DNA from: an uncultured Mucilaginibacter sp.
Lineage (GTDB): Bacteria; Bacteroidota; Bacteroidia; Sphingobacteriales; Sphingobacteriaceae
Direction: 5' to 3'
Assembly (NCBI RefSeq): GCF_903893715.1
Contig: NZ_CAITNG010000139.1
Coordinates: 79,985-143,984 of the forward strand
DNA: 64,000 nucleotides
The notes below the pieces were generated by a model, which was given only the letters and a program-made list of their open reading frames with translations, made no database searches and had not been told where the DNA came from. Positions 1 to 64,000 of this stretch are shown here, one piece after another. A program made the translations under genes and the position numbers. The first letter of the stretch is position 1; the number at the start of each line of letters is the position of its first letter.

Positions 1-2803
1 TCGGGTAATAAGCCAGGTCGAGTGTAGGCAAGGGCAGCGGCGAGCCGGTGATGGATTGCTTATACGGGTAAATTTCCGTTTCAAACACCTGCCTTGTATA
101 ATGGTTGGATAGCTCCACATTGGCATTGGCAAAGGGTGGTGCCTGGCTGTCGGACCGGTTGTAAAATATCGGGTCGATATTGTAAAAAGCAAGCAAGGCC
201 CGGTTATAACCGTAGGCCAGGTTGTCGTTCAGTTGCGCTTCGGGAAAAAGTTGTGGCGTGCCCGATATTTGCCAACCTACCGCGCTTTTAATGTCGATGA
301 TGGATTGCGTGTTCTCAAAATCGTCCAGGTAGGATGTACCACTGGCGCCGGCAAAGTTCAGGGCGCTCGGGTGCCCGGGCATCAGTTTGGCAAACTCACC
401 TGTAAAACTAAAGGACGAGGGTGCCTTGGTGGAGATAAAAGGTATCTTGTCCACCATCCGGGTCAAAAATCTCGACGATGAATTATAATTTACATCGAAC
501 CCGACAATGGTATTGGATATCGGCTCATCGCCAATAGCTATGTTTTGAGTAATGGGCTGTTCGGATAGGTGCATCAAAGTACCGCCCAAGCTTAAGGTTG
601 GGCTGGCATGGTAATCTAACCGCGTGCCAAACAGCGATTTTTGCTGAACGCCAAACAACTCGTTGTTCTCCACATCAATGCCGATAGGTTGCCCCGACGA
701 CAGCAGCGATTGGTTAAGTATGGTAACCCGGCCCGCGTTATAATCCACTGTAAAATCAACGCCTTCGGTTAATTTTAAACTGCCCGAGGTAACAATTACT
801 GAGCCTTGCGGGATATTGATAGCGTTCAATTGGTATTCGGAACCCGATTGCGATGTATAAGTACCCTTAATAACATAACGGTTAAACTGCGGGAAAAACT
901 GCTGCGCGATAGTCTTGGTCGAATCGTACAAGGGTTGATAGGTGTATTTAGCCACCAAGGCCTGCTCGCCCGGCGCGAATTTGGCCGCCAGATCCGAACC
1001 AAAAGGTTCCAGCTCGGGGAAGATGATGCGCCCGTTTTGCGAGTCAATGGTAACGCCCTCCAAAAAGTCAAAATAGCCATCGGGCTGTTTTTGCTGCTGC
1101 TGGTTCAGATTATCCAGACCCGCCAGTTGCAGCCACAATTTCGATGTGGTGTTCACACCTTCCGCCATAATAGGTTTTTCAATGCCCGACGCTTCATCTA
1201 AACGGGTAATGGTCAAATTAAAGTTGTTCGGGCTCACCTGGAAGGCACCTAACGAATAGATGTTTTTCATCATCAGTTTCCAGGTAGGTAAATTGGTTTT
1301 CAGTATCTCGCCCTTCAGCAATTTAGTATACAGCACCTGGGGGGTGTTCGGGTTAACTTTTACGTCGGTCGAAAACTCGCCCACCTGGTATTGTACGCCA
1401 TTGTACGTGTATTGGTAAGCTACGGCCAATACCTCGTCGTTATTTAACGGCGAGTTTAATGAGATATAACCCAACTGCGTGTGTAAGGTATATTCTTTGG
1501 GTGTTAACTGGCGGGCATAGGTCAGTTTCGAAAAGTTGTCCGTAGCGCCAGTCGAGTTAAAATAATTGGCAGCATCGCTCGAGTTGGTCAGCCTGGCATT
1601 GGCGGGCAGGTTTTTTAACAGATCGTTCGATTGTTGGGTGAATGTTCCGGGCGCACCATTAAAAGCCGCAGGCAATGCCGAGCCGCCGCCGTGCACCAAC
1701 GTGGTATTATACGGCGCGTTCTCGCCAAGGTCTAACAAGGCCAATATATCGCGCGAATTGGTGGTGCTGTTGTTACGGTTGGTTATCCACACCTCGATTT
1801 TTGTGATGTTGATGTTGGAGTTGATGATGGGGATATTGGCCAACGCCTTGTCGTAATTATTACGGAAGTACTGCGATAAAAAGTAGTGCTTATTGGCCTC
1901 GTAATCCGTAGGCAGCATCCTAAAGGTATTTTGCTGCGACTGGTTAGTAATGGTAATATGCTGCGACTGCGATTTTTGTTGGGAAAAAATGCTGGTTACA
2001 TCCAACTTGCCAAATTTGAGTTTAGTTTTTATACCAAACAACGACTGCGCACCTTGGATCAGCGTAGTATTGAGGGGCATGCTCACCGTACCGGCTTCAA
2101 TTTTTTGGATTATCTCGTCCGGTCGGCCGGTATAGTCTAATTTTACCTGGTTCTCAAACTGGAATTGGGCGTCGGTATTGTAATTAGTATTTATTTTTAG
2201 CTTATCGCCGATGCTGCCGGTCAGGTTCATCTGTATATGCTGGTCGAAATTAAAGTTGGCCTGGGTACGCTGTGAGGTATTGAACAGCGGGTTCTCATTT
2301 TTATTCACCTGCCCGGCAAATATCATTTCAGCTGACCCCTGCGGACGAATATCGATTACGTCGCTGCCAAATATCTGTTGAAAGGTATGGCTCTGCACTT
2401 TTATCAGCGGTATAAAACCAGGCTGTTGCGATGCATAGGCATAATTATCGGCCAGCTTCTTCCAGTATACTTTTTGGTCCTGATGCTGCATCAGGTCGAG
2501 GTATTCGGCTATGGTAAGGTAACGCTGGGGGCGGTACAGCAGGCCGCCTACTGTTTCGGTTAGTACGTACCGGTTGGTAGTGGCATCATATTGTACGGTT
2601 TGTACCAGATTTGGCGGGTCGGGCTGCAAAAAACCTTGCAGGGCTTTGTAACTGTTCGACTCGTGAATAATAATAGGCTTTTTAACCGACGAAGAATCCC
2701 TGTTGAGTATGGAGCCAACCTGCGCGAATAGCGGAACTGAGCCGAACATCGCAGCAAAAAACACCAGGTTGAAAGCCAGCTTTCGTATACAAAGATTGAT
2801 CAA
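1..2803 (-). CDS. sprA: Cell-surface protein SprA, 5' part only (runs off window start)
   Basis: This reading frame is absent from the ORF track because its stop lies outside the window; I translated it from the minus strand. It encodes about 934 residues, the N-terminal part of a family usually well over 2,000 long. SprA is the giant outer-membrane translocon of the type IX secretion system, also needed for gliding in Flavobacterium. Diagnostic stretches seen are IIQKIEAGTVSMPLNTTLI, SLFGIKTKLKFGKLDVTSIF, FRNNYDKALANIPIINSNIN, and TLDLAYYP at the window edge. The likely start is TTG at 2803, 26 bases after the ruvA stop, because it gives a clean signal peptide ending PLFAQ; no ATG fits. The order maeB-ruvA-sprA matches the arrangement I recall from Flavobacterium. 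Identity is confident; the start is less so. Confidence 0.93.
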   Translation of the reverse strand, partial: MINLCIRKLAFNLVFFAAMFGSVPLFAQVGSILNRDSSSVKKPIIIHESNSYKALQGFLQPDPPNLVQTVQYDATTNRYVLTETVGGLLYRPQRYLTIAEYLDLMQHQDQKVYWKKLADNYAYASQQPGFIPLIKVQSHTFQQIFGSDVIDIRPQGSAEMIFAGQVNKNENPLFNTSQRTQANFNFDQHIQMNLTGSIGDKLKINTNYNTDAQFQFENQVKLDYTGRPDEIIQKIEAGTVSMPLNTTLIQGAQSLFGIKTKLKFGKLDVTSIFSQQKSQSQHITITNQSQQNTFRMLPTDYEANKHYFLSQYFRNNYDKALANIPIINSNINITKIEVWITNRNNSTTNSRDILALLDLGENAPYNTTLVHGGGSALPAAFNGAPGTFTQQSNDLLKNLPANARLTNSSDAANYFNSTGATDNFSKLTYARQLTPKEYTLHTQLGYISLNSPLNNDEVLAVAYQYTYNGVQYQVGEFSTDVKVNPNTPQVLYTKLLKGEILKTNLPTWKLMMKNIYSLGAFQVSPNNFNLTITRLDEASGIEKPIMAEGVNTTSKLWLQLAGLDNLNQQQQKQPDGYFDFLEGVTIDSQNGRIIFPELEPFGSDLAAKFAPGEQALVAKYTYQPLYDSTKTIAQQFFPQFNRYVIKGTYTSQSGSEYQLNAINIPQGSVIVTSGSLKLTEGVDFTVDYNAGRVTILNQSLLSSGQPIGIDVENNELFGVQQKSLFGTRLDYHASPTLSLGGTLMHLSEQPITQNIAIGDEPISNTIVGFDVNYNSSSRFLTRMVDKIPFISTKAPSSFSFTGEFAKLMPGHPSALNFAGASGTSYLDDFENTQSIIDIKSAVGWQISGTPQLFPEAQLNDNLAYGYNRALLAFYNIDPIFYNRSDSQAPPFANANVELSNHYTRQVFETEIYPYKQSITGSPLPLPTLDLAYYP

Positions 2804-2829
2804 AATATTAGTAAATATTGATTCAGTAA

Positions 2830-3414
2830 TTATAAGCTTTTAAGGGCAATTTTTATCAATTGCTCCACTGTTAAATTTTCGTTTGCCGACCGTACGGCCA
2901 CATCTATTGCCTTTTCGGCCACATTTTTCACAAAACCAAGCATCACCAATGCCGAAAGTGCCTCATCCTTAGCGGTATGGTTAACCGGCATCGAAATCAG
3001 GGTGTCAGGACCGTCTTTTCGCAACTTGTCTTGTAATTCTAAAATTAGCCGCTGCGCCGATTTAGGCCCGATGCCTTTTATACGCTGTATCATGGGCACA
3101 TCGCCTTTTAAAATAGCTGCCTGTATCTCGGCAGGGGTAATAGACGACAGCATCATCCGACCCGTATTAGGCCCGATGCCCGATACCGAAATCAAATGTA
3201 AAAACAGGCGGCGTTCGCCTTCATCGGCAAAGCCATAAAGGGTATGCGCATCTTCTTTTACGTGTTGCCAAATATATAGTTTGCAGTTTTCAGCATCGCC
3301 GATATTGGAGTACGTATTGAGCGAGATATTGATATGATAGCCCACACCGCCGGCATCAATTACCACATAAGTAGGGCATTTGTATACCAGTTTGCCGTTT
3401 ATATATGCGTACAT
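2830..3414 (-). CDS. ruvA: Holliday junction branch migration protein RuvA
   Basis: The product has 194 residues, normal for RuvA. RuvA tetramers bind four-way junctions and load the RuvB motor for branch migration in recombinational repair. The N-terminus MYAYINGKLVYKCP is the OB-fold domain. Tandem helix-hairpin-helix motifs follow around residues 70-130 (ISVSGIGPNTGRMMLS and IQRIKGIGPKSAQRLI). The C-terminal three-helix domain that contacts RuvB ends VEQLIKIALKSL. The gene lies 93 bases downstream of maeB and just upstream of sprA on the same strand, so the three may be cotranscribed. No ruvB or ruvC is in the window. Confidence 0.97.
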   Translation of the reverse strand: MYAYINGKLVYKCPTYVVIDAGGVGYHINISLNTYSNIGDAENCKLYIWQHVKEDAHTLYGFADEGERRLFLHLISVSGIGPNTGRMMLSSITPAEIQAAILKGDVPMIQRIKGIGPKSAQRLILELQDKLRKDGPDTLISMPVNHTAKDEALSALVMLGFVKNVAEKAIDVAVRSANENLTVEQLIKIALKSL

Positions 3415-3507
3415 GTTTGGTTATAAGCTTGGGTATTTTAGTGTGAGGCAATATAGTACATAACACGCATTGCACTAAATTATTGTTCAAAAAATGTTAA
3501 ATACTGG

Positions 3508-5802
3508 CTATTGCTTTGCTAAATCCGCTTTTTCCTGCGCATCAACAACGGCAATGGTAACCATGTTCACAATTTCGCGGACCGAACTGCCTAATTGCAA
3601 TACGTGTACTGATTTTTTCATGCCCAATAAAATAGGCCCAACGGCCTCTGCGCCACCCAGTTCCTGCAATAGTTTGTAAGCAATGTTACCCGACTCGAGG
3701 TTGGGGAAAATCAACGTATTGGCCGGTTCGCCTTTTAAGGTAGAGAAAGCGTAATTATCGGCCAATAAATCCTGATTAATGGCAAAGTTGGCCTGCATTT
3801 CACCGTCTACAATCATATCGGGATATTTTTCGTGCAGTATGCTAACGGCTTCGCGGGTTTTTTCGGGTATGATGCCATCGTTCGAACCAAAGTTGGAATA
3901 CGACAGAATAGCCACCCTCGGTTTAATGCTGAACTTGCGTACAGAGCGCTCTATCAGCACGGTAATATCTACCATGTCTTGCGCGCTTGGATTTACATTT
4001 ACCGTGGTATCGCCAAAAAACACTGGGCCTTTTTTGGTGATCATCATATACATACCCGCTACCTTGCTTACGCCGGGCTCGGTACCTATAATTTGTAAAG
4101 CCGGTTTTACTGTGGGCACATAGTTTTTGGTGAGGCCCGATATCAGTGCATCGGCATCGCCAAACTGCACCATGCAGGCACCGTAATAGTTACGGTCGCG
4201 CATCAGTTTTTTAGCCTCGAACAAAGTTACCCCCCTGCGTTGACGTTTGTTGAACAAATAGTCCGCATACTTACATGCCTTTTCTGTTTCAACACGCGGG
4301 TCAATTATTTCAATGTCGCCCAATTGCAGGTCATTGTCGTGCATTATTTGTTTGATGCGGTCAACATTGCCCAGCAATATGGGTATGGCTATCCCCTCAT
4401 CAATTACTATTTGTGCCGATTTCAGTATCTTATAGTTATCTGCCTCTGCAAACACTACCCGTTTAGGGTTCGATTTTGCCTTGTTGGCTATATTCCTCAG
4501 TATTTTGTTCTCAACACCCAAACGGCCGTTCAGCTCTTCCGCGTAAGCGTCCCAGTCCGTTATTTGCAGACGGGCTACACCCGTGTCCATTGCCGCTTTG
4601 GCTACCGCCATCGATACTTCAGTAATCAACCGGTTATCCATCGGCTTGGGGATGATATAATTTCTATCGAAATGCAGGTTTTTGGCATTGTAGGCCAGAT
4701 TAACCTCTTCGGGCACGGTTTTCTTTGCCAGTTCGGCAATGGCATAAACCGCTGCCCTTTTCATCTCTTCGTTAATGGTTGTAGCGCGTACATCCAATGC
4801 ACCACGGAAAATGTAGGGGAAACCCAATACATTGTTCACCTGGTTTGGATAGTCGGACCGGCCGGTCGCCATAATAATATCCTGGCGGGCAGCAACAGCA
4901 ACATCGTAGGCTATCTCCGGGTCGGGGTTCGCCATGGCGAATACGATAGGGTTCTTGGCCATTACCTTCAACATATCCGCCGTAACCACATTACCCGCCG
5001 AGAGACCGATAAATACATCAGCATCCTTCATGGCTTCCAATAAATTATTGGCATCGGTACGGTTGGTGGCAAATGCCATGCGCATATCGTCAAGGTCGGT
5101 ACGGCTATGGTCTATTACACCCTTAATATCAAACATCACCAGGTTTTCGGGTTTTACACCCAAGCTGAGGTACATTTTTGAGCAGGAAACAGCCGCCGCA
5201 CCCGCGCCGTTCACCACCATTTTTATTTTATCGATTTTCTTTTTTTGAAGTTCCAGCGCGTTCAATAATGCTGCCGAAGAGATAATGGCCGTACCATGCT
5301 GGTCATCGTGCATTACCGGGATGTTCATCTCCGCTTTCAGCCTGCGCTCTATTTCGAAACAGGTGGGTGCAGATATATCCTCCAGGTTGATACCGCCAAA
5401 AGTTGGTTCCAATGCCTTTACAATATTGACGAAAGCATCAACATCGGTAACATTCACCTCCAAATCGAACACGTCGATATCGGCATATATTTTAAACAAC
5501 AAGCCCTTGCCTTCCATTACCGGTTTTCCGGCAGCAGGGCCAATATTGCCCAAGCCCAAAACGGCCGTACCATTACTGATAACTGCTACCAAATTGCCTT
5601 TAGCAGTATATTTATAAACATCGTCAGGGTTTTCGGCTATGCGCAGGCATGGCTCGGCCACACCCGGCGAATAGGCCAACGATAAGTCGCGTTGAGTATT
5701 AGTTGGCTTGGTTGGTATAACTTGTATTTTACCGGGGCGGCCTTTGCTGTGATATTCAAGGGCGTCCAGTTTACGATTGGTTTTGTTTATCTTCTCGGCC
5801 AT
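3508..5802 (-). CDS. maeB: NADP-dependent malic enzyme with C-terminal phosphotransacetylase-like domain
   Basis: The 764-residue protein has the MaeB architecture. The malic enzyme domain (about 1-430) converts malate to pyruvate and CO2 with NADP reduction. The C-terminal domain (about 430-764) resembles phosphate acetyltransferase and in known MaeB proteins is regulatory. Visible motifs are [11 protein letters not shown] (catalytic Tyr region), [17 protein letters not shown], the metal/substrate segment [10 protein letters not shown], and the nucleotide-binding [11 protein letters not shown]. The PTA part begins near [12 protein letters not shown] and contains [22 protein letters not shown] -7 box ends seven bases before the ATG, suggesting a very short leader. 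The 267-residue plus-strand ORF inside it is a shadow. Confidence 0.96.
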
Positions 5803-5809
5803 AAGGCCA

Positions 5810-5817
5810 CAAAATTA
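5810..5817 (-). promoter_or_regulatory. Bacteroidota -7 box of maeB
   Basis: Minus-strand TAATTTTG matches the Bacteroidota sigma-factor -7 consensus TAnnTTTG and sits seven bases before the maeB ATG, so the transcript would start at or next to the start codon. A good -33 TTTG is not evident. Confidence 0.6.
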
Positions 5818-5845
5818 CAATTCTTTTTGAGCCTGTGTAAAAAAT

Positions 5846-5870
5846 AAAGGCCCCGCGCAGCAGGGCCTTT
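5846..5870 (-). terminator. Rho-independent terminator of the LysM transglycosylase gene
   Basis: The inverted repeat AAAGGCCC / GGGCCTTT is separated by a nine-base loop. On the minus strand the stem is followed by ATTTTTTA. It lies 23 bases beyond the stop of the minus-strand transglycosylase gene, so it should end that transcript before maeB. Confidence 0.8.
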
Positions 5871-5892
5871 TAAAATATGCTTTTAAACGTTT

Positions 5893-7293
5893 TTAACCAC
5901 GATTAATTTTTAGCGTCATGCCGGGTTGCAGGTGGGTAACTTTGGTTCCGTTCAGCGATTTGATTTTTTCCACAGTAACACCGTCAAATTTTTCAGCTAT
6001 CTGCGAAAGGGTATCACCGCTGCGTACTTTATAAGTGATATAGCTTTTTTCGGCCGGTTTAGCCTTTGCCGAAGCATAATGTTCCGTTTGTGCCGGTTCG
6101 GTCAGCCTCAACTCCTGCCCTGTCGCTACTTTTAGTTTCTTCAGGCGGTTCCAAACTTTAAGGTCCTGCACTTCAACGCCATATTTATCAGCTATCGAGG
6201 CTAAGGTTTCACCTTTCTTTACTTTATGCGTACTCGGGCTTTCATCCGTATGCGATACTTTCTTGAAGCTCGATGGTTCGTTGCTGCTGGCCATTACAGG
6301 CTCCAATTGGTTTGGCGATATGGCACCATTGTTCAACACATCATACAATACCGCAAAATCTTGTTTGCCAATTTGTGGTATCACCAACCTTTTAGGCGAA
6401 GCGACAGTGCCATTGATAATGCGTTTTTTGTATTGTGGATTCAATATGGTGAGTTGCGCCATATCAATTTTCAGTGCCGACGATATCCCCGCAAGGGAAA
6501 CAAATTTGTTTACCATCACGGTATCTGTATGCAGCGAAACCTCGCAAGCACGAGGCACAATATCGTGTTTGTGGTAATAGTTCATTACGTAAGCCATGGC
6601 AATGTATGCGGGTACGTAATTACGTGTTTCGAGGGGCAAATATGGCCTTATCGACCAAAAATCGCTCGCCCCTGCCAACTGTATAGCGCGGGTAATGTTA
6701 CCCTTACCGCAATTGTATGACGCGATGGCTACCAGCCAATCGCCAAAATCCTGATAAGCATCCTTGATGTAAGCGGCGGCAGCATAACTGGCCTGTATCG
6801 GGTCGCGGCGCTCATCAATATAGTTGTCCATGTTCAAACCATAAAGCTTAGCCGTGGCGAACATAAACTGCCATGGGCCGGTAGCTCCGGAGTGCGAAAC
6901 AGCATAGGGGTCGAGCGATGACTCAATGATAGACAGATACTTAATTTCTTCAGGTATACCGGCGTCATGAAAAGCCTTTTCATATATCGGGAAGTAGTAT
7001 TTTGATAAGCCTATAACCTTGGCCATTTCATCCTTACGGTGGGTATAAATATCGATATAGCTTTGAACGTATTCGTTATAGTCAAGCGGTATCTCTTTCC
7101 TGATGGAATCTAAGCGGCGTTTGCTTAGCCCATCCTGGAAACCTGATACAATGGTTACCAACGGTACCAGCGAGGTGTCTTTTTTTATGATGCCTGAATC
7201 GGCTTTATTTGTTTTTGTATGTAGATATGAAGGGAGGGCTTTAACTTGCTGTAGGATAAGCAAAAGGGTGATAAAAGTCCAAAATTTCTTCAT
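5893..7293 (-). CDS. Membrane-bound lytic transglycosylase with two LysM domains (MltD-like)
   Basis: The protein (466 residues) should cleave the MurNAc-GlcNAc bond of peptidoglycan non-hydrolytically in the periplasm. It has a signal peptide (MKKFWTFITLLLILQQVKA). An SLT family 1 domain spans about 100-230, with the catalytic Glu in LSIIESSLDPYAVSHSGATG followed by GPWQFMFATAKLYGL and ASYNCGKGN. Two C-terminal LysM repeats bind glycan strands (HKVKKGETLASIADKYGV and YKVRSGDTLSQIAEKFDG). The architecture is that of MltD. It is a single gene between its own terminator and gatA. A second, shorter transglycosylase without LysM lies at 32.5-33.2 kb. Confidence 0.92.
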   Translation of the reverse strand: MKKFWTFITLLLILQQVKALPSYLHTKTNKADSGIIKKDTSLVPLVTIVSGFQDGLSKRRLDSIRKEIPLDYNEYVQSYIDIYTHRKDEMAKVIGLSKYYFPIYEKAFHDAGIPEEIKYLSIIESSLDPYAVSHSGATGPWQFMFATAKLYGLNMDNYIDERRDPIQASYAAAAYIKDAYQDFGDWLVAIASYNCGKGNITRAIQLAGASDFWSIRPYLPLETRNYVPAYIAMAYVMNYYHKHDIVPRACEVSLHTDTVMVNKFVSLAGISSALKIDMAQLTILNPQYKKRIINGTVASPKRLVIPQIGKQDFAVLYDVLNNGAISPNQLEPVMASSNEPSSFKKVSHTDESPSTHKVKKGETLASIADKYGVEVQDLKVWNRLKKLKVATGQELRLTEPAQTEHYASAKAKPAEKSYITYKVRSGDTLSQIAEKFDGVTVEKIKSLNGTKVTHLQPGMTLKINRG

Positions 7294-7351
7294 GCGCGTT
7301 TATTTTTTAGTGTTCAATAAAGCAAGGCTTTAGTCAAAGCGTACTAAGATA

Positions 7352-8785
7352 CTAATTTTTAGAGAGTTCCAAAAAGTATTTGGAAAAAGCGAGCAAACCG
7401 GCCTCATCAAAACATTTGCCCGACAGCTGTAAAGCTGACGGCAAACCGGCAGCGTTATTGCCTAAGGGCAACGAAATAGCAGGTATTCCCGCTAAGGCGG
7501 CCTGCACGGTAAATATGTCTTCCAGGTACATGACGATAGGATCTTTTATGTTCTCGCCAATGTTAAAGGGCGGTGTAGGTGTTGTTGGCGATAGGATAAA
7601 ATCGTAATCATGCAGTATTTCGAGGGTTTTGTCCCTTATCAATCTTCTTATTTTTTGAGCTTTGGCGTAGTAAGCATCGTAATAGCCCGAGCTCAACACA
7701 AAGGTGCCCAGCATAATGCGGCGTTTCACTTCTTTGCCAAAACCTTCGGAACGCGATTTTTTATAGGTCGACTCCAAATCGGTGGCATTGGGGCTTCGGT
7801 AACCAAAATGTACGCCATCATATTTTGCCAGGTTGGATGATGCTTCCGCCATGGTCAAAATATAGTATGTAGGCACTACATAGTCCATGTATTCAAACGA
7901 TATGGGCTCAACTATGTGGCCTTCGCTTTTCAGTTTTTCGATGTATTGCAGCAGCACATCTTTTATTTCCTGGTCAACACCGGGGCTGGTTAAGGCTTCT
8001 TCAATAAAGGCTATCTTTTTTTTGCCTTTAAACGCAAGGTCTTTTTGGTACTCCGGCACCGGCCTGTGCGAAATGGTGGCATCGTATTCATCGGCGCCGG
8101 CCATTACTTCCAGTAAAATAGCGGCATCTTCTACCGACCGTGCCAAGGGGCCCACCTGGTCGAACGATGAGGCGTAAGCGATAATGCCATACCTCGATAT
8201 CCGCCCATAGGTCGGTCTTAAGCCAATACTCCCGCAAAACGCTGCAGGTTGCCTTACCGAACCGCCTGTATCGGTACCGATAGCTGCATGGCACATCCCT
8301 GCCTGCACGGCAACAGCCGCCCCGCCCGATGAACCACCCGGTACTTTGTTGGTATCCGCATAGTTTTTTACAGGACCATAATGTGAGGTTTCGTTCGAGC
8401 CGCCCATGGCAAACTCGTCGCTGTTGGTACGGCCTATAATAATGGCATCCTCTGCCAGCAAACGTTCGATAATGGTGGATGAATAGATGGAAGTAAATCC
8501 TTCCAATATTTTTGATGAGGCGCTAACTTTGTGGTCCTTGTAGCAAATATTGTCCTTAATTGCCAAAACCAAACCCGCCAGCTTACCCGCTTTGCCGCTC
8601 TTTATTTTATCGTCGAGTGCTTTGGCACATCCCAAAGCTTCCTGATCAAAAACTTCAAGAAAGGCGTTTAAATGACTGTGCAGCTTTATTTGCGACAAAT
8701 ATTCTTCAACCAGCTTCACAACCGATGTTTTTCCTTGTTGAAGGTCGGCCTGTATGTCCGACAAATTAGTGTACAGTTCCGTCAT
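7352..8785 (-). CDS. gatA: Asp-tRNA(Asn)/Glu-tRNA(Gln) amidotransferase subunit A
   Basis: GatA is the glutaminase subunit of GatCAB. It releases ammonia that converts Glu-tRNA(Gln) or Asp-tRNA(Asn) to the amidated form. The 477-residue protein shows the amidase-signature Ser-cisSer-Lys triad: Lys in GLVLAIKDNICYKD, and the serines in VPGGSSGGAAVAV and GTDTGGSVRQPAAFCGSIGL. The C-terminus ends with the family-typical GIPAISLPLG and GLPSALQLSGK. gatB and gatC are not adjacent, which is common in Bacteroidota. A possible TATATTTG box 67 bases upstream coincides with the envC terminator hairpin, so the promoter is not settled. Confidence 0.96.
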   Translation of the reverse strand: MTELYTNLSDIQADLQQGKTSVVKLVEEYLSQIKLHSHLNAFLEVFDQEALGCAKALDDKIKSGKAGKLAGLVLAIKDNICYKDHKVSASSKILEGFTSIYSSTIIERLLAEDAIIIGRTNSDEFAMGGSNETSHYGPVKNYADTNKVPGGSSGGAAVAVQAGMCHAAIGTDTGGSVRQPAAFCGSIGLRPTYGRISRYGIIAYASSFDQVGPLARSVEDAAILLEVMAGADEYDATISHRPVPEYQKDLAFKGKKKIAFIEEALTSPGVDQEIKDVLLQYIEKLKSEGHIVEPISFEYMDYVVPTYYILTMAEASSNLAKYDGVHFGYRSPNATDLESTYKKSRSEGFGKEVKRRIMLGTFVLSSGYYDAYYAKAQKIRRLIRDKTLEILHDYDFILSPTTPTPPFNIGENIKDPIVMYLEDIFTVQAALAGIPAISLPLGNNAAGLPSALQLSGKCFDEAGLLAFSKYFLELSKN

Positions 8786-8846
8786 TTGCAGCGAAAATAA
8801 ATAAATTGATTAAAGCATGGCGGAAATCAATAATTAACAAACAAAA

Positions 8847-8869
8847 AATCCTACAAATATAATAGGATT
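8847..8869 (-). terminator. Hairpin/T-tract after the EnvC-like gene
   Basis: The stem AATCCTA / TAGGATT has a nine-base loop. On the minus strand it is followed by TTTTTTGTTTG, placed 35 bases past the stop of the EnvC-like gene. The loop reads TTATATTTG on the minus strand and so also contains a TAnnTTTG-type box that could serve gatA. Confidence 0.6.
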
Positions 8870-8903
8870 AGTATAAATTACTTGGTGTTACTTTACTTTT
8901 ATA

Positions 8904-10178
8904 TCAATTTTGTGCAAGCCAGCCCGCGGGATCCATATATTCTTCGCCTTTCAGCACTTGAAATTCTATTTCTGTTTCGCCTGTTGCAGGGTCGGGTGCA
9001 GCCACACCGATGCTTTGTTTGGTGTTCACTTTTTGCCCTTTTGATACCGATACTGATTTTAGATTTGAGTAGGCCGTAAAATACCCCCCATGCCTTATCA
9101 CCACGGTGTAGGTACCGCTAACATCTTGTACAATCAATACCACACCTTCAAAAACTGCCCTAACCTGCGCGTTCTCATTGGTTTTGATGCTCACGCCCTG
9201 ATTTTCGTCGCGAATGCCATTTATAATTACGGTACCAAAACCATGCAGGAACATACCGTTTGCAACAGGCCACGGCAAACGGCCGCGGTTGCCCAAAAAG
9301 TCGCTCGATAGTTTCGCGGCCTCCGGCGTTGCATTTAAAGCCTCATTAATTGTCCTTGCCGGTTTCCTAACAGCCGATACCGTCGACTTGATATTATCTT
9401 TCGCAGCGGCTTTTTCGTCGGCGGCAGCCTTGGCAGCAGCGCGACGGTTCTCTTCTTCTATTTCCCTGCGGATTGCATCCTGTATCGCCCTGTTGATGCG
9501 TGCCAACTGGCGTTGCGCCGTGGCTGTTTGCTCTTTTAACTGCTTTTGGTGCTGCGAAAGGTCTATCACCTTATTGGCCTGCTCCTTTTTAGCCTGCCCC
9601 AACGCGACTGCTTCCTTTTCCTGCTCAGCCAACAAATCGCTTTTCTCTTTTTTATGCTTGTCTAACTGTACAATTTTTACACCCAGGTCTTTTTCAGTGC
9701 CGGTGATATACTCGGCCTGACGCACCCTGTACGAACCAATTTGTTGCAGGTATTTAAGGCGTTTATAGGCCAGATTAAAATCTTTAGATGTGAAAATGAA
9801 CATCAGCTTATTGTATGCGCTTTGGTTACGAAAAGCGAACAATACCATGGCCGCGTATTGTTTTTTGAGCTCCGCCAATTGCGACTGCAGGCTATGTACC
9901 TCGTTGGTATTATCGGTAATTTGGCTGTCCAGCTGGCGTATGTCCGAGTCGATATTCTTTATCTTTTTCTCCAGAACTTCAATCTTCTCTTTAATAAGGT
10001 TAAGCTGTAACAGGGTCGATTTTTTGTTATTGGATGTTACTTCAAGTTCGTGGTTAAGCCTTTGCAGTTCCTGGTTCAGGTTATCACGTTGCTTTTTTAG
10101 CTCGTCGCTGCTTTGCGCAAACGCCCTGGTGGCGCCCATAACGATCATAAAAAACAGGAGTGCTTTAAAAAACTTCAT
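8904..10178 (-). CDS. EnvC-like murein hydrolase activator (coiled coil plus degenerate LytM)
   Basis: About 424 residues from ATG 10178; the ORF-track start is a TTG one codon upstream. It has a signal peptide (MKFFKALLFFMIVMGATRAFAQ), then long coiled coils (about 25-250, rich in E/K/Q) and a C-terminal M23/LytM-like domain from GRLPWPVANGMFLHGFG. That order is typical of EnvC. The catalytic zinc ligands of true LytM enzymes (HxGxD and HxH) are not found: the matching segments read FGTVIINGIRDENQGV and GETEIEFQVLKG. It is therefore probably an activator of amidases in cell separation and not itself a hydrolase. It is last in the flippase-dut-TPR-DUF4292 cluster and also has a TATATTTG box four bases before its ATG. 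Confidence 0.88.
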   Translation of the reverse strand: MKFFKALLFFMIVMGATRAFAQSSDELKKQRDNLNQELQRLNHELEVTSNNKKSTLLQLNLIKEKIEVLEKKIKNIDSDIRQLDSQITDNTNEVHSLQSQLAELKKQYAAMVLFAFRNQSAYNKLMFIFTSKDFNLAYKRLKYLQQIGSYRVRQAEYITGTEKDLGVKIVQLDKHKKEKSDLLAEQEKEAVALGQAKKEQANKVIDLSQHQKQLKEQTATAQRQLARINRAIQDAIRREIEEENRRAAAKAAADEKAAAKDNIKSTVSAVRKPARTINEALNATPEAAKLSSDFLGNRGRLPWPVANGMFLHGFGTVIINGIRDENQGVSIKTNENAQVRAVFEGVVLIVQDVSGTYTVVIRHGGYFTAYSNLKSVSVSKGQKVNTKQSIGVAAPDPATGETEIEFQVLKGEEYMDPAGWLAQN

Positions 10179-10182
10179 CAAG

Positions 10183-10190
10183 CAAATATA
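10183..10190 (-). promoter_or_regulatory. -7 box directly upstream of the EnvC-like gene
   Basis: Minus-strand TATATTTG fits TAnnTTTG. It begins immediately after the stop codon of the DUF4292 gene and ends four bases before ATG 10178. It suggests an internal promoter giving a near-leaderless mRNA within the operon. Confidence 0.55.
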
Positions 10191-11006
10191 TTAGTTTATG
10201 GGCGTAAATCGGGCGGGAATAGTAAAAGGAAATTCAACCGCACCATCAAACTCTGTTTTGGTGTAGTGCATATCCACTTTTATGCTGCCGCTTTTGGTGG
10301 CCGTGCTTAGCGTAACCTGCGATGGGATGACACGGGCACCCGATTGTATAAACTGCGCGTTGGCCACATCAATTGATTGTCCTGCTGCTTCGTTGGTCAT
10401 GGTGGTTTTGCTTACGCGAAGATCTGGCCCCACAATTAATCTGTACACCAGCTCCTGTAATTTTCCGTTTAAAACCATATCGGCATTGCTGGCTTGCAGG
10501 TCTGTGCTGTTGGCCAATATTTCGGGTATGGCATTGCCAATGAGCAGCGATTCGAGCATTTTATAGTTCACTTGCTCGCTCGAATATTGATAGATATAGC
10601 TGAAGGGCTTTTTCAGGTAACTGCTCTCCAAACGGTTCATCACCTTCAGGCTATCGGGCGTAATCACCGCACGACCAATCTCCAGGCCAAGTACAGCCGT
10701 AACCGATATCCATATCTCCTTATCTTTTTTGATGCGAACAATCATCGTCACCGCATCTTCTTTGCCATCAATGTTCAGCTTCGCCGCCGCCTTTCCCGAA
10801 AAAGTATTGAAATCAACCTGTTTCAGTTTAATGGCATTGATTTGCGCCAACCTGATGCTATCATAATTGGTTACGGTAACCGGTACGGGTTTTATGGCTA
10901 CCGTATCTGCTTTGCGCGAAACAGGTAACTGCTTCCTGGTTTTGCAACTATACAAGGCAAGCAGGCAAAACACCATCAACAGCTTACTCAATATACTTTT
11001 TCTCAT
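10191..11006 (-). CDS. DUF4292 lipoprotein, LolB-like outer-membrane candidate
   Basis: This 271-residue protein carries a lipoprotein signal (LMVFCLLALYSCKT). The body matches DUF4292 as I know it: FSGKAAAKLNIDGKEDAV, then IWISVTAVLGLEIGRAVITP, LKVMNRLESSYLKKPFSYI and a LESLLIGNAIP segment. The layout (repeated beta-strands, an apolar lLGleigRa turn, a distal G-N-P-like loop) resembles LolB, the outer-membrane receptor that takes lipoproteins from LolA. I recall DUF4292 being grouped with the LolA/LolB fold but cannot confirm it here. The ATG overlaps the TPR gene by 23 bases, so the two are probably translationally coupled. Family assignment is good; the function is inferred. Confidence 0.85.
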   Translation of the reverse strand: MRKSILSKLLMVFCLLALYSCKTRKQLPVSRKADTVAIKPVPVTVTNYDSIRLAQINAIKLKQVDFNTFSGKAAAKLNIDGKEDAVTMIVRIKKDKEIWISVTAVLGLEIGRAVITPDSLKVMNRLESSYLKKPFSYIYQYSSEQVNYKMLESLLIGNAIPEILANSTDLQASNADMVLNGKLQELVYRLIVGPDLRVSKTTMTNEAAGQSIDVANAQFIQSGARVIPSQVTLSTATKSGSIKVDMHYTKTEFDGAVEFPFTIPARFTPIN

Positions 11007-12726
11007 TTATCTTACGGTCTAATTCGGACGAAGTGCAGCCAAGCTGTTTGGCCTTTTTCCAGTTTTCCAGTGCTGCATCAACGTTTCCCAGGTAAAACAA
11101 AATATCGCCGTAATGCTCGGTAGCCGTGGCGCTTTTGTTTTTATCGTTGGCAATGGCTTTTTCTATCCATATTTTTGCATCGGCATATTTTTGCTGCTTA
11201 AACAATATCCAGGCATAGGTATCCTCGAAAGAAGCATTGTTCTGCTCTATTTCGTTGGCATGTTTGGCCATATCGGCAGCTTTATCCAGCTTTTCGCCGC
11301 GTAGGCTTAAATAGTAGGCGTAGTTGTTCAGCGTATAAATATTGTCGGGGTTATATTCTATCGACTTATCGTACGCCGCGTCCGATTTTACAAAATCCTT
11401 TATACCATGGTAACAATCGCCCGCCACCGAATAGCTTTGGGAGAGCAGTGCCTTATCCTGCGTTTCGAGCGAGGGTACATTGTTGATATAATTCAATGCC
11501 TTGTTAAAATCCTTTTTTTGCAGCCAGGCCACACCGGCAAGGTAATTCATCCAAGCCTGATTGGGGAATATGGATAAAGCCTCATTGGCATCTTTGATAG
11601 CTTCGTCGGGCTCGCCCGCCAACTCTATGCGCACCAATTGCTCCCAAACGGGGTAATCCTGCTCGTTTATTTTGACAGCCTTTCTGTATGCAGCTTTAGC
11701 ATCCTGATATTGTTCGTTCTCTAACAGTATATCGCCATACATCGCGTAAGCCTTCTCATCTTGCGGATGACTTATGGTCAATAATTTCGCCAACTCCAAC
11801 GCGCTTTGCCTGGCATTAACATCCGGAAATTGGGGTATATAGCCCTTTATGATGTTCAAGCCCTGATCAATGCTTAGGTCGGGTATGGCAACGGCTAATT
11901 TAAGCTGGTTAAAGCTGGCCACATAATCTTTTTTATCGCGGTAAATATCGGCAAGGGCAAGGTGCACCTGGTCGTTAGCCGGATATAGTTTTTCAACCTT
12001 TTGCAGTACAACAAGGGCTTTGTCGTTTTGCCCGTTGGTATTGTACAGATCGGCCAATACCAACAGATATTTGATCTGGTTAGGGTTTGCCTGTACCATC
12101 TGCTCCAGTTCGGCGGCGGCCTGGTCAATTTTGCCTTGTTTAAGATATATTTTTTGCCTGCCGATAACAATGTCATCGTTCAGGCCCATCTGGTCCTGTA
12201 ATTCTTTGTATAGAGCAAGCGATTCATCGTATTTCTTTTCGAGATACAGCACGTTGGCTTTCTCGAATTTAAAATCGGGGTTACCGGGCTGTATCCTGAT
12301 CAGTTCGTTAAAAACGTTCTCCAGCTTGGCTACATCGTTAGTTTTCTCGTAGCTTTCGGCAAGGGCCTGCCAATAGTATTCGTTGTCGGGGTTAACGGTA
12401 ACGGCACGTTCAAACAGGTCGCGGGCCGAGGTTTCGTTGTTTTGCGCCCGGCGTATTTTGCCTAACTCATACAAAGAAGCATCGTTGGATGGGTCGACTT
12501 GTAAAATACGGTCGAACAGTTCGGCGGCCAACACATTGTTTTCAATCATCTTTTCGCGCAGGGCCGAAAAGAACAGTTGGGTAACCATACTGCTGTCCAT
12601 CGGGGTCATTGGTTTCGACACTACAATCACGGTCTTATTTCCCTCCGCATCATTTTTTTTTGATTGCGCAGATGCAAATAAGCCAATGCTTAATAATGTT
12701 AACGATATGATAAACCCTTTGTTCAT
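10984..12726 (-). CDS. Periplasmic tetratricopeptide-repeat protein
   Basis: The protein has 580 residues with a signal peptide (MNKGFIISLTLLSIGLFASA) and TPR units through most of its length. Examples are ASLYELGKIRRAQNNETSAR, EYYWQALAESYEKTNDVAKL and AYAMYGDILLENEQYQDAKA. TPR solenoids are protein-docking scaffolds, and no enzymatic motif is visible. It sits between dut (10 bases upstream) and the DUF4292 lipoprotein (23-base overlap). This implies a shared role in envelope assembly or lipoprotein handling, but its partner is unknown. The C-terminal part (EDTYAWILFKQQKYADAKIW) is typical of TPR proteins in Bacteroidota envelope operons. Confidence 0.85.
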   Translation of the reverse strand: MNKGFIISLTLLSIGLFASAQSKKNDAEGNKTVIVVSKPMTPMDSSMVTQLFFSALREKMIENNVLAAELFDRILQVDPSNDASLYELGKIRRAQNNETSARDLFERAVTVNPDNEYYWQALAESYEKTNDVAKLENVFNELIRIQPGNPDFKFEKANVLYLEKKYDESLALYKELQDQMGLNDDIVIGRQKIYLKQGKIDQAAAELEQMVQANPNQIKYLLVLADLYNTNGQNDKALVVLQKVEKLYPANDQVHLALADIYRDKKDYVASFNQLKLAVAIPDLSIDQGLNIIKGYIPQFPDVNARQSALELAKLLTISHPQDEKAYAMYGDILLENEQYQDAKAAYRKAVKINEQDYPVWEQLVRIELAGEPDEAIKDANEALSIFPNQAWMNYLAGVAWLQKKDFNKALNYINNVPSLETQDKALLSQSYSVAGDCYHGIKDFVKSDAAYDKSIEYNPDNIYTLNNYAYYLSLRGEKLDKAADMAKHANEIEQNNASFEDTYAWILFKQQKYADAKIWIEKAIANDKNKSATATEHYGDILFYLGNVDAALENWKKAKQLGCTSSELDRKINEKKYIE

Positions 12727-12735
12727 TCTTGATTT

Positions 12736-13167
12736 TTACTTCCCGGTATGCCCGTACCCCCCCTGCCCCCGCGATGTTTCGGTAAGTTCGTCAACTTCGC
12801 TCCAGCTAACCGTTTCGTGTTTGGCAACCACCATTTGCGCAATACGGTCGCCATTGTTTATTTCAAAAGGCTCGGTCGATAAATTGACCAATAAAACCTT
12901 TATCTCGCCACGGTAATCCGCATCAATAGTCCCCGGCGAATTAACAATACTGATACCATGCTTAAACGCCAAACCACTGCGTGGTCGTATCTGCGCCTCA
13001 AAACCTAAAGGCAACTCCATAAATAAGCCTGTTGGCACTAACTTACGCTCCATAGGTTGCAATACCATTGTTGCTTCTATATCGGCTCGCAGGTCCATAC
13101 CGGCGGCATGGGCTGTTTCGTAGGCCGGCAAACTATTCTTTGACTTGTTTATAATGCGAATGTTCAT
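12736..13167 (-). CDS. dut: dUTP diphosphatase
   Basis: The 143-residue protein is a trimeric all-beta dUTPase. It hydrolyses dUTP to dUMP and pyrophosphate, keeping uracil out of DNA and feeding dTMP synthesis. The five family motifs are visible: [45 protein letters not shown] and the C-terminal arm [13 protein letters not shown]. The start overlaps the stop of the flippase gene by four bases (ATGA type), so it is cotranscribed with the flippase and precedes the TPR gene. Confidence 0.97.
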
Positions 13168-14687
13168 TTCCGTTTTAAAATTTGTACCAATTCCTTCCGT
13201 TCAGTAAAAAACGCTATAGAGGCGAACCCTATCAAAAGCGCATTTCCTACAAAAATATCGCGGTTGAACACGTTGAACGATAAAAATACAATAACTATTG
13301 ATGCAATTATATATGTAACATTCTTTTTAAGGTTATATGGAATAGGATAATTGCGTTGCCCCCAGATGTACGACAATACCATCATCACAAAATAAGCTAA
13401 AAACGATATCCAGGCCGAAGCCATATAACTGTACCTGGGTATCAATAACCAGTTGAGCACAATGGTCAATATCGCGCCGATACCCGATATGTAAAGACCG
13501 TACTTAGTTTGGTCGGATAGTTTGTACCATACTGAAAGGTTCATGTAAATGCCGAGGCTTAAATACCCGAAAAGCAATAGAGGCACAACACCCAAACCCG
13601 ACCAATAATTATTATACACCAGGTGGTGATGAATCTCGCGATACTCCTTTCCCACCAAAATGATAGCCAAAATATTAACATTCGCAACAAGGGCCACAAC
13701 GATGATAGATATCATGATGACGAAATAAGTCATGATACGGGCATAAGTATCGCCCGAGTTTTTGTTTTTTGCGTGGCTGAAAAAGAACGGCTCAGCTCCT
13801 AAACGAAACGCCTGCACAAAAATGCTAAGGAAGATAGCTATCTTGGCACAAGTACCATAAATGGCCACATCATGGTCGCCGATGCTTGTGGGAAGCATCT
13901 GTTTTAGCATCACCTTATCCAGCGATTCGTTGATGATGAACGATATATTAGCCACCAACACCGGCCAGCTATATAAAAACATATCTTTAAGCATGGCCCC
14001 GTCAAACTTCAAATTCAGCCTGAACACTTCGGGCAATAACATAAAAATGGTGAACACGCTGGCACAAGCGTTGGCTAAAAACACGTAGCCTACCCAATGC
14101 GGCCTATACCAACCCGCCATCCATGGCGCCCCGGGCAAGTGATGCGCTATGATGAAAGGAATGCCAAACAGAAAAAACAAATTGAACAGCACCACGAATA
14201 TGATATTGGTGCATTTAATAACGGCGTATTTAATCGGTCGCCCATCTGCACGTATTTTGGCAAAGGGGATAACGCAAAAGGCATCGGCCACCAGTATTAC
14301 CAGGAAATTTTTTACGAAAAAGGCATAGTCGGCATGGTCCTTTGTTACGCCTGCCTGCATAAAATTGATAACATGGTCTAAAAAAAGCAGGCAAAACAGC
14401 AAAAAGAGTAGCGAAATAATGATAACCACACCAAAAGCATTGTTATACACTTGCTGCTTATTGTCTTCGCGCTTTTGCAGGTAACGGAAATAGGTGGTTT
14501 CCATACCAAAAGCAAGGATGGCATTTACAATAGAGGCGCTACCATACATCGCCGTAAAAACACCATTGGCACCCAGAGGTAAGGCGCGCGTGTAAATGGG
14601 CGTTAAAACAAAGTATATCATCCGCGAGATGATGGTACTTAACCCATATATGGCCGTTTGCCCCGCGAATTTTTTAGCTGTTGACAA
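13164..14687 (-). CDS. Polysaccharide/lipid flippase of the MOP superfamily (Wzx-like)
   Basis: The 507-residue integral membrane protein has about 12-14 hydrophobic helices and a C-terminal basic tail. The N-terminus [18 protein letters not shown] is typical of the Bacteroidota oligosaccharide flippase family, which moves undecaprenyl-linked glycans across the inner membrane. Exact substrates are unknown, and no glycosyltransferases are adjacent. The start codon is TTG at 14687, five bases after the acylphosphatase stop. No in-frame ATG exists before residue 23, and the conserved start region would be lost with that ATG. It is followed by dut with a 4-base overlap. Confidence 0.87.
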
Positions 14688-14692
14688 TGTTG

Positions 14693-14977
14693 TTATAAGT
14701 TTCTTTTCAGCACCTCAAAATTACGATAGTTTTTGAGTTCGGCCTCATAGGTCTCAACCGAACTTACAACAGCGCCCGTGGGGCCTTCATTACACCAGTC
14801 TAAAAATAGAGGGATACTAAAATCGTCGCCTTCGGCCTCGATGTAGACATCGCCATTGGGTTCATTTTTGATGATGCCTTTTACACCCAATTGGTCGGCA
14901 ACCGCCTTGGTAGAAACACGGAACGAAACACCATGCACCTTGCCTTTAACTATAATTTTGAGATGTTTTACCGACAT
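14693..14977 (-). CDS. Acylphosphatase
   Basis: This 94-residue protein has the full acylphosphatase signature: KGKVHGVSFRVSTKAVADQLG with the phosphate-binding Arg, and GIIKNEPNGDVYIEAEGD with the catalytic Asn. It hydrolyses acyl phosphates such as acetyl or carbamoyl phosphate in the cytoplasm. It lies 53 bases after the upstream amidohydrolase gene on the same strand and five bases before the flippase start, so it shares the transcript. No functional link to the neighbours is evident. Confidence 0.93.
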   Translation of the reverse strand: MSVKHLKIIVKGKVHGVSFRVSTKAVADQLGVKGIIKNEPNGDVYIEAEGDDFSIPLFLDWCNEGPTGAVVSSVETYEAELKNYRNFEVLKRNL

Positions 14978-15030
14978 GTTCAGCCTTTATTTGTTGGTGC
15001 AAATATAAGGCAGTTACCGGTTCATTTTTA

Positions 15031-16191
15031 TCAAATCAACCGGGTAACTGTAGTTTCGGGCGTTATTTTTAAGCCATCCAGCTTACTGATGAGGTTTAAC
15101 CCGGGTGTTTTGCCCGGCTCTATCGAGCCTTTATCGGCATCAATACCTAAATATTTAGCTCCGTTAATGGTGCCCCACTCTATCAGCCGTTCTAAATCAA
15201 TATCGTTAAAACTGTCCTGCAATACGCGCATTTCGTTCAGCAAACAAAGTTTATGGTTCGAGGCGAGGCTATCTGTACCCAGTGTAATATTAAATCCCTG
15301 GTCTATAAAAAGGTCAACCTTGGGCAGGCGGCCTTCGATATATAAATTGGCATTGGGGCAAAAACACCAGTGTATCTTTCTGTCGAAGCGTTTGGCAAAA
15401 TAGATATCTTTTAAATTGGTATAGGTGTTGTGTACCATCAATACATTCGGCTTATTGCTCAGCAAGGGGATGATACATTGTATGGAGTTGCGCGCCTGCG
15501 GTTTAAAACTTGATATATCGATATTGAAAGACTGATACAAATCTAAAAAATCGCCTGTTTTATACCGGTATAATTTATTTTCTTCTTCTGTTTCCTGGTT
15601 ATGTATGCTCATCAGGTTTGGCTGATCTTCGCACAATTTGCCGATATGCCTGAACAGGTCTTTGCTAACCGAGTATGGGGCATGGGCGGTAACGGAGCTC
15701 GAAAGCCCCTTGAACTGTTGGCTCAGTGCAATGGCGTTGCTAAATAGTTCATCGGCCTTATCGGGCCTAAAGCCAAAAACCTCGATAAAAGTATGATAAT
15801 GTATTTTACTGCTCTTTTTTATAGCAGCGGTTACATTACTGTTGGCAATATCGCCAACGGCCACAATACCGTTGCGGTACATTTCTTCATCGGCCTTTTC
15901 GGCAGCCGCCATAATATCTTCAGGGGCACTGTTCCTTTTGGTTTGTACTTCCTTTATAAAGCTCACCAAACCCTTCTTAGGGGTTATTTTGTCCTTCAGG
16001 TGCGATAACTCAACATGGCAATGTGTATTGATGAAGCCGGGGCAAATAATACCATCCAGTTTTTCAACCTTGCCCCCTTTATCATCGGTATCAACACTTA
16101 ATATCTTACCCTGATTATCAACTGTAACGATTCCGTTTTTTATCGGGCCGGTATTCACCGGAAAAACATAGTCGGCTTTAAATTTCTTCAT
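15031..16191 (-). CDS. Amidohydrolase, ATZ/TRZ-type metal-dependent hydrolase
   Basis: The 386-residue TIM-barrel hydrolase of the amidohydrolase superfamily shows metal ligands in GFINTHCHVELSHLK (HxH), a His in TAHAPYSV, HNQETEEEN and a late Asp in LGTDSLASNHKLCLLNEM. The composite beta-sandwich ends SIEPGKTPGLNL. Related Bacteroidota proteins are called cytosine/chlorohydrolase-like, and aminofutalosine or S-adenosylhomocysteine deaminase are possible relatives. The substrate cannot be set from sequence. It is divergent from rlmN across 135 bases and probably heads the acylphosphatase-flippase-dut-TPR transcript. Confidence 0.85.
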   Translation of the reverse strand: MKKFKADYVFPVNTGPIKNGIVTVDNQGKILSVDTDDKGGKVEKLDGIICPGFINTHCHVELSHLKDKITPKKGLVSFIKEVQTKRNSAPEDIMAAAEKADEEMYRNGIVAVGDIANSNVTAAIKKSSKIHYHTFIEVFGFRPDKADELFSNAIALSQQFKGLSSSVTAHAPYSVSKDLFRHIGKLCEDQPNLMSIHNQETEEENKLYRYKTGDFLDLYQSFNIDISSFKPQARNSIQCIIPLLSNKPNVLMVHNTYTNLKDIYFAKRFDRKIHWCFCPNANLYIEGRLPKVDLFIDQGFNITLGTDSLASNHKLCLLNEMRVLQDSFNDIDLERLIEWGTINGAKYLGIDADKGSIEPGKTPGLNLISKLDGLKITPETTVTRLI

Positions 16192-16312
16192 TAACTATAA
16201 CTTACATGTTATCACAAACATTGAAAACCATGGGTGCTTTATTAACTCAATGCAATATTTTATGTTTTAACAATAAAACAAACATAAAAAAAACATACGC
16301 TTTTAAATTTAA

Positions 16313-16320
16313 TAACTTTG
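16313..16320 (+). promoter_or_regulatory. -7 box of rlmN
   Basis: TAACTTTG fits the TAnnTTTG consensus and ends six bases before ATG 16327. The ORF-track start TTG (16318) is simply the last three bases of this element, so translation cannot begin there if the promoter is used. Confidence 0.7.
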
Positions 16321-16326
16321 CAAACG

Positions 16327-17382
16327 ATGCAAAAATCTAAAACAGATATCCGAAGCCTAAGCCTCGACACCCTGCAAAAGCAATTTGTTGAATTAGGGGA
16401 AAAAAGTTTTCGGGCAAAACAGGTTTATGAATGGCTTTGGAAAAAATCGTGCTTTTCGTTTAACGAAATGAGCAATCTTTCTCTCGAGCTTCGCCAAAAA
16501 CTTGATGAGCTTTTTGTAATCAATAGCGTAAAGGTAAATACTTCGCAGTACAGTTCTGACAAAACCATAAAAAATTCTTTTGTTTTATACGATGGGAACC
16601 TTATTGAAGGCGTTTTGATACCTGCCGACGACCGTATGACGGCCTGTGTATCATCGCAGGTAGGTTGCAGCCTTACGTGTAAATTTTGTGCTACGGGGTA
16701 CATGGACCGTAAGCGTAACCTTAACCCCGACGAAATTTATGACCAGGTTGTGTTGATTGACCAGCAGGCGCGCAAACATTATGGCCATAATTTAACCAAT
16801 ATTGTGTACATGGGTATGGGCGAACCATTACTCAATTATGCCAACGTTTTGAAGTCGGTTGAGCGCATTACTGCCGAGGATGGGTTGAACATGGCTGCCA
16901 AAAGAATAACGGTATCAACCGCTGGCATAGCCAAAATGATAAAAAAACTGGGCGATGATGGTGTAAAGTTTAATCTGGCGCTATCGCTGCATGCCGCCAA
17001 TGATGCCAAGCGTAACGAGATAATGCCCATTAACGAGCAAAATACCCTAAAAGCATTGGCCGAGGCGCTAAAATATTACTATGCCAAAACCAAAAACCCG
17101 GTTACCTACGAATACATTGTTTTTAACGATTTTAATGACGAGCTACAAGATGCTGCCGAACTGGCCAAATTTTGCAAGCACGTGCCCTGCAAGGTAAATA
17201 TCATCGAATATAACCCCATATCTTTCGCCAGTTATACCAATGCCGCTATAGATAAAATAGAAGCTTTTGCCGATTATTTGCGCAAGCAGGATATCATCAC
17301 CAATGTTCGGCGCAGCCGCGGGAAAGACATTGATGCCGCCTGCGGACAGCTGGCCATAAAAGAGAAAGCTGCCGAGGCGTAA
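16327..17382 (+). CDS. rlmN: 23S rRNA (adenine-C2)-methyltransferase RlmN
   Basis: RlmN is a radical-SAM enzyme that methylates C2 of A2503 in 23S rRNA and A37 of some tRNAs. From ATG 16327 it has 351 residues. The cluster motif CKFCATGYMDRKR is present, with the second catalytic Cys in the C-terminal DAACGQLAIK. YMGMGEPLLNYANV is the GEP SAM motif, and ISFASYTNA and GKDIDAACGQL are also typical. I prefer ATG 16327 over TTG 16318 because the TTG lies inside a TAACTTTG promoter box. The gene is monocistronic, with 91 bases before the YHYH gene. Confidence 0.97.
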   Translation: MQKSKTDIRSLSLDTLQKQFVELGEKSFRAKQVYEWLWKKSCFSFNEMSNLSLELRQKLDELFVINSVKVNTSQYSSDKTIKNSFVLYDGNLIEGVLIPADDRMTACVSSQVGCSLTCKFCATGYMDRKRNLNPDEIYDQVVLIDQQARKHYGHNLTNIVYMGMGEPLLNYANVLKSVERITAEDGLNMAAKRITVSTAGIAKMIKKLGDDGVKFNLALSLHAANDAKRNEIMPINEQNTLKALAEALKYYYAKTKNPVTYEYIVFNDFNDELQDAAELAKFCKHVPCKVNIIEYNPISFASYTNAAIDKIEAFADYLRKQDIITNVRRSRGKDIDAACGQLAIKEKAAEA

Positions 17383-17473
17383 CTACTTCCAACAAAATAT
17401 TTGTTTTCTTCCGCAGGATTTTAATCCAGGTGACATCTTATGATATACACTCATTCACCCAAATTATCTGATC

Positions 17474-18262
17474 ATGGAAAATAAACTTATAGGTATAGTA
17501 CAGGGAAGCACCTTACTCATTACCGCAATATTACTTACAGCAACTATCGCTTGCAAAAAAGCGGCTTCCGACTCAACCACCGGAACAACCACAACCACTA
17601 TTGGCACAGGTGTGCCCGATATTTATAAAAAGATATACGGCGCGACAAGCATCACTACCGACGGTACTTATATCACCATCAAAGCCACCAGCTTGCCCGA
17701 CCATAAATCGCCTTACTACAAAGGCACACAATGGGCCGCTACTTTATACGAAGCTTACAACGGTACAAACCCGCTTTGGAGCCAAAACCCTAATTCTATT
17801 GCTGAAAACGATGTAACTTATAAAATTCCGTTGAACCCAACCGTGGCTTCAACACACTCGGCCACGCCGCTCGGGCCAATGGGCGTAGCGTTGAATGGTG
17901 TGCCTATTTTTAACCAGTATGCGGCAGGCGGTGCTGCCCTTACCGGCGAAGTTAACAGCTTCGACGAATATGATGGACACCCGCAGCAATCTGGCATGTA
18001 CCATTACCATGCCGAGCCCTACTATCTCACTACCAAAAACGGTGAAAGTTCGCTCATTGGCTTTTTGTTGGACGGCTTCCCGGTTTATGGCCCAATGGAA
18101 AATGGTAAAACCCTAACCAATGCCGACCTCGACGTTTACCACGGCCATACCAGCGCCACAGCCGATTATCCTAATGGTATTTACCATTACCATATCACCA
18201 GCGCGGCACCTTACATTAACGGAAATGGTTTTTATGGCACTGCGGGTACAGTATCGCAATAA
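17474..18262 (+). CDS. YHYH-domain lipoprotein
   Basis: The 262-residue protein has a signal peptide with a lipobox-like LLTATIACKK and should be lipid-anchored in the envelope. The YHYH domain covers about 110-262. Its name motif occurs twice, SGMYHYHAEPYYL and NGIYHYHITSAAPYING, with DVYHGHTSATADYP between. The domain has no assigned biochemical role as far as I know. The clustered His/Tyr pairs suggest metal binding or a redox function, but that is inference. It is first in a short operon: the MORN-repeat gene overlaps its end by 29 bases, and SCO1, a copper protein, follows. Confidence 0.9.
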   Translation: MENKLIGIVQGSTLLITAILLTATIACKKAASDSTTGTTTTTIGTGVPDIYKKIYGATSITTDGTYITIKATSLPDHKSPYYKGTQWAATLYEAYNGTNPLWSQNPNSIAENDVTYKIPLNPTVASTHSATPLGPMGVALNGVPIFNQYAAGGAALTGEVNSFDEYDGHPQQSGMYHYHAEPYYLTTKNGESSLIGFLLDGFPVYGPMENGKTLTNADLDVYHGHTSATADYPNGIYHYHITSAAPYINGNGFYGTAGTVSQ

Positions 18263-18809
18263 GCTCTTGGGCTTGGTACTTTTATTAACTGTTTATTGCT
18301 GCGGATGCAACCGGCAGGCCACAAACACGGTTAAGGTAAACATTGCCGATACAGCGCTTAAGCAAATAGCGGGGGTATTTTTCTATCATGATTCCCCTTT
18401 TACAGGGTTGATATATTCGACATATCCGGGCGGCGACACCGCGAGGGCCGAAACGTTTATTGAGGGTAAAGAGGATGGTTGGTTAAAGTGGTGGTACCCT
18501 AATAAACAACTGGCGCAGCTCCGTTTTTTTACCGATGGTAAAAAGCAAGGGGTGCACCGGGGTTGGTGGGAAGACGGCAAACCTAAATTTGAATACCATT
18601 TTGCGAACGACGAGCACGAAGGCGAAGCAAAAGAATGGTTCAAAAGCGGTGCGCTGTGCCGGGTATTCCATTACAAAGCCGGGCACGAAGAAGGCAGCGA
18701 AAAAATGTGGTGGGAAAACGGAAAGATACGCGCCAACTATGTAGTGATTAACGGCGAAAAGTTTGGTCTTTTCGGGCAAAAGTTATGTGTTAACCCGGTG
18801 AACAAATAG
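18234..18809 (+). CDS. MORN_2-repeat (YwqK-type) lipoprotein
   Basis: The ORF track begins too early (18120). The likely start is ATG 18234 (MALRVQYRNKLLGLVLLL), which gives a signal peptide with a Cys-rich cleavage region (TVYCCGCNR) and 191 residues. It overlaps the YHYH gene by 29 bases. The mature part has four or five W/Y-x-x-G-K repeats of the MORN_2 type, for example EDGWLKWWYPNKQLAQLRFF and GVHRGWWEDGKPKFEYHF. Databases often label such proteins toxin-antitoxin system YwqK family antitoxin, a name that says little here because no toxin is adjacent. The context points to an envelope role with YHYH and SCO1. Confidence 0.82.
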   Translation: MALRVQYRNKLLGLVLLLTVYCCGCNRQATNTVKVNIADTALKQIAGVFFYHDSPFTGLIYSTYPGGDTARAETFIEGKEDGWLKWWYPNKQLAQLRFFTDGKKQGVHRGWWEDGKPKFEYHFANDEHEGEAKEWFKSGALCRVFHYKAGHEEGSEKMWWENGKIRANYVVINGEKFGLFGQKLCVNPVNK

Positions 18810-18816
18810 TAACACG

Positions 18817-19461
18817 ATGAAAAAGCTCTTTCTATTATTTTTAACCTTCGCTATAGCGGGATGCAGCCAAAAAAAGGAGCAGGCGGCAACTGTACTCCCC
18901 TATTTTAACACACCCGATTTTACCCCAACCTGGCCCGATAAGACTACGGATGCTTTCCAAAAGATGCATGTGATACCGGCCTTCAGCTTTACCGACCAGT
19001 ACGGGCAGCAGGTAAGTAATCAAACGGTTGTCAACAAAGTGTACGTGGCCGATTTCTTTTTTACCCGTTGCGGCAGCATTTGTCCCATCATGACGGATAA
19101 TATGAACAAAGTAGCAGCGGCATTTATGAACGACCGTAATGTGATGATACTATCGCATTCGGTAACGCCCGAACTGGACAATGTGGGTATATTAAAGCAA
19201 TACGCTGCTCAAAAACACATTACCAACCCAAACTGGCATTTACTTACAGGCGATAAGCAACAGATATACACCCTTGCCCGGCGCGGCTATTTTGCCGATG
19301 AGGAGATAGGCTACAATAAAGATGTTACTCAATTTTTGCATACCGAGAATTTTATCTTAGTAGACCGTAAGGGGCATATCCGTGGAGTTTACAACGGTAC
19401 CGTTCCTTTTGAAGTGGAAAGCCTCATCAGGCATATCAAAATACTGGAGCAGGAGCTATAA
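18817..19461 (+). CDS. SCO1/SenC-family copper/thiol-disulfide lipoprotein
   Basis: The 214-residue thioredoxin-fold protein has the lipobox FAIAGCSQKK. SCO proteins deliver copper to the CuA site of cytochrome oxidase or reduce its cysteines, on the periplasmic face. The CxxxC copper ligands are in FTRCGSICPIMTDNM, and the third ligand, a late His, is in QFLHTENFILVDR. It follows the MORN-repeat gene by seven bases and is therefore in one transcript with the YHYH protein. No cytochrome oxidase subunit lies in the window. Confidence 0.93.
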   Translation: MKKLFLLFLTFAIAGCSQKKEQAATVLPYFNTPDFTPTWPDKTTDAFQKMHVIPAFSFTDQYGQQVSNQTVVNKVYVADFFFTRCGSICPIMTDNMNKVAAAFMNDRNVMILSHSVTPELDNVGILKQYAAQKHITNPNWHLLTGDKQQIYTLARRGYFADEEIGYNKDVTQFLHTENFILVDRKGHIRGVYNGTVPFEVESLIRHIKILEQEL

Positions 19462-19497
19462 ATTTAAATTTTGTGCTGAATGTGCTATATTCAAACA

Positions 19498-20196
19498 ATG
19501 AAATGGCGCAATACTTATTTAAGCGATTTTATTGCTTTGATATTTCCGGAGCTTTGCCAGGCTTGCGGCAATAGCCTGTTGCGTAACGAGGAATTGATAT
19601 GTACCGCTTGTACTTACGACCTGCCTTTTACCAATTTTCATTTGCATACTGATAATGTAGTGGCCAAACAGCTTTGGGGTCGTGTTGATGTAGCGATGGT
19701 TTATGTATTGCTGTATTTTACCAAAGGCGGTAACGTGCAAAACATAATGCACAGCTTTAAGTACAAAAACATGCCGCGTATTGGCAATAAGTTGGGTAGC
19801 ATAGCCGGAACACAATTAATGCAAAGTGAACAAGCCGAAAACATCGATATCATCATACCGGTACCATTACATCCCGAAAAATTACGGTTGCGAGGTTATA
19901 ACCAAAGCGCCCAGTTTGCACAAGGCCTGTCAGACAGGCTGCTGAAACCTGTGGAGATTGATAACCTCATCAGGTTAAAGCACACCGATACACAAACCAA
20001 AAAATCGCGGTTTTCGAGGTACGAGAATATGAAAGATGTTTTTAAAGTGAACGCGCCTGAAAAGCTGGAGGGTAAACATGTTTTGCTCGTGGACGATATC
20101 ATCACAACAGGCTCAACCATTGAGGCTTGTGGAATTGAGTTATTAAAAGTGCCGGGGTTGAAGCTAAGCGTGGCGGCTATAGCTTATGCGGAGTAA
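19498..20196 (+). CDS. comF: ComF-family phosphoribosyltransferase-like protein
   Basis: About 232 residues from ATG 19498 (MKWRNTYLSDFIALIFPELC); the track's earlier ATG at 19480 is possible. The N-terminal zinc ribbon is CQACGNSLLRNEELICTAC. The C-terminal PRTase domain contains the PRPP loop HVLLVDDIITTGSTIEACG, plus the ComF-typical PVPLHPEKLRLRGYNQSAQFA and DTQTKKSRFSRYENM. In naturally competent bacteria ComF acts after DNA uptake, but the gene is widespread in non-competent ones. It is convergent with the histidine kinase gene, 19 bases away. Confidence 0.92.
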   Translation: MKWRNTYLSDFIALIFPELCQACGNSLLRNEELICTACTYDLPFTNFHLHTDNVVAKQLWGRVDVAMVYVLLYFTKGGNVQNIMHSFKYKNMPRIGNKLGSIAGTQLMQSEQAENIDIIIPVPLHPEKLRLRGYNQSAQFAQGLSDRLLKPVEIDNLIRLKHTDTQTKKSRFSRYENMKDVFKVNAPEKLEGKHVLLVDDIITTGSTIEACGIELLKVPGLKLSVAAIAYAE

Positions 20197-20215
20197 ATTG
20201 GTAAGAGCGCCAAAG

Positions 20216-22609
20216 TTATTCCTTTGAGTACTTGCTGATCTTATCGTACAAATTCCTGGGATCGAAAGGTTTCAGGATATAATCGTTCATCCCGGCATCT
20301 CCAATCATATCCATTTGGTTGTTCAACATCGACGCTGTAAGTGCGATAATTGGCAACTGCTGAAAAAAAGTTTCTGGATTTGCGCGGATATGCCTGGCTG
20401 CTTCGAGACCATCCATTTCGGGCATGTGGATATCCATCAGCACCACATCGTAATTCCTGTTCAGTTCGATTTTTTCGACAGCCTCCCTACCGTTTATGGC
20501 AAAATCGGCACTAACACCCCATTTCTTCAAAACTCTATCTATCAGCATCCGATTGATCTGGTTATCATCGGCAACCAATACATTTAATTTTAGGCCAATT
20601 TCCACTTTGTTGGTATTTATAGTAGTTGCAGCTGCGCTGCTTTTGTTAAAGGTTATGGTAAACCAAAATTTCGAGCCTTTTCCGTACACGCTTTCAACGT
20701 TAATGCGCGAATCGTGCAGTTCCACCAGGCGTTTGGTGATGGCTAATCCTAAGCCTGTGCCACCGTATAAACGTGTTATACTTTCGTCGGCCTGTTTAAA
20801 CGACTCAAAAATAGTGTTTATTTTGTCAGCTTTAATGCCTATCCCGGTATCGCTTACTTCAAAACGGATACGAACTTCGTTTTGGGTCTGCTCAATCACT
20901 TTTAAGTCGACCGTAATGCCGCCTTTTTCGGTAAACTTCACTGAGTTACCTATCAGGTTCAACAATATCTGGCATATCCGTGTTTTATCACCGATAATGA
21001 AATCGGGCAAACTATCGTCAAACTGTGCCTTGATATAAATATCTTTTCCTTGCGCTTTAAACTGCATGGAGCTGATGACGCTGTTTACCATATCGCGCAA
21101 GTCAACATTTATCTTTTCCAGCACAATGTTACCTGTTTCCACCTTTGTAAAATCAAGCACATCATTGATCAGCGTCATCAGGTTATCTGCCGAAAACTTC
21201 AGGATGTTCAGGTTCTCTTTTTGGGCTTCGTTGGTATTATCGTCCATCAACAAGTGCGATATACCAATTACGGCGTTGAGCGGTGTACGTATCTCGTGGC
21301 TCATTACCGAAATAAACATATCCTTGGCGCGGTTTAGCTGCAAGGCTTCTTCTTTTGCCGATACCAGTTCTATTTCGGTCTTCTTTTTTGCGGTTACGTC
21401 TATAACAACCTCCACGTATTTATCAACCTCGCCCTGCGCGTCCAAAATAATGGAGTTGATAACCGATATCCAAATGGGTTGTCTGTCTTTTCGGTAAATC
21501 AGCAAATCGACTTCAAAGGATTGTTTGTTTTTTGAAAGTTCGCGCGCTTTTTGGATGATGGAAACATCAGTCAGCTCCCCTTTCAATACATCGCCAAGTG
21601 GTTTATCCCGAACATCGTCGAGGTTATAACCGGTTATTTTTTCGAACGCATTGTTTGTCCACAATACATCGTTATTGGCATTGCTGATGACTACACCATT
21701 GCTCACCTTGCTTGCCACCAACGACAATAGCTCCAACTCATTGACTACCTTTTTCTGATAAGTGATATCGCGGCCACTGGCGTACCAGCTTTGGCCCTTT
21801 GCAATTACCGACCAGCTTAACCATTTTACTTCACCTGAGCGGTTAACTATACGTGTTTCAAGGTCGTAGGCTTTCTTTTTGTTCCGTAAACCATCTTCGA
21901 GTAATATGAAGGTTTTTTCCTGATCGGCTTTGGGAAAGAAATGCCAAATAGGTACTCCAATTGCCTCGGCTGGTGTATAGCCCAATACCCGTGTAACGGC
22001 CTGGTTAATCAGTTGTATCTTACCTTCCCTGTCGGTTACGCAATGTACCTCGGGCGAGTTGTTGAACAGGTTAAAAAACTCATTGTGTAATTTTGAGCTC
22101 TGCTCCAATTCATGGTATTGCCTGCGCAGGGTTACATGCGATACCACCTCGCGGGCCAACGTTTTTAAGGCGTCTTTTTGTTCGTCTGTCAGGTAATGTG
22201 GTACTGTATCGGCCACACACAGTGTACCTATGCGGTAACCATCATCGTCAATAATAGGCGCAACCGCGTAAAAACGGATACCGCCCTCTGTAACAGAAGG
22301 ATGATCGGCAAACAATTCGTTTTTGGTAGCATCAGGCACATCCAAAATCTCATCGCTCAAAATGGTGTAGCGGCAAAATGTTTCCGACCGCTTAATCTCG
22401 GTATTCTCAACCCCAATTTTTGATTTGTACCACTGCCTGTCAGCGTCGATAAAAGTAACCAGCGAAATGGGCGTTTGACAAATGTAAGAGGCCAGACGGT
22501 TAATGGCGTCGTAATCCTGCTCGAGCGCGGTATCCATAATACCGTAGGATAGGAGCGCTTTAAGGCGCTCATCCTCATTTACGGGAACGGGATTACGATC
22601 AATTGTCAT
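20216..22609 (-). CDS. Hybrid sensor histidine kinase, GAF-PAS-PAS-HisKA-HATPase-REC
   Basis: The 797-residue protein has no transmembrane segment or signal peptide, so it should be cytoplasmic. Order: N-terminal GAF domain (ASYICQTPISLVTFIDADR), two PAS domains with PAC-type ends (VLGYTPAEAIGVPIWHFFP; GYNLDDVRDKPLGDVLKG), the H-box SVMSHEIRTPLNAVIGISH, an HATPase with N and G boxes (NLIGNSVKFTEKG, GTGLGLAITKRLV), and a C-terminal receiver with the phospho-acceptor Asp in DVVLMDIHMPEMDGLEAARH. GAF plus PAS sensing suggests small-molecule or redox input. No separate response regulator is adjacent. It is 12 bases downstream of glyA. Confidence 0.93.
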   Translation of the reverse strand: MTIDRNPVPVNEDERLKALLSYGIMDTALEQDYDAINRLASYICQTPISLVTFIDADRQWYKSKIGVENTEIKRSETFCRYTILSDEILDVPDATKNELFADHPSVTEGGIRFYAVAPIIDDDGYRIGTLCVADTVPHYLTDEQKDALKTLAREVVSHVTLRRQYHELEQSSKLHNEFFNLFNNSPEVHCVTDREGKIQLINQAVTRVLGYTPAEAIGVPIWHFFPKADQEKTFILLEDGLRNKKKAYDLETRIVNRSGEVKWLSWSVIAKGQSWYASGRDITYQKKVVNELELLSLVASKVSNGVVISNANNDVLWTNNAFEKITGYNLDDVRDKPLGDVLKGELTDVSIIQKARELSKNKQSFEVDLLIYRKDRQPIWISVINSIILDAQGEVDKYVEVVIDVTAKKKTEIELVSAKEEALQLNRAKDMFISVMSHEIRTPLNAVIGISHLLMDDNTNEAQKENLNILKFSADNLMTLINDVLDFTKVETGNIVLEKINVDLRDMVNSVISSMQFKAQGKDIYIKAQFDDSLPDFIIGDKTRICQILLNLIGNSVKFTEKGGITVDLKVIEQTQNEVRIRFEVSDTGIGIKADKINTIFESFKQADESITRLYGGTGLGLAITKRLVELHDSRINVESVYGKGSKFWFTITFNKSSAAATTINTNKVEIGLKLNVLVADDNQINRMLIDRVLKKWGVSADFAINGREAVEKIELNRNYDVVLMDIHMPEMDGLEAARHIRANPETFFQQLPIIALTASMLNNQMDMIGDAGMNDYILKPFDPRNLYDKISKYSKE

Positions 22610-22621
22610 TATCGCAGCAAG

Positions 22622-23893
22622 TTACTTATATAGTGGAAACTTTTCCACTAATTCGTTTACCTTTTTACGAATTTTATTTAAGTTTTGTTCGCTTTCCGGG
22701 TTTTGTATTACAGCATCTATCAATTCAACAATCTTTTCCATTTGCTTTTCTTTCAGGCCGCGCGTGGTAACAGCTGCGGTGCCTACCCTGATGCCTGAAG
22801 TAACAAATGGCGATTTGTCATCATAGGGCACCATGTTTTTATTCACCGTAATGTCGGCTTTAACCAATGCATTCTCGGCATCTTTGCCTGTAATATTTTT
22901 ATTACGCAGGTCGAGCAGTATCAAATGATTATCAGTTCCGCCCGAAACTATTTCGTAACCAAGCTTAATAAATGCGTCGGCCATAGCTACGGCATTCTTT
23001 TTAACCTGCACAATGTACTTCATGTAATCGTCGCTCAAAGCTTCGCCAAAAGCCACCGCTTTGGCAGCGATGATATGCTCCAACGGGCCACCTTGCGTGC
23101 CCGGGAATACTGCAGAATCCAATAAGGCCGACATCATGCGTGGCTCGCCCTTAGGTGTTTTTAATCCCCATGGGTTTTCAAAATCTTTGCCCAACATAAT
23201 CATGCCGCCACGCGGGCCGCGCAGGGTTTTATGGGTGGTTGTAGTTACTATATGGCAATGCGGCAGCGGGTCGGTCAATAAACCGCGAGCAATTAAACCT
23301 GCAGGGTGCGATATATCGGCCAAAACCAAAGCGCCAACTTCGTCGGCCACTTGGCGGATAAAGGCATAGTCCCAATCGCGGGAATAGGCCGAGGCACCGC
23401 AAATGATCATTTTTGGTTTCTCTGCTAAAGCAACTTTTTTCAGTTGAGCATAATCAATTAAACCGGTGTCTTTTTTAACACCGTAGAAAAAAGGCTGATA
23501 TAATTTTCCTGAGAAATTAACAGGCGAACCATGCGTTAAATGCCCACCATGCGATAGGTCAAAACCTAAAATCTTATCGCCCGGCTGCAAACATGCCAGC
23601 ATAACGGCTGCATTGGCTTGCGCGCCCGAGTGCGGTTGCACGTTTACCCATTCGGCATTAAACAATTGTTTGGCACGCTCAATGGCAATGGTTTCAATTT
23701 CGTCAACAATTTGGCAACCGCCATAATAACGTTTGCCAGGTAGCCCTTCGGCATATTTGTTGGTGGCCACCGAACCGGCAGCTTCCATAACCTGCTTGCT
23801 TACAAAGTTTTCGGATGCGATAAGCTCCAGTCCTTCTTCCTGGCGCTCTTGTTCTTCTTCAAGTAAATTAAATATCAGTTTGTCTCTTTTCAT
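22622..23893 (-). CDS. glyA: Serine hydroxymethyltransferase
   Basis: PLP enzyme interconverting serine and glycine with tetrahydrofolate as one-carbon acceptor. It has 423 residues from ATG 23893 ([20 protein letters not shown]). The PLP lysine is in [46 protein letters not shown] and [16 protein letters not shown] are family motifs. The ORF-track start (TTG 23914) lies inside the -7 box TACCTTTG, so it is rejected. The gene is 47 bases from scpA, in the same direction. Confidence 0.97.
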
Positions 23894-23911
23894 TGTATTG
23901 ATTAAAGGCTG

Positions 23912-23919
23912 CAAAGGTA
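23912..23919 (-). promoter_or_regulatory. -7 box of glyA
   Basis: Minus-strand TACCTTTG matches TAnnTTTG, 18 bases before ATG 23893. Its terminal TTG was taken as a start codon in the ORF track. Confidence 0.65.
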
Positions 23920-23940
23920 ACCAAATTTTATTTGGCTGTT

Positions 23941-24684
23941 TTAATTTTTAGCGCTTATCCAAAAATTGTTGTAGCCCATACCTATCTGTATATCTATCAG
24001 TTCCTGTTGCAGCATTTCGAGCAGGGCCAAAAAATTGTATACAAAATGCACTTTATTGTCCGAGTTTCTTAAAAGTCCTTTAAAATCGAGTTTTGAGTTA
24101 ATGGCCAGCAGCTTGCCGATGGCTTCCTTTTGTTTCTCGATGGTATAAGGGTATTGTACCACTGTATGTGTAACCACCTGACTGCGATTTTGATATTTAG
24201 CCATTACCCGGTGGTAAACCATCATCAACTTATAAAGGTCAAAACTTTCCAGTTCTTCGCCGGGGGTCGCTATTTCGGCAACGGTTTCCATATCCACATG
24301 GATATTGCCGCGCCGTTCCATCACAAAGCGTGCTTCTTCCAGTGGTTTTAGTTCTTCGCAAATGTCTTTATAGCGCTTGTAGGCGATGAGTTTTTGTACC
24401 AGGTCTTGTTTGGGGTCAAGCTCGTTACCGTCTTCATCCACGCTATACCTTGGCAGCAATAGTTTGGCTTTTATGCGCATCAAGGTTGCGGCCACATAGA
24501 TAAATTCGCTGGCCAGCTCCATATTGAGGTTGTTCATGTGGTGGATATAATCCAAAAAGTCGTCGGTAATGCGTGCGATGGAAATTTCGTGGATATCCAG
24601 TTCGTCCCGCTCTATAAAAAAAAGCAGCAAGTCAAAGGGACCTTCAAACTGTGGGAGTTTGATTTCGAAATTTTCTTCCATCAT
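23941..24684 (-). CDS. scpA: Segregation and condensation protein A
   Basis: ScpA is the kleisin of the SMC-ScpAB condensin that organises and segregates the chromosome. The 247-residue protein starts [20 protein letters not shown] and continues with [21 protein letters not shown] and [19 protein letters not shown], the conserved N-terminal SMC-neck-binding region. The C-terminal winged helix is around [29 protein letters not shown] box ends seven bases before the ATG. scpB is not adjacent. Confidence 0.95.
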
Positions 24685-24691
24685 CAGTAGT

Positions 24692-24699
24692 CAAAATTA
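24692..24699 (-). promoter_or_regulatory. -7 box of scpA
   Basis: Minus-strand TAATTTTG, seven bases before ATG 24684, fits TAnnTTTG and again implies a very short leader. It lies in the 130-base divergent spacer shared with dxs. Confidence 0.55.
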
Positions 24700-24814
24700 A
24701 TGATTTGCAAGCTTTTATGACATAGTAGTAAACAGAATAAATTGACACTTATTTGTATCGGTTTTTTCGAAGTAATTGGTTTAATTTGTATCTTTATTTC
24801 TACGGCTATATTAA

Positions 24815-26743
24815 ATGAAGGTACCTGCGGGGCAATTACTGCAAAAAATAGAATACCCATCTGACTTAAAGCTACTTAAAGAAGATGAGCTTAAACAGCT
24901 AAGCGATGAGCTTCGTCAATATATTATTGATGTGGTATCGGTTAATGGCGGGCATTTTGGAGCCAGCCTTGGCGTTGTTGAGTTGACCGTTGCCCTGCAC
25001 TATGTTTTAAACACCCCGTACGACCAGTTGGTTTGGGACGTAGGCCATCAGGCTTACGGACATAAAATATTAACCGGCCGCCGCGATGAGTTTCATACCA
25101 ACCGGATTTTAGGTGGCATCAGTGGCTTTCCTAAGCGTTCGGAAAGCATTTACGATACCTTTGGCGTGGGCCACTCTTCTACTTCCATATCGGCAGCTTT
25201 GGGTATGGCCGTTGCATCGCAACACAAAGGCGAAACCGACCGCCAACATGTGGCCGTAATTGGCGATGGTGCGATGACAGCAGGTATGGCTTTTGAAGCG
25301 TTGAACCATGCGGGTATCGAAAAATCGAACCTGCTGGTGATTTTGAACGACAATTGTATGTCGATAGACCCCAATGTGGGCGCATTGAAAGAATACCTGA
25401 CTGATATATCCACATCAAAACACTATAACCGTTTTAGGGACGATATCGCCAAAGTATTGGCAAAAATATCATCAATAGGGCCGGATGCTTATAAGATTGC
25501 CCAGAAAATTGAGAAAAGCATCAAGGGTACATTGTTAAAAAACAGTAACCTTTTCGAGGCCTTAAACTTCAGGTATTTCGGTCCGATTGACGGGCACGAT
25601 GTAGAACACCTGGTAAAGGTGCTTAAAGACCTGCGCGATATTCCCGGCCCCAAACTATTACATTGCATCACTGTAAAGGGCAAAGGTTATTCGTTAGCCG
25701 AAAAAGACCAAACCAAATGGCACGCGCCAGGCCTTTTCGACAAAATTACCGGCGAAATAAAAAAGACCGTTTACGAAAAACCACAACCACCCAAATACCA
25801 GGATGTATTTGGGCATACATTGATTGAACTGGCAGAGCAAAACCCAAAGATAATGGGCATAACCCCGGCCATGCCAAGCGGGAGCTCTCTTAACCTGATG
25901 ATGAAAGCCATGCCAGACCGCGCTTTTGACGTGGGCATTGCCGAACAACATGCCGTTACCTTTTCGGCTGGCCTGGCTACACAGGGTATGGTGCCGTTTT
26001 GCAATATCTACTCCAGCTTTATGCAGCGGGCTTACGACCAGGTGATACACGACGTGGCCATACAAAACCTGAACGTTGTATTTTGTTTGGACCGTGCCGG
26101 TATTGCCGGAGCCGATGGGCCAACGCACCACGGCGCTTACGATTTGGCTTATATGCGTTGCATACCCAACATGACGGTATCGGCACCCATGAACGAAGAA
26201 GAACTGCGCAACCTGATGTTTACTGCACAACAGGAAAACATGGGGCCATTTAGCATACGCTACCCTCGCGGTAACGGGGTCATGGTTGACTGGCAACGCC
26301 CAATGAAAGCCATCCCGGTTGGCAAGGGCCGTAAGGTTTGCGATGGCGAAGATGTGGCCGTGCTATCCATAGGCACCATAGGCAACGAAGTGGTAAAGGC
26401 ATTTGCGCAACTGATACCCGAAGGGTACCACCCGGCCCATTACGACCTGCGTTTTGTAAAACCATTGGACGAAGATTTATTGCACGAAGTATTCTCCAAC
26501 TTCGATAAGATAATTACCGTTGAAGACGGTTGCCTGCAAGGAGGTATGGGCAGCGCGGTGATAGAATTTATGGCCGATAATGGCTATACTGCCCAGGTAA
26601 TACGCCGCGGCATCCCCGACAAAATAATAGAGCATGGCGAGCAGCCGGAACTTTGGGCCGAATGTGGTTACAACGCGGCCGCCATAGTGAGCCTCGTAAA
26701 AGACATTGCCGTAAAACGCACCACCCGCACAATCGCATCCTGA
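24815..26743 (+). CDS. dxs: 1-deoxy-D-xylulose-5-phosphate synthase
   Basis: DXS is the first enzyme of the MEP isoprenoid pathway. It uses thiamine diphosphate to condense pyruvate and glyceraldehyde-3-phosphate. The 642-residue length is normal. Seen are GHFGASLGVVELTVALHYV, WDVGHQAYGHKILTGRRDEF, the ThDP motif GDGAMTAGMAFEALNHAG through LNDNCMSIDPN, and the transketolase-like central domain DVGIAEQHAVTFSAGLATQG with the catalytic Glu. It is divergent from scpA and followed by a 373-base non-coding stretch. Confidence 0.98.
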   Translation: MKVPAGQLLQKIEYPSDLKLLKEDELKQLSDELRQYIIDVVSVNGGHFGASLGVVELTVALHYVLNTPYDQLVWDVGHQAYGHKILTGRRDEFHTNRILGGISGFPKRSESIYDTFGVGHSSTSISAALGMAVASQHKGETDRQHVAVIGDGAMTAGMAFEALNHAGIEKSNLLVILNDNCMSIDPNVGALKEYLTDISTSKHYNRFRDDIAKVLAKISSIGPDAYKIAQKIEKSIKGTLLKNSNLFEALNFRYFGPIDGHDVEHLVKVLKDLRDIPGPKLLHCITVKGKGYSLAEKDQTKWHAPGLFDKITGEIKKTVYEKPQPPKYQDVFGHTLIELAEQNPKIMGITPAMPSGSSLNLMMKAMPDRAFDVGIAEQHAVTFSAGLATQGMVPFCNIYSSFMQRAYDQVIHDVAIQNLNVVFCLDRAGIAGADGPTHHGAYDLAYMRCIPNMTVSAPMNEEELRNLMFTAQQENMGPFSIRYPRGNGVMVDWQRPMKAIPVGKGRKVCDGEDVAVLSIGTIGNEVVKAFAQLIPEGYHPAHYDLRFVKPLDEDLLHEVFSNFDKIITVEDGCLQGGMGSAVIEFMADNGYTAQVIRRGIPDKIIEHGEQPELWAECGYNAAAIVSLVKDIAVKRTTRTIAS

Positions 26744-27116
26744 GATTGTTAACACCCGGCGCTATTTGTTAATATTTAATATCTAAATTGTTGTGCTGTT
26801 ATATTGTTGTTAAACAATAAATCATAAACACCCTCCGTTAATGTTTTTTTAACGTTGTACCCCTAAAAAATTTAATTGTTAAAAAATGTTAAATACTGTA
26901 ACTATTACGGTAGGTAGTCCGTCTTATAAGTGCAAATCAGCTCAATTAAGTTATTATTAATTGCCTGATGGCATCTGTTAATGATTTGTTAACAGCTTTT
27001 TTATACCGGGTGACGTAGCTTCGCAGAAAGTTAATCCCCACATTAAGTAGTAAGTATTTCGTTCTTTATAAGGTCAGTTAATAGTAGAAACGGTTGATGA
27101 TACTTCAACCGTTTTT
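26744..27116. other. Gene-free, AT-rich, TGTTAA-dense intergenic island
   Basis: The gap lies between dxs and the convergent nnrD/E gene and has no credible ORF. It contains seven copies of TGTTAA in about 250 bases. Two of these are the perfect palindrome TGTTAACA (26747-26754 and 26987-26994), and a related inverted repeat is TTGTTAAACAA. It also holds two hairpin/T-tract terminators in series, and a small ACGG-TAGGTAGT-CCGT hairpin. It could be a long dxs 3' UTR, a small RNA gene or a regulator-binding region; no family was recognised. Confidence 0.5.
26975..27002 (+). terminator. Hairpin terminator within the dxs-nnrD gap
   Basis: Stem CTGTTAA / TTAACAG with a seven-base loop, followed by CTTTTTT, on the plus strand. 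It lies about 230 bases beyond the dxs stop, so it would end dxs readthrough or an independent small transcript. Confidence 0.55.
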
Positions 27117-27118
27117 TT
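27088..27118 (+). terminator. Strong rho-independent terminator before nnrD/E
   Basis: Perfect ten-base stem AAACGGTTGA / TCAACCGTTT with a seven-base loop and a T-tract. The hairpin reaches to within two bases of the convergent nnrD/E stop codon. It protects that gene from plus-strand readthrough. Confidence 0.8.
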
Positions 27119-28622
27119 ATGCCTTATATTTTGCCATAACAACGGGTATATGTTTTGCCACTTGGCCTGCCAATACCACCGCAAGTTTATCCGGCAATGC
27201 CATATCGTCGCCGCTTTTTCCATGTAAGTATGTCCCTAATATGCAAGCATTTTCGGGTGAGTATTTTTGGGCAAGCAGCGCGGTTATTACGCCGGTCAGC
27301 ACATCGCCCATACCACCGCTGGCCATGGCAGGGTTGCCGGTGGGGTTAAAATACAGTTTACCATCGGGGGTGCCGGTTACGGTATATTGGTTTTTGAGTA
27401 CAATATTAAGTTGGTATTCCTTTGCTTTCAGCCTCATGGTTTCGAGCCGAGCCCACCAGGTTTTGTGTTCGCCAAACAAACGGTCGAACTCTTTCATGTG
27501 CGGGGTGAGGATGCTGCCTTTGGGTATCTTCTTTAATAGTTCCGGGTTTTCGGCCAATAAGTTGAGCGCGTCCGCATCAATTACCATTGGTGCATTGAAT
27601 TTATCAAATGTTTCTTTTAACAAAGTCAGGGCTTCACGTTTCATCCCAAGTCCGGGGCCGATGGCTATCGCGCTAAAAGTATCCCATTCAATATCCATCA
27701 TTTTAATACCAAGACGTACAATAGCCATCACTTCGGGCATCAAACTGTTTAAGGCCGTTAAACCACTTTCGGGAATACAGGCTGTAGTTAAACCAGCCCC
27801 GGTATGTACACAGGCCGATGAACATAGCAAAGCCGCACCCATGGTTTCGGGCTGGCCGGCAATAATCAAAGCGTGGCCATAGGTGCCTTTATGGCTAAAC
27901 GCTGCGCGCGGTTTTAGCATTTTCCCAATATCGGCCTCCTCTGTAAATTGAAAAGCACTGTTGAGCCTTCGGATAAACCCCCTATCCAAACCAATATCAA
28001 CTACGGCAAAGCGCTCGATATAGGGTGCGGATTCGGGCAATAAAAAATTGACTTTCGGCTGCTGAAAGGTAATGGTGAGGTTTGATTGGATGGCCGTAAT
28101 TCCTGTCGGGATATCCCCATCGCAATAAAAACCGGTTGGCACATCAACCGCCACAATGGTTTTGCTCAAGTCATTCAGGTGTTTAACCAATCTTTCAAAG
28201 TCGCCATGCAATGGCTTGTTTAACCCCGTGCCTAACAACGCATCGATAATAATGTCGGCGTTTTCAGCAGGGAGGGCCTCACCGGTTTTTATTTCCAGCA
28301 ATTCGATGCCTTTATGCCTGATGCGTTTAAAGTTCTCTATAAAATCATCCGTCGACCTGTCGGAAAACCGGGCAATCTTTACTGAAATATTTTGATAGCT
28401 GAACCTGTACAACATCCGGGCGATGGCCAAACCGTCGCCGCCGTTATTACCTGTGCCGCAGTAAACAGCAATGCTTTTTGCCTTATCGGGATATTGGTCG
28501 ATAAAACAACTCACAAATGCCGCGGCAGCGCGCTCCATTAAATAAACAGAGGCTATTGGCTCGTGCGTTATGGTATAAGCGTCGGCTTCACGGATTTGGG
28601 ATGAGGTAAGGATAGGTAGCAT
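27117..28622 (-). CDS. nnrD: Bifunctional NAD(P)H-hydrate epimerase/dehydratase
   Basis: The 501-residue protein repairs damaged NADHX/NADPHX. The N-terminal YjeF/NnrE epimerase domain (about 1-215) contains SIAVYCGTGNNGGDGLAIAR. The C-terminal NnrD dehydratase, a ribokinase-like fold from about 230, contains GTYGHALIIAGQPETMGAAL, ALNLLAENPE, LTPHMKEFDRL and GNPAMASGGMGDVLTGVI. The fused arrangement is usual in bacteria. It is transcribed away from uvrA's 3' end, 50 bases downstream of that gene. The 262-residue plus-strand ORF over it is a shadow. Confidence 0.95.
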   Translation of the reverse strand: MLPILTSSQIREADAYTITHEPIASVYLMERAAAAFVSCFIDQYPDKAKSIAVYCGTGNNGGDGLAIARMLYRFSYQNISVKIARFSDRSTDDFIENFKRIRHKGIELLEIKTGEALPAENADIIIDALLGTGLNKPLHGDFERLVKHLNDLSKTIVAVDVPTGFYCDGDIPTGITAIQSNLTITFQQPKVNFLLPESAPYIERFAVVDIGLDRGFIRRLNSAFQFTEEADIGKMLKPRAAFSHKGTYGHALIIAGQPETMGAALLCSSACVHTGAGLTTACIPESGLTALNSLMPEVMAIVRLGIKMMDIEWDTFSAIAIGPGLGMKREALTLLKETFDKFNAPMVIDADALNLLAENPELLKKIPKGSILTPHMKEFDRLFGEHKTWWARLETMRLKAKEYQLNIVLKNQYTVTGTPDGKLYFNPTGNPAMASGGMGDVLTGVITALLAQKYSPENACILGTYLHGKSGDDMALPDKLAVVLAGQVAKHIPVVMAKYKA

Positions 28623-28672
28623 GACTTTATAAAGTTACGCAATAGAAGATTTGTTTTAGATGATTTGTATCA

Positions 28673-31537
28673 CTACTTCTTCTTGTTCTTCGCCGTCAAC
28701 TCCATTTCCTTTTTCAGGAACATGCCGGTAAAGCTGCCTTTTACTTTGCACAGGTCTTCTGGAGTCCCTTCGAACAATATTTTGCCTCCGCCTGAGCCGC
28801 CTTCGGGGCCGAGGTCAATCACATGGTCCACTACTTTTATCACGTCGAGATTATGTTCTATCACCAATACGGTATTGCCTTTATCAACCAGCAGGTTGAT
28901 AACGCCTAACAACACATTGATATCCTCAAAATGCAAACCTGTTGTCGGCTCATCCAAAATATAGAAGGTATTGCCGGTATCCTTTTTGGAAAGTTCGGTG
29001 GCCAGTTTAACGCGTTGCGCCTCGCCGCCCGATAACGTGGTTGACGATTGGCCTAAAGTAATGTATCCCAAAGCTACATCTTCCAATGTTTTTATTTTGC
29101 GATAGATAGACGGGATATGTTCAAAAAACGGACAAGCATCCTCAATGCTCATGTCCAATACATCGCTGATGGACTTGCCTCGGTAACGCACTTCAAGCGT
29201 TTCGCGGTTATAGCGGCGACCGTTGCACTCTTCGCAGGGAACTGCTACATCGGGTAAAAAGTTCATTTCGATCACTTTCATGCCGGCGCCCTGGCAGGTT
29301 TCGCAGCGGCCACCCTTTACGTTGAACGAGAAACGGCCGGGTTTGTAGCCGCGTATCTTCGATTCGGGCAGGGCAACGTACAGGTTACGGATGTCAGAGA
29401 ATACGCTTGTGTAAGTTGCCGGGTTTGAGCGCGGTGTACGACCTATCGGCGACTGGTCGATTTCGATCACTTTATCGATATGTTCCAGGCCTTCTATCTT
29501 GTCGTACGGCAAAGGATGCTTTTTCGCCCTGAAAAAGTGGTGATTCAGTATAGGATACAACGTTTCGGTAATCAAACTTGATTTACCGCTGCCCGATACC
29601 CCTGTAACGCCGATGAGTTTGCCTAAAGGGAAATCAACTGATACCTTTTTAAGGTTATGGCCTGTAGCCTTTTTTAGCGACAATGTTTTACCGTTGCCCG
29701 GCCTGCGTTTTGCAGGCACGGCAATTTCCCGCTCACCATTGAGATACGATGTGGTGAGTGTATGCACTACCATTAACTCGGCAGGGGTACCTTGTGCCAC
29801 TATTTGGCCGCCGTGAACACCGGCTGCCGGCCCCATGTCGATGACATGGTCGGCTTCCAGTATCATGTCCTTGTCGTGCTCCACAACCAAGACGGTATTG
29901 CCCAAATCGCGCAGGTTTTTGAGGGCTTTTATCAGCCGGTCGTTATCGCGCTGGTGAAGGCCTATGCTTGGTTCATCCAAAATGTACATCACGTTCATCA
30001 GTTGCGAACCAATCTGAGTTGCCAGGCGGATACGTTGTGCCTCGCCGCCCGAAAGCGTTTTAGCGGTACGGTCGAGTGTTAAATAACTTAAACCCACGTC
30101 CAGCAAAAAGCCGATGCGCGAGCGTATTTCTTTCAGTATTTCTTTGGCTATTACATTCTGGCGTTCGTTTAACCTGTCTTCCAGCCCTTCAAAAAAAGCT
30201 TTCAGGTCGGTGATGTCCATACAGGCCAGCTCGAATATGTTCTTGCCATCCACTTTAAAGTGCAGCGATTCTTTTTTCAATCGTGCACCATCGCAAACCG
30301 GGCAGGTTTTAAGTACACGGTAGCTGTCCATATCGCCTAAAGCATCTTCTCCGCGTTTTTCCTGCTGCTCTTCCAGCATTTTGATGATGCCATCAAAACT
30401 GATCTGGTAATTGGTTACGTTCCATTTGTTGTATTCTACGGGAACAGTAATCAATTCGTGTGAGCCGTTAAGGATAATCTCCAGTTTTTCGCGTGGAATC
30501 TTTTCTATTGGTGTAGCCAAAGCAAAATCGTACTTTTTTGCCAAGGCTTTTAATACCTGGAATATCCATGTTTCTCGGTATTCGCCCAGGGGGGCCAAAC
30601 CGCCGTTCATGATGCTGAGTTTGGGGTTGGGTATCACCGATGCCTCATCCACCTCGAAAATATAGCCCAGGCCATCGCAACGCTCACACGCGCCGTAGGG
30701 CGAGTTGAATGAGAAAGTGTTCGGCTGCGGCTCATCGTATGATATGCCCGAAACCGGGTCCATCAAAAATTTACTGAAGTAAAACAGGTTATTATCCTTG
30801 TCGGCTATCCTTATGATGCCTTTGGCGGCTTTTAGGGCCGTCTGTATGGAAGTATGCAAACGCTTGGTGTCCTTGTCGCTCACCACCAGCCTATCCACCA
30901 CAATATCTATGTCGTGAATTTTGTAGCGGTCCACCTGCATTTTGGGTTCTACGTTCATCATTTCGCCATCCACCCAAACCTTGATATAGCCTTGTTTGCG
31001 TATCTGCTCGAACAGTTCGCGGTAATGCCCTTTGCGGCCTTTTACTATCGGGGCCAGGATGTTTACCGGCTGATCGTTAAACTTTTCGAGTATGGTGCGC
31101 AGTATCTGGTCTTCGCTCATGCGCTCCATTTTCTCGCCGGAAACGTATGAATATGCATCACCCGCTCGGGCGTAAAGCAAGCGCATAAAATCGTATATCT
31201 CGGTAATAGTGCCTACTGTTGAGCGTGGGTTTTTGCTGGTAGTTTTCTGTTCGATGGCGATAACGGGGCTAAGACCTGATACTTTGTCGACATCGGGACG
31301 CTCCATGCCGCCCATGAACTGGCGCGAATAGGCCGAGAAAGTTTCCATATAACGGCGCTGACCCTCGGCATAAATGGTATCAAAAGCCAACGACGACTTG
31401 CCGCTACCACTCAGCCCGGTAATAACTACCAGCTTGTTGCGCGGAAAGGAAACATCAATATTTTTTAAGTTATGTACCCTGGCCCCAAAAACTTCTACTT
31501 CACTTTGCCCGCCCAGGTCGACTGTTTTTTCACTCAT
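28673..31537 (-). CDS. uvrA: Excinuclease ABC subunit A
   Basis: UvrA is the damage-recognition ATPase of nucleotide excision repair. The 954-residue protein has two ABC modules: Walker A VVITGLSGSGKSSLAFDTIY and GVTGVSGSGKSSLITETLYP, signature LSGGEAQRIRLATQIGSQL and TTLSGGEAQRVKLATELSKK, and zinc modules (CERCDGLGY; CETCQGAGM with CEECNGRRY). A TAAGTTTG box lies 14 bases upstream. uvrB and uvrC are elsewhere. Confidence 0.98.
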   Translation of the reverse strand: MSEKTVDLGGQSEVEVFGARVHNLKNIDVSFPRNKLVVITGLSGSGKSSLAFDTIYAEGQRRYMETFSAYSRQFMGGMERPDVDKVSGLSPVIAIEQKTTSKNPRSTVGTITEIYDFMRLLYARAGDAYSYVSGEKMERMSEDQILRTILEKFNDQPVNILAPIVKGRKGHYRELFEQIRKQGYIKVWVDGEMMNVEPKMQVDRYKIHDIDIVVDRLVVSDKDTKRLHTSIQTALKAAKGIIRIADKDNNLFYFSKFLMDPVSGISYDEPQPNTFSFNSPYGACERCDGLGYIFEVDEASVIPNPKLSIMNGGLAPLGEYRETWIFQVLKALAKKYDFALATPIEKIPREKLEIILNGSHELITVPVEYNKWNVTNYQISFDGIIKMLEEQQEKRGEDALGDMDSYRVLKTCPVCDGARLKKESLHFKVDGKNIFELACMDITDLKAFFEGLEDRLNERQNVIAKEILKEIRSRIGFLLDVGLSYLTLDRTAKTLSGGEAQRIRLATQIGSQLMNVMYILDEPSIGLHQRDNDRLIKALKNLRDLGNTVLVVEHDKDMILEADHVIDMGPAAGVHGGQIVAQGTPAELMVVHTLTTSYLNGEREIAVPAKRRPGNGKTLSLKKATGHNLKKVSVDFPLGKLIGVTGVSGSGKSSLITETLYPILNHHFFRAKKHPLPYDKIEGLEHIDKVIEIDQSPIGRTPRSNPATYTSVFSDIRNLYVALPESKIRGYKPGRFSFNVKGGRCETCQGAGMKVIEMNFLPDVAVPCEECNGRRYNRETLEVRYRGKSISDVLDMSIEDACPFFEHIPSIYRKIKTLEDVALGYITLGQSSTTLSGGEAQRVKLATELSKKDTGNTFYILDEPTTGLHFEDINVLLGVINLLVDKGNTVLVIEHNLDVIKVVDHVIDLGPEGGSGGGKILFEGTPEDLCKVKGSFTGMFLKKEMELTAKNKKK

Positions 31538-31551
31538 ATATAGTATGCACC

Positions 31552-31559
31552 CAAACTTA
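31552..31559 (-). promoter_or_regulatory. -7 box of uvrA
   Basis: Minus-strand TAAGTTTG fits TAnnTTTG, 14 bases before ATG 31537. Confidence 0.5.
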
Positions 31560-31700
31560 TATTGTTATCGCGCTTTCAGCGTAACTCCCTAAAATAGACA
31601 GTTTTTTGAAAGCCTGCAAAGATAAGCAAAAAACGGGTGCAGTTTTATCAATCTAAGGATATGATATAAAGATGTTTAATCAGTTTGGACAGCCAAATTA

Positions 31701-31859
31701 TTAAGCTTTAGCTTTAGCTTTACCTTGCTTAATTTGGCTTTGGATGTATTCTTTCAACTCAGAAAAAGTCATATCCTGAGTTTCCAAGCTTATTTTGTCC
31801 CTTATGTCGCGCATCATTTTTACGGCGTCGAAGGTTTTTTCTTTTTTAATAGTTTCCAT
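31701..31859 (-). CDS. Small putative antitoxin of the PIN toxin (52 aa, not in ORF track)
   Basis: This ATG-to-TAA frame of 52 residues was too short for the track. It begins METIKKEKTFDAVKMMRDIR and ends QGKAKAKA. It overlaps the PIN-domain gene by 14 bases, a coupling typical of toxin-antitoxin pairs. The composition is charged and helical, with no recognisable DNA-binding fold, though the N-terminal KTFDAVKMMRDIRDKIS segment is like those found in small Bacteroidota antitoxins paired with PIN toxins. The order is toxin first, antitoxin second. The 3' end is a short GCTAAA hexamer repeat giving the KAKAKA tail. Confidence 0.7.
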   Translation of the reverse strand: METIKKEKTFDAVKMMRDIRDKISLETQDMTFSELKEYIQSQIKQGKAKAKA

Positions 31860-32310
31860 AGTTTATTAAGTCTTTGGGACTTCTAATTTCTATCATGCTA
31901 TAGCCCATTTTCAAATTTACTGAATTGTAGCCTTTTATTCTATCCAAATTCACAATATGCTTAAAATTCCAGCTCGCTAATACGTCGACTTTTTTTATTG
32001 TTGCTAAAGCAATATGCCTGCAATCTTCCAAACTTGTTTTCCCAACTACCTTTTCTTTAATATAACTATCGGCGAGTTCGACCGCCTCTTCGATTAATTC
32101 TATCCTTTCAAACTTATCCTCAGAAAACTCATCAAGTAGTTCTCTAACCTTCTTGGGGGCATTTATTAATTCAAGTTCAAGCAAATCAGATACTACAAAG
32201 ATGACTTCGCCATTTTTGAGTCGCTCAAACAATAAATGTGTCGCGTCTTTAAATTCCTCGTCAAAATAACCGCCCACAACAGATGTATCAATATAAATGC
32301 GTTGTTTCAT
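31846..32310 (-). CDS. PIN-domain (VapC-like) toxin
   Basis: The 154-residue protein begins MKQRIYIDTSVVGGYFDEEF with the first acidic PIN residue (D in IDTSVV). Further acidic residues are in VSDLLELELINAP (E) and SLEDCRHIALATIKKVDVLA (D), and the C-terminus reads IEIRSPKDLINYG. PIN toxins are metal-dependent RNases that cut tRNA, rRNA or mRNA. The gene has an AAAGG ribosome-binding site and a TAAATTTG box upstream, and precedes its partner with a 14-base overlap. It could also be a non-toxin PIN RNase, but the coupled small gene makes the toxin reading more likely. Confidence 0.85.
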   Translation of the reverse strand: MKQRIYIDTSVVGGYFDEEFKDATHLLFERLKNGEVIFVVSDLLELELINAPKKVRELLDEFSEDKFERIELIEEAVELADSYIKEKVVGKTSLEDCRHIALATIKKVDVLASWNFKHIVNLDRIKGYNSVNLKMGYSMIEIRSPKDLINYGNY

Positions 32311-32325
32311 GATTATCCTTTAAAT

Positions 32326-32333
32326 CAAATTTA
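32326..32333 (-). promoter_or_regulatory. -7 box of the PIN toxin-antitoxin pair
   Basis: Minus-strand TAAATTTG fits TAnnTTTG, 15 bases before the toxin ATG, with an AAAGG ribosome-binding site between. Confidence 0.5.
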
Positions 32334-32393
32334 GGCAAAATATCATACGATTTGTCGATTGCTTTTGACATTCTGGATTATAGAACGTGTCTA

Positions 32394-32428
32394 TAAAAAA
32401 GGCGGGTACGTTAGTAAACGTACCCGCC
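32394..32428 (-). terminator. Rho-independent terminator of the second transglycosylase gene
   Basis: Perfect 12-base stem GGCGGGTACGTT / AACGTACCCGCC with loop AGTA, followed on the minus strand by a run of T. It lies 30 bases past the transglycosylase stop and separates it from the toxin-antitoxin pair. Confidence 0.9.
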
Positions 32429-32458
32429 AATACCGTGCTCCTTCGTTAAAAATTTAAC

Positions 32459-33247
32459 TTAGTTGAATGCTATCGCATTGTTGTTCGAAAAACCGGGGAC
32501 GTACGAGTACAGTGGTTTATAACTACTGTAACCATACTTCTGCGGGTCGTTGATGATTTGCTTCATGGCGATAAGGTTGTACACATACCTGCCTGTTTCG
32601 CTATTCATCTTTATGCGGAAGTAATTATGCTCACGCTGTTGGTGTATCAGTCGCGCCAAATTGGGCGAACCGGTGTTATAAGCGGCCGCAACTAATGTCC
32701 AGCTCTTAAATTCCTGATGTAGTTCCAATAAGTACTTGCAAGCGGCCACCGTCGATTTTGCAATATCCAACCGCTCATCGCGATGTTTGTTTACATGTAG
32801 GCCATAGGTACGCGCGGTACCAGCCATAAATTGCCAGGGGCCATAAGCGCCGCGGGTGGATTTTCCTTCGCCAAAGCCTGATTCGACCAAGGGGATAAAC
32901 TTAAAATCATCGGGGATACCGTATGCCAATAATATTGGCTCGATTATGGGGAACATCATTTCTGCTTTGCGTTGCAGTACTTCCGATCCCACGTTACTGA
33001 AGCTGTGCAGCCTCAAAGAGCGTCTCATTTTCCCATTCACATTCCTATCTGCCGGCAATTCTTCATTCGCAAAATTCAGCGTGTTTTTGGGGCTGTTTTC
33101 GTACGAAATAAAGGCGTAATTACGGGGTGTATTACGCGGTTTGCGGTGTGTTTCGGTGTCGCCAAAAGATAGTTGGAAGATGATCGTCAGCACTAAGATT
33201 ACGGAGCACGTAAGTAAGTGTTTTTTAATCATTTTCTTTTCAATCAT
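32459..33247 (-). CDS. Lytic transglycosylase, SLT domain only
   Basis: The 262-residue secreted protein (a second in-frame ATG at 33232 begins MIKKHLLTCSVILVLTIIF, which is the better signal peptide start) has an SLT family 1 domain. The catalytic Glu is in FIPLVESGFGEGKSTRGAYG, followed by GPWQFMAGTARTYGLH and VAAAYNTGSPNLARLI. Unlike the 5.9-kb paralogue it lacks LysM domains. It would act on peptidoglycan in the periplasm. The promoter is probably the TATCTTTG box at 33276-33283; transcription ends at a strong hairpin. Confidence 0.9.
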   Translation of the reverse strand: MIEKKMIKKHLLTCSVILVLTIIFQLSFGDTETHRKPRNTPRNYAFISYENSPKNTLNFANEELPADRNVNGKMRRSLRLHSFSNVGSEVLQRKAEMMFPIIEPILLAYGIPDDFKFIPLVESGFGEGKSTRGAYGPWQFMAGTARTYGLHVNKHRDERLDIAKSTVAACKYLLELHQEFKSWTLVAAAYNTGSPNLARLIHQQREHNYFRIKMNSETGRYVYNLIAMKQIINDPQKYGYSSYKPLYSYVPGFSNNNAIAFN

Positions 33248-33275
33248 TAATGAACATTTTAGTTAAAAACTGCTG

Positions 33276-33283
33276 CAAAGATA
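33276..33283 (-). promoter_or_regulatory. -7 box of the SLT transglycosylase
   Basis: Minus-strand TATCTTTG fits TAnnTTTG, about 28 bases before ATG 33247 and 43 before ATG 33232. Confidence 0.5.
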
Positions 33284-33500
33284 AGCCCAATAGCGCACAC
33301 AATCAAACACTTACGTAAAAAACAATTTTTCAACATCGTTGTTACGCCTAAAAAAAGGCACTTTAAACTACCCTAAAGAGCGAATTTAGACCGATACAGA
33401 AAATTGGTTTTTTTGAAAAATGTGGAAAATTGAGGCCTCTTTTTGCCCTATTTTCGATTATTTTTCATAGTTTCACGGGTTAATTCGGCGTGAAATTTAC

Positions 33501-33532
33501 TTTGCAGGGTTACTTAAATTAGCGTACTTTTG
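33501..33532 (+). promoter_or_regulatory. Consensus Bacteroidota promoter of the pseudouridine synthase
   Basis: TTTG (33501-33504), a 20-base spacer, then TACTTTTG (33525-33532). This matches the Bacteroidota TTTG / TAnnTTTG pattern exactly, with the expected spacing. The leader would be roughly 25 bases. Confidence 0.75.
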
Positions 33533-33564
33533 TTGCCCCGCTGAGACAGCGTTAAACAAACAAT

Positions 33565-35079
33565 ATGGCATTCAAAAAATCAGGGAACAGTCGCGACGAT
33601 AGGCCCGCAAATTCAGGCCGCCGGTCTTCTCCACAAGGCGGTACAGACAATACCAAAAAATCATCTTCGGCATCAAGGTCAAAACCAAGCGGCGCAGGTT
33701 ATAAAAAATCCGAATCGGATGATGACCGTCCGAAAAGAAAATATGACGGCGAACAGGCCGGCGAAAAGAAATCTTTCAATAAAAATTTCTCAAAACCAGG
33801 CGAAGGCTCGTCCGACAAAAAATATAAAGGCAAGCCGGCGAGCGAAGGCAAAAGCCGCCCCTACGGCAGCAAGACATTTAGCGACGGTCCAAGCTTTAAA
33901 AAAGATGGCGGCGCACCCGGAAAACGTACACCCTACGGAACCAAGACATTTAACGACGCCCCCCGCGAAGGCGGATTTAAAAAAGAAGGCGGAGCAGATA
34001 GCTTTAAACGCAAACCTTACGGAACAAAAGATTTTAGCGACACCCCACGTGAAGGCGGATTTAAAAAAGAAGGCGGTGCCGATAGTTTTAAACGCAAACC
34101 TTACGGCAGTAAAGATTTTTCGGAAAAACCGACCCGCGAGGGTGGGTTTAAGAAAGAAGGTTCGGGATATAAGGGTAAATCGACAAGCGATGACAGGCCG
34201 GCCCGCGCACGTTCAACAGGCGGCGCTCCAAAACGCTTTGATAAAGGCGCACCAAAAGAACGTTCGGTAAGGGAAACGTTTTTTGATGCCGACCAACCAC
34301 AACCAGACAGGTCGATGCGCGGCCGTAAAACGCCGACATCAAAAACACAAGATACAGACAAAGGAAAAATTAGGTTGAACCGCTATATATCGAACGCGGG
34401 TATCTGCTCAAGGCGTAAGGCTGATGAGCTGATTGTTGCGGGCGTTGTGTCTGTAAACGGCGAAGTAATATCGGAACTTGGTTTTAAGGTTGACCCATAC
34501 AAAGACGAGGTACGTTACAACGGCGAGACCCTGAAACGCGAGAAAATGGTGTATGTGCTATTGAATAAACCAAAAGACTACATCACCACTACCGAAGACC
34601 CGCAGGAACGCCGCACGGTAATGCATCTGGTTGAAAAAGCCAGCAAAGAACGCATTTACCCCGTTGGCCGCCTCGACCGCAACACAACGGGTTTGTTATT
34701 AATGACGAATGACGGCGACCTGGCCGATAAATTGTCGCACCCGCGTAATAGCATCGTAAAACTATACCAGGTTGAACTGAACAAAAGCCTTACCCAAGGC
34801 GACCTGAACAAAATAGCTTACGGTGTTGAGCTTGAAGACGGTTTAATTAAACCTGATGAAGTAGCTTATATAACCGGTGGCAGCAAACGCGAAATTGGTA
34901 TCAAGATACATAGCGGTAAAAACCGTGTAGTAAGGCGAATATTTGAAAGTTTGGGTTACGATGTTGTGAAGCTGGACCGCTCGATCTATGCGGGCCTTAC
35001 CAAAAAAGACCTGCCACGTGGCCGATGGAGATATTTGAATGAGGAAGAAATTATCCAGTTAAAGCATTTGATAAAATAA
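33565..35079 (+). CDS. rRNA pseudouridine synthase (RsuA/RluB type) with long basic repetitive N-terminus
   Basis: The 504-residue protein has two parts. Residues about 1-265 are low-complexity, rich in K, S, G, R and D, with 28-residue tandem repeats (PREGGFKKEGGADSFKRKPY). From about 270 a normal enzyme follows: an S4 RNA-binding domain (IRLNRYISNAGICSRRKADE) and the pseudouridine synthase domain with the catalytic Asp in YPVGRLDRNTTGLLLMTNDG. The C-terminus ends GLTKKDLPRGRWRYL. The family is usually about 240-300 residues. Long charged N-terminal extensions are common on this enzyme in Bacteroidota and probably help bind rRNA. The exact rRNA target (2457 or 2605 region) is not clear from sequence. 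Confidence 0.94.
   Translation: MAFKKSGNSRDDRPANSGRRSSPQGGTDNTKKSSSASRSKPSGAGYKKSESDDDRPKRKYDGEQAGEKKSFNKNFSKPGEGSSDKKYKGKPASEGKSRPYGSKTFSDGPSFKKDGGAPGKRTPYGTKTFNDAPREGGFKKEGGADSFKRKPYGTKDFSDTPREGGFKKEGGADSFKRKPYGSKDFSEKPTREGGFKKEGSGYKGKSTSDDRPARARSTGGAPKRFDKGAPKERSVRETFFDADQPQPDRSMRGRKTPTSKTQDTDKGKIRLNRYISNAGICSRRKADELIVAGVVSVNGEVISELGFKVDPYKDEVRYNGETLKREKMVYVLLNKPKDYITTTEDPQERRTVMHLVEKASKERIYPVGRLDRNTTGLLLMTNDGDLADKLSHPRNSIVKLYQVELNKSLTQGDLNKIAYGVELEDGLIKPDEVAYITGGSKREIGIKIHSGKNRVVRRIFESLGYDVVKLDRSIYAGLTKKDLPRGRWRYLNEEEIIQLKHLIK
33946..34160 (+). repeat. 84-bp tandem repeat inside the pseudouridine synthase gene
   Basis: Two full 84-base units (33946-34029 and 34030-34113) and a degenerate third encode a 28-residue repeat, TFNDAPREGGFKKEGGADSF onwards. 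The units are close at the DNA level, differing mostly at synonymous sites. A shorter variant precedes them (TFSDGPSFKKDGGAPGKRTP). Confidence 0.8.
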
Positions 35080-35115
35080 GACAGAAGCAAGAGTCGAGAG
35101 TCAAGAATCAAGACA
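35080..35115 (+). repeat. Degenerate AGAGTCA/AGAATCA intergenic repeat
   Basis: Directly after the pseudouridine synthase stop, the sequence runs through imperfect heptamers (AGAGTCG, AGAGTCA, AGAATCA, AGACAGA). A similar spacing of GGTCATT units occurs at 47334-47367. Such low-complexity runs look like slipped-strand relics; no function can be assigned. Confidence 0.4.
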
Positions 35116-35144
35116 GAAAATCTCTTTAAGAATACCCAATCTAT

Positions 35145-35178
35145 ACCTCCCGTTTTAGGCTTAAGCGGGAGGTTTTTT
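35145..35178 (+). terminator. Terminator of the pseudouridine synthase gene
   Basis: Stem ACCTCCCG / CGGGAGGT around a 13-base loop, followed by TTTTT, 65 bases past the stop codon. Confidence 0.85.
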
Positions 35179-35222
35179 GTTGCTGACAGATTTGTTAACT
35201 TGCAACACCAATTTAACCATCT

Positions 35223-36356
35223 ATGAAAAAGTATATCCTCATACTGCTGCTGGCCCTACCAACACTTTTACAGGCACAAACCAAAGCTAAAATTTACGAC
35301 CTGCTGATAGGCACTTATACCACCGGCAAAAGTGAGGGGATATATGTTTATCAGTTCAATGCAACGACAGGGAAGGCTATTTACCTCAATAAAGTTACAG
35401 GGGTCAACAATCCATCATATCTTACCGTATCAACCAACCGAAAATTTGTGTACTCGGTTAACGAGGTGGGTACAGAGCGGACCGGCAGTGTAAGCTCGTT
35501 TTCGTTCGAGCCAAAATCAGGGGAGTTGAAATTATTGAACAAGCAACCATCCAACGGTGCAGGACCTTGCTACATCATGGCCGACAAGGCCAACAAAAAC
35601 GTTTTTGTGGCCAACTATGCCGGTGGTAGCCTTACGGTATTGCCTATCAAAGCCGACGGCTCATTGGCCGAGCCATCGCAAACCATACAAGACGAGGGTA
35701 CAGGCGTGGATAAAGACAGGCAAGAGAAAGCGCACGTGCATACTGCCGCCCTATCGCCCGATGAAAAATTTTTGTTTTACACCGACCTGGGAACGGATAA
35801 GTTGAACATCTGCGATTATGACCCATCGGCAGCAAAGCCATTACAGCCTGCAACAACTCCTTTTATAATGGTTAAGCCCGGTAACGGACCAAGGCATATT
35901 GCTATAGCACCAAATAAAAAGTTTTTATACCTGATACAGGAAATGGGCGCTGCCATCACAGCTTATCAATATGCCGATGGTAAACTCAACGCCATTCAAA
36001 CCGTTAGTTTAATTGCCGATGGTTTTAAAGGCAAAGTTGGCGCCGCTGATATCCATATATCGCCGGATGGCAAATTCCTATACAGCACCAACCGCGGGGA
36101 TGCGAACGAGATAGAAGTTTTCAAGATAAACCAGATTAATGGTAAACTCACCTTTGTGCAGCGCACATCATCCCTAGGTAAAACACCGCGCAATTTTAAT
36201 ATCGACCCAACCGGAAAATTCCTGCTGGTAGCCAACCAAAACAGCGACGACATTTATGTTTTTAGCATCAACAAAACAACGGGGAAACTAACTTATACCA
36301 ATCAAAAGCTTGAAATCGGCAATCCTTCGTGCCTGAAGTTTGCGGCGATACAATAA
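35223..36356 (+). CDS. Secreted lactonase, 6-phosphogluconolactonase-like beta-propeller
   Basis: The 377-residue protein has a signal peptide (MKKYILILLLALPTLLQAQT) followed by a seven-bladed propeller of the YbhE/Pgl lactonase family. It begins DLLIGTYTTGKSEGIYVYQF and has the repeated motif LTVSTNRKFVYSVNE, ALSPDEKFLFYTDLGTDKLN, RHIAIAPNKKFLYLIQEMG and FNIDPTGKFLLVANQNSDDI. Cytoplasmic relatives hydrolyse 6-phosphogluconolactone. The exported form here must act on another lactone or sugar in the periplasm, and the substrate is unknown. It is convergent with the lipocalin-like gene, with a shared hairpin at 36357-36377. Confidence 0.88.
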   Translation: MKKYILILLLALPTLLQAQTKAKIYDLLIGTYTTGKSEGIYVYQFNATTGKAIYLNKVTGVNNPSYLTVSTNRKFVYSVNEVGTERTGSVSSFSFEPKSGELKLLNKQPSNGAGPCYIMADKANKNVFVANYAGGSLTVLPIKADGSLAEPSQTIQDEGTGVDKDRQEKAHVHTAALSPDEKFLFYTDLGTDKLNICDYDPSAAKPLQPATTPFIMVKPGNGPRHIAIAPNKKFLYLIQEMGAAITAYQYADGKLNAIQTVSLIADGFKGKVGAADIHISPDGKFLYSTNRGDANEIEVFKINQINGKLTFVQRTSSLGKTPRNFNIDPTGKFLLVANQNSDDIYVFSINKTTGKLTYTNQKLEIGNPSCLKFAAIQ

Positions 36357-36377
36357 CGATGGGTGTGAAACCCATCG
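36357..36377. terminator. Hairpin between two convergent genes
   Basis: Stem CGATGGGT / ACCCATCG with a five-base loop directly after the lactonase stop. The T-tract is weak on both sides (CTATTCTTAT on plus). It probably ends both transcripts. Confidence 0.55.
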
Positions 36378-36392
36378 CTATTCTTATATTGA

Positions 36393-36887
36393 TTAATTGC
36401 CTTTTTTGGTGAAGGTATAAACCACGTAACCATTGCTGTTGCCAATAGCAACCGGGCTTTTCAGTACCATGGTTGCGCCATCGTTACTACTGATGTTAAG
36501 GCGATAGCCTGAATCCACATCTTTAACTTTATCGCCCTGGTATATTTTTTTGAATTGAAAGGCCGGCTCTACGCCGTTGCCGGGATTGTAGTACGACCAG
36601 TAAATACTCTGTGAAGTACCATTGGCCAAGGTATACTGCCCGTTACCGCTGTTGGTGAGTATCCACGTGCTGCCAATAAAATCGGCGGGGGGCGCCTGGT
36701 CGAACACTTTGGTTACAGCATTGCCTATGAGGCTTTGGTAACCTACGTTATTTAAAGTCCACGTACCTACAAATTTGCTACGGTCGACACCTGCGGTTTT
36801 GTTGACTACCGTGCAACTGTCGACCAATATCAGTACAAAGAGTATCAGGGCAGTGAATTGAAAGCGTTTATACATGTTATTATTCAT
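36393..36887 (-). CDS. Lipocalin-like lipoprotein
   Basis: A 164-residue lipoprotein; the alternative ATG MYKRFQFTALILFVLILVDS lies four codons later. The lipobox is ILVDSCTVV. The mature part begins SKFVGTWTLNNVGYQSLIGN, the G-T-W start typical of the lipocalin-like (DUF4488/DUF5004-like) lipoproteins of Bacteroidota, and ends GYVVYTFTKKGN. Ligand and role are unknown. It is divergent from the RES/Xre pair. Confidence 0.7.
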   Translation of the reverse strand: MNNNMYKRFQFTALILFVLILVDSCTVVNKTAGVDRSKFVGTWTLNNVGYQSLIGNAVTKVFDQAPPADFIGSTWILTNSGNGQYTLANGTSQSIYWSYYNPGNGVEPAFQFKKIYQGDKVKDVDSGYRLNISSNDGATMVLKSPVAIGNSNGYVVYTFTKKGN

Positions 36888-36999
36888 TTCTTGAAACTAT
36901 AAGATCATGACAAAAATAAGCATAAACCTTGCCAATGGTAAACATGCTTTTGATTAAAATACCAGATAGAAAAAATTCTTTTTTATTTGGAAAAATTTC

Positions 37000-37007
37000 T
37001 ATATTTG
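37000..37007 (+). promoter_or_regulatory. -7 box of the RES/Xre toxin-antitoxin pair
   Basis: TATATTTG matches TAnnTTTG. Because it lies downstream of the ORF-track TTG start (36987), that start cannot be used if this is the promoter. The transcript would begin near 37012. Confidence 0.55.
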
Positions 37008-37031
37008 TTTGTGCATAAAAGGAAAAAATAT

Positions 37032-37520
37032 GTGGCGGCCGAAGCAGCAAGCATTTTTGCTGACAAGCAAGAGCCGTACATTGCAGCAAACACAAATACG
37101 CATATGATAGAAGTTGCCTTTTTAGAACCCTACCAACCTTCGTATGCCAATGCGATAAGTTTGCTAACAAGCTCAAAAAAGGGCTTAAACGCCAAAGCCG
37201 CTGTTGATTTTTTGGCTTTATCCGGCTTTTCGCCTATTGAGTTTCAAGAAACTTTTAAAACCACTGTTAAAACCATCCAAAATTATGTAACACAAGGCTT
37301 AAGCCTTGATGCCGCATTAAGCGAAAAGCTGCTAAAATCGTTTGCTTTATTTGAAAAGGGTATAGCTGTGTTTGGCTCGGCAGCAGCGTTTCATCAATGG
37401 CTTAACCAGGCGGCTTATGGTCTGGGCAACCAATTCCCTTTTGATATGATGGATACCATTACCGGTATAAACCTGATTGAAGAAGAACTCATCAGGCTTG
37501 AATATGGCGATTTAGCTTAA
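37032..37520 (+). CDS. Xre/MbcA/ParS-family antitoxin
   Basis: The antitoxin comes first in this pair. The domain order is typical: a helical N-terminal part (NAISLLTSSKKGLNAKAAVD), a degenerate helix-turn-helix region, and the C-terminal toxin-binding DUF2384 segment (ALFEKGIAVFGSAAAFHQWL then GLGNQFPFDMMDTITGINLI). The track start (TTG 36987) precedes the -7 box. I prefer GTG 37032, which has AAAAGG about eight bases upstream, giving 162 residues; ATG 37104 is also possible. It ends one base before the toxin ATG, implying translational coupling. Confidence 0.85.
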   Translation: MAAEAASIFADKQEPYIAANTNTHMIEVAFLEPYQPSYANAISLLTSSKKGLNAKAAVDFLALSGFSPIEFQETFKTTVKTIQNYVTQGLSLDAALSEKLLKSFALFEKGIAVFGSAAAFHQWLNQAAYGLGNQFPFDMMDTITGINLIEEELIRLEYGDLA

Positions 37521-37521
37521 A

Positions 37522-37971
37522 ATGCTTGTTTACAGGATAGCCTTAGCAAAACACACTGTCGCCCTAACAGCCTCGGGCAGAGCTGCCAGATGGAACCCAA
37601 ACGAAGTTGAAGTAATATACACGGCTTCATCGCGCTCTTTGGCCTGCCTCGAAAATGTGGTGCACCGAAGCCAGTCGGGCTTGAACCAGCTTTTTAACAT
37701 CATGACCATTGAAGTTGACGACGGTATTGCAAAAGAAATTATCACGCTGGATAGCCTGACCGATGATTGGAGAGATTTCCATCAAATGCCCATAACACAG
37801 GCTATTGGCGAAAAATGGATATCAGGAGGAAAGACGGCTGTTTTACAAGTGCCCTCCTCTATCATCAACGAAGAAGTAAATTATTTGCTCAATCCCCTAC
37901 ATCCTGACTTTAAACACGTCCGTTTAATTAAAACCGAGCCATTTTCGTTCGACCGGCGCATTAAACAATAG
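37522..37971 (+). CDS. RES-domain toxin (NAD+-degrading)
   Basis: The 149-residue protein has the RES fold: MLVYRIALAKHTVALTASGR, then GRAARWNPNEVEVIYTASSR and SLACLENVVHRSQ, with the later TAVLQVPSSIINEEVNYLLN. The conserved R, Y, S and E residues suit an NAD+-binding site. Characterised RES toxins (MbcT, Res) degrade NAD+ by phosphorolysis or hydrolysis, and ParT ADP-ribosylates. It sits one base after its antitoxin. The pair is convergent with bshA, one base away from that gene's stop. Confidence 0.9.
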   Translation: MLVYRIALAKHTVALTASGRAARWNPNEVEVIYTASSRSLACLENVVHRSQSGLNQLFNIMTIEVDDGIAKEIITLDSLTDDWRDFHQMPITQAIGEKWISGGKTAVLQVPSSIINEEVNYLLNPLHPDFKHVRLIKTEPFSFDRRIKQ

Positions 37972-37972
37972 G

Positions 37973-39112
37973 TTACGCAAGTGTGGTGTTTTTAGCGATA
38001 ACCTCGCGGTAGTAGTCTTCGTAAACCGGGAGAATAAGGCTCAGATCGAACTCCTTGGCACGCTTTAAGGCATTGTCTTTAAATGTATTCAGGCGTTCGT
38101 CATCCTGTAAAATATAGATTGCTTTTTCGGCCATGCCCTTTACATCACCGATATCGCATAAAAAGCCGGTAACACCATCCACATTCAATTCGGGCAAACC
38201 ACCGGCATTCGAGCTGATGACCGGTACACGACAAGCCATCGCCTCCAGTGCCGCCAAACCAAAGCTTTCCGATTGTGAGGGGATCATAAACAGATCGGCA
38301 ACCGATAATATTTCTTCGATAGCTTCCTGTTTGCCTAAAAAACGTACATTATCGCAAACGCCCAAATCGCGGCAAAGCTGTTCACATTCAGAGCGCTCGC
38401 CACCATCGCCTACCATCAATAGTTTTGATGGGATTACTTTGCACACTTTCGAGAATACCTTGATCACGTCTTGTGTTCGTTTTACCTTGCGGAAGTTGGA
38501 GGTGTGGATCAATATCTTTTCGCCGGCAGGGGCAATGGCCTTTTTAAAATGGTCTTTCGCTTTCATGTTAAAGCGCTTCAGATCGATAAAGTTGGGTATT
38601 ACCCTGATCTCGTTTTCTATCTCGAAAAACTTAAGTGTATCTTCCTTTAGATTATGTGATACGGCAGTTACACCGTCGGATTTATTGATGGAAAAAGTTA
38701 CCACCGGCTTATAGGTGCGGTCTTTACCAACCAGGGTGATATCGGTGCCGTGCAGCGTTGTCACTACCGGAATATGGATACCATAGGTGGCCAAAATCTG
38801 CTTGGCCATGAAAGCCGCCGAAGCATGGGGTATGGCATAATGTACGTGCAGAATGTCAAGGTTTTCGAAACGAACTACATCCACCAGTTTGCTGGCTAAG
38901 GCCAACTCATAGGGTGGGTAATCGAACAGCGGGTATTTGGAAACTGAAACTTCGTGGTAAAAAAGGTTTTCGGAAAAAAAATCCAACCTTGCGGGCTGAT
39001 TATAGGTTACAAAATGCACCTGGTGGCCATTATCGGCCAAGGCCTTACCTAATTCGGTAGCAACAACGCCGCTACCGCCAAAAGTCGGATAACAAACTAT
39101 TCCAATTTTCAT
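37973..39112 (-). CDS. bshA: N-acetyl-alpha-D-glucosaminyl L-malate synthase
   Basis: BshA is the GT4-family glycosyltransferase that joins UDP-GlcNAc to L-malate, the first step of bacillithiol synthesis. The 379-residue protein starts MKIGIVCYPTFGGSGVVATE, has HVHYAIPHASAAFMAKQIL and TTLHGTDITLVGKDRTYKPV, and the nucleotide-sugar site MIPSQSESFGLAALEAMACR. This start and length are characteristic of BshA rather than generic GT4 enzymes. bshB and bshC are not in the window. A near-consensus TATACTTG box precedes the ATG by six bases. Confidence 0.92.
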   Translation of the reverse strand: MKIGIVCYPTFGGSGVVATELGKALADNGHQVHFVTYNQPARLDFFSENLFYHEVSVSKYPLFDYPPYELALASKLVDVVRFENLDILHVHYAIPHASAAFMAKQILATYGIHIPVVTTLHGTDITLVGKDRTYKPVVTFSINKSDGVTAVSHNLKEDTLKFFEIENEIRVIPNFIDLKRFNMKAKDHFKKAIAPAGEKILIHTSNFRKVKRTQDVIKVFSKVCKVIPSKLLMVGDGGERSECEQLCRDLGVCDNVRFLGKQEAIEEILSVADLFMIPSQSESFGLAALEAMACRVPVISSNAGGLPELNVDGVTGFLCDIGDVKGMAEKAIYILQDDERLNTFKDNALKRAKEFDLSLILPVYEDYYREVIAKNTTLA

Positions 39113-39181
39113 TGGTGCAAGTATAAATGCATTATTTTCAATTAATGTGAACGCTATGTAAAAATAAGGTTTATATCAATA

Positions 39182-40993
39182 TTATTGCATGCCTTTGCTA
39201 ATTGCTTGGTATACCACATCCTGCACACGGCCGCGCACACTAATCTCGTTGAATTTTTTACTATCGCTTGGGTATACCCTGTTGGATAATAGAATATATA
39301 CCAAATGACTTTGCGGATCGACCCAAAAGCAAGTACCCGTATAACCAGTATGCCCATAAGTTTGCGGGGAAGCCAGACGCGACGGATAATGCTTCGTCGT
39401 ATCCAGATTGGTGCGGTCGAAACCATAACCGCGGTTGGTTACCGTCGATTCGCGCGAGGTAAACAGGTTCACGGTCTCCGGTTTAAAATACTGTGCCCCG
39501 CCATAAGTACCGCCATTCAATATCATCTGGTATAAAATACCCAGGTCGTTGGCACTGGCAAACAAACCCGCGTGTCCCGACACCCCGCCGGCCATTGCTG
39601 CGCCCTGATCGTGCACGTAGCCATCCAATAGTTCCATTCTAAAATAGGTATCGTTCTCGGTTGGCGCAATTTGTTCTTTTTTGAAACGGTTACGTGGCAA
39701 GAAACCTGCGGTTTGCATGCCTAAGGGGTCATAAAATTGTTTTTGAACGTAGAGGTTCAAGGGTTGTTGGCTTACTGTTTCAACAATCTCCCGCATAAAG
39801 TACATACTCAAGTCGCTATACACATATTGTCCGCGGGTTTTTAACGGTGAGTTGAGCATTTGCGGCCACATCACATCATTAAAATAGCCTTTGCGCATAA
39901 AATAGTGCTCTGCTACTTTTGTTGGATAGGCGTCGGACAAGTCGCGGCTAAAATCGGCTGGCTTAAGATGCTCATAAAACGGGATATATGGCACTAAACC
40001 AGCTTCGTGCATCATCAACTCCTTTACTTTAATATCATTTTTATTGGTATTTCGCGCTTTTGCAAGGTAACTGCCGACGGTAGAATCCAGACTCAATTTA
40101 CCTTGTTCGGTCAGGCGCATTACCTCCATTGTGGTAGCCGATATTTTGGTTACAGATGCCAGGTCGAAAATGTCGGTAATTTGGTCGGGATAATTATGGT
40201 CATAGGTATGATAGCCATAGGCTTTGTTGAATATCACCTTACCATCTTTGGCTACGAATACCACGCATCCTGGTGTAGCGTGCAGACTTATGGCATCGTG
40301 TATAATATCATCAATGGGCAACAGGTTATCAGCATTAATGCCCGCATCTTCGGGCACGGTGTATTGCAGCCGCGTTTTAGTCGTTGAAAAACCGACGCCT
40401 GCTTTGTATTTTGTGGAATAAGTAGCATTTAGCCTTTGCGAGGCCGCTATACCGCCAAAAATTATTTGGGCCGTGTACATGGCCGCTACCGGCGTTTGCC
40501 TGCCGCACCAAATTATGGGGGCAGTAATACGGTCCAGTCCCGCCAAATTCTTACCGTTACCGAAAAGTACCACGATGACGTTTCTTACTTTTTTGTTGGT
40601 GTTGATGAAGTTGACCAACGCGGGGCTGGCTGTCTCGGCTTCGCTTAATTCGACTATGACGGTGTTATAGAGTTTTAGTCCATCGGCAAGGTCATCAATA
40701 CTTTTTGCGTCGTTACCGGCAAAGTTTTGTACTTTGGTGTATTTATTGAGTAGACTATCGAACACCGGTGCATAATTATAACCAAAATGCACGCTGGCTA
40801 TTTTGGCTGCATCGAGGTTTTGTATGGGTACCAACTGCTGCTCGTTATTTAACAATACGGTTGAGCTTTGCACCAGACGTTCCTCATTAACATAACTCAT
40901 CCCCTGTTTATGCGGACTTTGCGCGCAGGCCGAATGGAGAACAACAAACAACAACATTATCCATAAGCAAGTATTCGGCTTATTTTTTTTCAT
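39182..40993 (-). CDS. Serine hydrolase with GH3 C-terminal-like domain but no GH3 barrel
   Basis: From ATG 40993 (MKKNKPNTCLWIMLLFVVLH) about 603 residues. A signal peptide is followed by a GH3 C-terminal-like domain (about 30-210: VQSSTVLLNNEQQLVPIQNL, APIIWCGRQTPVAAMYTAQI). From about 215 to the end is a class C beta-lactamase/esterase-like serine hydrolase: SxxK in FDLASVTKISATTMEVM, a YSD in YVYSDLSMYFMREI, and GHTGYTGTCFWVDP. The related Bacteroidota proteins I know are about 950-1000 residues, with an N-terminal GH3 (NagZ-like) barrel. Here that part is missing although the leader is intact. Overlap with the upstream amidohydrolase is 14 bases. Confidence 0.85.
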   Translation of the reverse strand: MKKNKPNTCLWIMLLFVVLHSACAQSPHKQGMSYVNEERLVQSSTVLLNNEQQLVPIQNLDAAKIASVHFGYNYAPVFDSLLNKYTKVQNFAGNDAKSIDDLADGLKLYNTVIVELSEAETASPALVNFINTNKKVRNVIVVLFGNGKNLAGLDRITAPIIWCGRQTPVAAMYTAQIIFGGIAASQRLNATYSTKYKAGVGFSTTKTRLQYTVPEDAGINADNLLPIDDIIHDAISLHATPGCVVFVAKDGKVIFNKAYGYHTYDHNYPDQITDIFDLASVTKISATTMEVMRLTEQGKLSLDSTVGSYLAKARNTNKNDIKVKELMMHEAGLVPYIPFYEHLKPADFSRDLSDAYPTKVAEHYFMRKGYFNDVMWPQMLNSPLKTRGQYVYSDLSMYFMREIVETVSQQPLNLYVQKQFYDPLGMQTAGFLPRNRFKKEQIAPTENDTYFRMELLDGYVHDQGAAMAGGVSGHAGLFASANDLGILYQMILNGGTYGGAQYFKPETVNLFTSRESTVTNRGYGFDRTNLDTTKHYPSRLASPQTYGHTGYTGTCFWVDPQSHLVYILLSNRVYPSDSKKFNEISVRGRVQDVVYQAISKGMQ

Positions 40994-42611
40994 ATACTTT
41001 TTCTCCGTTAACATAAGTCTTCAGCACTTTTACGTTGGGTAATTCGGCACCGTCTGCCGTCATGATATCTTTATCCAACATCACAAAGTCGGCGTATTTG
41101 CCGGGCTCAATGCTGCCTTTTTCTTTTTCTTCAAAATTGGCTTTGGCGGCCCAGATGGTCATACCCATTAAAGCCTGCTTGCGGCTCAGCGCGTTCTCCA
41201 TCTGGAAACCATCGTCGGGTTTGCCTTTCAGGTTTTTACGCACTACTGCCGCATAAAACGTGTACATAGGGTTTATATTTTCGACAGGGAAATCGGTACC
41301 CAAGGGCAGCCAGCCGTTTTGTTGCAGTAGTTGCTGATAAGCATAACCCGATTTCAAACGTTCTTTCCCTAAACGGTCAACAGCCCAAAACATGTCGGAT
41401 GTGGCGTGGGTAGGTTGCACCGAAGGGATGATATTATAATCGCCGAAGAGGTGTACATCTTCCGGCGCTACAATTTGTGAGTGCTCAATGCGCCAGCGCT
41501 GGTCGTTTTTTCCTTTTAATACTTTGGCGTAAATTTTCAGTATCACACGGTTGGCCGAATCGCCGATGGCATGGGTACACATCTGGAAGCCTTTGGAGGC
41601 CACCAACATCGCCACGGCTTCATAATGCGCCGGGGTATTTAACAAAAAGCCGTTCCAGCCTTTTTTATCGGCATAAGGTTTCAGCAAGCAAGCCCCGCGC
41701 GAGCCGAGTGCCCCATCAGCATACACCTTAAACGAGCGCACATCAAGGCGTGGTGTTTTTATAGCACCGCGCTTAAAAAGGTAAGTAAAGTTTTCGGGCT
41801 TGTCGGACAACATGACGTACATCCGCATTTTTAGATTGCCGCTGTTCTGCAGTTCACGAATGGTGCCTATCATAGGATAATCCAAACCACAGTCCTCAAC
41901 CGTAGTTAAACCTACGCCGAAGCACCTGGCTTGCGCATCCATAAAAGCGGCTTTGGTTTGCTCGTAGTCTTCGGGGGGTATTTTGTGCTCCACCAACTTC
42001 ATCGCGTTATCAACAAGTATACCGGTCAGTTTACCGTTAATTGTTTCTATTTGCCCTCCGGGGATGGTTTGGCCTGGTTTAATGCCAGCTATATTGAGCG
42101 CGGCCTGGTTTACTATAAATGCGTGACCATCCACACGCTCCAAAACAACCGGCCTGCCGGGGAACAATGAATCTAACTTTGATTTATTGGGGAACTGCTT
42201 TACTTTCCAGCGGTTTTGGTCCCATCCACGACCCATCAGCCAACCATCGGGGTTGGTTTTGGAAAAAGATAGTACCGAGTCGACGATTTGCCCCCAGCTT
42301 TGCATCCCGGTGAGGTCGACCTGGTGCAACGATTCGCCATAGGCATAAAAATGCGCATGCGCGTCGATAAAACCCGGATAAACGGCTTTTCCTTCGGCAT
42401 CTACCACCTCTTTGGCATTGTACACGCCGGTCAGGCTATCTGTACTGCCCACGGCTATAATTTTGCCGCCCTTTACGGCGAAAGCTTCGGCCTGCCTAAA
42501 ATTACCATCGACGGTATAAACCTTAGCGTTTTTTATAAGGAGATCGGCGTTGTAATCTTTTTGCTTACAGGCTACGCATAATAACAGCAGGGCGGGCAGC
42601 AGTTTTTTCAT
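40980..42611 (-). CDS. YtcJ-type amidohydrolase, exported
   Basis: The 543-residue protein has a likely lipoprotein signal (MKKLLPALLLLCVACKQKDY). The amidohydrolase barrel shows GFIDAHAHFYAYGESLHQVD (HxH), RWRIEHSQIVAPEDVHLFGD (later His) and LGTDFPVENINPMYTFYAAV (Asp). The composite sandwich ends NVKVLKTYVNGEKVYEKK. The YtcJ group has no settled physiological substrate; amide or carbamate hydrolysis is assumed. It is upstream of and overlaps the serine hydrolase gene, so both are probably cotranscribed and secreted. It is divergent from mutL. Confidence 0.88.
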   Translation of the reverse strand: MKKLLPALLLLCVACKQKDYNADLLIKNAKVYTVDGNFRQAEAFAVKGGKIIAVGSTDSLTGVYNAKEVVDAEGKAVYPGFIDAHAHFYAYGESLHQVDLTGMQSWGQIVDSVLSFSKTNPDGWLMGRGWDQNRWKVKQFPNKSKLDSLFPGRPVVLERVDGHAFIVNQAALNIAGIKPGQTIPGGQIETINGKLTGILVDNAMKLVEHKIPPEDYEQTKAAFMDAQARCFGVGLTTVEDCGLDYPMIGTIRELQNSGNLKMRMYVMLSDKPENFTYLFKRGAIKTPRLDVRSFKVYADGALGSRGACLLKPYADKKGWNGFLLNTPAHYEAVAMLVASKGFQMCTHAIGDSANRVILKIYAKVLKGKNDQRWRIEHSQIVAPEDVHLFGDYNIIPSVQPTHATSDMFWAVDRLGKERLKSGYAYQQLLQQNGWLPLGTDFPVENINPMYTFYAAVVRKNLKGKPDDGFQMENALSRKQALMGMTIWAAKANFEEKEKGSIEPGKYADFVMLDKDIMTADGAELPNVKVLKTYVNGEKVYEKK

Positions 42612-42745
42612 AAATTGATAACAGTAAAAATATAAAAGCGTTTGATAAATGTTGATGCGCCGATAAGCTTACACCTAAAAGGTAAAGTTATGGCATCATT
42701 TTTCTAATTTAGCAACGAAATTGAAATTGAAGGGAATTATTTTAC

Positions 42746-44596
42746 ATGTCTGATATTATACAGCTTTTACCTGATGCCGTTGCCAACCAGATTGCCGCCG
42801 GCGAAGTGGTGCAAAGGCCTGCATCGGCTGTAAAAGAACTGGTGGAAAACGCGATTGACGCGGGTGCCGATAAGATACAACTGATACTGAAGGATGCCGG
42901 GAAAGCGCTGATACAGGTGATAGACAACGGCTGTGGTATGAGCCTGACCGATGCCCGAATGAGCTTTGAGCGCCACGCTACATCAAAAATAAGAAAAGCC
43001 GAAGACTTGTTTGCTATCCGCACCATGGGTTTCAGGGGCGAGGCAATGGCTTCGATAGCGGCTATAGCGCAGGTAGAACTGAAAACCCGCCGCGTGGAAG
43101 ACGAGTTGGGTACGGTAATAGATATTGAAGGCTCGGAAGTGATTCGGCAGGAAGCCTGCCAAACCAATGCCGGTACATCAGTCAGTGTTAAAAATCTGTT
43201 TTATAATACCCCGGCACGCCGCAATTTTTTAAAGGGAAATTCGGTGGAGACGCGGCATATTATCGATGAGTTTCAGCGCGTGGCGCTGGCCAACCCGCAG
43301 ATATTTTTTACCATGCACCATGATGGGCAGGAGGTTTACCATTTGCCTGCCACCTCGCTCAAACAACGCATTGTACATTTGCTGGGCAACCAATACAACC
43401 AAAGGCTGGTACCGGTTGAAGAAGATACTACCATTATTAAACTGCGCGGTTTTGTGGGCAAGCCCGAATTTGCAAGGCGTACCCGCGGCGAGCAGTTCTT
43501 TTTTGTGAACAACCGCTACATACGCGATGCTTATTTGAACCATGCGGTGATGACGGCCTTTGAGGAACTGTTGCCTGATGACAGTTACCCGCTATATGTA
43601 CTGTTCATCGAGATCGACCCGGCGAAAATTGATATCAACGTACATCCTACCAAAACAGAAATAAAATACCAGGATGAAAAGGCGCTATATGCCATCATCC
43701 GCTCGGCGGTAAAACGCTCGCTGGGCAGGTACAACATTACACCCACCATTGATTTTGACCAGGAGAACAGCATTGAGCACCTCATTACGCAGAAGCCGTT
43801 TGACGAAATCATACAGCCGAGTATACGGTTCAACGCAGATTTTAACCCTTTTGCACCTGAGGCTAAAGCAGAACGGCAAAGCACTTCGCATGGCGATTAC
43901 CAGCGCAACCCTATCCCACAAAACTGGGACACGCTTTACGAAATCAGCAAAAAAGACGGCGCGGAACAGCAGCAAATGGATGTGCACAACAAAGCCATCA
44001 AGGTTGATGATGAGCAGGTGGTACAACCCGGTGAGAGGCAACTGTTCCAGGTGCATAACCGTTTTATCTTATCGCAAATAAAATCGGGCATGATGCTCAT
44101 TAACCAACAGGCCGCACACGAACGGGTATTGTACGAGCGCTTTTTGCAACAGCTCGACAGCCATTCGGGCGTAAGCCAGCAAACCTTGTTCCCGCAAAGC
44201 GTTACGCTTAACGCCGCCGATTATGAATTGCTGCGTGAGTTGCTCAACGATATACGCGCTTTGGGTTTCGACATCCGTGAGTTTGGCAAAAACACCGTGG
44301 TAGTTGAAGGGATCCCCGCCGAACTACCCAATGCCAACGAGCACGAACTGCTGGAACATTTATTGGAGGGTGTTAAAAACAATCAATCGGCTTTAAAGTT
44401 GGATAAACGGGATAACCTGGCACGGTCGCTGGCGCGTAACGCCGCCATTAAAGCGGGCACCAAGCTTTCGCTGGATGAGATGAATTTACTGGTCGATCAG
44501 CTTTTTGCCTGCCAAATGCCCAACATCTCGCTAAGCGGAAAACCCGTAATTATTACATTCACATTAAACGAGCTTTTGGAAAAGTTTGATAAATAA
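42746..44596 (+). CDS. mutL: DNA mismatch repair protein MutL
   Basis: The 616-residue protein has the GHKL ATPase N-terminus (IAAGEVVQRPASAVKELVEN, DNGCGMSLTDARMSFERHAT, TMGFRGEAMASIAAIAQVEL), a variable linker rich in charge (about 350-430), and the C-terminal dimerisation domain. The usual endonuclease motif DQHA(x)2E(x)4E here reads NQQAAHERVLYE, so two acidic/His ligands are changed. The CPxGRP-like region reads MPNISLSGKPVIITF. I recall similar changes in other Bacteroidota. It heads a plus-strand run with the rhomboid pair. Confidence 0.96.
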   Translation: MSDIIQLLPDAVANQIAAGEVVQRPASAVKELVENAIDAGADKIQLILKDAGKALIQVIDNGCGMSLTDARMSFERHATSKIRKAEDLFAIRTMGFRGEAMASIAAIAQVELKTRRVEDELGTVIDIEGSEVIRQEACQTNAGTSVSVKNLFYNTPARRNFLKGNSVETRHIIDEFQRVALANPQIFFTMHHDGQEVYHLPATSLKQRIVHLLGNQYNQRLVPVEEDTTIIKLRGFVGKPEFARRTRGEQFFFVNNRYIRDAYLNHAVMTAFEELLPDDSYPLYVLFIEIDPAKIDINVHPTKTEIKYQDEKALYAIIRSAVKRSLGRYNITPTIDFDQENSIEHLITQKPFDEIIQPSIRFNADFNPFAPEAKAERQSTSHGDYQRNPIPQNWDTLYEISKKDGAEQQQMDVHNKAIKVDDEQVVQPGERQLFQVHNRFILSQIKSGMMLINQQAAHERVLYERFLQQLDSHSGVSQQTLFPQSVTLNAADYELLRELLNDIRALGFDIREFGKNTVVVEGIPAELPNANEHELLEHLLEGVKNNQSALKLDKRDNLARSLARNAAIKAGTKLSLDEMNLLVDQLFACQMPNISLSGKPVIITFTLNELLEKFDK

Positions 44597-44611
44597 TACG
44601 AATTTAGCTTT

Positions 44612-45328
44612 ATGAACTACTACAGGCAATCGCCCTTTGCTAATTTAACACCGGTTGTAAAAAACCTGATTATTATTAATGTGCTGTTTTTTATTGCAAC
44701 CTGGGTTTTGGAACACTATGGTATCGACCTTACCTCATTATTTTCGGCCTTTTATTTCGATTCGCCGCTGTTTAAACCATGGCAAATTATTACCTATATG
44801 TTTATGCACGCCGGTTTTTGGCATATTTTTATGAATATGTTTGTGCTGTTTATGTTTGGGCCAACACTGGAATATACACTCGGGTCAAAACGCTTTTTAA
44901 ACTATTATTTTATAACCGGCATTGGCGCGTTAGCTATGCAGATGCTGGTGCAAACCATCGAGGTTTACCATATCACCGGCTCGTTTACCATCGCCAACCA
45001 CGACCTAAGCTTGTTTCAAACATCGCCATCGTTCGAAAAGCTCGACGATATTTACCGTGGTGCTATTTTAGGGGCTTCGGGTGCTATATTTGGTGTTTTG
45101 GTAGGTTTTGCCGTTCTTTTTCCGAATGTAGAACTGCGTATTTACGGGGTAATACCCATTAAAGCAAAGTATGCCGTAATAGGCTATGTGGTGTGGGAGC
45201 TTTTTTCGGGGGTAAGCCAGTTTGCCGGCGATTCTGTTGCGCACTTCGCGCATTTGGGCGGTGCATTGGTCGGTTTTATTTTGTTAAAAATATGGGGTTA
45301 TGGCAGCCAAGACAATTTTTATAGTTGA
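44612..45328 (+). CDS. Rhomboid-family intramembrane serine protease
   Basis: The 238-residue membrane protein has six hydrophobic segments. The catalytic Ser is in GASGAIFGVLVGFAVLF and the His in AHFAHLGGALVGFILL, with the oxyanion HIFMNMFVLFMFGPTLEYTL helix. It cleaves transmembrane segments in the plane of the bilayer; substrates are unknown. It follows mutL by 15 bases and precedes a second rhomboid, a Bacteroidota-typical pair. An insert of 40-odd residues (about 110-150, FTIANHDLSLFQTSPSFEKL) lies between helices. Confidence 0.93.
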   Translation: MNYYRQSPFANLTPVVKNLIIINVLFFIATWVLEHYGIDLTSLFSAFYFDSPLFKPWQIITYMFMHAGFWHIFMNMFVLFMFGPTLEYTLGSKRFLNYYFITGIGALAMQMLVQTIEVYHITGSFTIANHDLSLFQTSPSFEKLDDIYRGAILGASGAIFGVLVGFAVLFPNVELRIYGVIPIKAKYAVIGYVVWELFSGVSQFAGDSVAHFAHLGGALVGFILLKIWGYGSQDNFYS

Positions 45329-45368
45329 TTTTAGTTAAGATAAAATATCGGATATTTATAAGTGAACT

Positions 45369-46223
45369 ATGTGGGAAGAAATACGCTATAAAGTTTTACA
45401 CTCGGGAAGCAAGCTGAATTTGCTGATTGGGATAAATGTTGCCGTATTTTTGGCTTTGGGTATCATTGGCGTAATCGAAGCCTTATCGACCAGCAGGAAC
45501 GTCTTAGGCGACACTATCTATCATTACCTCGCGCTGCCATCGAATATCCCTACCCTGCTCACCCATTTTTGGACACCTATTACTTATATGTTTATGCACG
45601 ATGGCATTTGGCACATTGTGATGAACATGATTTGGTTTTACTGGATGGGTTCGATATTTGAAGAATACCTGGGTGCCCAAAAGCTGCTAGCCTTGTATCT
45701 GCTTGGCGGACTTGCCGGGGCTTTCTTTTTTGTGTTGGGCTATAATGTTTTCCCGCTGTTTGCTTCGGTACGGGTTGCCGGAACTGTAGTCGGTGCTTCG
45801 GCTGCTATTATGGCCATCATCGTGGGTACGGCAACACTACTACCCGACTATACCATCTTTTTTATGTTTATAGGGCCGGTAAGATTAAAATGGCTCGCTG
45901 CAATTTTTGTTGTTATCGACCTGCTCAGTTTGGCAAGTTCGAACGCCGGTGGTGAGCTTTCACACTTGGGCGGGGCTTTAATGGGCTTTATCTATATCAA
46001 ACAATTGCAAAAAGGTAACGATATGGGCGCGTCCATCGGTAAACTGTTTAAACCCAAGCCAAATTTGACAGTTGCGTCCAAAAATTTAAAAAACACGACC
46101 ACTAAACCGCGACAAGACGAAATAGACCGTATATTAGATAAAATTTCCAATTCGGGTTATGATAGCCTGAGCAAACAGGAAAAAGAGACCCTATTTAGAG
46201 CCAGCGCTGATGATAAGAGCTAA
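45369..46223 (+). CDS. Second rhomboid protease with C-terminal DUF6576-like tail
   Basis: The 284-residue protein contains the rhomboid core: HIVMNMIWFYWMGSIFEEYL, the Ser in GTVVGASAAIMAIIVGTATL (GASA) and the His in GELSHLGGALMGFIYIKQL. The C-terminal soluble tail ends DEIDRILDKISNSGYDSLSK..., a short helical segment seen on Bacteroidota rhomboids. It is 40 bases from the first rhomboid and overlaps the next gene by 14 bases. Both rhomboids keep catalytic residues, so neither is an inactive derlin-like copy. Confidence 0.92.
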   Translation: MWEEIRYKVLHSGSKLNLLIGINVAVFLALGIIGVIEALSTSRNVLGDTIYHYLALPSNIPTLLTHFWTPITYMFMHDGIWHIVMNMIWFYWMGSIFEEYLGAQKLLALYLLGGLAGAFFFVLGYNVFPLFASVRVAGTVVGASAAIMAIIVGTATLLPDYTIFFMFIGPVRLKWLAAIFVVIDLLSLASSNAGGELSHLGGALMGFIYIKQLQKGNDMGASIGKLFKPKPNLTVASKNLKNTTTKPRQDEIDRILDKISNSGYDSLSKQEKETLFRASADDKS

Positions 46224-47328
46224 CCACAAGCTTTCTTTTTTTGATAAACTGGTTTTATATACTAATTATCTATTTGTTTTAGCGCTCCTCATCAGTTATT
46301 TAGCACCCGTAACCGACCCTAAAAACTTTTGGCCCGTGGCTTTTTTTGGATTGGGGTACCCGGTGTTGCTGTTTATGAACGCGCTTTTTATAGTTTATTG
46401 GCTGTTCAGAGTAAAGCTGTATGTACTGGTGTCGGTTATCGGTATATTGATTGGCTGGAAGGTATTGAACAACAATATCGGTTTCCATCGGTCGGTATTT
46501 GACGGCCCGAAAGCAGATACGAGCGATATCAGGATGATGGCCTACAACGTGCATGCGTTCTATAGCTTCGATTTTACCAAAGAGGTGCCCACCAAGCACC
46601 AGATATTTAAAATAATTGAGGACGAAAAACCGGACATCATCAATTTCGAAGAGTTTTATTCCCGTTCAAAAGGGGCATTTGACATTGTCGACTCGATAAA
46701 AACGCTGCTTAAATCAAATCAATATTATTTTGAAGCTTTTGATAAGAACAAGGACGATATGCAGGGTTTGGCTATATTTTCGAAGTTCCCGGTGATCAAT
46801 CATGGAATGATCAGGCTGAACAACGACAATAGCGACAACCAATGTATTTATGCTGATCTGCAAACTAAAACCAAAACCATCAGGGTGTATTGCGTGCACC
46901 TGCAATCGATACATTTTGAATCGCAGGATTATGTGTACCTCGACAGTGTGGCACACGAGGGCAAACCAAACCTGCACAATTCAAAACGTTTGGGCAGCAA
47001 GTTAAAGTTGGCGTTCATCAAGCGCAGCGAGCAGGTACATTTAATCAAACAGCACATGGCACAGTGCCCCTACCCATACATTGTGGCCGGCGACTTTAAC
47101 GATACGCCAACATCGTACGCAGTAAATGAAATGGCAAGCGGTTTAAAAAACACCTTTTACGAAAAAGGCAGCGGCCTTGCCCGTACCTATAACGGCGATT
47201 TCCCAAACTTTCAGATTGATTATATCATGGCCAGTCAACAGTTTAACGTGGTTAACTATGAGGTAATAGAGAATAAAGGGAAACTATCTGACCATTACGC
47301 TGTAAGGAGTGATTTGCAATTGAAGTAA
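46210..47328 (+). CDS. Membrane-anchored endonuclease/exonuclease/phosphatase-family protein
   Basis: The 372-residue protein has three N-terminal hydrophobic helices (to about 90) followed by an EEP domain: RMMAYNVHAFYSFDF, the metal ligand Glu in IINFEEFYSRSKGAFD, then IRVYCVHLQSIHF, VAGDFNDTPTSYAVNEMA and SDHYAVRSDLQLK. These suit a metal-dependent phosphodiesterase acting outside the cytoplasm or on membrane lipids; the substrate is not determined. The ATG overlaps the rhomboid gene, consistent with coordinate expression. Confidence 0.88.
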   Translation: MIRANHKLSFFDKLVLYTNYLFVLALLISYLAPVTDPKNFWPVAFFGLGYPVLLFMNALFIVYWLFRVKLYVLVSVIGILIGWKVLNNNIGFHRSVFDGPKADTSDIRMMAYNVHAFYSFDFTKEVPTKHQIFKIIEDEKPDIINFEEFYSRSKGAFDIVDSIKTLLKSNQYYFEAFDKNKDDMQGLAIFSKFPVINHGMIRLNNDNSDNQCIYADLQTKTKTIRVYCVHLQSIHFESQDYVYLDSVAHEGKPNLHNSKRLGSKLKLAFIKRSEQVHLIKQHMAQCPYPYIVAGDFNDTPTSYAVNEMASGLKNTFYEKGSGLARTYNGDFPNFQIDYIMASQQFNVVNYEVIENKGKLSDHYAVRSDLQLK

Positions 47329-47333
47329 TGCAA

Positions 47334-47367
47334 GTCGTTAGGTCATTAATCATTGGGTCATTTTTTT
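47334..47367 (+). repeat. Intergenic GGTCATT low-complexity repeat
   Basis: The 126-base gap before cysS begins with GTTAGGTCATTAATCATTGG and a further GGTCATT before a T-run. Three imperfect copies of a seven-base unit are visible. Compare the AGAGTCA repeat at 35080; no mobile ends are seen. Confidence 0.35.
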
Positions 47368-47442
47368 GATGCGGTAATTGCAACAAATTGTTAAAATAAT
47401 GCTAAAAAGCACTACGCTAATTAACAGCTTGCGTAAAATATG

Positions 47443-47450
47443 TAAGTTTG
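47443..47450 (+). promoter_or_regulatory. -7 box of cysS
   Basis: TAAGTTTG fits TAnnTTTG and ends four bases before ATG 47455, so the cysS mRNA would be nearly or fully leaderless. Confidence 0.6.
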
Positions 47451-47454
47451 CCGC

Positions 47455-48915
47455 ATGAAACAAAATTTGTTTGTTTACAATACCTTATCACGCACAAAAG
47501 AAGAATTTAAAGCACTGAACCCGCCGCATGTGGGTATGTATGTTTGCGGGCCAACCGTTTACAGCGACGCGCATCTGGGCAATTGCCGCACTTATATCTC
47601 ATTCGACCTGATATTCCGTTACCTCACTTTGCTGGGTTATAAAGTACGTTATGTACGCAATATTACCGATGCGGGCCACCTGGAAGGCGATGCTGATGAG
47701 GGCGAAGATAAAATATCAAAAAAAGCAAAGATTGCCCAACTGGAGCCGATGGAAATTGTACAGAAGTACACCGTGGGCTTTAGGGATGTGATGCGGATAT
47801 TGAATACCCTGCCGCCAAGTATAGAACCTACAGCCACAGGGCACATTATTGAGCAGATAGAATTGGTGAAAGAAATATTGGCTAAAGGCTATGCTTACGA
47901 AGTAGAGGGTTCTGTTTATTTTGATGTTGAAAAATACAATAAAACGCAGGATTACGGCATACTGAACGGCCGCCATTTGGAAGACCTGTTGAACAATACC
48001 CGCAACCTGGGCGGCCAGGATGAAAAACATGGCAAGCTCGACTTCGCGCTGTGGATAAAGGCCAAGCCAGAGCACCTGATGAAGTGGCCATCGCCATGGG
48101 GATTAGGTTTCCCGGGATGGCATTTGGAGTGCTCGGCCATGAGTAATAAGTACCTGGGCGAACAGTTTGATATACACGGCGGCGGGATAGACCTGATGCC
48201 GACTCACCATACCAACGAGATAGCTCAAAACGTAGCCAGCTGCGGTAAAAACCCGGCCACCTACTGGATGCACACCAATATGCTGACGGTTAACGGTACC
48301 AAGATGTCGAAATCGTTAGGGAACAGCTTTTTGCCGGAAGAATTGTTTACCGGCAACAATTCGATACTGAACAAGGCCTATAGCCCGATGACGGTACGCT
48401 TTTTTATGCTGCAAACACATTACCGTAGCACGCTTGATTTTTCGAACGACGCGATGGAAGCATCAGAAAAAGGTTTCCGCAGGCTGATGACCGCGTTTGA
48501 ACTGTTGGACGGGTTAAAGGCCTCTGCCACAAGCGAAGTTGACATTGCGTTGTTGCAAAACCGTTGTTACGAAGCCATGAACGATGATTTTAACAGCCCG
48601 GTATTAATTGCCGAAATGTTTGAAGCATCGCGTATCATCAACTCGGTGAACGATGGGAAGACCAGAATAGACGAGGCTAACCTTTCCCTGTTAAAGGAAA
48701 CGATGCACACGTTTATTATTGATGTGTTGGGGTTAAAAGACGAAAAAGCTGCCAACGATGAATTGCCGAAGGTGATGGACTTTATCATCAACCTGCGCAG
48801 CGAGGCCAAGACAAACCGCGACTATGCCACATCCGACAAGATAAGGATCGGGTTGCAGGAGATCGGCTTCCAGTTAAAAGACAGTAAAGAAGGCACCACA
48901 TGGAACAAAGCTTAA
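47455..48915 (+). CDS. cysS: Cysteinyl-tRNA synthetase
   Basis: Class I synthetase that charges tRNA(Cys). The 486-residue protein has the HIGH-like motif [20 protein letters not shown], zinc ligands (CGPTV Cys; [27 protein letters not shown]), and the KMSKS motif [13 protein letters not shown]. Length and domain order are standard. A -7 box lies four bases before the start codon. Confidence 0.98.
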
Positions 48916-48951
48916 TGTAAAGCGTTTGTTGTAAATATTAAAATAGAACCT

Positions 48952-49812
48952 ATGAAAAAGACCGTTACAAGTATCCTGTTTTTAGTTTTTTGCGCATCGA
49001 TAGTTTTGGCCCAAAAGGCCCAGGTACAAACCGTGGTTGATGCCGAAACGGCGTTTAACAAAGCGGTCGCTAAAAAAGGGATTAAAGATGGCTTTTTGTC
49101 GGTAATTGATGATGAGGCCGTTGTTTTCAGGCCGAACGCGGTAAGCGCGAAAGATTTTTATCTGCATATTGAAAAACAGCCGGGCAATTTAAGCTGGGAG
49201 CCAAAATTCGGCCGTATATCGGCCAATGGCGATTTGGCCTTTACCGCCGGCCCGTACGTATACCAAAACGGTTTGAACGATACCGATAAAGTGTTTGGCC
49301 ATTATGTTTCGGTATGGCGCAGGGATGTGAACAATAATTTGAAACTATTGATAGACCTTGGTATACAGCACCCGGAATCGGAAGTGAACGAAATCCTTGA
49401 TTTGAAAGACCCTGAAGGCAAAGTATTGCCCCCAAGCAACGACCTGTTTGCAGGCAAAAAGCTGATACTGGCCAACGATGACGTATTTAACCACTCGCTT
49501 ACCATTTCGACATTGGCGAGCTATAAGGAATTTTTAAGCCCCGAAGCGCATTATTATTTCCCTGGTTTTGAGCCTTTGATCGGTACGGACAGGATCATGA
49601 AGTTCATTAACAACGAGGCCATCACCATTACAGCCAAAACAAGCAGCGCCGGGCGTTCGGGCAGTAACGACCTGGCGTATAGCTATGGTACCGCTACTAT
49701 TACCAAAGGTGCGCAAACCAGCGAGTACAACTATGTAAGGATATGGGAACTGGATGCAGTATCCCACAAATGGAATATTTTGCTGGAGGTGTTTTCGGCG
49801 GTAGAGAAGTAA
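48952..49812 (+). CDS. Secreted NTF2-like (SnoaL/DUF4440) double-domain protein
   Basis: The 286-residue protein has a signal peptide (MKKTVTSILFLVFCASIVLA) and two NTF2-like halves: VVDAETAFNKAVAKKGIKDG to YVSVWRRDVNNNLKLLIDLG, then SLTISTLASYKEFLSPEAHY to YNYVRIWELDAVSHKWNILL. Each half resembles DUF4440. NTF2-like folds bind small molecules or have lyase/isomerase activity; no active-site residues are obvious here, so the role is open. It follows cysS by 36 bases and is convergent with the next gene. Confidence 0.75.
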   Translation: MKKTVTSILFLVFCASIVLAQKAQVQTVVDAETAFNKAVAKKGIKDGFLSVIDDEAVVFRPNAVSAKDFYLHIEKQPGNLSWEPKFGRISANGDLAFTAGPYVYQNGLNDTDKVFGHYVSVWRRDVNNNLKLLIDLGIQHPESEVNEILDLKDPEGKVLPPSNDLFAGKKLILANDDVFNHSLTISTLASYKEFLSPEAHYYFPGFEPLIGTDRIMKFINNEAITITAKTSSAGRSGSNDLAYSYGTATITKGAQTSEYNYVRIWELDAVSHKWNILLEVFSAVEK

Positions 49813-49816
49813 CTAC

Positions 49817-50299
49817 TTACTTCTTCATTTCCTCTTTAATGGCTTGCAACAACTCGTTGGCCCTTTGCGAACCGATGATGTAAACCAGTCCGTCGCGGTC
49901 GGTTAAGTGGATGGCATCATTACCTGAAGTAAAAAAGCGGATAGTGCCTCTTTTGTGCAGGTTATACACCGGATTGTTAAAAAAGTACCGGCTATAGCGG
50001 CCTTTTTCAACTTTTACAATACCGTTAAGGTCTATTTTAACCAAACGGGTTGTCCACAGCCCATCCAACAAGATGCTTTTGTTAACCACCTGCGTACGGA
50101 AGTGTAGCATAAAGCCCAATATGGCCGATATGATGAGGATACCAAAGCCTACTACCAGCAGCAAATCGCTGTTGCGTTCGCGCTCATCGGTAAAAAAGTA
50201 GATGGCAAAACAAAAAATAGCCAACATCAGGCGGATGGTAATGGGTATCCATTCGCGGCCGAGGTATTGTTTTTCCAAAAAGGGCTGGTTCTCGCTCAT
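49817..50299 (-). CDS. Small two-helix membrane protein, PH-like domain
   Basis: Not recognised as a characterised family. The 160-residue protein has two transmembrane helices (ITIRLMLAIFCFAIYFFT and LLLVVGFGILIISAILGFML) and a soluble C-terminal domain with a pleckstrin-like pattern of strands (LVKIDLNGIVKVEKGRYSRY to IHLTDRDGLVYIIGSQ). It ends in a helix (NELLQAIKEEMKK). It is four bases from tilS, so the two are cotranscribed. Function unknown. Confidence 0.7.
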   Translation of the reverse strand: MSENQPFLEKQYLGREWIPITIRLMLAIFCFAIYFFTDERERNSDLLLVVGFGILIISAILGFMLHFRTQVVNKSILLDGLWTTRLVKIDLNGIVKVEKGRYSRYFFNNPVYNLHKRGTIRFFTSGNDAIHLTDRDGLVYIIGSQRANELLQAIKEEMKK

Positions 50300-50303
50300 G
50301 AGT

Positions 50304-51638
50304 TCAAATATACAGTTCGAAGATAATAACTTTTTTGGTGAGTGTAGTTACTTTATACCGATCGTCGGGGCGCAAGCCGCAAACCCATATAATTTCATTA
50401 TTACCATTCACTAAAACCGGCACTTTGTTTTTTTGGGTCAGCGGTAGTTTTTCGTTGATAAAAAAATCGCTCAATTTCTTTTTTCCTTTCATCCCCAACG
50501 GATAGAAATGATCGCCCTCCTGCCAGCTGCGCAATGTTAAAGGATAAACCAGTTTAGTGCTATCGGCCGAAAAAGCCATTAGATTGCCTTTTACAATCAG
50601 TGCAGAGTCATCATGCAACATTGTTAAGGTATAATCGCCAAATTCAACTTCTTGCGTGTCTTGCTGTATCAATACCTGTCCCGGCGACTCGCTTTTGCTT
50701 TTGGTGATGATCAATTGATCCCTATCTAACAAAAGCGCATAACCCGGCGATTCAAAAGTACGGCCGGAATGCTTGTCGAGGGAAAGGATGATGTCATTGA
50801 TTGTTGTTTGATTAAAGCCATAAGGGCTCAACAAGCCATAAAGCAACAACTTTTTTGGTTCGAGGGTTTTGACTTTAGCGATATCGATGTGGATACCGCC
50901 CACGTTTTCGATTAACAGTTCTTTTCTCAGTCGTTGCAGTCTATCGTCCAATAAAGCTTCCAATTCGCGAAAACGCTCCATATTGGCATCAAAGGTTTGC
51001 TCCAAATTGGGGTTAAGCTCCTTTAGTTTGGGGATAACCTCGAGCCGGATTTTGTTGCGGGCATATTTTGATGAAGCGTTGGAACTGTCCTCGACATATT
51101 TTAATTTCTCTTCGGTAACTATTTTATCGATTTCATCGCGGTTTAGAAACAAAAGAGGTCGAACGATCATCCCATTTTGTGGCAAGATACCGTGCAAGCC
51201 GGCAATACCGGTGCCGCGGGTAAGGTTGAGCAATATCGTCTCTACCGAATCGTTTTGATGGTGCGCGGTTACGATTTTGGTGTAATTAAACGAGGCGCGA
51301 ATTTCTTCGAACCACTGGTAGCGTAGTTCGCGGGCCGCCATTTGTATGGAGATATGTTTTTGGGCGGCGTAGCTTTGGGTATCGAAGTTTACCGTATAAA
51401 AGGTCACGTCGAGCTGCTGTGCAAGGTTTTCGGTAAATTGTTGTTCATCATCGGCCTCGGTACCGCGTAGTTGAAAATTGCAATGGGCTATGCCAAAGGT
51501 ATAACCTGCCTGCTTTAGCAACATGGCCAGCAACACAGAGTCGCGGCCACCGCTAACCGCCGCAAGCAAGGTATCGGCAGGGGTAAAAAGCCGGTTTTTT
51601 TCGATAAAATGAACGAAACTTTGGACGGGAAGCATCAT
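50304..51638 (-). CDS. tilS: tRNA(Ile)-lysidine synthetase
   Basis: TilS modifies C34 of the AUA-reading tRNA(Ile) to lysidine, an essential decoding step. The PP-loop motif is LLAAVSGGRDSVLLAMLLKQ, followed by HHQNDSVETILLNLTRGTGI, and the C-terminal TilS domain ends MGKKKLSDFFINEKLPLTQ-like. About 444 residues from ATG 51638; the track starts one codon earlier at a TTG. TATTTTTG directly before the ATG could be a -7 box, but AT-richness makes that uncertain. Confidence 0.95.
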   Translation of the reverse strand: MMLPVQSFVHFIEKNRLFTPADTLLAAVSGGRDSVLLAMLLKQAGYTFGIAHCNFQLRGTEADDEQQFTENLAQQLDVTFYTVNFDTQSYAAQKHISIQMAARELRYQWFEEIRASFNYTKIVTAHHQNDSVETILLNLTRGTGIAGLHGILPQNGMIVRPLLFLNRDEIDKIVTEEKLKYVEDSSNASSKYARNKIRLEVIPKLKELNPNLEQTFDANMERFRELEALLDDRLQRLRKELLIENVGGIHIDIAKVKTLEPKKLLLYGLLSPYGFNQTTINDIILSLDKHSGRTFESPGYALLLDRDQLIITKSKSESPGQVLIQQDTQEVEFGDYTLTMLHDDSALIVKGNLMAFSADSTKLVYPLTLRSWQEGDHFYPLGMKGKKKLSDFFINEKLPLTQKNKVPVLVNGNNEIIWVCGLRPDDRYKVTTLTKKVIIFELYI

Positions 51639-51674
51639 CAAAAATATTTAATTTAATTACCCCAACCAAAAAAC

Positions 51675-51682
51675 TAATTTTG
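51675..51682 (+). promoter_or_regulatory. -7 box of the OstA-like gene
   Basis: TAATTTTG fits TAnnTTTG and ends five bases before GTG 51688. The GTG is therefore probably the first or nearly the first codon of a leaderless mRNA. Confidence 0.55.
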
Positions 51683-51687
51683 CAAGC

Positions 51688-53886
51688 GTGAATAAGTATT
51701 TGTTAGTCATCGTGTTTTTGTTTTTTGGCTGTGCGGCAATGGCACAAAACAAGCCTACAAGAATAATTTTGCAGCATTATGAAACCTTTAACGGCGACCA
51801 GCCGGATGACCTAACCAAGGTATATAAAGGCACCTTTTTACAAGACTATTCGACCCTAACTTCAGATAGCGCTTATTTCCATCCCAAAAAAAACACCTTT
51901 GAAGCTTTTGGCCACGTAGTGATTACTCAGGGCGACACTTTGCATATTTATGGCGATAAACTGGATTATGATGGTAATACCAAAATAGCCATCATGACCG
52001 ACCATGTGAAGCTGGTAGACAAAGACGCAACCCTCACCACCAACCATTTTGTGTACAATACAGGAACACGCATAGGCACCTATACCGATGGCGGCAGACT
52101 GGTGAACCAGGGCGATACGTTGGTCAGTAAAAACGGCTTTTATTTTGCCCAATCGCGCGATGCTTACTTTAGGTACAAAGTGGTGATGAACACGGCAGAT
52201 GCCATCATTAAAACGGATACGCTGCGTTACAACGCGGGCACAGCAATATCGTATTTTTATGGCCCTACGCATATTTATGGAAAGAAAGACAAAGATGTTT
52301 TATACACCGAAAACGGTACTTACAATACCAAGACCGAACAGGCCTTTTTTGGGAAGAATAACCTTTACACCCAAGGAACCAAGAGCTTAAAAGGCGACAG
52401 CTTGTTTTACGACCGCTTAGCGGGCTATGGCAAAGCGCTGAAGCATATTACGTTTAACGATGAGGAACAAAAAATAAGCATTAAGGGCGATAAGGGCGAA
52501 TATACCAAAGCGGACGAACGGACAGTGGTTACCGAAAATGCTTATGCCATTATCGCGACGGTGGACTCGACAAAACGGGATACTTCGAAAAAGGATACGA
52601 TAGTAAACACGCCTAAAAAAGCCACTCTTGCCGACAGCGTGAACAAGCCCGTTGCCCACACGATGAAATATGTGGAACCCAAAAGTACCGCGGCAGCGGC
52701 AAAACAAATAGATACTTTGACCAAAGTGGTGAGCAAAAAAGATTCGGTTAAAAGCGTTAAGCGCGATTCGATATTTTTGGCGGCCGATACCATTGAAACG
52801 CAGATCCAGACTCACAAAGTTGAACTGACCACCCGAAGGCTGCGGCTGCTGGCCGGGCTAAGGGACACCACGATAAAGATCATACCAAAAAAGAAAAGTA
52901 AAGAACTGAACCCTTTTACGGCTTTACAGCCGCGACTGTATATTGACAGTACCGCCTTTCTGCACCGCGATTACTTCCCTAAACCACCTGCCGATACTTC
53001 GCAGCACAAAGCTTTAGTCGCAAAAAAGAAACCGGTGCGAAAGCCGGTCATCACAAGGACTATTGTTGCCCAGGTTGATTCGGTCAACCTCGTTCATCCT
53101 GTTACGCTGAGCGATACGGCCCGGGTGCGTATTTTGTCGGCCTACCACAAGGCCAAAATTTTCAAGTCGGATCTGCAGGCACGGGCTGATTCGATATTTT
53201 ACAGTTACAGCGATTCGACGGTAAGGATGTATGTGAAGCCGATGGTGTGGTCGAACGGGTCGCAGCTATCGGGCGACACGATCAACATGCAGATGCGGAA
53301 CAAGAAGGTTGACAATGTTGAACTGTACCCGCATGCCTTTGCCGTCAATATAGAAAAAGGCGATTCCCTGCACTTTAACCAGGTGGCGGGGCGCAAGATG
53401 CGCGGCTATTTTAAGGACGGGAAAATTGAAAAGATATTTGTGAACGGCAATGCCGAAACGGTGTATTATAATCGCGACAGCCTGAAACACGCGATCGAAA
53501 TTGTGCGCACCATTAGCAGCCGCATACGGGTAACCTTTGCCAAAGGTGAGTTGACGTCGATATTATGGACAGTTAAACCCGATGAACGGGATATACCTTT
53601 GGGTGGTGCCAAAGAAGAAGACAAGGTACTGAAAGGCTTTATTTGGAAACCTAACGACAGGCCGGTTTCGAAAGAATCGATCATACCATCGTCATACCTT
53701 ATCCCTCCGGTGTCTGAAAAATCATCTACAAAAACTACAGGTAAAAAGAAAGGTAATATAAAGCAACCTGCAAATACAACTGCGCCGAAACCGACAGACA
53801 TAAAAAGTAAGACCGACAGCGCCAAAACAAAGCCCGACACGTTAAAGAAACCGATGGTTAAACCCGATATAGCAAAATCGAACTAA
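51688..53886 (+). CDS. OstA/LptA-like LPS-transport protein with extended C-terminus
   Basis: The 732-residue protein starts at GTG 51688, signal peptide MNKYLLVIVFLFFGCAAMAQ. The N-terminal half contains OstA_2-type repeats of beta-jellyroll blades (LTSDSAYFHPKKNTFEAFGH, GDTLHIYGDKLDYDGNTKIA, TENGTYNTKTEQAFFGKNNL). Similar blades recur near residues 500-600 (SDSTVRMYVKPMVWSNGSQL). Between them is a linker rich in K, D, S and T, and the tail is KPDTLKKPMVKPDIAKS. In Bacteroidota these proteins are thought to bridge LPS to the outer membrane. It is two bases from the cupin gene. Confidence 0.88.
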   Translation: MNKYLLVIVFLFFGCAAMAQNKPTRIILQHYETFNGDQPDDLTKVYKGTFLQDYSTLTSDSAYFHPKKNTFEAFGHVVITQGDTLHIYGDKLDYDGNTKIAIMTDHVKLVDKDATLTTNHFVYNTGTRIGTYTDGGRLVNQGDTLVSKNGFYFAQSRDAYFRYKVVMNTADAIIKTDTLRYNAGTAISYFYGPTHIYGKKDKDVLYTENGTYNTKTEQAFFGKNNLYTQGTKSLKGDSLFYDRLAGYGKALKHITFNDEEQKISIKGDKGEYTKADERTVVTENAYAIIATVDSTKRDTSKKDTIVNTPKKATLADSVNKPVAHTMKYVEPKSTAAAAKQIDTLTKVVSKKDSVKSVKRDSIFLAADTIETQIQTHKVELTTRRLRLLAGLRDTTIKIIPKKKSKELNPFTALQPRLYIDSTAFLHRDYFPKPPADTSQHKALVAKKKPVRKPVITRTIVAQVDSVNLVHPVTLSDTARVRILSAYHKAKIFKSDLQARADSIFYSYSDSTVRMYVKPMVWSNGSQLSGDTINMQMRNKKVDNVELYPHAFAVNIEKGDSLHFNQVAGRKMRGYFKDGKIEKIFVNGNAETVYYNRDSLKHAIEIVRTISSRIRVTFAKGELTSILWTVKPDERDIPLGGAKEEDKVLKGFIWKPNDRPVSKESIIPSSYLIPPVSEKSSTKTTGKKKGNIKQPANTTAPKPTDIKSKTDSAKTKPDTLKKPMVKPDIAKSN

Positions 53887-53887
53887 A

Positions 53888-54229
53888 ATGAGTTTAGCAA
53901 AAAGCAGCACGTTTCAACTGGAAGAGGAAACCCAGTGGGAAGACCAGGGCGCCGGCATACAGCGCCAGGTGTTTGGTTATGATGACAAAATTATGCTGGC
54001 CAAAGCCAGGTTTGAAAAAGGGGCCGTTGGCACCCTGCACAGCCACCCGCACGTGCAGGTGTGTTATGTGCGCGGTGGTGTATTTGAAGTTACCATAGGC
54101 AGCGAAAAACAGGTTATAAAGGATGGCGACGGCTTTTATGTACCTCCCAATATAATGCATGGCGTAGTTTGTTTAGAAGCCGGAACGCTGATAGACGCCT
54201 TTAGCCCGATGCGGGAGGATTTTTTGTAG
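53888..54229 (+). CDS. Small cupin-domain protein
   Basis: The 113-residue single-domain cupin has motif 1 GTLHSHPHVQVCYVRGGVFEV (two metal His plus a later acidic residue) and motif 2 FYVPPNIMHGVVCLEAGTLI (metal His). The N-terminus begins SLAKSSTFQLEEETQWEDQG. Such cupins bind a metal and may be isomerases, dioxygenases or ligand sensors. It is two bases after the OstA-like gene and is followed by the YoeB-type toxin-antitoxin promoter. Confidence 0.9.
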   Translation: MSLAKSSTFQLEEETQWEDQGAGIQRQVFGYDDKIMLAKARFEKGAVGTLHSHPHVQVCYVRGGVFEVTIGSEKQVIKDGDGFYVPPNIMHGVVCLEAGTLIDAFSPMREDFL

Positions 54230-54254
54230 AGGATAGAAATTTTATTTAAATTTG
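54223..54254 (+). promoter_or_regulatory. Consensus promoter of the YoeB-type toxin-antitoxin pair
   Basis: TTTG (54223-54226), a 20-base spacer, then TAAATTTG (54247-54254) match the Bacteroidota consensus with ideal spacing. The -33 overlaps the end of the cupin gene, and the -7 ends three bases before ATG 54258. The ORF-track start TTG 54252 is inside the box. Confidence 0.75.
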
Positions 54255-54257
54255 TTT

Positions 54258-54455
54258 ATGGAAACTTTAATAGTCCGCCCGGATAATAATGAGAAATTAA
54301 TCGCTCTGAAGGCTGTACTTAAAGCCATGAAAATTGATTTTGAAAAAACGGAATCGCCATACAATCCTGAATTTGTAGCTAAGATAAAACAGGGTGATGA
54401 AGATGTAAAAGCAGGCCGCACCACAAAAGTATCGCTCGACGATATATGGAAATAG
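54258..54455 (+). CDS. Small antitoxin of a YoeB-type pair
   Basis: From ATG 54258 the protein has 65 residues, METLIVRPDNNEKLIALKAV and onwards. The N-terminus resembles the DNA-binding/oligomerising part of DUF2683-like antitoxins (METLIVrPdn.ekl.alkavlkAmkI), followed by ESPYNPEFVAKIKQGDEDVK and a C-terminal VSLDDIWK that would contact the toxin. It overlaps the toxin start by 10 bases. Autoregulation of the adjacent consensus promoter is expected from the family but not visible. Confidence 0.85.
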   Translation: METLIVRPDNNEKLIALKAVLKAMKIDFEKTESPYNPEFVAKIKQGDEDVKAGRTTKVSLDDIWK

Positions 54456-54724
54456 AATTTACCGTTAGGGCTAAAGAAGATTTAGCCTATTGGAAGAAAA
54501 CAGGTAACAAGACAGTCCTGAAAAAGATAAGGGCATTAATAGAAAATATTGAACAAGACCCATTCTCTGGAATCGGAAAACCCGAAGCACTAAAGCACGA
54601 TCTATCGGGCAAGTGGTCAAGGCGCATTACCCGTGCCGACAGGCTTGTTTATAATATCATTGAGGAAACCATTTATATTTATTCTGTTAAAGGGCATTAC
54701 GATTATTTGTGGCCTAACTCATAA
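54446..54724 (+). CDS. Txe/YoeB-family mRNA interferase toxin
   Basis: The 92-residue RelE-superfamily toxin has the YoeB pattern EFTVRAKEDLAYWKKTGNKT, IRALIENIEQDPFSGIGKPE ALKHDLSGKWSRRI, RLVYNIIEETIYIYSVKGHY, DYLW. The catalytic Glu, Arg and C-terminal His-Tyr are in place. YoeB cleaves mRNA in the ribosomal A site. It is coupled to the antitoxin by a 10-base overlap. Downstream lies a pair of GTTGCAAAC inverted repeats. Confidence 0.93.
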   Translation: MEIEFTVRAKEDLAYWKKTGNKTVLKKIRALIENIEQDPFSGIGKPEALKHDLSGKWSRRITRADRLVYNIIEETIYIYSVKGHYDYLWPNS

Positions 54725-54767
54725 GCGTTGCAAACGCCGAGCCACGTTAAGCGTTCGTTGCAAACGC
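54725..54767 (+). repeat. Paired GCGTTGCAAACGC inverted repeats
   Basis: GCGTTGCAAACGC at 54725-54737 and a second CGTTGCAAACG at 54756-54766 (extended on each side as GTTCGTTGCAAACGCG). Each is a short hairpin (GCGTT/AACGC). They lie between the toxin and the DUF5655 gene, 20 bases apart; REP-like debris or a processing site are possible. Confidence 0.5.
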
Positions 54768-54792
54768 GCACAGTTTTTAAGTCATTTTCGTC

Positions 54793-55194
54793 ATGAGTTG
54801 GACCTGCCCCAATTGTGAAAGGGAGTTATTGAACGAGCACCAAACGCATTATTGTGCCAAGGTTAGCTTGGATAGCCTTTTTGTGGGCAAGCCCGATGAA
54901 TTGATGCTGATTTTTGACAAACTGCTTGCCGAAGTGAGCGACTGGGATGGTGTATTGATTGGCACGACGCCTAACTGCATCGTATTTACACATCGTCGTA
55001 CTTTCTTAGTCATCCGGCCTATGAAAAAAGAACTGGACATCCAGTTTTATTCCACCGAGCATCATCCCGAAAAACCCTTCATCAAAAGTATAGCCTATCG
55101 CAACAAATATGAGAACCACATCCGTATCAGCGAGTTGGATGACCTGCGGCCGCAGTTGTTCGCTTATATTTATGCGTCGTATAGGCTGTTGTGA
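54793..55194 (+). CDS. DUF5655-domain protein with N-terminal zinc-ribbon remnant
   Basis: The 133-residue protein begins MSWTCPNCERELLNEHQTHY with C-x2-C and a later H-x-C that could hold a metal. The rest matches DUF5655, ending with RPQLFAYIYASYRLL. The function of DUF5655 is unknown to me; it is frequent in Bacteroidota. Its position downstream of the toxin-antitoxin pair and its plus-strand orientation do not suggest a partner. Confidence 0.8.
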   Translation: MSWTCPNCERELLNEHQTHYCAKVSLDSLFVGKPDELMLIFDKLLAEVSDWDGVLIGTTPNCIVFTHRRTFLVIRPMKKELDIQFYSTEHHPEKPFIKSIAYRNKYENHIRISELDDLRPQLFAYIYASYRLL

Positions 55195-55233
55195 TAGGCT
55201 GGAGGGGTATTTTAAGATACCATCGGAAGACTT

Positions 55234-55710
55234 TTATAAGAATTTCTTTGAAAAAATTTCTAATTCAATGGCTTCGGGAAAGAACGCATGAAACTTATCC
55301 GATACCTTTTCATCCTTGAATTTTACAATCGTATATCCACTGTCAACAGCTACGATTTCAATTTCCGCATCCCTATACTGCATATTCCCATTTTTCCATA
55401 TCAGTTCATTCCCTTCTGCAAATGGCAGATTGTCTTTATCAATTTCTATTGCGATATTTTTGGAAATTCCTAAAACAACTCCCCACCAAATTTGAACTTC
55501 TGCGTTAAGCAAAACATTAAAGTCTGATGGTGATAAAATAAAATATTCTTGTTCTAAATCGATTGGCAGTTTTACCGGGAAATGGGAAACATATTCAAGG
55601 TCTGAAAGCAGCCAGTTGTAGTCCCGGATATCATCAAGAATCGGCTCAAGGATTTGATTCAAATATGTATGAAATTTTATCTTTTCGTTGTGGCGGATAA
55701 CCCAATTCAT
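55234..55710 (-). CDS. Hypothetical protein, 158 aa
   Basis: No family is recognised with confidence. It starts MNWVIRHNEKIKFHTYLNQI LEPILDDI and contains DYNWLLSDLEYVSHF, followed by an alternating strand pattern (VQIWWGVVLGISKNIAIEI, EIEIVAVDSGYTIVKF) suggesting a small alpha/beta domain. The I-L-x-P-I...Y-N-W-L segment weakly recalls DUF2691, though I cannot confirm it. No signal peptide or membrane segment. It is AT-richer than its neighbours by eye. It lies between DUF5655 (convergent) and the ITPase. Confidence 0.55.
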   Translation of the reverse strand: MNWVIRHNEKIKFHTYLNQILEPILDDIRDYNWLLSDLEYVSHFPVKLPIDLEQEYFILSPSDFNVLLNAEVQIWWGVVLGISKNIAIEIDKDNLPFAEGNELIWKNGNMQYRDAEIEIVAVDSGYTIVKFKDEKVSDKFHAFFPEAIELEIFSKKFL

Positions 55711-55731
55711 AAACGTAATTTTTTGTTTAAT

Positions 55732-56316
55732 TTAATTTCCTCCTGCTTTCAAAAACTCAACCATCTTTTCGACCGCGCGGGCGCGGTGGCTGATGGCGTT
55801 TTTTTGTTGCATGGTCATTTCGGCGAAGGTGATGGTGTAGCCGTCGGGTTGAAAGATAGGGTCGTAACCGAAACCCTGGCTGCCTGAACGTTGGTTGCGT
55901 ATAGTGCCTTCAACCGTACCTTCGAAGAAATGTTCTTTACCATCTAAAACAAGCGAGATAACGGTTTTGAAACAGGCCTTGCGGTTGGTTTGTCCGTTAA
56001 GCAGGGTTAAAACCTTGTCCATATTGGCTTCGTGATCGCCGTGTTTGCCGGCATAGCGAGCGGAGTATACGCCGGGCTCACCATTTAGGGCATCAATTTC
56101 GAGGCCGCTATCATCGCCAAAGCAGCTGAGTTGGTATTTGGAATAGATGAAGTGACTTTTAATAGAGGCGTTTGCCGCGAAGGTGGTGCCGGTTTCTTCA
56201 ATATCGTCGGTACAGCCGATATCATCCAAACTGAGTATGGTAAATTGGTGGCCAATCTTAGCCAAAACTTCTTCTATTTTGTGGCGGTTATTGGTAGCGA
56301 AAACGAGTTGTTGCAT
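55732..56316 (-). CDS. rdgB: Non-canonical purine NTP pyrophosphatase (RdgB/Ham1)
   Basis: The enzyme hydrolyses dITP, ITP and XTP to keep deaminated purines out of nucleic acids. The proper start is ATG 56316 (MQQLVFATNNRHKIEEVLAK), 10 codons after the ORF-track one, giving 194 residues. It is six bases after the stop of the upstream gene. Motifs are FATNNRHKIEEV, CFGDDSGLEIDALNGEPGVY, SARYAGKHGDHEANMDKVL, GYDPIFQPDGYTITFAEM and NAISHRARAVEKM. Full length and standard. Confidence 0.96.
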   Translation of the reverse strand: MQQLVFATNNRHKIEEVLAKIGHQFTILSLDDIGCTDDIEETGTTFAANASIKSHFIYSKYQLSCFGDDSGLEIDALNGEPGVYSARYAGKHGDHEANMDKVLTLLNGQTNRKACFKTVISLVLDGKEHFFEGTVEGTIRNQRSGSQGFGYDPIFQPDGYTITFAEMTMQQKNAISHRARAVEKMVEFLKAGGN

Positions 56317-56321
56317 AGGTG

Positions 56322-56933
56322 TTATAAGGCTTTCATTTGTTCCCAAAAGGCACGTACCTTATCCTTGTCGGGCATCATTTCGTCGAACGAATAGGTGTAA
56401 AGTGCGGTATAGGTATTGCCTTTGGCAGGTACATTCAGCTTCAGTTTGTGCCAGCCGGGTAACAGGCATTGGCTGCCGAGTATCATTACACGGGTGGGCT
56501 TAAAATACGCGGCAATATCGGCGATGGTGGTATCTTCATAAGCGTACAAATCTAATAAGGCAACATCATCCAGGCTGAGTTCTTTTCGTGCCAGGCTGCT
56601 GCTTAGTGCTGCAAAATGTTTATCATCGAGTTTACCCATGCCATTGGAATGGAACACGATGAGGAAGTTCCGCTGATTTTTGCCGAAGTACTGAAAGGCG
56701 GGCTTTGGTGTTTCGACTATCGGGGATTCGGCTGCAATGGGTGTTGGATGGGGTGAGGCCTCGACAGGTTCAGGCTGCTCGTCAGCGATAACCGTTTCGA
56801 GAACTTCGGTCTGCACAACTGGCATTGGCCCGGTTTCAGGGATGGTATTGCCCATGGTATCTTTGTCCTGTTTAAGCAGGTAAATATCATCGATTAAAAA
56901 AAAGCGCAAAGCTGCCGGATCCTCTACTATCAT
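56322..56933 (-). CDS. Conserved hypothetical protein, 203 aa
   Basis: Not recognised. The N-terminal 90 residues are Pro/Glu-rich and probably disordered (VIADEQPEPVEASPHPTPIA). The C-terminal domain reads FQYFGKNQRNFLIVFHSNGM to SLDDVALLDLYAYEDTTIAD, then PTRVMILGSQCLLPGWHKLK, ending SFDEMMPDKDKVRAFWEQM. It has an alpha/beta look, possibly related to the DNA polymerase III HolD-like psi subunit, but this is only a weak impression. It is six bases upstream of rdgB, in one transcript. No signal peptide. Confidence 0.65.
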   Translation of the reverse strand: MIVEDPAALRFFLIDDIYLLKQDKDTMGNTIPETGPMPVVQTEVLETVIADEQPEPVEASPHPTPIAAESPIVETPKPAFQYFGKNQRNFLIVFHSNGMGKLDDKHFAALSSSLARKELSLDDVALLDLYAYEDTTIADIAAYFKPTRVMILGSQCLLPGWHKLKLNVPAKGNTYTALYTYSFDEMMPDKDKVRAFWEQMKAL

Positions 56934-57104
56934 TTAACAAATTTTAACCAAAAATAGCTAAATAGTTTATGCCTTAATCAGCATATTCGCAGATTAGTAC
57001 GGGATTGAAAGAATAATTTTACAATCAAACTCAATTTATTTTCCGAAATTCGGAGCTTCTTGGGTGTAAACCCATGATTTATAATTTTTTATTAAACGAA
57101 ATAC

Positions 57105-58481
57105 ATGAGAAAGTTCGGGTTAACCCTGTTTGTTTTAGTTAGTACATTGGCATTTGTAAAAGCTCAAGTTAAAACCTTAGATAAAGTTGCGGTAGTTGTT
57201 GGCAGCAGTATTATTTTGCAGTCGGACATCGAATCGCAATACCAAACACAATTTATTGCACAAGGCAATACGCCAAACGAAAGCGTTAAATGTTATATCG
57301 TTCAGCAGTTGCTTACCACCAAATTATTGGCCCAGCAAGCTGTTATTGATAGCGTTAGCGTTACGGATAATGATGTTGACGCCGAAGTTGACAAACGTAT
57401 GCGCAGCATGACCCAACGCGCCGGCGGGCAAGACCGTTTGGAAGGCTTTTTGGGCCGCTCCATCATCCAATACAAAGACGAGATACGCCCCGAAATAAAG
57501 GAGCAAATGGTGGCCGAAAAAATGCGCCAAAAAATAACTGAAAAGGTGAACGTAACGCCTTACGATGTTAAGAAGTTTTATGAGGCAATACCGAAAGACA
57601 GTTTACCCACCTATAACAAGGAAGTGGAAGTTGGCGAGATATCGATAACGCCGGTTTTGACGCCTGACGAAAAGGCGATGTACAAACAAAAAGCGCAAGA
57701 TTTATTGGACAGGATAAAAAAAGGTGAAGACTTTGCCACGCTGGCCCGTGTATATTCGCAAGACCCCGGCTCGGCACCTGATGGCGGTGATTTGGGCTTT
57801 GCCGATCGATCGACGTTTGTAAAGGAATTTGCAGCTACTGCATTTAAATTAAAGACCGGCGAGATATCGCCCGTGTTTGAAACAGAATTTGGTTTTCACT
57901 TTTTGCAGGTAATTGAGCGCCGCGGCGAGCAGGTACACGTAAGGCATATTTTGATTCGTCCCGACCTGACCAAAGCCAGCCTTGACCGTGCCAAAGTAAA
58001 GATAGACAGTATTTACCACCTGTTCCAAACAGTGAAAAACATCGACTTTTCGGCTGCTGCAGGTTTTTATTCGGATGACAAAGAAACCAAGTTTAATGGC
58101 GGCATGATATTGAACGCCGATAACGTGCAAGCGCGTACCACTTTTATCCCAACCGATAAACTTGACCCGCAAATCGCTTTAATTGTTGATACTTTAAAAG
58201 TTGGCGAAATTTCGAAACCACAAATATTCACATCGCAAGCCGGGCAGCAAACCTATAAAATATTGTACCTGCGCTCCAAAACAGATGCGCATAAAGCCAA
58301 TTTGACTCAGGATTTCCCGAGGATAAAGGATCTGGCTTACGAGGACAAAATAAATAAGACCGTGAGCGCATGGTTTGAGCGCCGCAGAAAAGATACCTAT
58401 GTTAAGATTGACCCGCAATATCTGGGTTGCCCGCAGCTTAAAACATGGATAACACCGTTAGCCACAGCACAAACAAAATAA
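57105..58481 (+). CDS. SurA-like periplasmic peptidyl-prolyl isomerase
   Basis: The 458-residue protein has a signal peptide (MRKFGLTLFVLVSTLAFVKA), a SurA-type N-terminal chaperone domain (about 25-150, LDKVAVVVGSSIILQSDIES) and two parvulin domains. The first includes FATLARVYSQDPGSAPDGGD LGFADR and GFHFLQVIERRGEQVHVRHI; the second (about 280-400) is less conserved. It ought to fold outer-membrane beta-barrels in transit. It is upstream of and close to MoxR (19 bases). The upstream leader has a GGGT-GTAA-ACCC hairpin. Confidence 0.92.
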   Translation: MRKFGLTLFVLVSTLAFVKAQVKTLDKVAVVVGSSIILQSDIESQYQTQFIAQGNTPNESVKCYIVQQLLTTKLLAQQAVIDSVSVTDNDVDAEVDKRMRSMTQRAGGQDRLEGFLGRSIIQYKDEIRPEIKEQMVAEKMRQKITEKVNVTPYDVKKFYEAIPKDSLPTYNKEVEVGEISITPVLTPDEKAMYKQKAQDLLDRIKKGEDFATLARVYSQDPGSAPDGGDLGFADRSTFVKEFAATAFKLKTGEISPVFETEFGFHFLQVIERRGEQVHVRHILIRPDLTKASLDRAKVKIDSIYHLFQTVKNIDFSAAAGFYSDDKETKFNGGMILNADNVQARTTFIPTDKLDPQIALIVDTLKVGEISKPQIFTSQAGQQTYKILYLRSKTDAHKANLTQDFPRIKDLAYEDKINKTVSAWFERRRKDTYVKIDPQYLGCPQLKTWITPLATAQTK

Positions 58482-58500
58482 AACCATCCCAACCCTACCT

Positions 58501-59463
58501 ATGCAGTACAAAAGTGATGTTGAAGCAGCCGACGCCTTAAAAAAAGCGTATGAAGATATACGCGCCGAAATAGGCAAAGTAATCATCGGTCAGGACGATG
58601 TTATCAAATCGGTACTGATATCTATTTTCAGTAACGGGCATTGTTTGCTGGTTGGTGTACCGGGTTTGGCCAAAACATTGCTGGTGCAAACCGTATCGCG
58701 GGTGTTGGACCTTAATTTTAATCGCATACAATTTACACCCGATTTGATGCCTTCGGACATTATCGGGTCGGAAATATTGGGCGAGGACAGGAATTTTAAA
58801 TTTATACGCGGGCCGGTGTTTGCCAACATCATCCTTGCTGATGAAATAAACCGTACACCGCCAAAAACGCAGGCCGCCTTGTTGGAGGCCATGCAGGAAA
58901 AATCGGTTACGGCAGCGGGCGTTACCCATCATTTGGAGCAGCCATTTTTTGTACTGGCCACGCAGAATCCAATTGAGCAGGAAGGCACCTATCCCCTGCC
59001 CGAAGCGCAATTAGACCGTTTTATGTTTAATGTAATGCTGGACTACCCTACCCTGCAGGAAGAGATACAAGTGGTAAAAAATACCACAGGCGCACAAAAA
59101 CCTGTGGTAAACAAAATACTGACGGCTAAGGAAATCATTTATTTTCAGCAACTGATACACCAGATACCGGTTACCGACCATGTGTTGGAATACGCCGTAA
59201 AACTGGCTGCCAAAACACGACCGAATACGGCACTGGCTTCGGCCGATGTGAACCGGTTATTGAGCTGGGGCGCGGGGCCAAGGGCATCGCAGTTTTTGGT
59301 GCTTGGCGCTAAATGCCATGCCGTGATCAGCGGGAAATACTCGCCGGATATTGAGGACGTGCAAGCCGTTGCGAAACCTATTTTACGCCACCGCATTGTG
59401 CGCAGTTACCAAGCCGAAGCCGAGGGCATCAGCGCCGATCAACTGATAGAAAGACTATTTTAA
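58501..59463 (+). CDS. MoxR-family AAA+ ATPase
   Basis: The 320-residue protein has Walker A LVGVPGLAKTLLVQTVSRV, Walker B NIILADEINRTPPKTQAALL, sensor ATQNPIEQEGTYPLPEAQLD and the C-terminal lid (VLGAKCHAVISGKYSPDIED). MoxR proteins are chaperone-like and usually neighbour a DUF58/von Willebrand factor gene. None is present here, as the next gene is convergent tnaA. It follows the SurA-like gene, an association seen in other Bacteroidota. Identity is firm; partner unknown. Confidence 0.94.
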   Translation: MQYKSDVEAADALKKAYEDIRAEIGKVIIGQDDVIKSVLISIFSNGHCLLVGVPGLAKTLLVQTVSRVLDLNFNRIQFTPDLMPSDIIGSEILGEDRNFKFIRGPVFANIILADEINRTPPKTQAALLEAMQEKSVTAAGVTHHLEQPFFVLATQNPIEQEGTYPLPEAQLDRFMFNVMLDYPTLQEEIQVVKNTTGAQKPVVNKILTAKEIIYFQQLIHQIPVTDHVLEYAVKLAAKTRPNTALASADVNRLLSWGAGPRASQFLVLGAKCHAVISGKYSPDIEDVQAVAKPILRHRIVRSYQAEAEGISADQLIERLF

Positions 59464-59512
59464 AGCTTTTCTATCAATTAACCGAGCTTGCTGATTTGTA
59501 TCTTAAATGATA

Positions 59513-60883
59513 TCAAATTTCTTTGAATTTCGCGGTAAAGTGCCTCAGATATTTTGATTCATAGGTAATCGCTAAACCTTTTACTTCATGGCGCTTTTGG
59601 TAGAGGTTAATGATTACCTCGGCAACATAATCCATATGGCTTTGGGTGTACATGCGGCGGGGTAAGGCCAGGCGAACCAGCTCGTGTACGCCGGGGATAA
59701 GCGAGCCATCATCGGTATATTTACCAAACATCACCGAACCAATCTCGACACCACGGATACCACCTTCGAGGTACAACGCGCAGCATAAAGCCTGGCCGGG
59801 GTATTGCTGCACCGGGATATGCGACAAAAACTTTTTAGCATCGAGATAAACAGCATGACCGCCGGTGGGTTTAAGATATGGGATATCGTGTTTATCCAAT
59901 ACCTCGCCAATGTATTCGATGCTGCGGATGCGGTATTTGAGATAGTCTTCCTGCACTATCTCTTCCAAACCGGTGGCTATGGCTTCGAGGTCGCGGCCGG
60001 CAAGCCCGCCATAGGTTGGGAACCCTTCGGTCATGATGAGCATGTTACGGCATTTTTCGGCAAGCTCGGCATTATGCAATGCCAGGAAGCCGCCAATATT
60101 GGCAAAGGCATCCTTTTTTGCGCTCATGGTGCAACCATCGGCATAGGAGAACAACTCCTGTGCAATTTGTTGTACGGATTTATTTTCGTACCCAGCTTCG
60201 CGTGTCTTGATGAAGTAGCAGTTCTCGGCAAAGCGGCAGGCGTCTATAAAAAACGGTATCCCACGCGCTTTACAAACCTGTTGCGCCTGTTTGATATTGG
60301 CCATACTCACCGGCTGCCCGCCGCCCGAGTTATTGGTAACTGTAATGATGACCAACGCGATGCTTGCTGCGCCATTATCGGCAATGAATGCCTTAAGGGC
60401 GTCTATATCCATATTGCCTTTAAACGGGGCAACAAGGGCGGTTTGCTTACCCTCAGGACATAACAGGTCGATACCTTGCGCGCCCGAATACTCGACATTG
60501 GCACGGGTGGTATCGAACAAGGTATTGCTGAGCACGTATTTGCCGGCGCCACCTTCAATGCTGAACAAAATCTTCTCGGCAGCGCGTCCCTGGTGCACGG
60601 GAATAACATAAGGCATGGAGGTGAGGTTTTTGATGACCGATTCGAAACGGTAAAAGCTTTCGCTACCGGCGTAGCTTTCGTCGCCGCGCATGATGCCGGC
60701 CCATTGGTTGCTGCTCATGGCACCTGTGCCGCTATCGGTCAGCAGGTCGATGATAACGTCTTTGGCTTTAAGCAGGAAAGGGTTATAGTGGGCTTCGGTA
60801 AGCAATTCAGCGCGTTCTTCGCGCGTGGTAAAATAGATGGGTTCAACCGTTTTTATCCTAAACGGCTCGATGATGGTTTTCAT
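59513..60883 (-). CDS. tnaA: Tryptophanase
   Basis: PLP enzyme of the beta-eliminating lyase family, cleaving L-tryptophan to indole, pyruvate and ammonia. The 456-residue length is typical. The PLP lysine is in YADGCTMSAKKDAFANIGGF. Also seen are GTGAMSSNQWAGIMRGDESY AGSESFY, VIPVHQGRAAEKILFSIEG and TNNSGGGQPVSMANI. Tyrosine phenol-lyase is a close paralogue; the overall length and start favour tryptophanase. A hairpin sits in its leader (60914-60949). The gene is convergent with moxR and downstream of the small conserved gene. Confidence 0.93.
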   Translation of the reverse strand: MKTIIEPFRIKTVEPIYFTTREERAELLTEAHYNPFLLKAKDVIIDLLTDSGTGAMSSNQWAGIMRGDESYAGSESFYRFESVIKNLTSMPYVIPVHQGRAAEKILFSIEGGAGKYVLSNTLFDTTRANVEYSGAQGIDLLCPEGKQTALVAPFKGNMDIDALKAFIADNGAASIALVIITVTNNSGGGQPVSMANIKQAQQVCKARGIPFFIDACRFAENCYFIKTREAGYENKSVQQIAQELFSYADGCTMSAKKDAFANIGGFLALHNAELAEKCRNMLIMTEGFPTYGGLAGRDLEAIATGLEEIVQEDYLKYRIRSIEYIGEVLDKHDIPYLKPTGGHAVYLDAKKFLSHIPVQQYPGQALCCALYLEGGIRGVEIGSVMFGKYTDDGSLIPGVHELVRLALPRRMYTQSHMDYVAEVIINLYQKRHEVKGLAITYESKYLRHFTAKFKEI

Positions 60884-60913
60884 GAAAAAATAAATTAAAA
60901 TTGACTGATAATA

Positions 60914-60949
60914 AATTGAAAAGGATGCAGGTATTCCCTGCTTTCAATT
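60914..60949 (-). promoter_or_regulatory. Leader hairpin upstream of tnaA
   Basis: In the 155-base gap between the small upstream gene and tnaA, AATTGAAA...GCAGG and CCTGC TTTCAATT pair around a loop, with a five-base bulge on one arm. On the minus strand no T-tract follows, so it is more likely a 5' UTR structure than a terminator. No tnaC-like leader peptide was found. Confidence 0.4.
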
Positions 60950-61038
60950 ATTATGACGGTCTTTTAATTATATTTTTCCAGTTAGATGTCATGGCTGTAT
61001 CGCGGCATAAAACTACAGAAGTTTTTCCGATCAAAAAA

Positions 61039-61353
61039 CTATTCGGCTATTTGCAGGGTTTTAAGAAAGGCTGTTTTATCTGCATCGGCATAGGCGCCAT
61101 AGGCATCAACTACCACGCCTTTTAAGCCTGCGGTACTTTCAATGGCGTAGATTACCGAACTGTCTTCGGGGTCGGTGGCACCTTCAAAACGATGTACTTC
61201 GGTAATTTTCAATTCTACAGGGTTAAACTTTACACCCTTGTCGTTACAAAACAAGTGGCCATCTTTAAAGTCAAGCTCGTCGGTATAACCCCTGGCAGTC
61301 AAATCGGCCAAAGCCTCGGCCACGCCCGAATAGTTGTATTGATGTGCTTCCAT
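61039..61353 (-). CDS. Small conserved protein of the so-called phosphoribosylpyrophosphate synthetase group
   Basis: From ATG 61353 (MEAHQYNYSGVAEALADLTA) about 104 residues; the track begins two codons earlier at a TTG. Bacteroidota genomes often name near-identical small proteins phosphoribosylpyrophosphate synthetase. That must be an error of propagation, because the protein is far too short and lacks the PRPP-synthetase motifs. It contains ARGYTDELDFKDGHLFCNDK, HRFEGATDPEDSSVIYAIES and GLKGVVVDAYGAYADADK. The real function is unknown. It sits between tnaA and the oxygenase gene, all minus strand. Confidence 0.8.
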   Translation of the reverse strand: MEAHQYNYSGVAEALADLTARGYTDELDFKDGHLFCNDKGVKFNPVELKITEVHRFEGATDPEDSSVIYAIESTAGLKGVVVDAYGAYADADKTAFLKTLQIAE

Positions 61354-61412
61354 ATTCAAAAATCTTTTATCGATAACCGAAACACCAACCCAAATGTTTG
61401 CCCCGGTGAAAA

Positions 61413-62375
61413 TTACTTTTTAAGGCCAATCTCGCGCAAGCGCTCGTCCAGGTATTCGCCGGCGGTGGTATCCTCATAGTGTTTTGGGTTGGCGGCATCA
61501 ATACACGATGGCAAACAGGTAAGGTCCATATCAGAACGCGGGTGCAAAAAGAAGGGCACTGAATAGCGTGAGTTCTTCATCAGCTCGCGCGGCGGATTCA
61601 CTACTCGGTGTGTGGTCGATTTTAGTTTGTTATTGGTGAGCCTTTGCAGCATATCGCCAACATTAACCACTACATCTTCGCCCTGGGCAGTTACGGGGAA
61701 CCATTCGCCATCGCGGGTCAACACTTCGAGACCATCGGCACTGGCGCCTATCAGCAGGGTGATCAGGTTGATATCCTCGTGTGCACCGGCACGTACAGCA
61801 TCGGCCGGTAACGCGTCGGGGTTTTCTATCGGGAAGTAGTGCAGGCAACGCAATATCGAGTTGCCGTTATGGATCTTAGGGTCGAAGTAATCTTCGGGCA
61901 ATTCCAAATAAACGGCAATGGCTTTTAAGAGCATTTTGCCTGCCGCTTCCAGCTTTTGATATACGTCGGTGGTTATCTTGTTAAATTGCGGCAGCTCGGT
62001 TACCTGCAGGTTTTCGGGATATTCATCCTTCACCGGGTCGCCATCGGTTACGGTTTGGCCAATCTGCCAAAACTCTTTCAGGTCGGGCACTTTAAAGCCT
62101 TTGGCGGTTTCTTTGCCTTTGCTGGTATAGCCACGCTGGCCCGATAGTTCCGGTATTTCGTATTTCAATTTTACCGCTTCGGGCAATACAAACAGTTCTT
62201 TTACCTGTACATACAGTTCGTCCATCAGGCTTTTGCTCAAACCATGGTTGGTAACGGTTATAAAACCGGTTTCGTTAAAGGCGCGACCAATATCGTCGGA
62301 AAACTTTTTACGGTCGGCATCCGAACCGTTGGTGTAGTTGTTTAAGTCGAGGCGAGGAATATTAACTGTACCCAT
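61413..62375 (-). CDS. 2OG-Fe(II) oxygenase, isopenicillin-N-synthase family
   Basis: The 320-residue enzyme has the N-terminal DIOX_N region (IPRLDLNNYTNGSDADRKKF, GFITVTNHGLSKSLMDELYV) and the double-stranded beta-helix with the Fe(II) triad H-x-D...H: AVRAGAHEDINLITLLIGAS with GAHED, and STTHRVVNPPRELMKNSRYS with the second His and the Arg-x-Ser that binds 2-oxoglutarate. Substrate unknown; relatives hydroxylate diverse small molecules. No biosynthetic cluster is nearby. It is divergent from the 62.5-kb gene. Confidence 0.92.
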   Translation of the reverse strand: MGTVNIPRLDLNNYTNGSDADRKKFSDDIGRAFNETGFITVTNHGLSKSLMDELYVQVKELFVLPEAVKLKYEIPELSGQRGYTSKGKETAKGFKVPDLKEFWQIGQTVTDGDPVKDEYPENLQVTELPQFNKITTDVYQKLEAAGKMLLKAIAVYLELPEDYFDPKIHNGNSILRCLHYFPIENPDALPADAVRAGAHEDINLITLLIGASADGLEVLTRDGEWFPVTAQGEDVVVNVGDMLQRLTNNKLKSTTHRVVNPPRELMKNSRYSVPFFLHPRSDMDLTCLPSCIDAANPKHYEDTTAGEYLDERLREIGLKK

Positions 62376-62525
62376 AATGTTCTGTTTTTAACGATATTTT
62401 ATTAGTCGTGTTTGCAAACCATGCAAACTTAAAACGTGTTAGTTTGTTAAGGTATTGATTTGACCAGCCAAATACAAATGAAATATGATGTATTTGAAAA
62501 TCGAACCAAGGTGAACAACTAAATT

Positions 62526-64000
62526 ATGAAGAAGATCATGAAAATTAAAAATAAATTATTGGTGATATGCTTTGCCGCGACGCTGTTTGCTGTGGCTAAG
62601 CCCGATAAAACTTTTGCACAATATGGCGCGAGTGTTTCATACCAAACATTTTATGATGATATGCAACCTTACGGTACCTGGGTTGACGACCCTACGTATG
62701 GCAATGTTTGGGTTCCGGATGCGGATGAAGGCTTTAAACCTTATGCCACCAGCGGCCATTGGGTTGAAACACCTTATGGCAATACCTGGGTATCCGATTA
62801 CCCATGGGGATGGGCGGCGTTCCATTACGGGCGCTGGCGTTATGACGATTATTACGGATGGGAATGGATACCCGGCCATACCTGGGGACCCGCATGGGTT
62901 AACTGGAGGCACGGTGGAGGATATTATGCCTGGGCGCCGCTTGGGCCCGGTATCAGTATCGACATCTCATTTGGTGGCGGTTATCACGTGCCTGATGACT
63001 ATTGGGTTTGCGCGCCGCAGGCTTATATCTGTAACCGGGATATTGGACACTACTATGTGCCACGCACCCGGGTGGTAACCATTATCAATCGCACAACCAT
63101 CATCAACAATACTTACGTTAACAATAATGTGCGTTATGCAAGCGGGCCGCGACTGCAAGAAATACAACAAGCTACGCATAACCGCGTGCAGGTGTACAAC
63201 ATCAACAACGGCAACGACCCGCACCATACCGTTATCAACAACAATACGGTAAATATGTACAGGCCAACGGTTGCTCAAAGCCATGGTGGCAATGCGCCCC
63301 GCCCTGCCACCGTAGTAAGTGCGGCGGCTTATAAACAAGCCAACCCCAACGGAGGTATTGCGCACAGGGCAACATACGGCGCAACTGTAAATCATGATAA
63401 TGCATCCCGTTTGGCACAGGTTGCCCGGAACCCTGCACCGCAAAACCAAAATATGGTTAAGGTTAACCGCCCCGCACCAAATAACGCTCCGGCAAACCGC
63501 CCTGCTGTTGCAGCACCAAATGGCGGCGACAGGCACCAAAACCCGGCAAACAACGCTACCGGCCAAAACCAGAACAACCCGGTAAAACAGCAGCAAATGA
63601 AGCAGGAGACTCCTGCTGTGCAAAGACCGTCGCAACAACGGCTACCGCAAGCACAGCAACCGCAAACTCAACAAAGGCAGCAAAATCAACCGCAGGCCCA
63701 ACCGCAGGCACAGCAAAGTCAGCAGCACCAAACTCAACCGCAGGCACAGCAACGTCAGCAACAACAAGCCCAACAGCAACAGGCACAGCAACGTCAGCAG
63801 CAGCAAGCCCAACAACAGCAGTTACAGCAACGTCAGCAACAACAAGCTCAACAACAGCAGGCGCAGCAACGTCAGCAGCAGCAAGCCCAACAACAGCAGT
63901 TACAGCAACGTCAGCAACAACAAGCTCAACAACAGCAGGCGCAGCAACGTCAGCAGCAGCAAGCCCAACAGCAACAGGCGCAGCAACGTCAGCAGCAGCA
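62526..64000 (+). CDS. Secreted DUF6600-like protein with Gln-rich tail, truncated by window end
   Basis: This frame is missing from the ORF track because its stop is beyond the window; I read it directly. About 491 residues are visible. A signal peptide (MKKIMKIKNKLLVICFAATL FA) is followed by a Trp/Tyr-rich domain (QPYGTWVDDPTYGNVWVPDA, RYDDYYGWEWIPGHTWGPAW) typical of DUF6600, repeated W-P/Y blocks. Next comes an Asn/Val-rich middle (TIINRTTIINNTYVNNNVRY), and from about residue 355 a Gln/Ala/Arg-rich repeat tail. Envelope or surface location is likely; function unknown. The 223-residue minus-strand ORF over it is a shadow. Confidence 0.85.
   Translation, partial: MKKIMKIKNKLLVICFAATLFAVAKPDKTFAQYGASVSYQTFYDDMQPYGTWVDDPTYGNVWVPDADEGFKPYATSGHWVETPYGNTWVSDYPWGWAAFHYGRWRYDDYYGWEWIPGHTWGPAWVNWRHGGGYYAWAPLGPGISIDISFGGGYHVPDDYWVCAPQAYICNRDIGHYYVPRTRVVTIINRTTIINNTYVNNNVRYASGPRLQEIQQATHNRVQVYNINNGNDPHHTVINNNTVNMYRPTVAQSHGGNAPRPATVVSAAAYKQANPNGGIAHRATYGATVNHDNASRLAQVARNPAPQNQNMVKVNRPAPNNAPANRPAVAAPNGGDRHQNPANNATGQNQNNPVKQQQMKQETPAVQRPSQQRLPQAQQPQTQQRQQNQPQAQPQAQQSQQHQTQPQAQQRQQQQAQQQQAQQRQQQQAQQQQLQQRQQQQAQQQQAQQRQQQQAQQQQLQQRQQQQAQQQQAQQRQQQQAQQQQAQQRQQQ
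63590..64000 (+). repeat. Gln-rich tandem repeat array in the DUF6600-like gene
   Basis: The 3' part of the visible gene is built from 39-base units encoding QQQQAQQRQQQQA-like 13-residue blocks. Near the end, pairs form an identical 78-base dimer repeated at least twice (CAGTTACAGCAACGTCAGCA recurring, then CAGGCGCAGCAACGTCAGCA). The array continues past the window edge. Confidence 0.85.

Follow-up and report, generated by a model that had tools for sequence, protein, structure and literature searches.

Why do three genes for envelope proteins, a YHYH protein, a MORN_2-repeat protein and an SCO1 protein, lie so closely together, and on what might their products act? The question is raised by a locus within a 64,000-nucleotide stretch of DNA from an uncultured Mucilaginibacter sp. 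(the whole of this stretch is called the window below), where the initial annotation had described the trio as a possible metal module of the envelope, acting on copper or on a cuproenzyme such as cytochrome oxidase. The genes concerned are the following:

17474-18262, + strand: gene for the YHYH protein (PF14240), 262 aa, a predicted lipoprotein and candidate metal (copper) protein
18234-18809, + strand: gene for the MORN_2-repeat envelope protein, 191 aa, a predicted lipoprotein with an invariant Cys185 near the C terminus
18817-19461, + strand: gene for the SCO1/SenC lipoprotein, 214 aa, with the CxxxC cysteines C85 and C89 (codons at 19069 and 19081) and H175 (codon at 19339)

The products match Pfam YHYH with 94.6 bits (cut-off 25, so that the curated threshold is passed), MORN_2 with 42.3 bits (cut-off 29.6) and SCO1-SenC with 87.1 bits (cut-off 22.8). 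Coordinates and Pfam matches agree with the trio as it was first described, including the 29-nt overlap, with the ATG of the MORN gene at 18234 inside the YHYH gene, and the gap of 7 nt between the end of the MORN gene at 18809 and the start of SCO1. The two YHYH motifs with a YHGH between them were likewise found in place, at residues 176-179, 222-225 (YHGH) and 237-240. The triad is flanked by rlmN upstream (16318-17382) and by a comF-like phosphoribosyltransferase gene downstream (19480-20196), and its closest named relatives are from Mucilaginibacter. The signal or lipobox cysteine is invariant in the aligned relatives of the YHYH protein (C27) and of SCO1 (C16), and is present in most, not all, relatives of the MORN protein.

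Conservation of the gene trio

The initial annotation proposed looking for conserved adjacency across the Bacteroidota, and adjacency is indeed conserved. In a hand-made list of 44 short-form YHYH loci from the sampled Bacteroidota, which excludes further tandem copies and long forms, an SCO1 gene lies at most 3 kb away in 43, far more than chance predicts, as four SCO1 genes in a 4-Mb genome would give about 0.006 per locus. Short forms are here proteins of about 250-300 aa in which the domain match comes in two pieces, and the whole-genome Pfam searches were run separately for YHYH and for SCO1. When all three genes are considered, they occur together in 73 of the 80 named loci from Bacteroidota and Ignavibacteria, most of the remaining loci being contig ends. 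The order is YHYH, MORN, SCO1 in 62 of these triads and YHYH, SCO1, MORN in the other 11, so that the gene set holds together while its order changes, and the genes flanking the triad differ from genus to genus.

The MORN gene was found as the third member both at the family and at the phylum level in searches of relatives, and a search anchored on MORN gave a similar picture: 19 of the 20 complete loci with a strong MORN match and an adjacent SCO1 are YHYH-MORN-SCO1, the sole exception having the arrangement multicopper oxidase-MORN-SCO1. The three genes are thus almost certainly one unit with conserved adjacency. That they also form one functional envelope unit is supported, at the level of sequence, by the conserved adjacency, the shuffled order and the differing flanking genes. 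Literature searches did not find a description of the triad, and NCBIfam gave no useful name.

The predicted ECF promoter and its regulators

The feature extends beyond the three genes, owing to a predicted ECF promoter ahead of them and to regulators encoded on another contig of the same genome:

17410-17441 (core 17412-17440), + strand: predicted ECF promoter, with -35 box CGCAGGAT, a 14-nt spacer and -10 box CATCTTA, about 33 nt before the YHYH start
7275-9273 of locus L195 (G000:C112), - strand: operon for an ECF sigma factor, an anti-sigma-like protein, a PF13801 sensor and an LTXXQ protein, on a separate contig of the window genome

Clustering of neighbours over about 120 loci (partly non-independent, with some genomes counted twice) identified three recurrent genes on the same strand. 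Their products are an ECF sigma factor, a membrane-anchored PF13801 protein and, in the position usual for an anti-sigma factor, a small membrane protein of ~100 aa. This block is mostly upstream of YHYH, with two loci in which it is downstream and two or three in which it is divergent, and in several Mucilaginibacter genomes it lies between rlmN and YHYH. A local ECF gene is absent from about half of the loci. The window has none of the three regulatory genes, all of which are kept on the other contig; two relatives, G121 and G180, are arranged as the window genome is, with no block at the triad and a single ECF-antisigma-sensor-LTXXQ operon elsewhere. The genes of the operon in the window genome were recognised with profiles derived from relatives matching Sigma70 and PF13801, and sigma factor, membrane protein and sensor are encoded together. 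The small membrane protein matches no anti-sigma family, and its role is for that reason assigned by position. In a further genome (G162) it is the triad that has been relocated, and the regulators are still beside rlmN. Of 61 Mucilaginibacter genomes, 4 have both the sensor and YHYH, 2 have the sensor without YHYH, none has YHYH without the sensor and 55 have neither (Fisher 2.9e-5, a value that ignores phylogeny). At one locus (L210 3762-7938, G634:C18) the block is followed by a small PqqD-like gene and by ATP-grasp-like and amino-acid decarboxylase-like genes (identified by eye).

The promoter motif was trained on 52 ECF upstream regions of other genomes, with the window genome outside the training set. 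The motif, CG[AC]A[GA]G[TA]T-N14-C[GA]TCTAA, is present in 28 of these 52 regions compared to 2% of shuffles, mostly no more than 30 nt from the ECF start. When both strands of the window are considered, the best match is the site at 17410-17441 with a score of 21.2, the runner-up scoring 15.5. Exact matches to the IUPAC motif occur only twice in the 4-Mb genome, one before YHYH and the other immediately ahead of LTXXQ in the ECF operon, and a site with one mismatch precedes the ECF gene. The same three types of site (before YHYH, LTXXQ and the ECF gene) are found in G121 and G180, and in these two relatives the promoter boxes are conserved and the sequence around them has diverged.

More generally, the motif precedes YHYH in 48 of 68 cases with a local ECF gene and in 20 of 60 without one, compared to 1.4% of random stretches. 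The 40 YHYH genes that have neither a local ECF gene nor the motif show that regulation by an ECF factor is not universal. For the window operon, the motif and its positions make it likely that the ECF factor exerts control in trans. A promoter common to every Bacteroidota ECF locus of this type was considered and rejected, as four loci (with a long-form YHYH, or with the ECF block away from YHYH) lack the motif, and matches with one mismatch inside coding regions (L253, L268, L250, L258) were dismissed as chance.

A similar row of genes, with ECF sigma factor, small membrane anti-sigma-like protein and PF13801 periplasmic sensor, is found in the CnrYXH and NccYXH systems of Cupriavidus, where the promoter likewise looks autoregulated. 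CnrX and NccX are sensors of nickel and cobalt, and the metal ligands of CnrX are three His, a Glu and a Met. The predicted target differs, being YHYH-MORN-SCO1 here and an RND efflux pump there, and the system is split in the window genome. Compared to solved structures, the PF13801 sensor matches Spy (E 4e-6), NccX (4e-4) and CnrX (8e-3). It has two nearly invariant His residues, one of which is aligned with the H of the NccX segment HVFEM; this is the only ligand position of CnrX type that is clearly common, the position of the CnrX Met not being conserved in these sensors.

Candidate metal ligands and genomic context

The sequence of the YHYH protein contains two sets of candidate ligands:

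17963-18010, + strand: candidate metal site 1, D164, H169, H177 and H179 (DEYDGH...YHYH), invariant or almost invariant across short- and long-form proteins
18131-18193, + strand: candidate metal site 2, D220, H225, H238 and H240 (DVYHGH...YHYH), an internal repeat of site 1

The pattern D-x3-GH-xn-YHYH occurs twice in short forms, and its second copy (D220/H225/H238/H240) is present in 95 of 99 short sequences. The repetition points to a duplication within the protein, which may have two sites. For the YHYH domain of phage tails (PF14240), a zinc site of three His plus Asp and a role as a metal-dependent hydrolase have been predicted (PMC7824862). The window protein has the same domain with the three-His plus Asp set conserved, and differs from the phage protein in being a predicted lipoprotein, in carrying the D/H/H/H motif twice and in being encoded in one operon with SCO1. 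Its structure is predicted with confidence across the domain (mean pLDDT 85, pTM 0.79); a fold search against solved structures gave no match at E <= 0.001, the only fold matches being viral YHYH proteins, and a search of solved structures by sequence gave nothing usable. Other YHYH proteins adjoin metallophosphatases or sulfatases, or occur in phage tails, and in view of these contexts the domain could be a hydrolase or a metal site of a general kind. The window genome has a second YHYH gene (L053 3533-7905, G000:C6), encoding 464 aa, which is found with two calcineurin-like metallophosphatases and without SCO1.

The module SCO1 resembles known members of the SCO1/SenC/PrrC family (PF02630) in its thioredoxin-like sequence, and its CxxxC and His are in register with those of Bacillus YpmQ/BsSco (1xzo, 1on4). 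C85, C89 and H175 are invariant in 25 sequences and are in register with 4hde/1xzo. In the oxidase-linked SCO1 proteins L235, L234 and L233 (from G000, G180 and G113), one or both of the CxxxC cysteines have been lost, even though these proteins are encoded within oxidase operons.

MbnP and MbnH are members of a copper-associated family. Genes for MbnP (PF20243) and for a di-haem MauG-like enzyme (CCP_MauG) are neighbours of YHYH at roughly half of the long-form loci, several of which have the ECF-antisigma-sensor block as well. The long-form gene comes directly after the MbnP and di-haem MauG-like genes in L207, L208, L209, L211, L216 and L054-L057. This pair, which is methanobactin-associated and known from beyond that setting, accompanies the long form and not the short form of the window; no MbnP or MbnH genes adjoin the window triad, and the ECF genes at the long-form loci lack the promoter motif. 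The accessible part of PMC3621798 describes the pair as resembling the copper proteins MopE and CorA, with close MbnP homologues then being without copper data, and contains no mention of a pairing with YHYH. In one genome (G583), a single case, a multicopper oxidase occupies the position of YHYH in a multicopper oxidase-MORN-SCO1 set under the same promoter motif (L274 5640-8306, G583:C10). The CxxxC and His of SCO1, the MbnP-MbnH genes beside long YHYH and the exchange for a multicopper oxidase together make copper the likeliest metal, and probably the right one.

A proposed copper-responsive module and its alternatives

We propose that the triad is the effector half of an ECF-controlled module that responds to a metal, most probably copper, and in which a copper-binding YHYH protein is loaded by SCO1 with the MORN protein as scaffold; we give this reading a rough probability of 0.55. 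A membrane sensor of CnrX/Spy type and the small anti-sigma-like protein would keep the ECF sigma factor inactive until a metal signal leads to its release. The freed factor would then transcribe its own operon, the periplasmic LTXXQ (Spy-like) protein and YHYH-MORN-SCO1, and in the window genome the regulators would reach the triad in trans, from the other contig, via the promoter at 17410-17441. By analogy with CnrX, Spy and the multicopper-oxidase relatives, an excess of metal is slightly favoured over a shortage as the inducing signal. Within the envelope, the SCO1 paralogue may act as a dedicated copper-loading or thiol-redox partner of YHYH, which would hold copper at one or two sites of D/H/H/H type, and the MORN lipoprotein could be a scaffold or adaptor between them. 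We put even odds on YHYH being the client of the module SCO1.

SCO1 proteins are assembly factors for CuA, and a member of their family is encoded in the operon, so the module might instead assemble or protect cytochrome oxidase, with SCO1 bringing copper to CuA and YHYH and MORN assisting. The loss of SCO1 cysteines beside COX1 in some genomes would also fit, as another SCO1 could then take over the function. However, in 6/6 genomes tested COX1 has another SCO1 gene about 5 kb away, and the module SCO1s, which have their own invariant residues and occur nearly always with YHYH and MORN and not beside COX1, are split from the oxidase-linked and other SCO1s in the tree with a support of 0.995. 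No oxidase gene is found among the recurrent neighbours of the triad, and YHYH is absent from most of the sampled Mucilaginibacter genomes, though COX1 is present in 6/6 checked. Owing largely to the separate SCO1 near COX1 and to the distinct clade of the module SCO1, an oxidase role is very improbable, and YHYH is a better candidate than cytochrome oxidase as the client of this SCO1. The original suggestion of a metal function is thus retained, with copper as the most probable metal from context, while that of cytochrome oxidase as the target is not.

The remaining alternatives concern the metal and the chemistry. The YHYH protein could be a zinc-dependent envelope hydrolase acting on cell-wall or surface substrates, with SCO1 as a thiol-disulfide reductase or stress protein of the same envelope-stress operon and with a metal other than copper in YHYH. 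The zinc site predicted for the phage domain, the conservation of the same ligands in short and long YHYH, the metallophosphatases and sulfatases beside long forms and a PF13801 sensor that is as Spy-like as it is CnrX-like are all consistent with this, but it leaves unexplained why an SCO1 with CxxxC and His is paired with YHYH in 43/44 loci, as well as the MbnP-MbnH neighbours and the multicopper-oxidase swap, and we consider it unlikely. A response operon for nickel/cobalt or another non-copper heavy metal, in which YHYH would act as a sponge for metal in the periplasm, would suit the His-rich YHYH protein, the PF13801 match and the similarity of the sensor to the NccX and CnrX structures. 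It is quite improbable given that SCO1, MbnP and the multicopper oxidase all indicate copper and that the sensors do not conserve the Met ligand position of CnrX.

Under the copper reading, YHYH proteins might further represent a new family of copper proteins, with a fold absent from solved structures and a duplicated D/H/H/H site; a dedicated SCO1 would load them, a split ECF regulon acting in trans would control their expression, and they could replace a multicopper oxidase across Bacteroidota. We put this forward tentatively, as possible but somewhat doubtful. The YHYH domain is widespread, occurring in bacteria, phages, giant viruses and diatoms, and for it literature searches found no tested function and structure searches no recognisable solved structure. 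The near-obligate pairing with a dedicated SCO1, together with an ECF promoter that predicts expression, makes YHYH a testable candidate copper protein. If the proposal is true, SCO1 paralogues, which are common in Bacteroidota, would gain a client distinct from cytochrome oxidase, and the phylum, whose metal-response regulons are poorly charted, would have part of one of them named.

Elsewhere in the window genome (L273 3-8420, G000:C69), an ECF promoter with one mismatch (contig site 41483-41511) lies before a gene for a 123-aa CNGRC protein, and the genes after it encode a TonB receptor, a DUF3347 protein, an outer-membrane efflux protein and an RND pump. Judged by its promoter, this cluster is a possible further member of the regulon.
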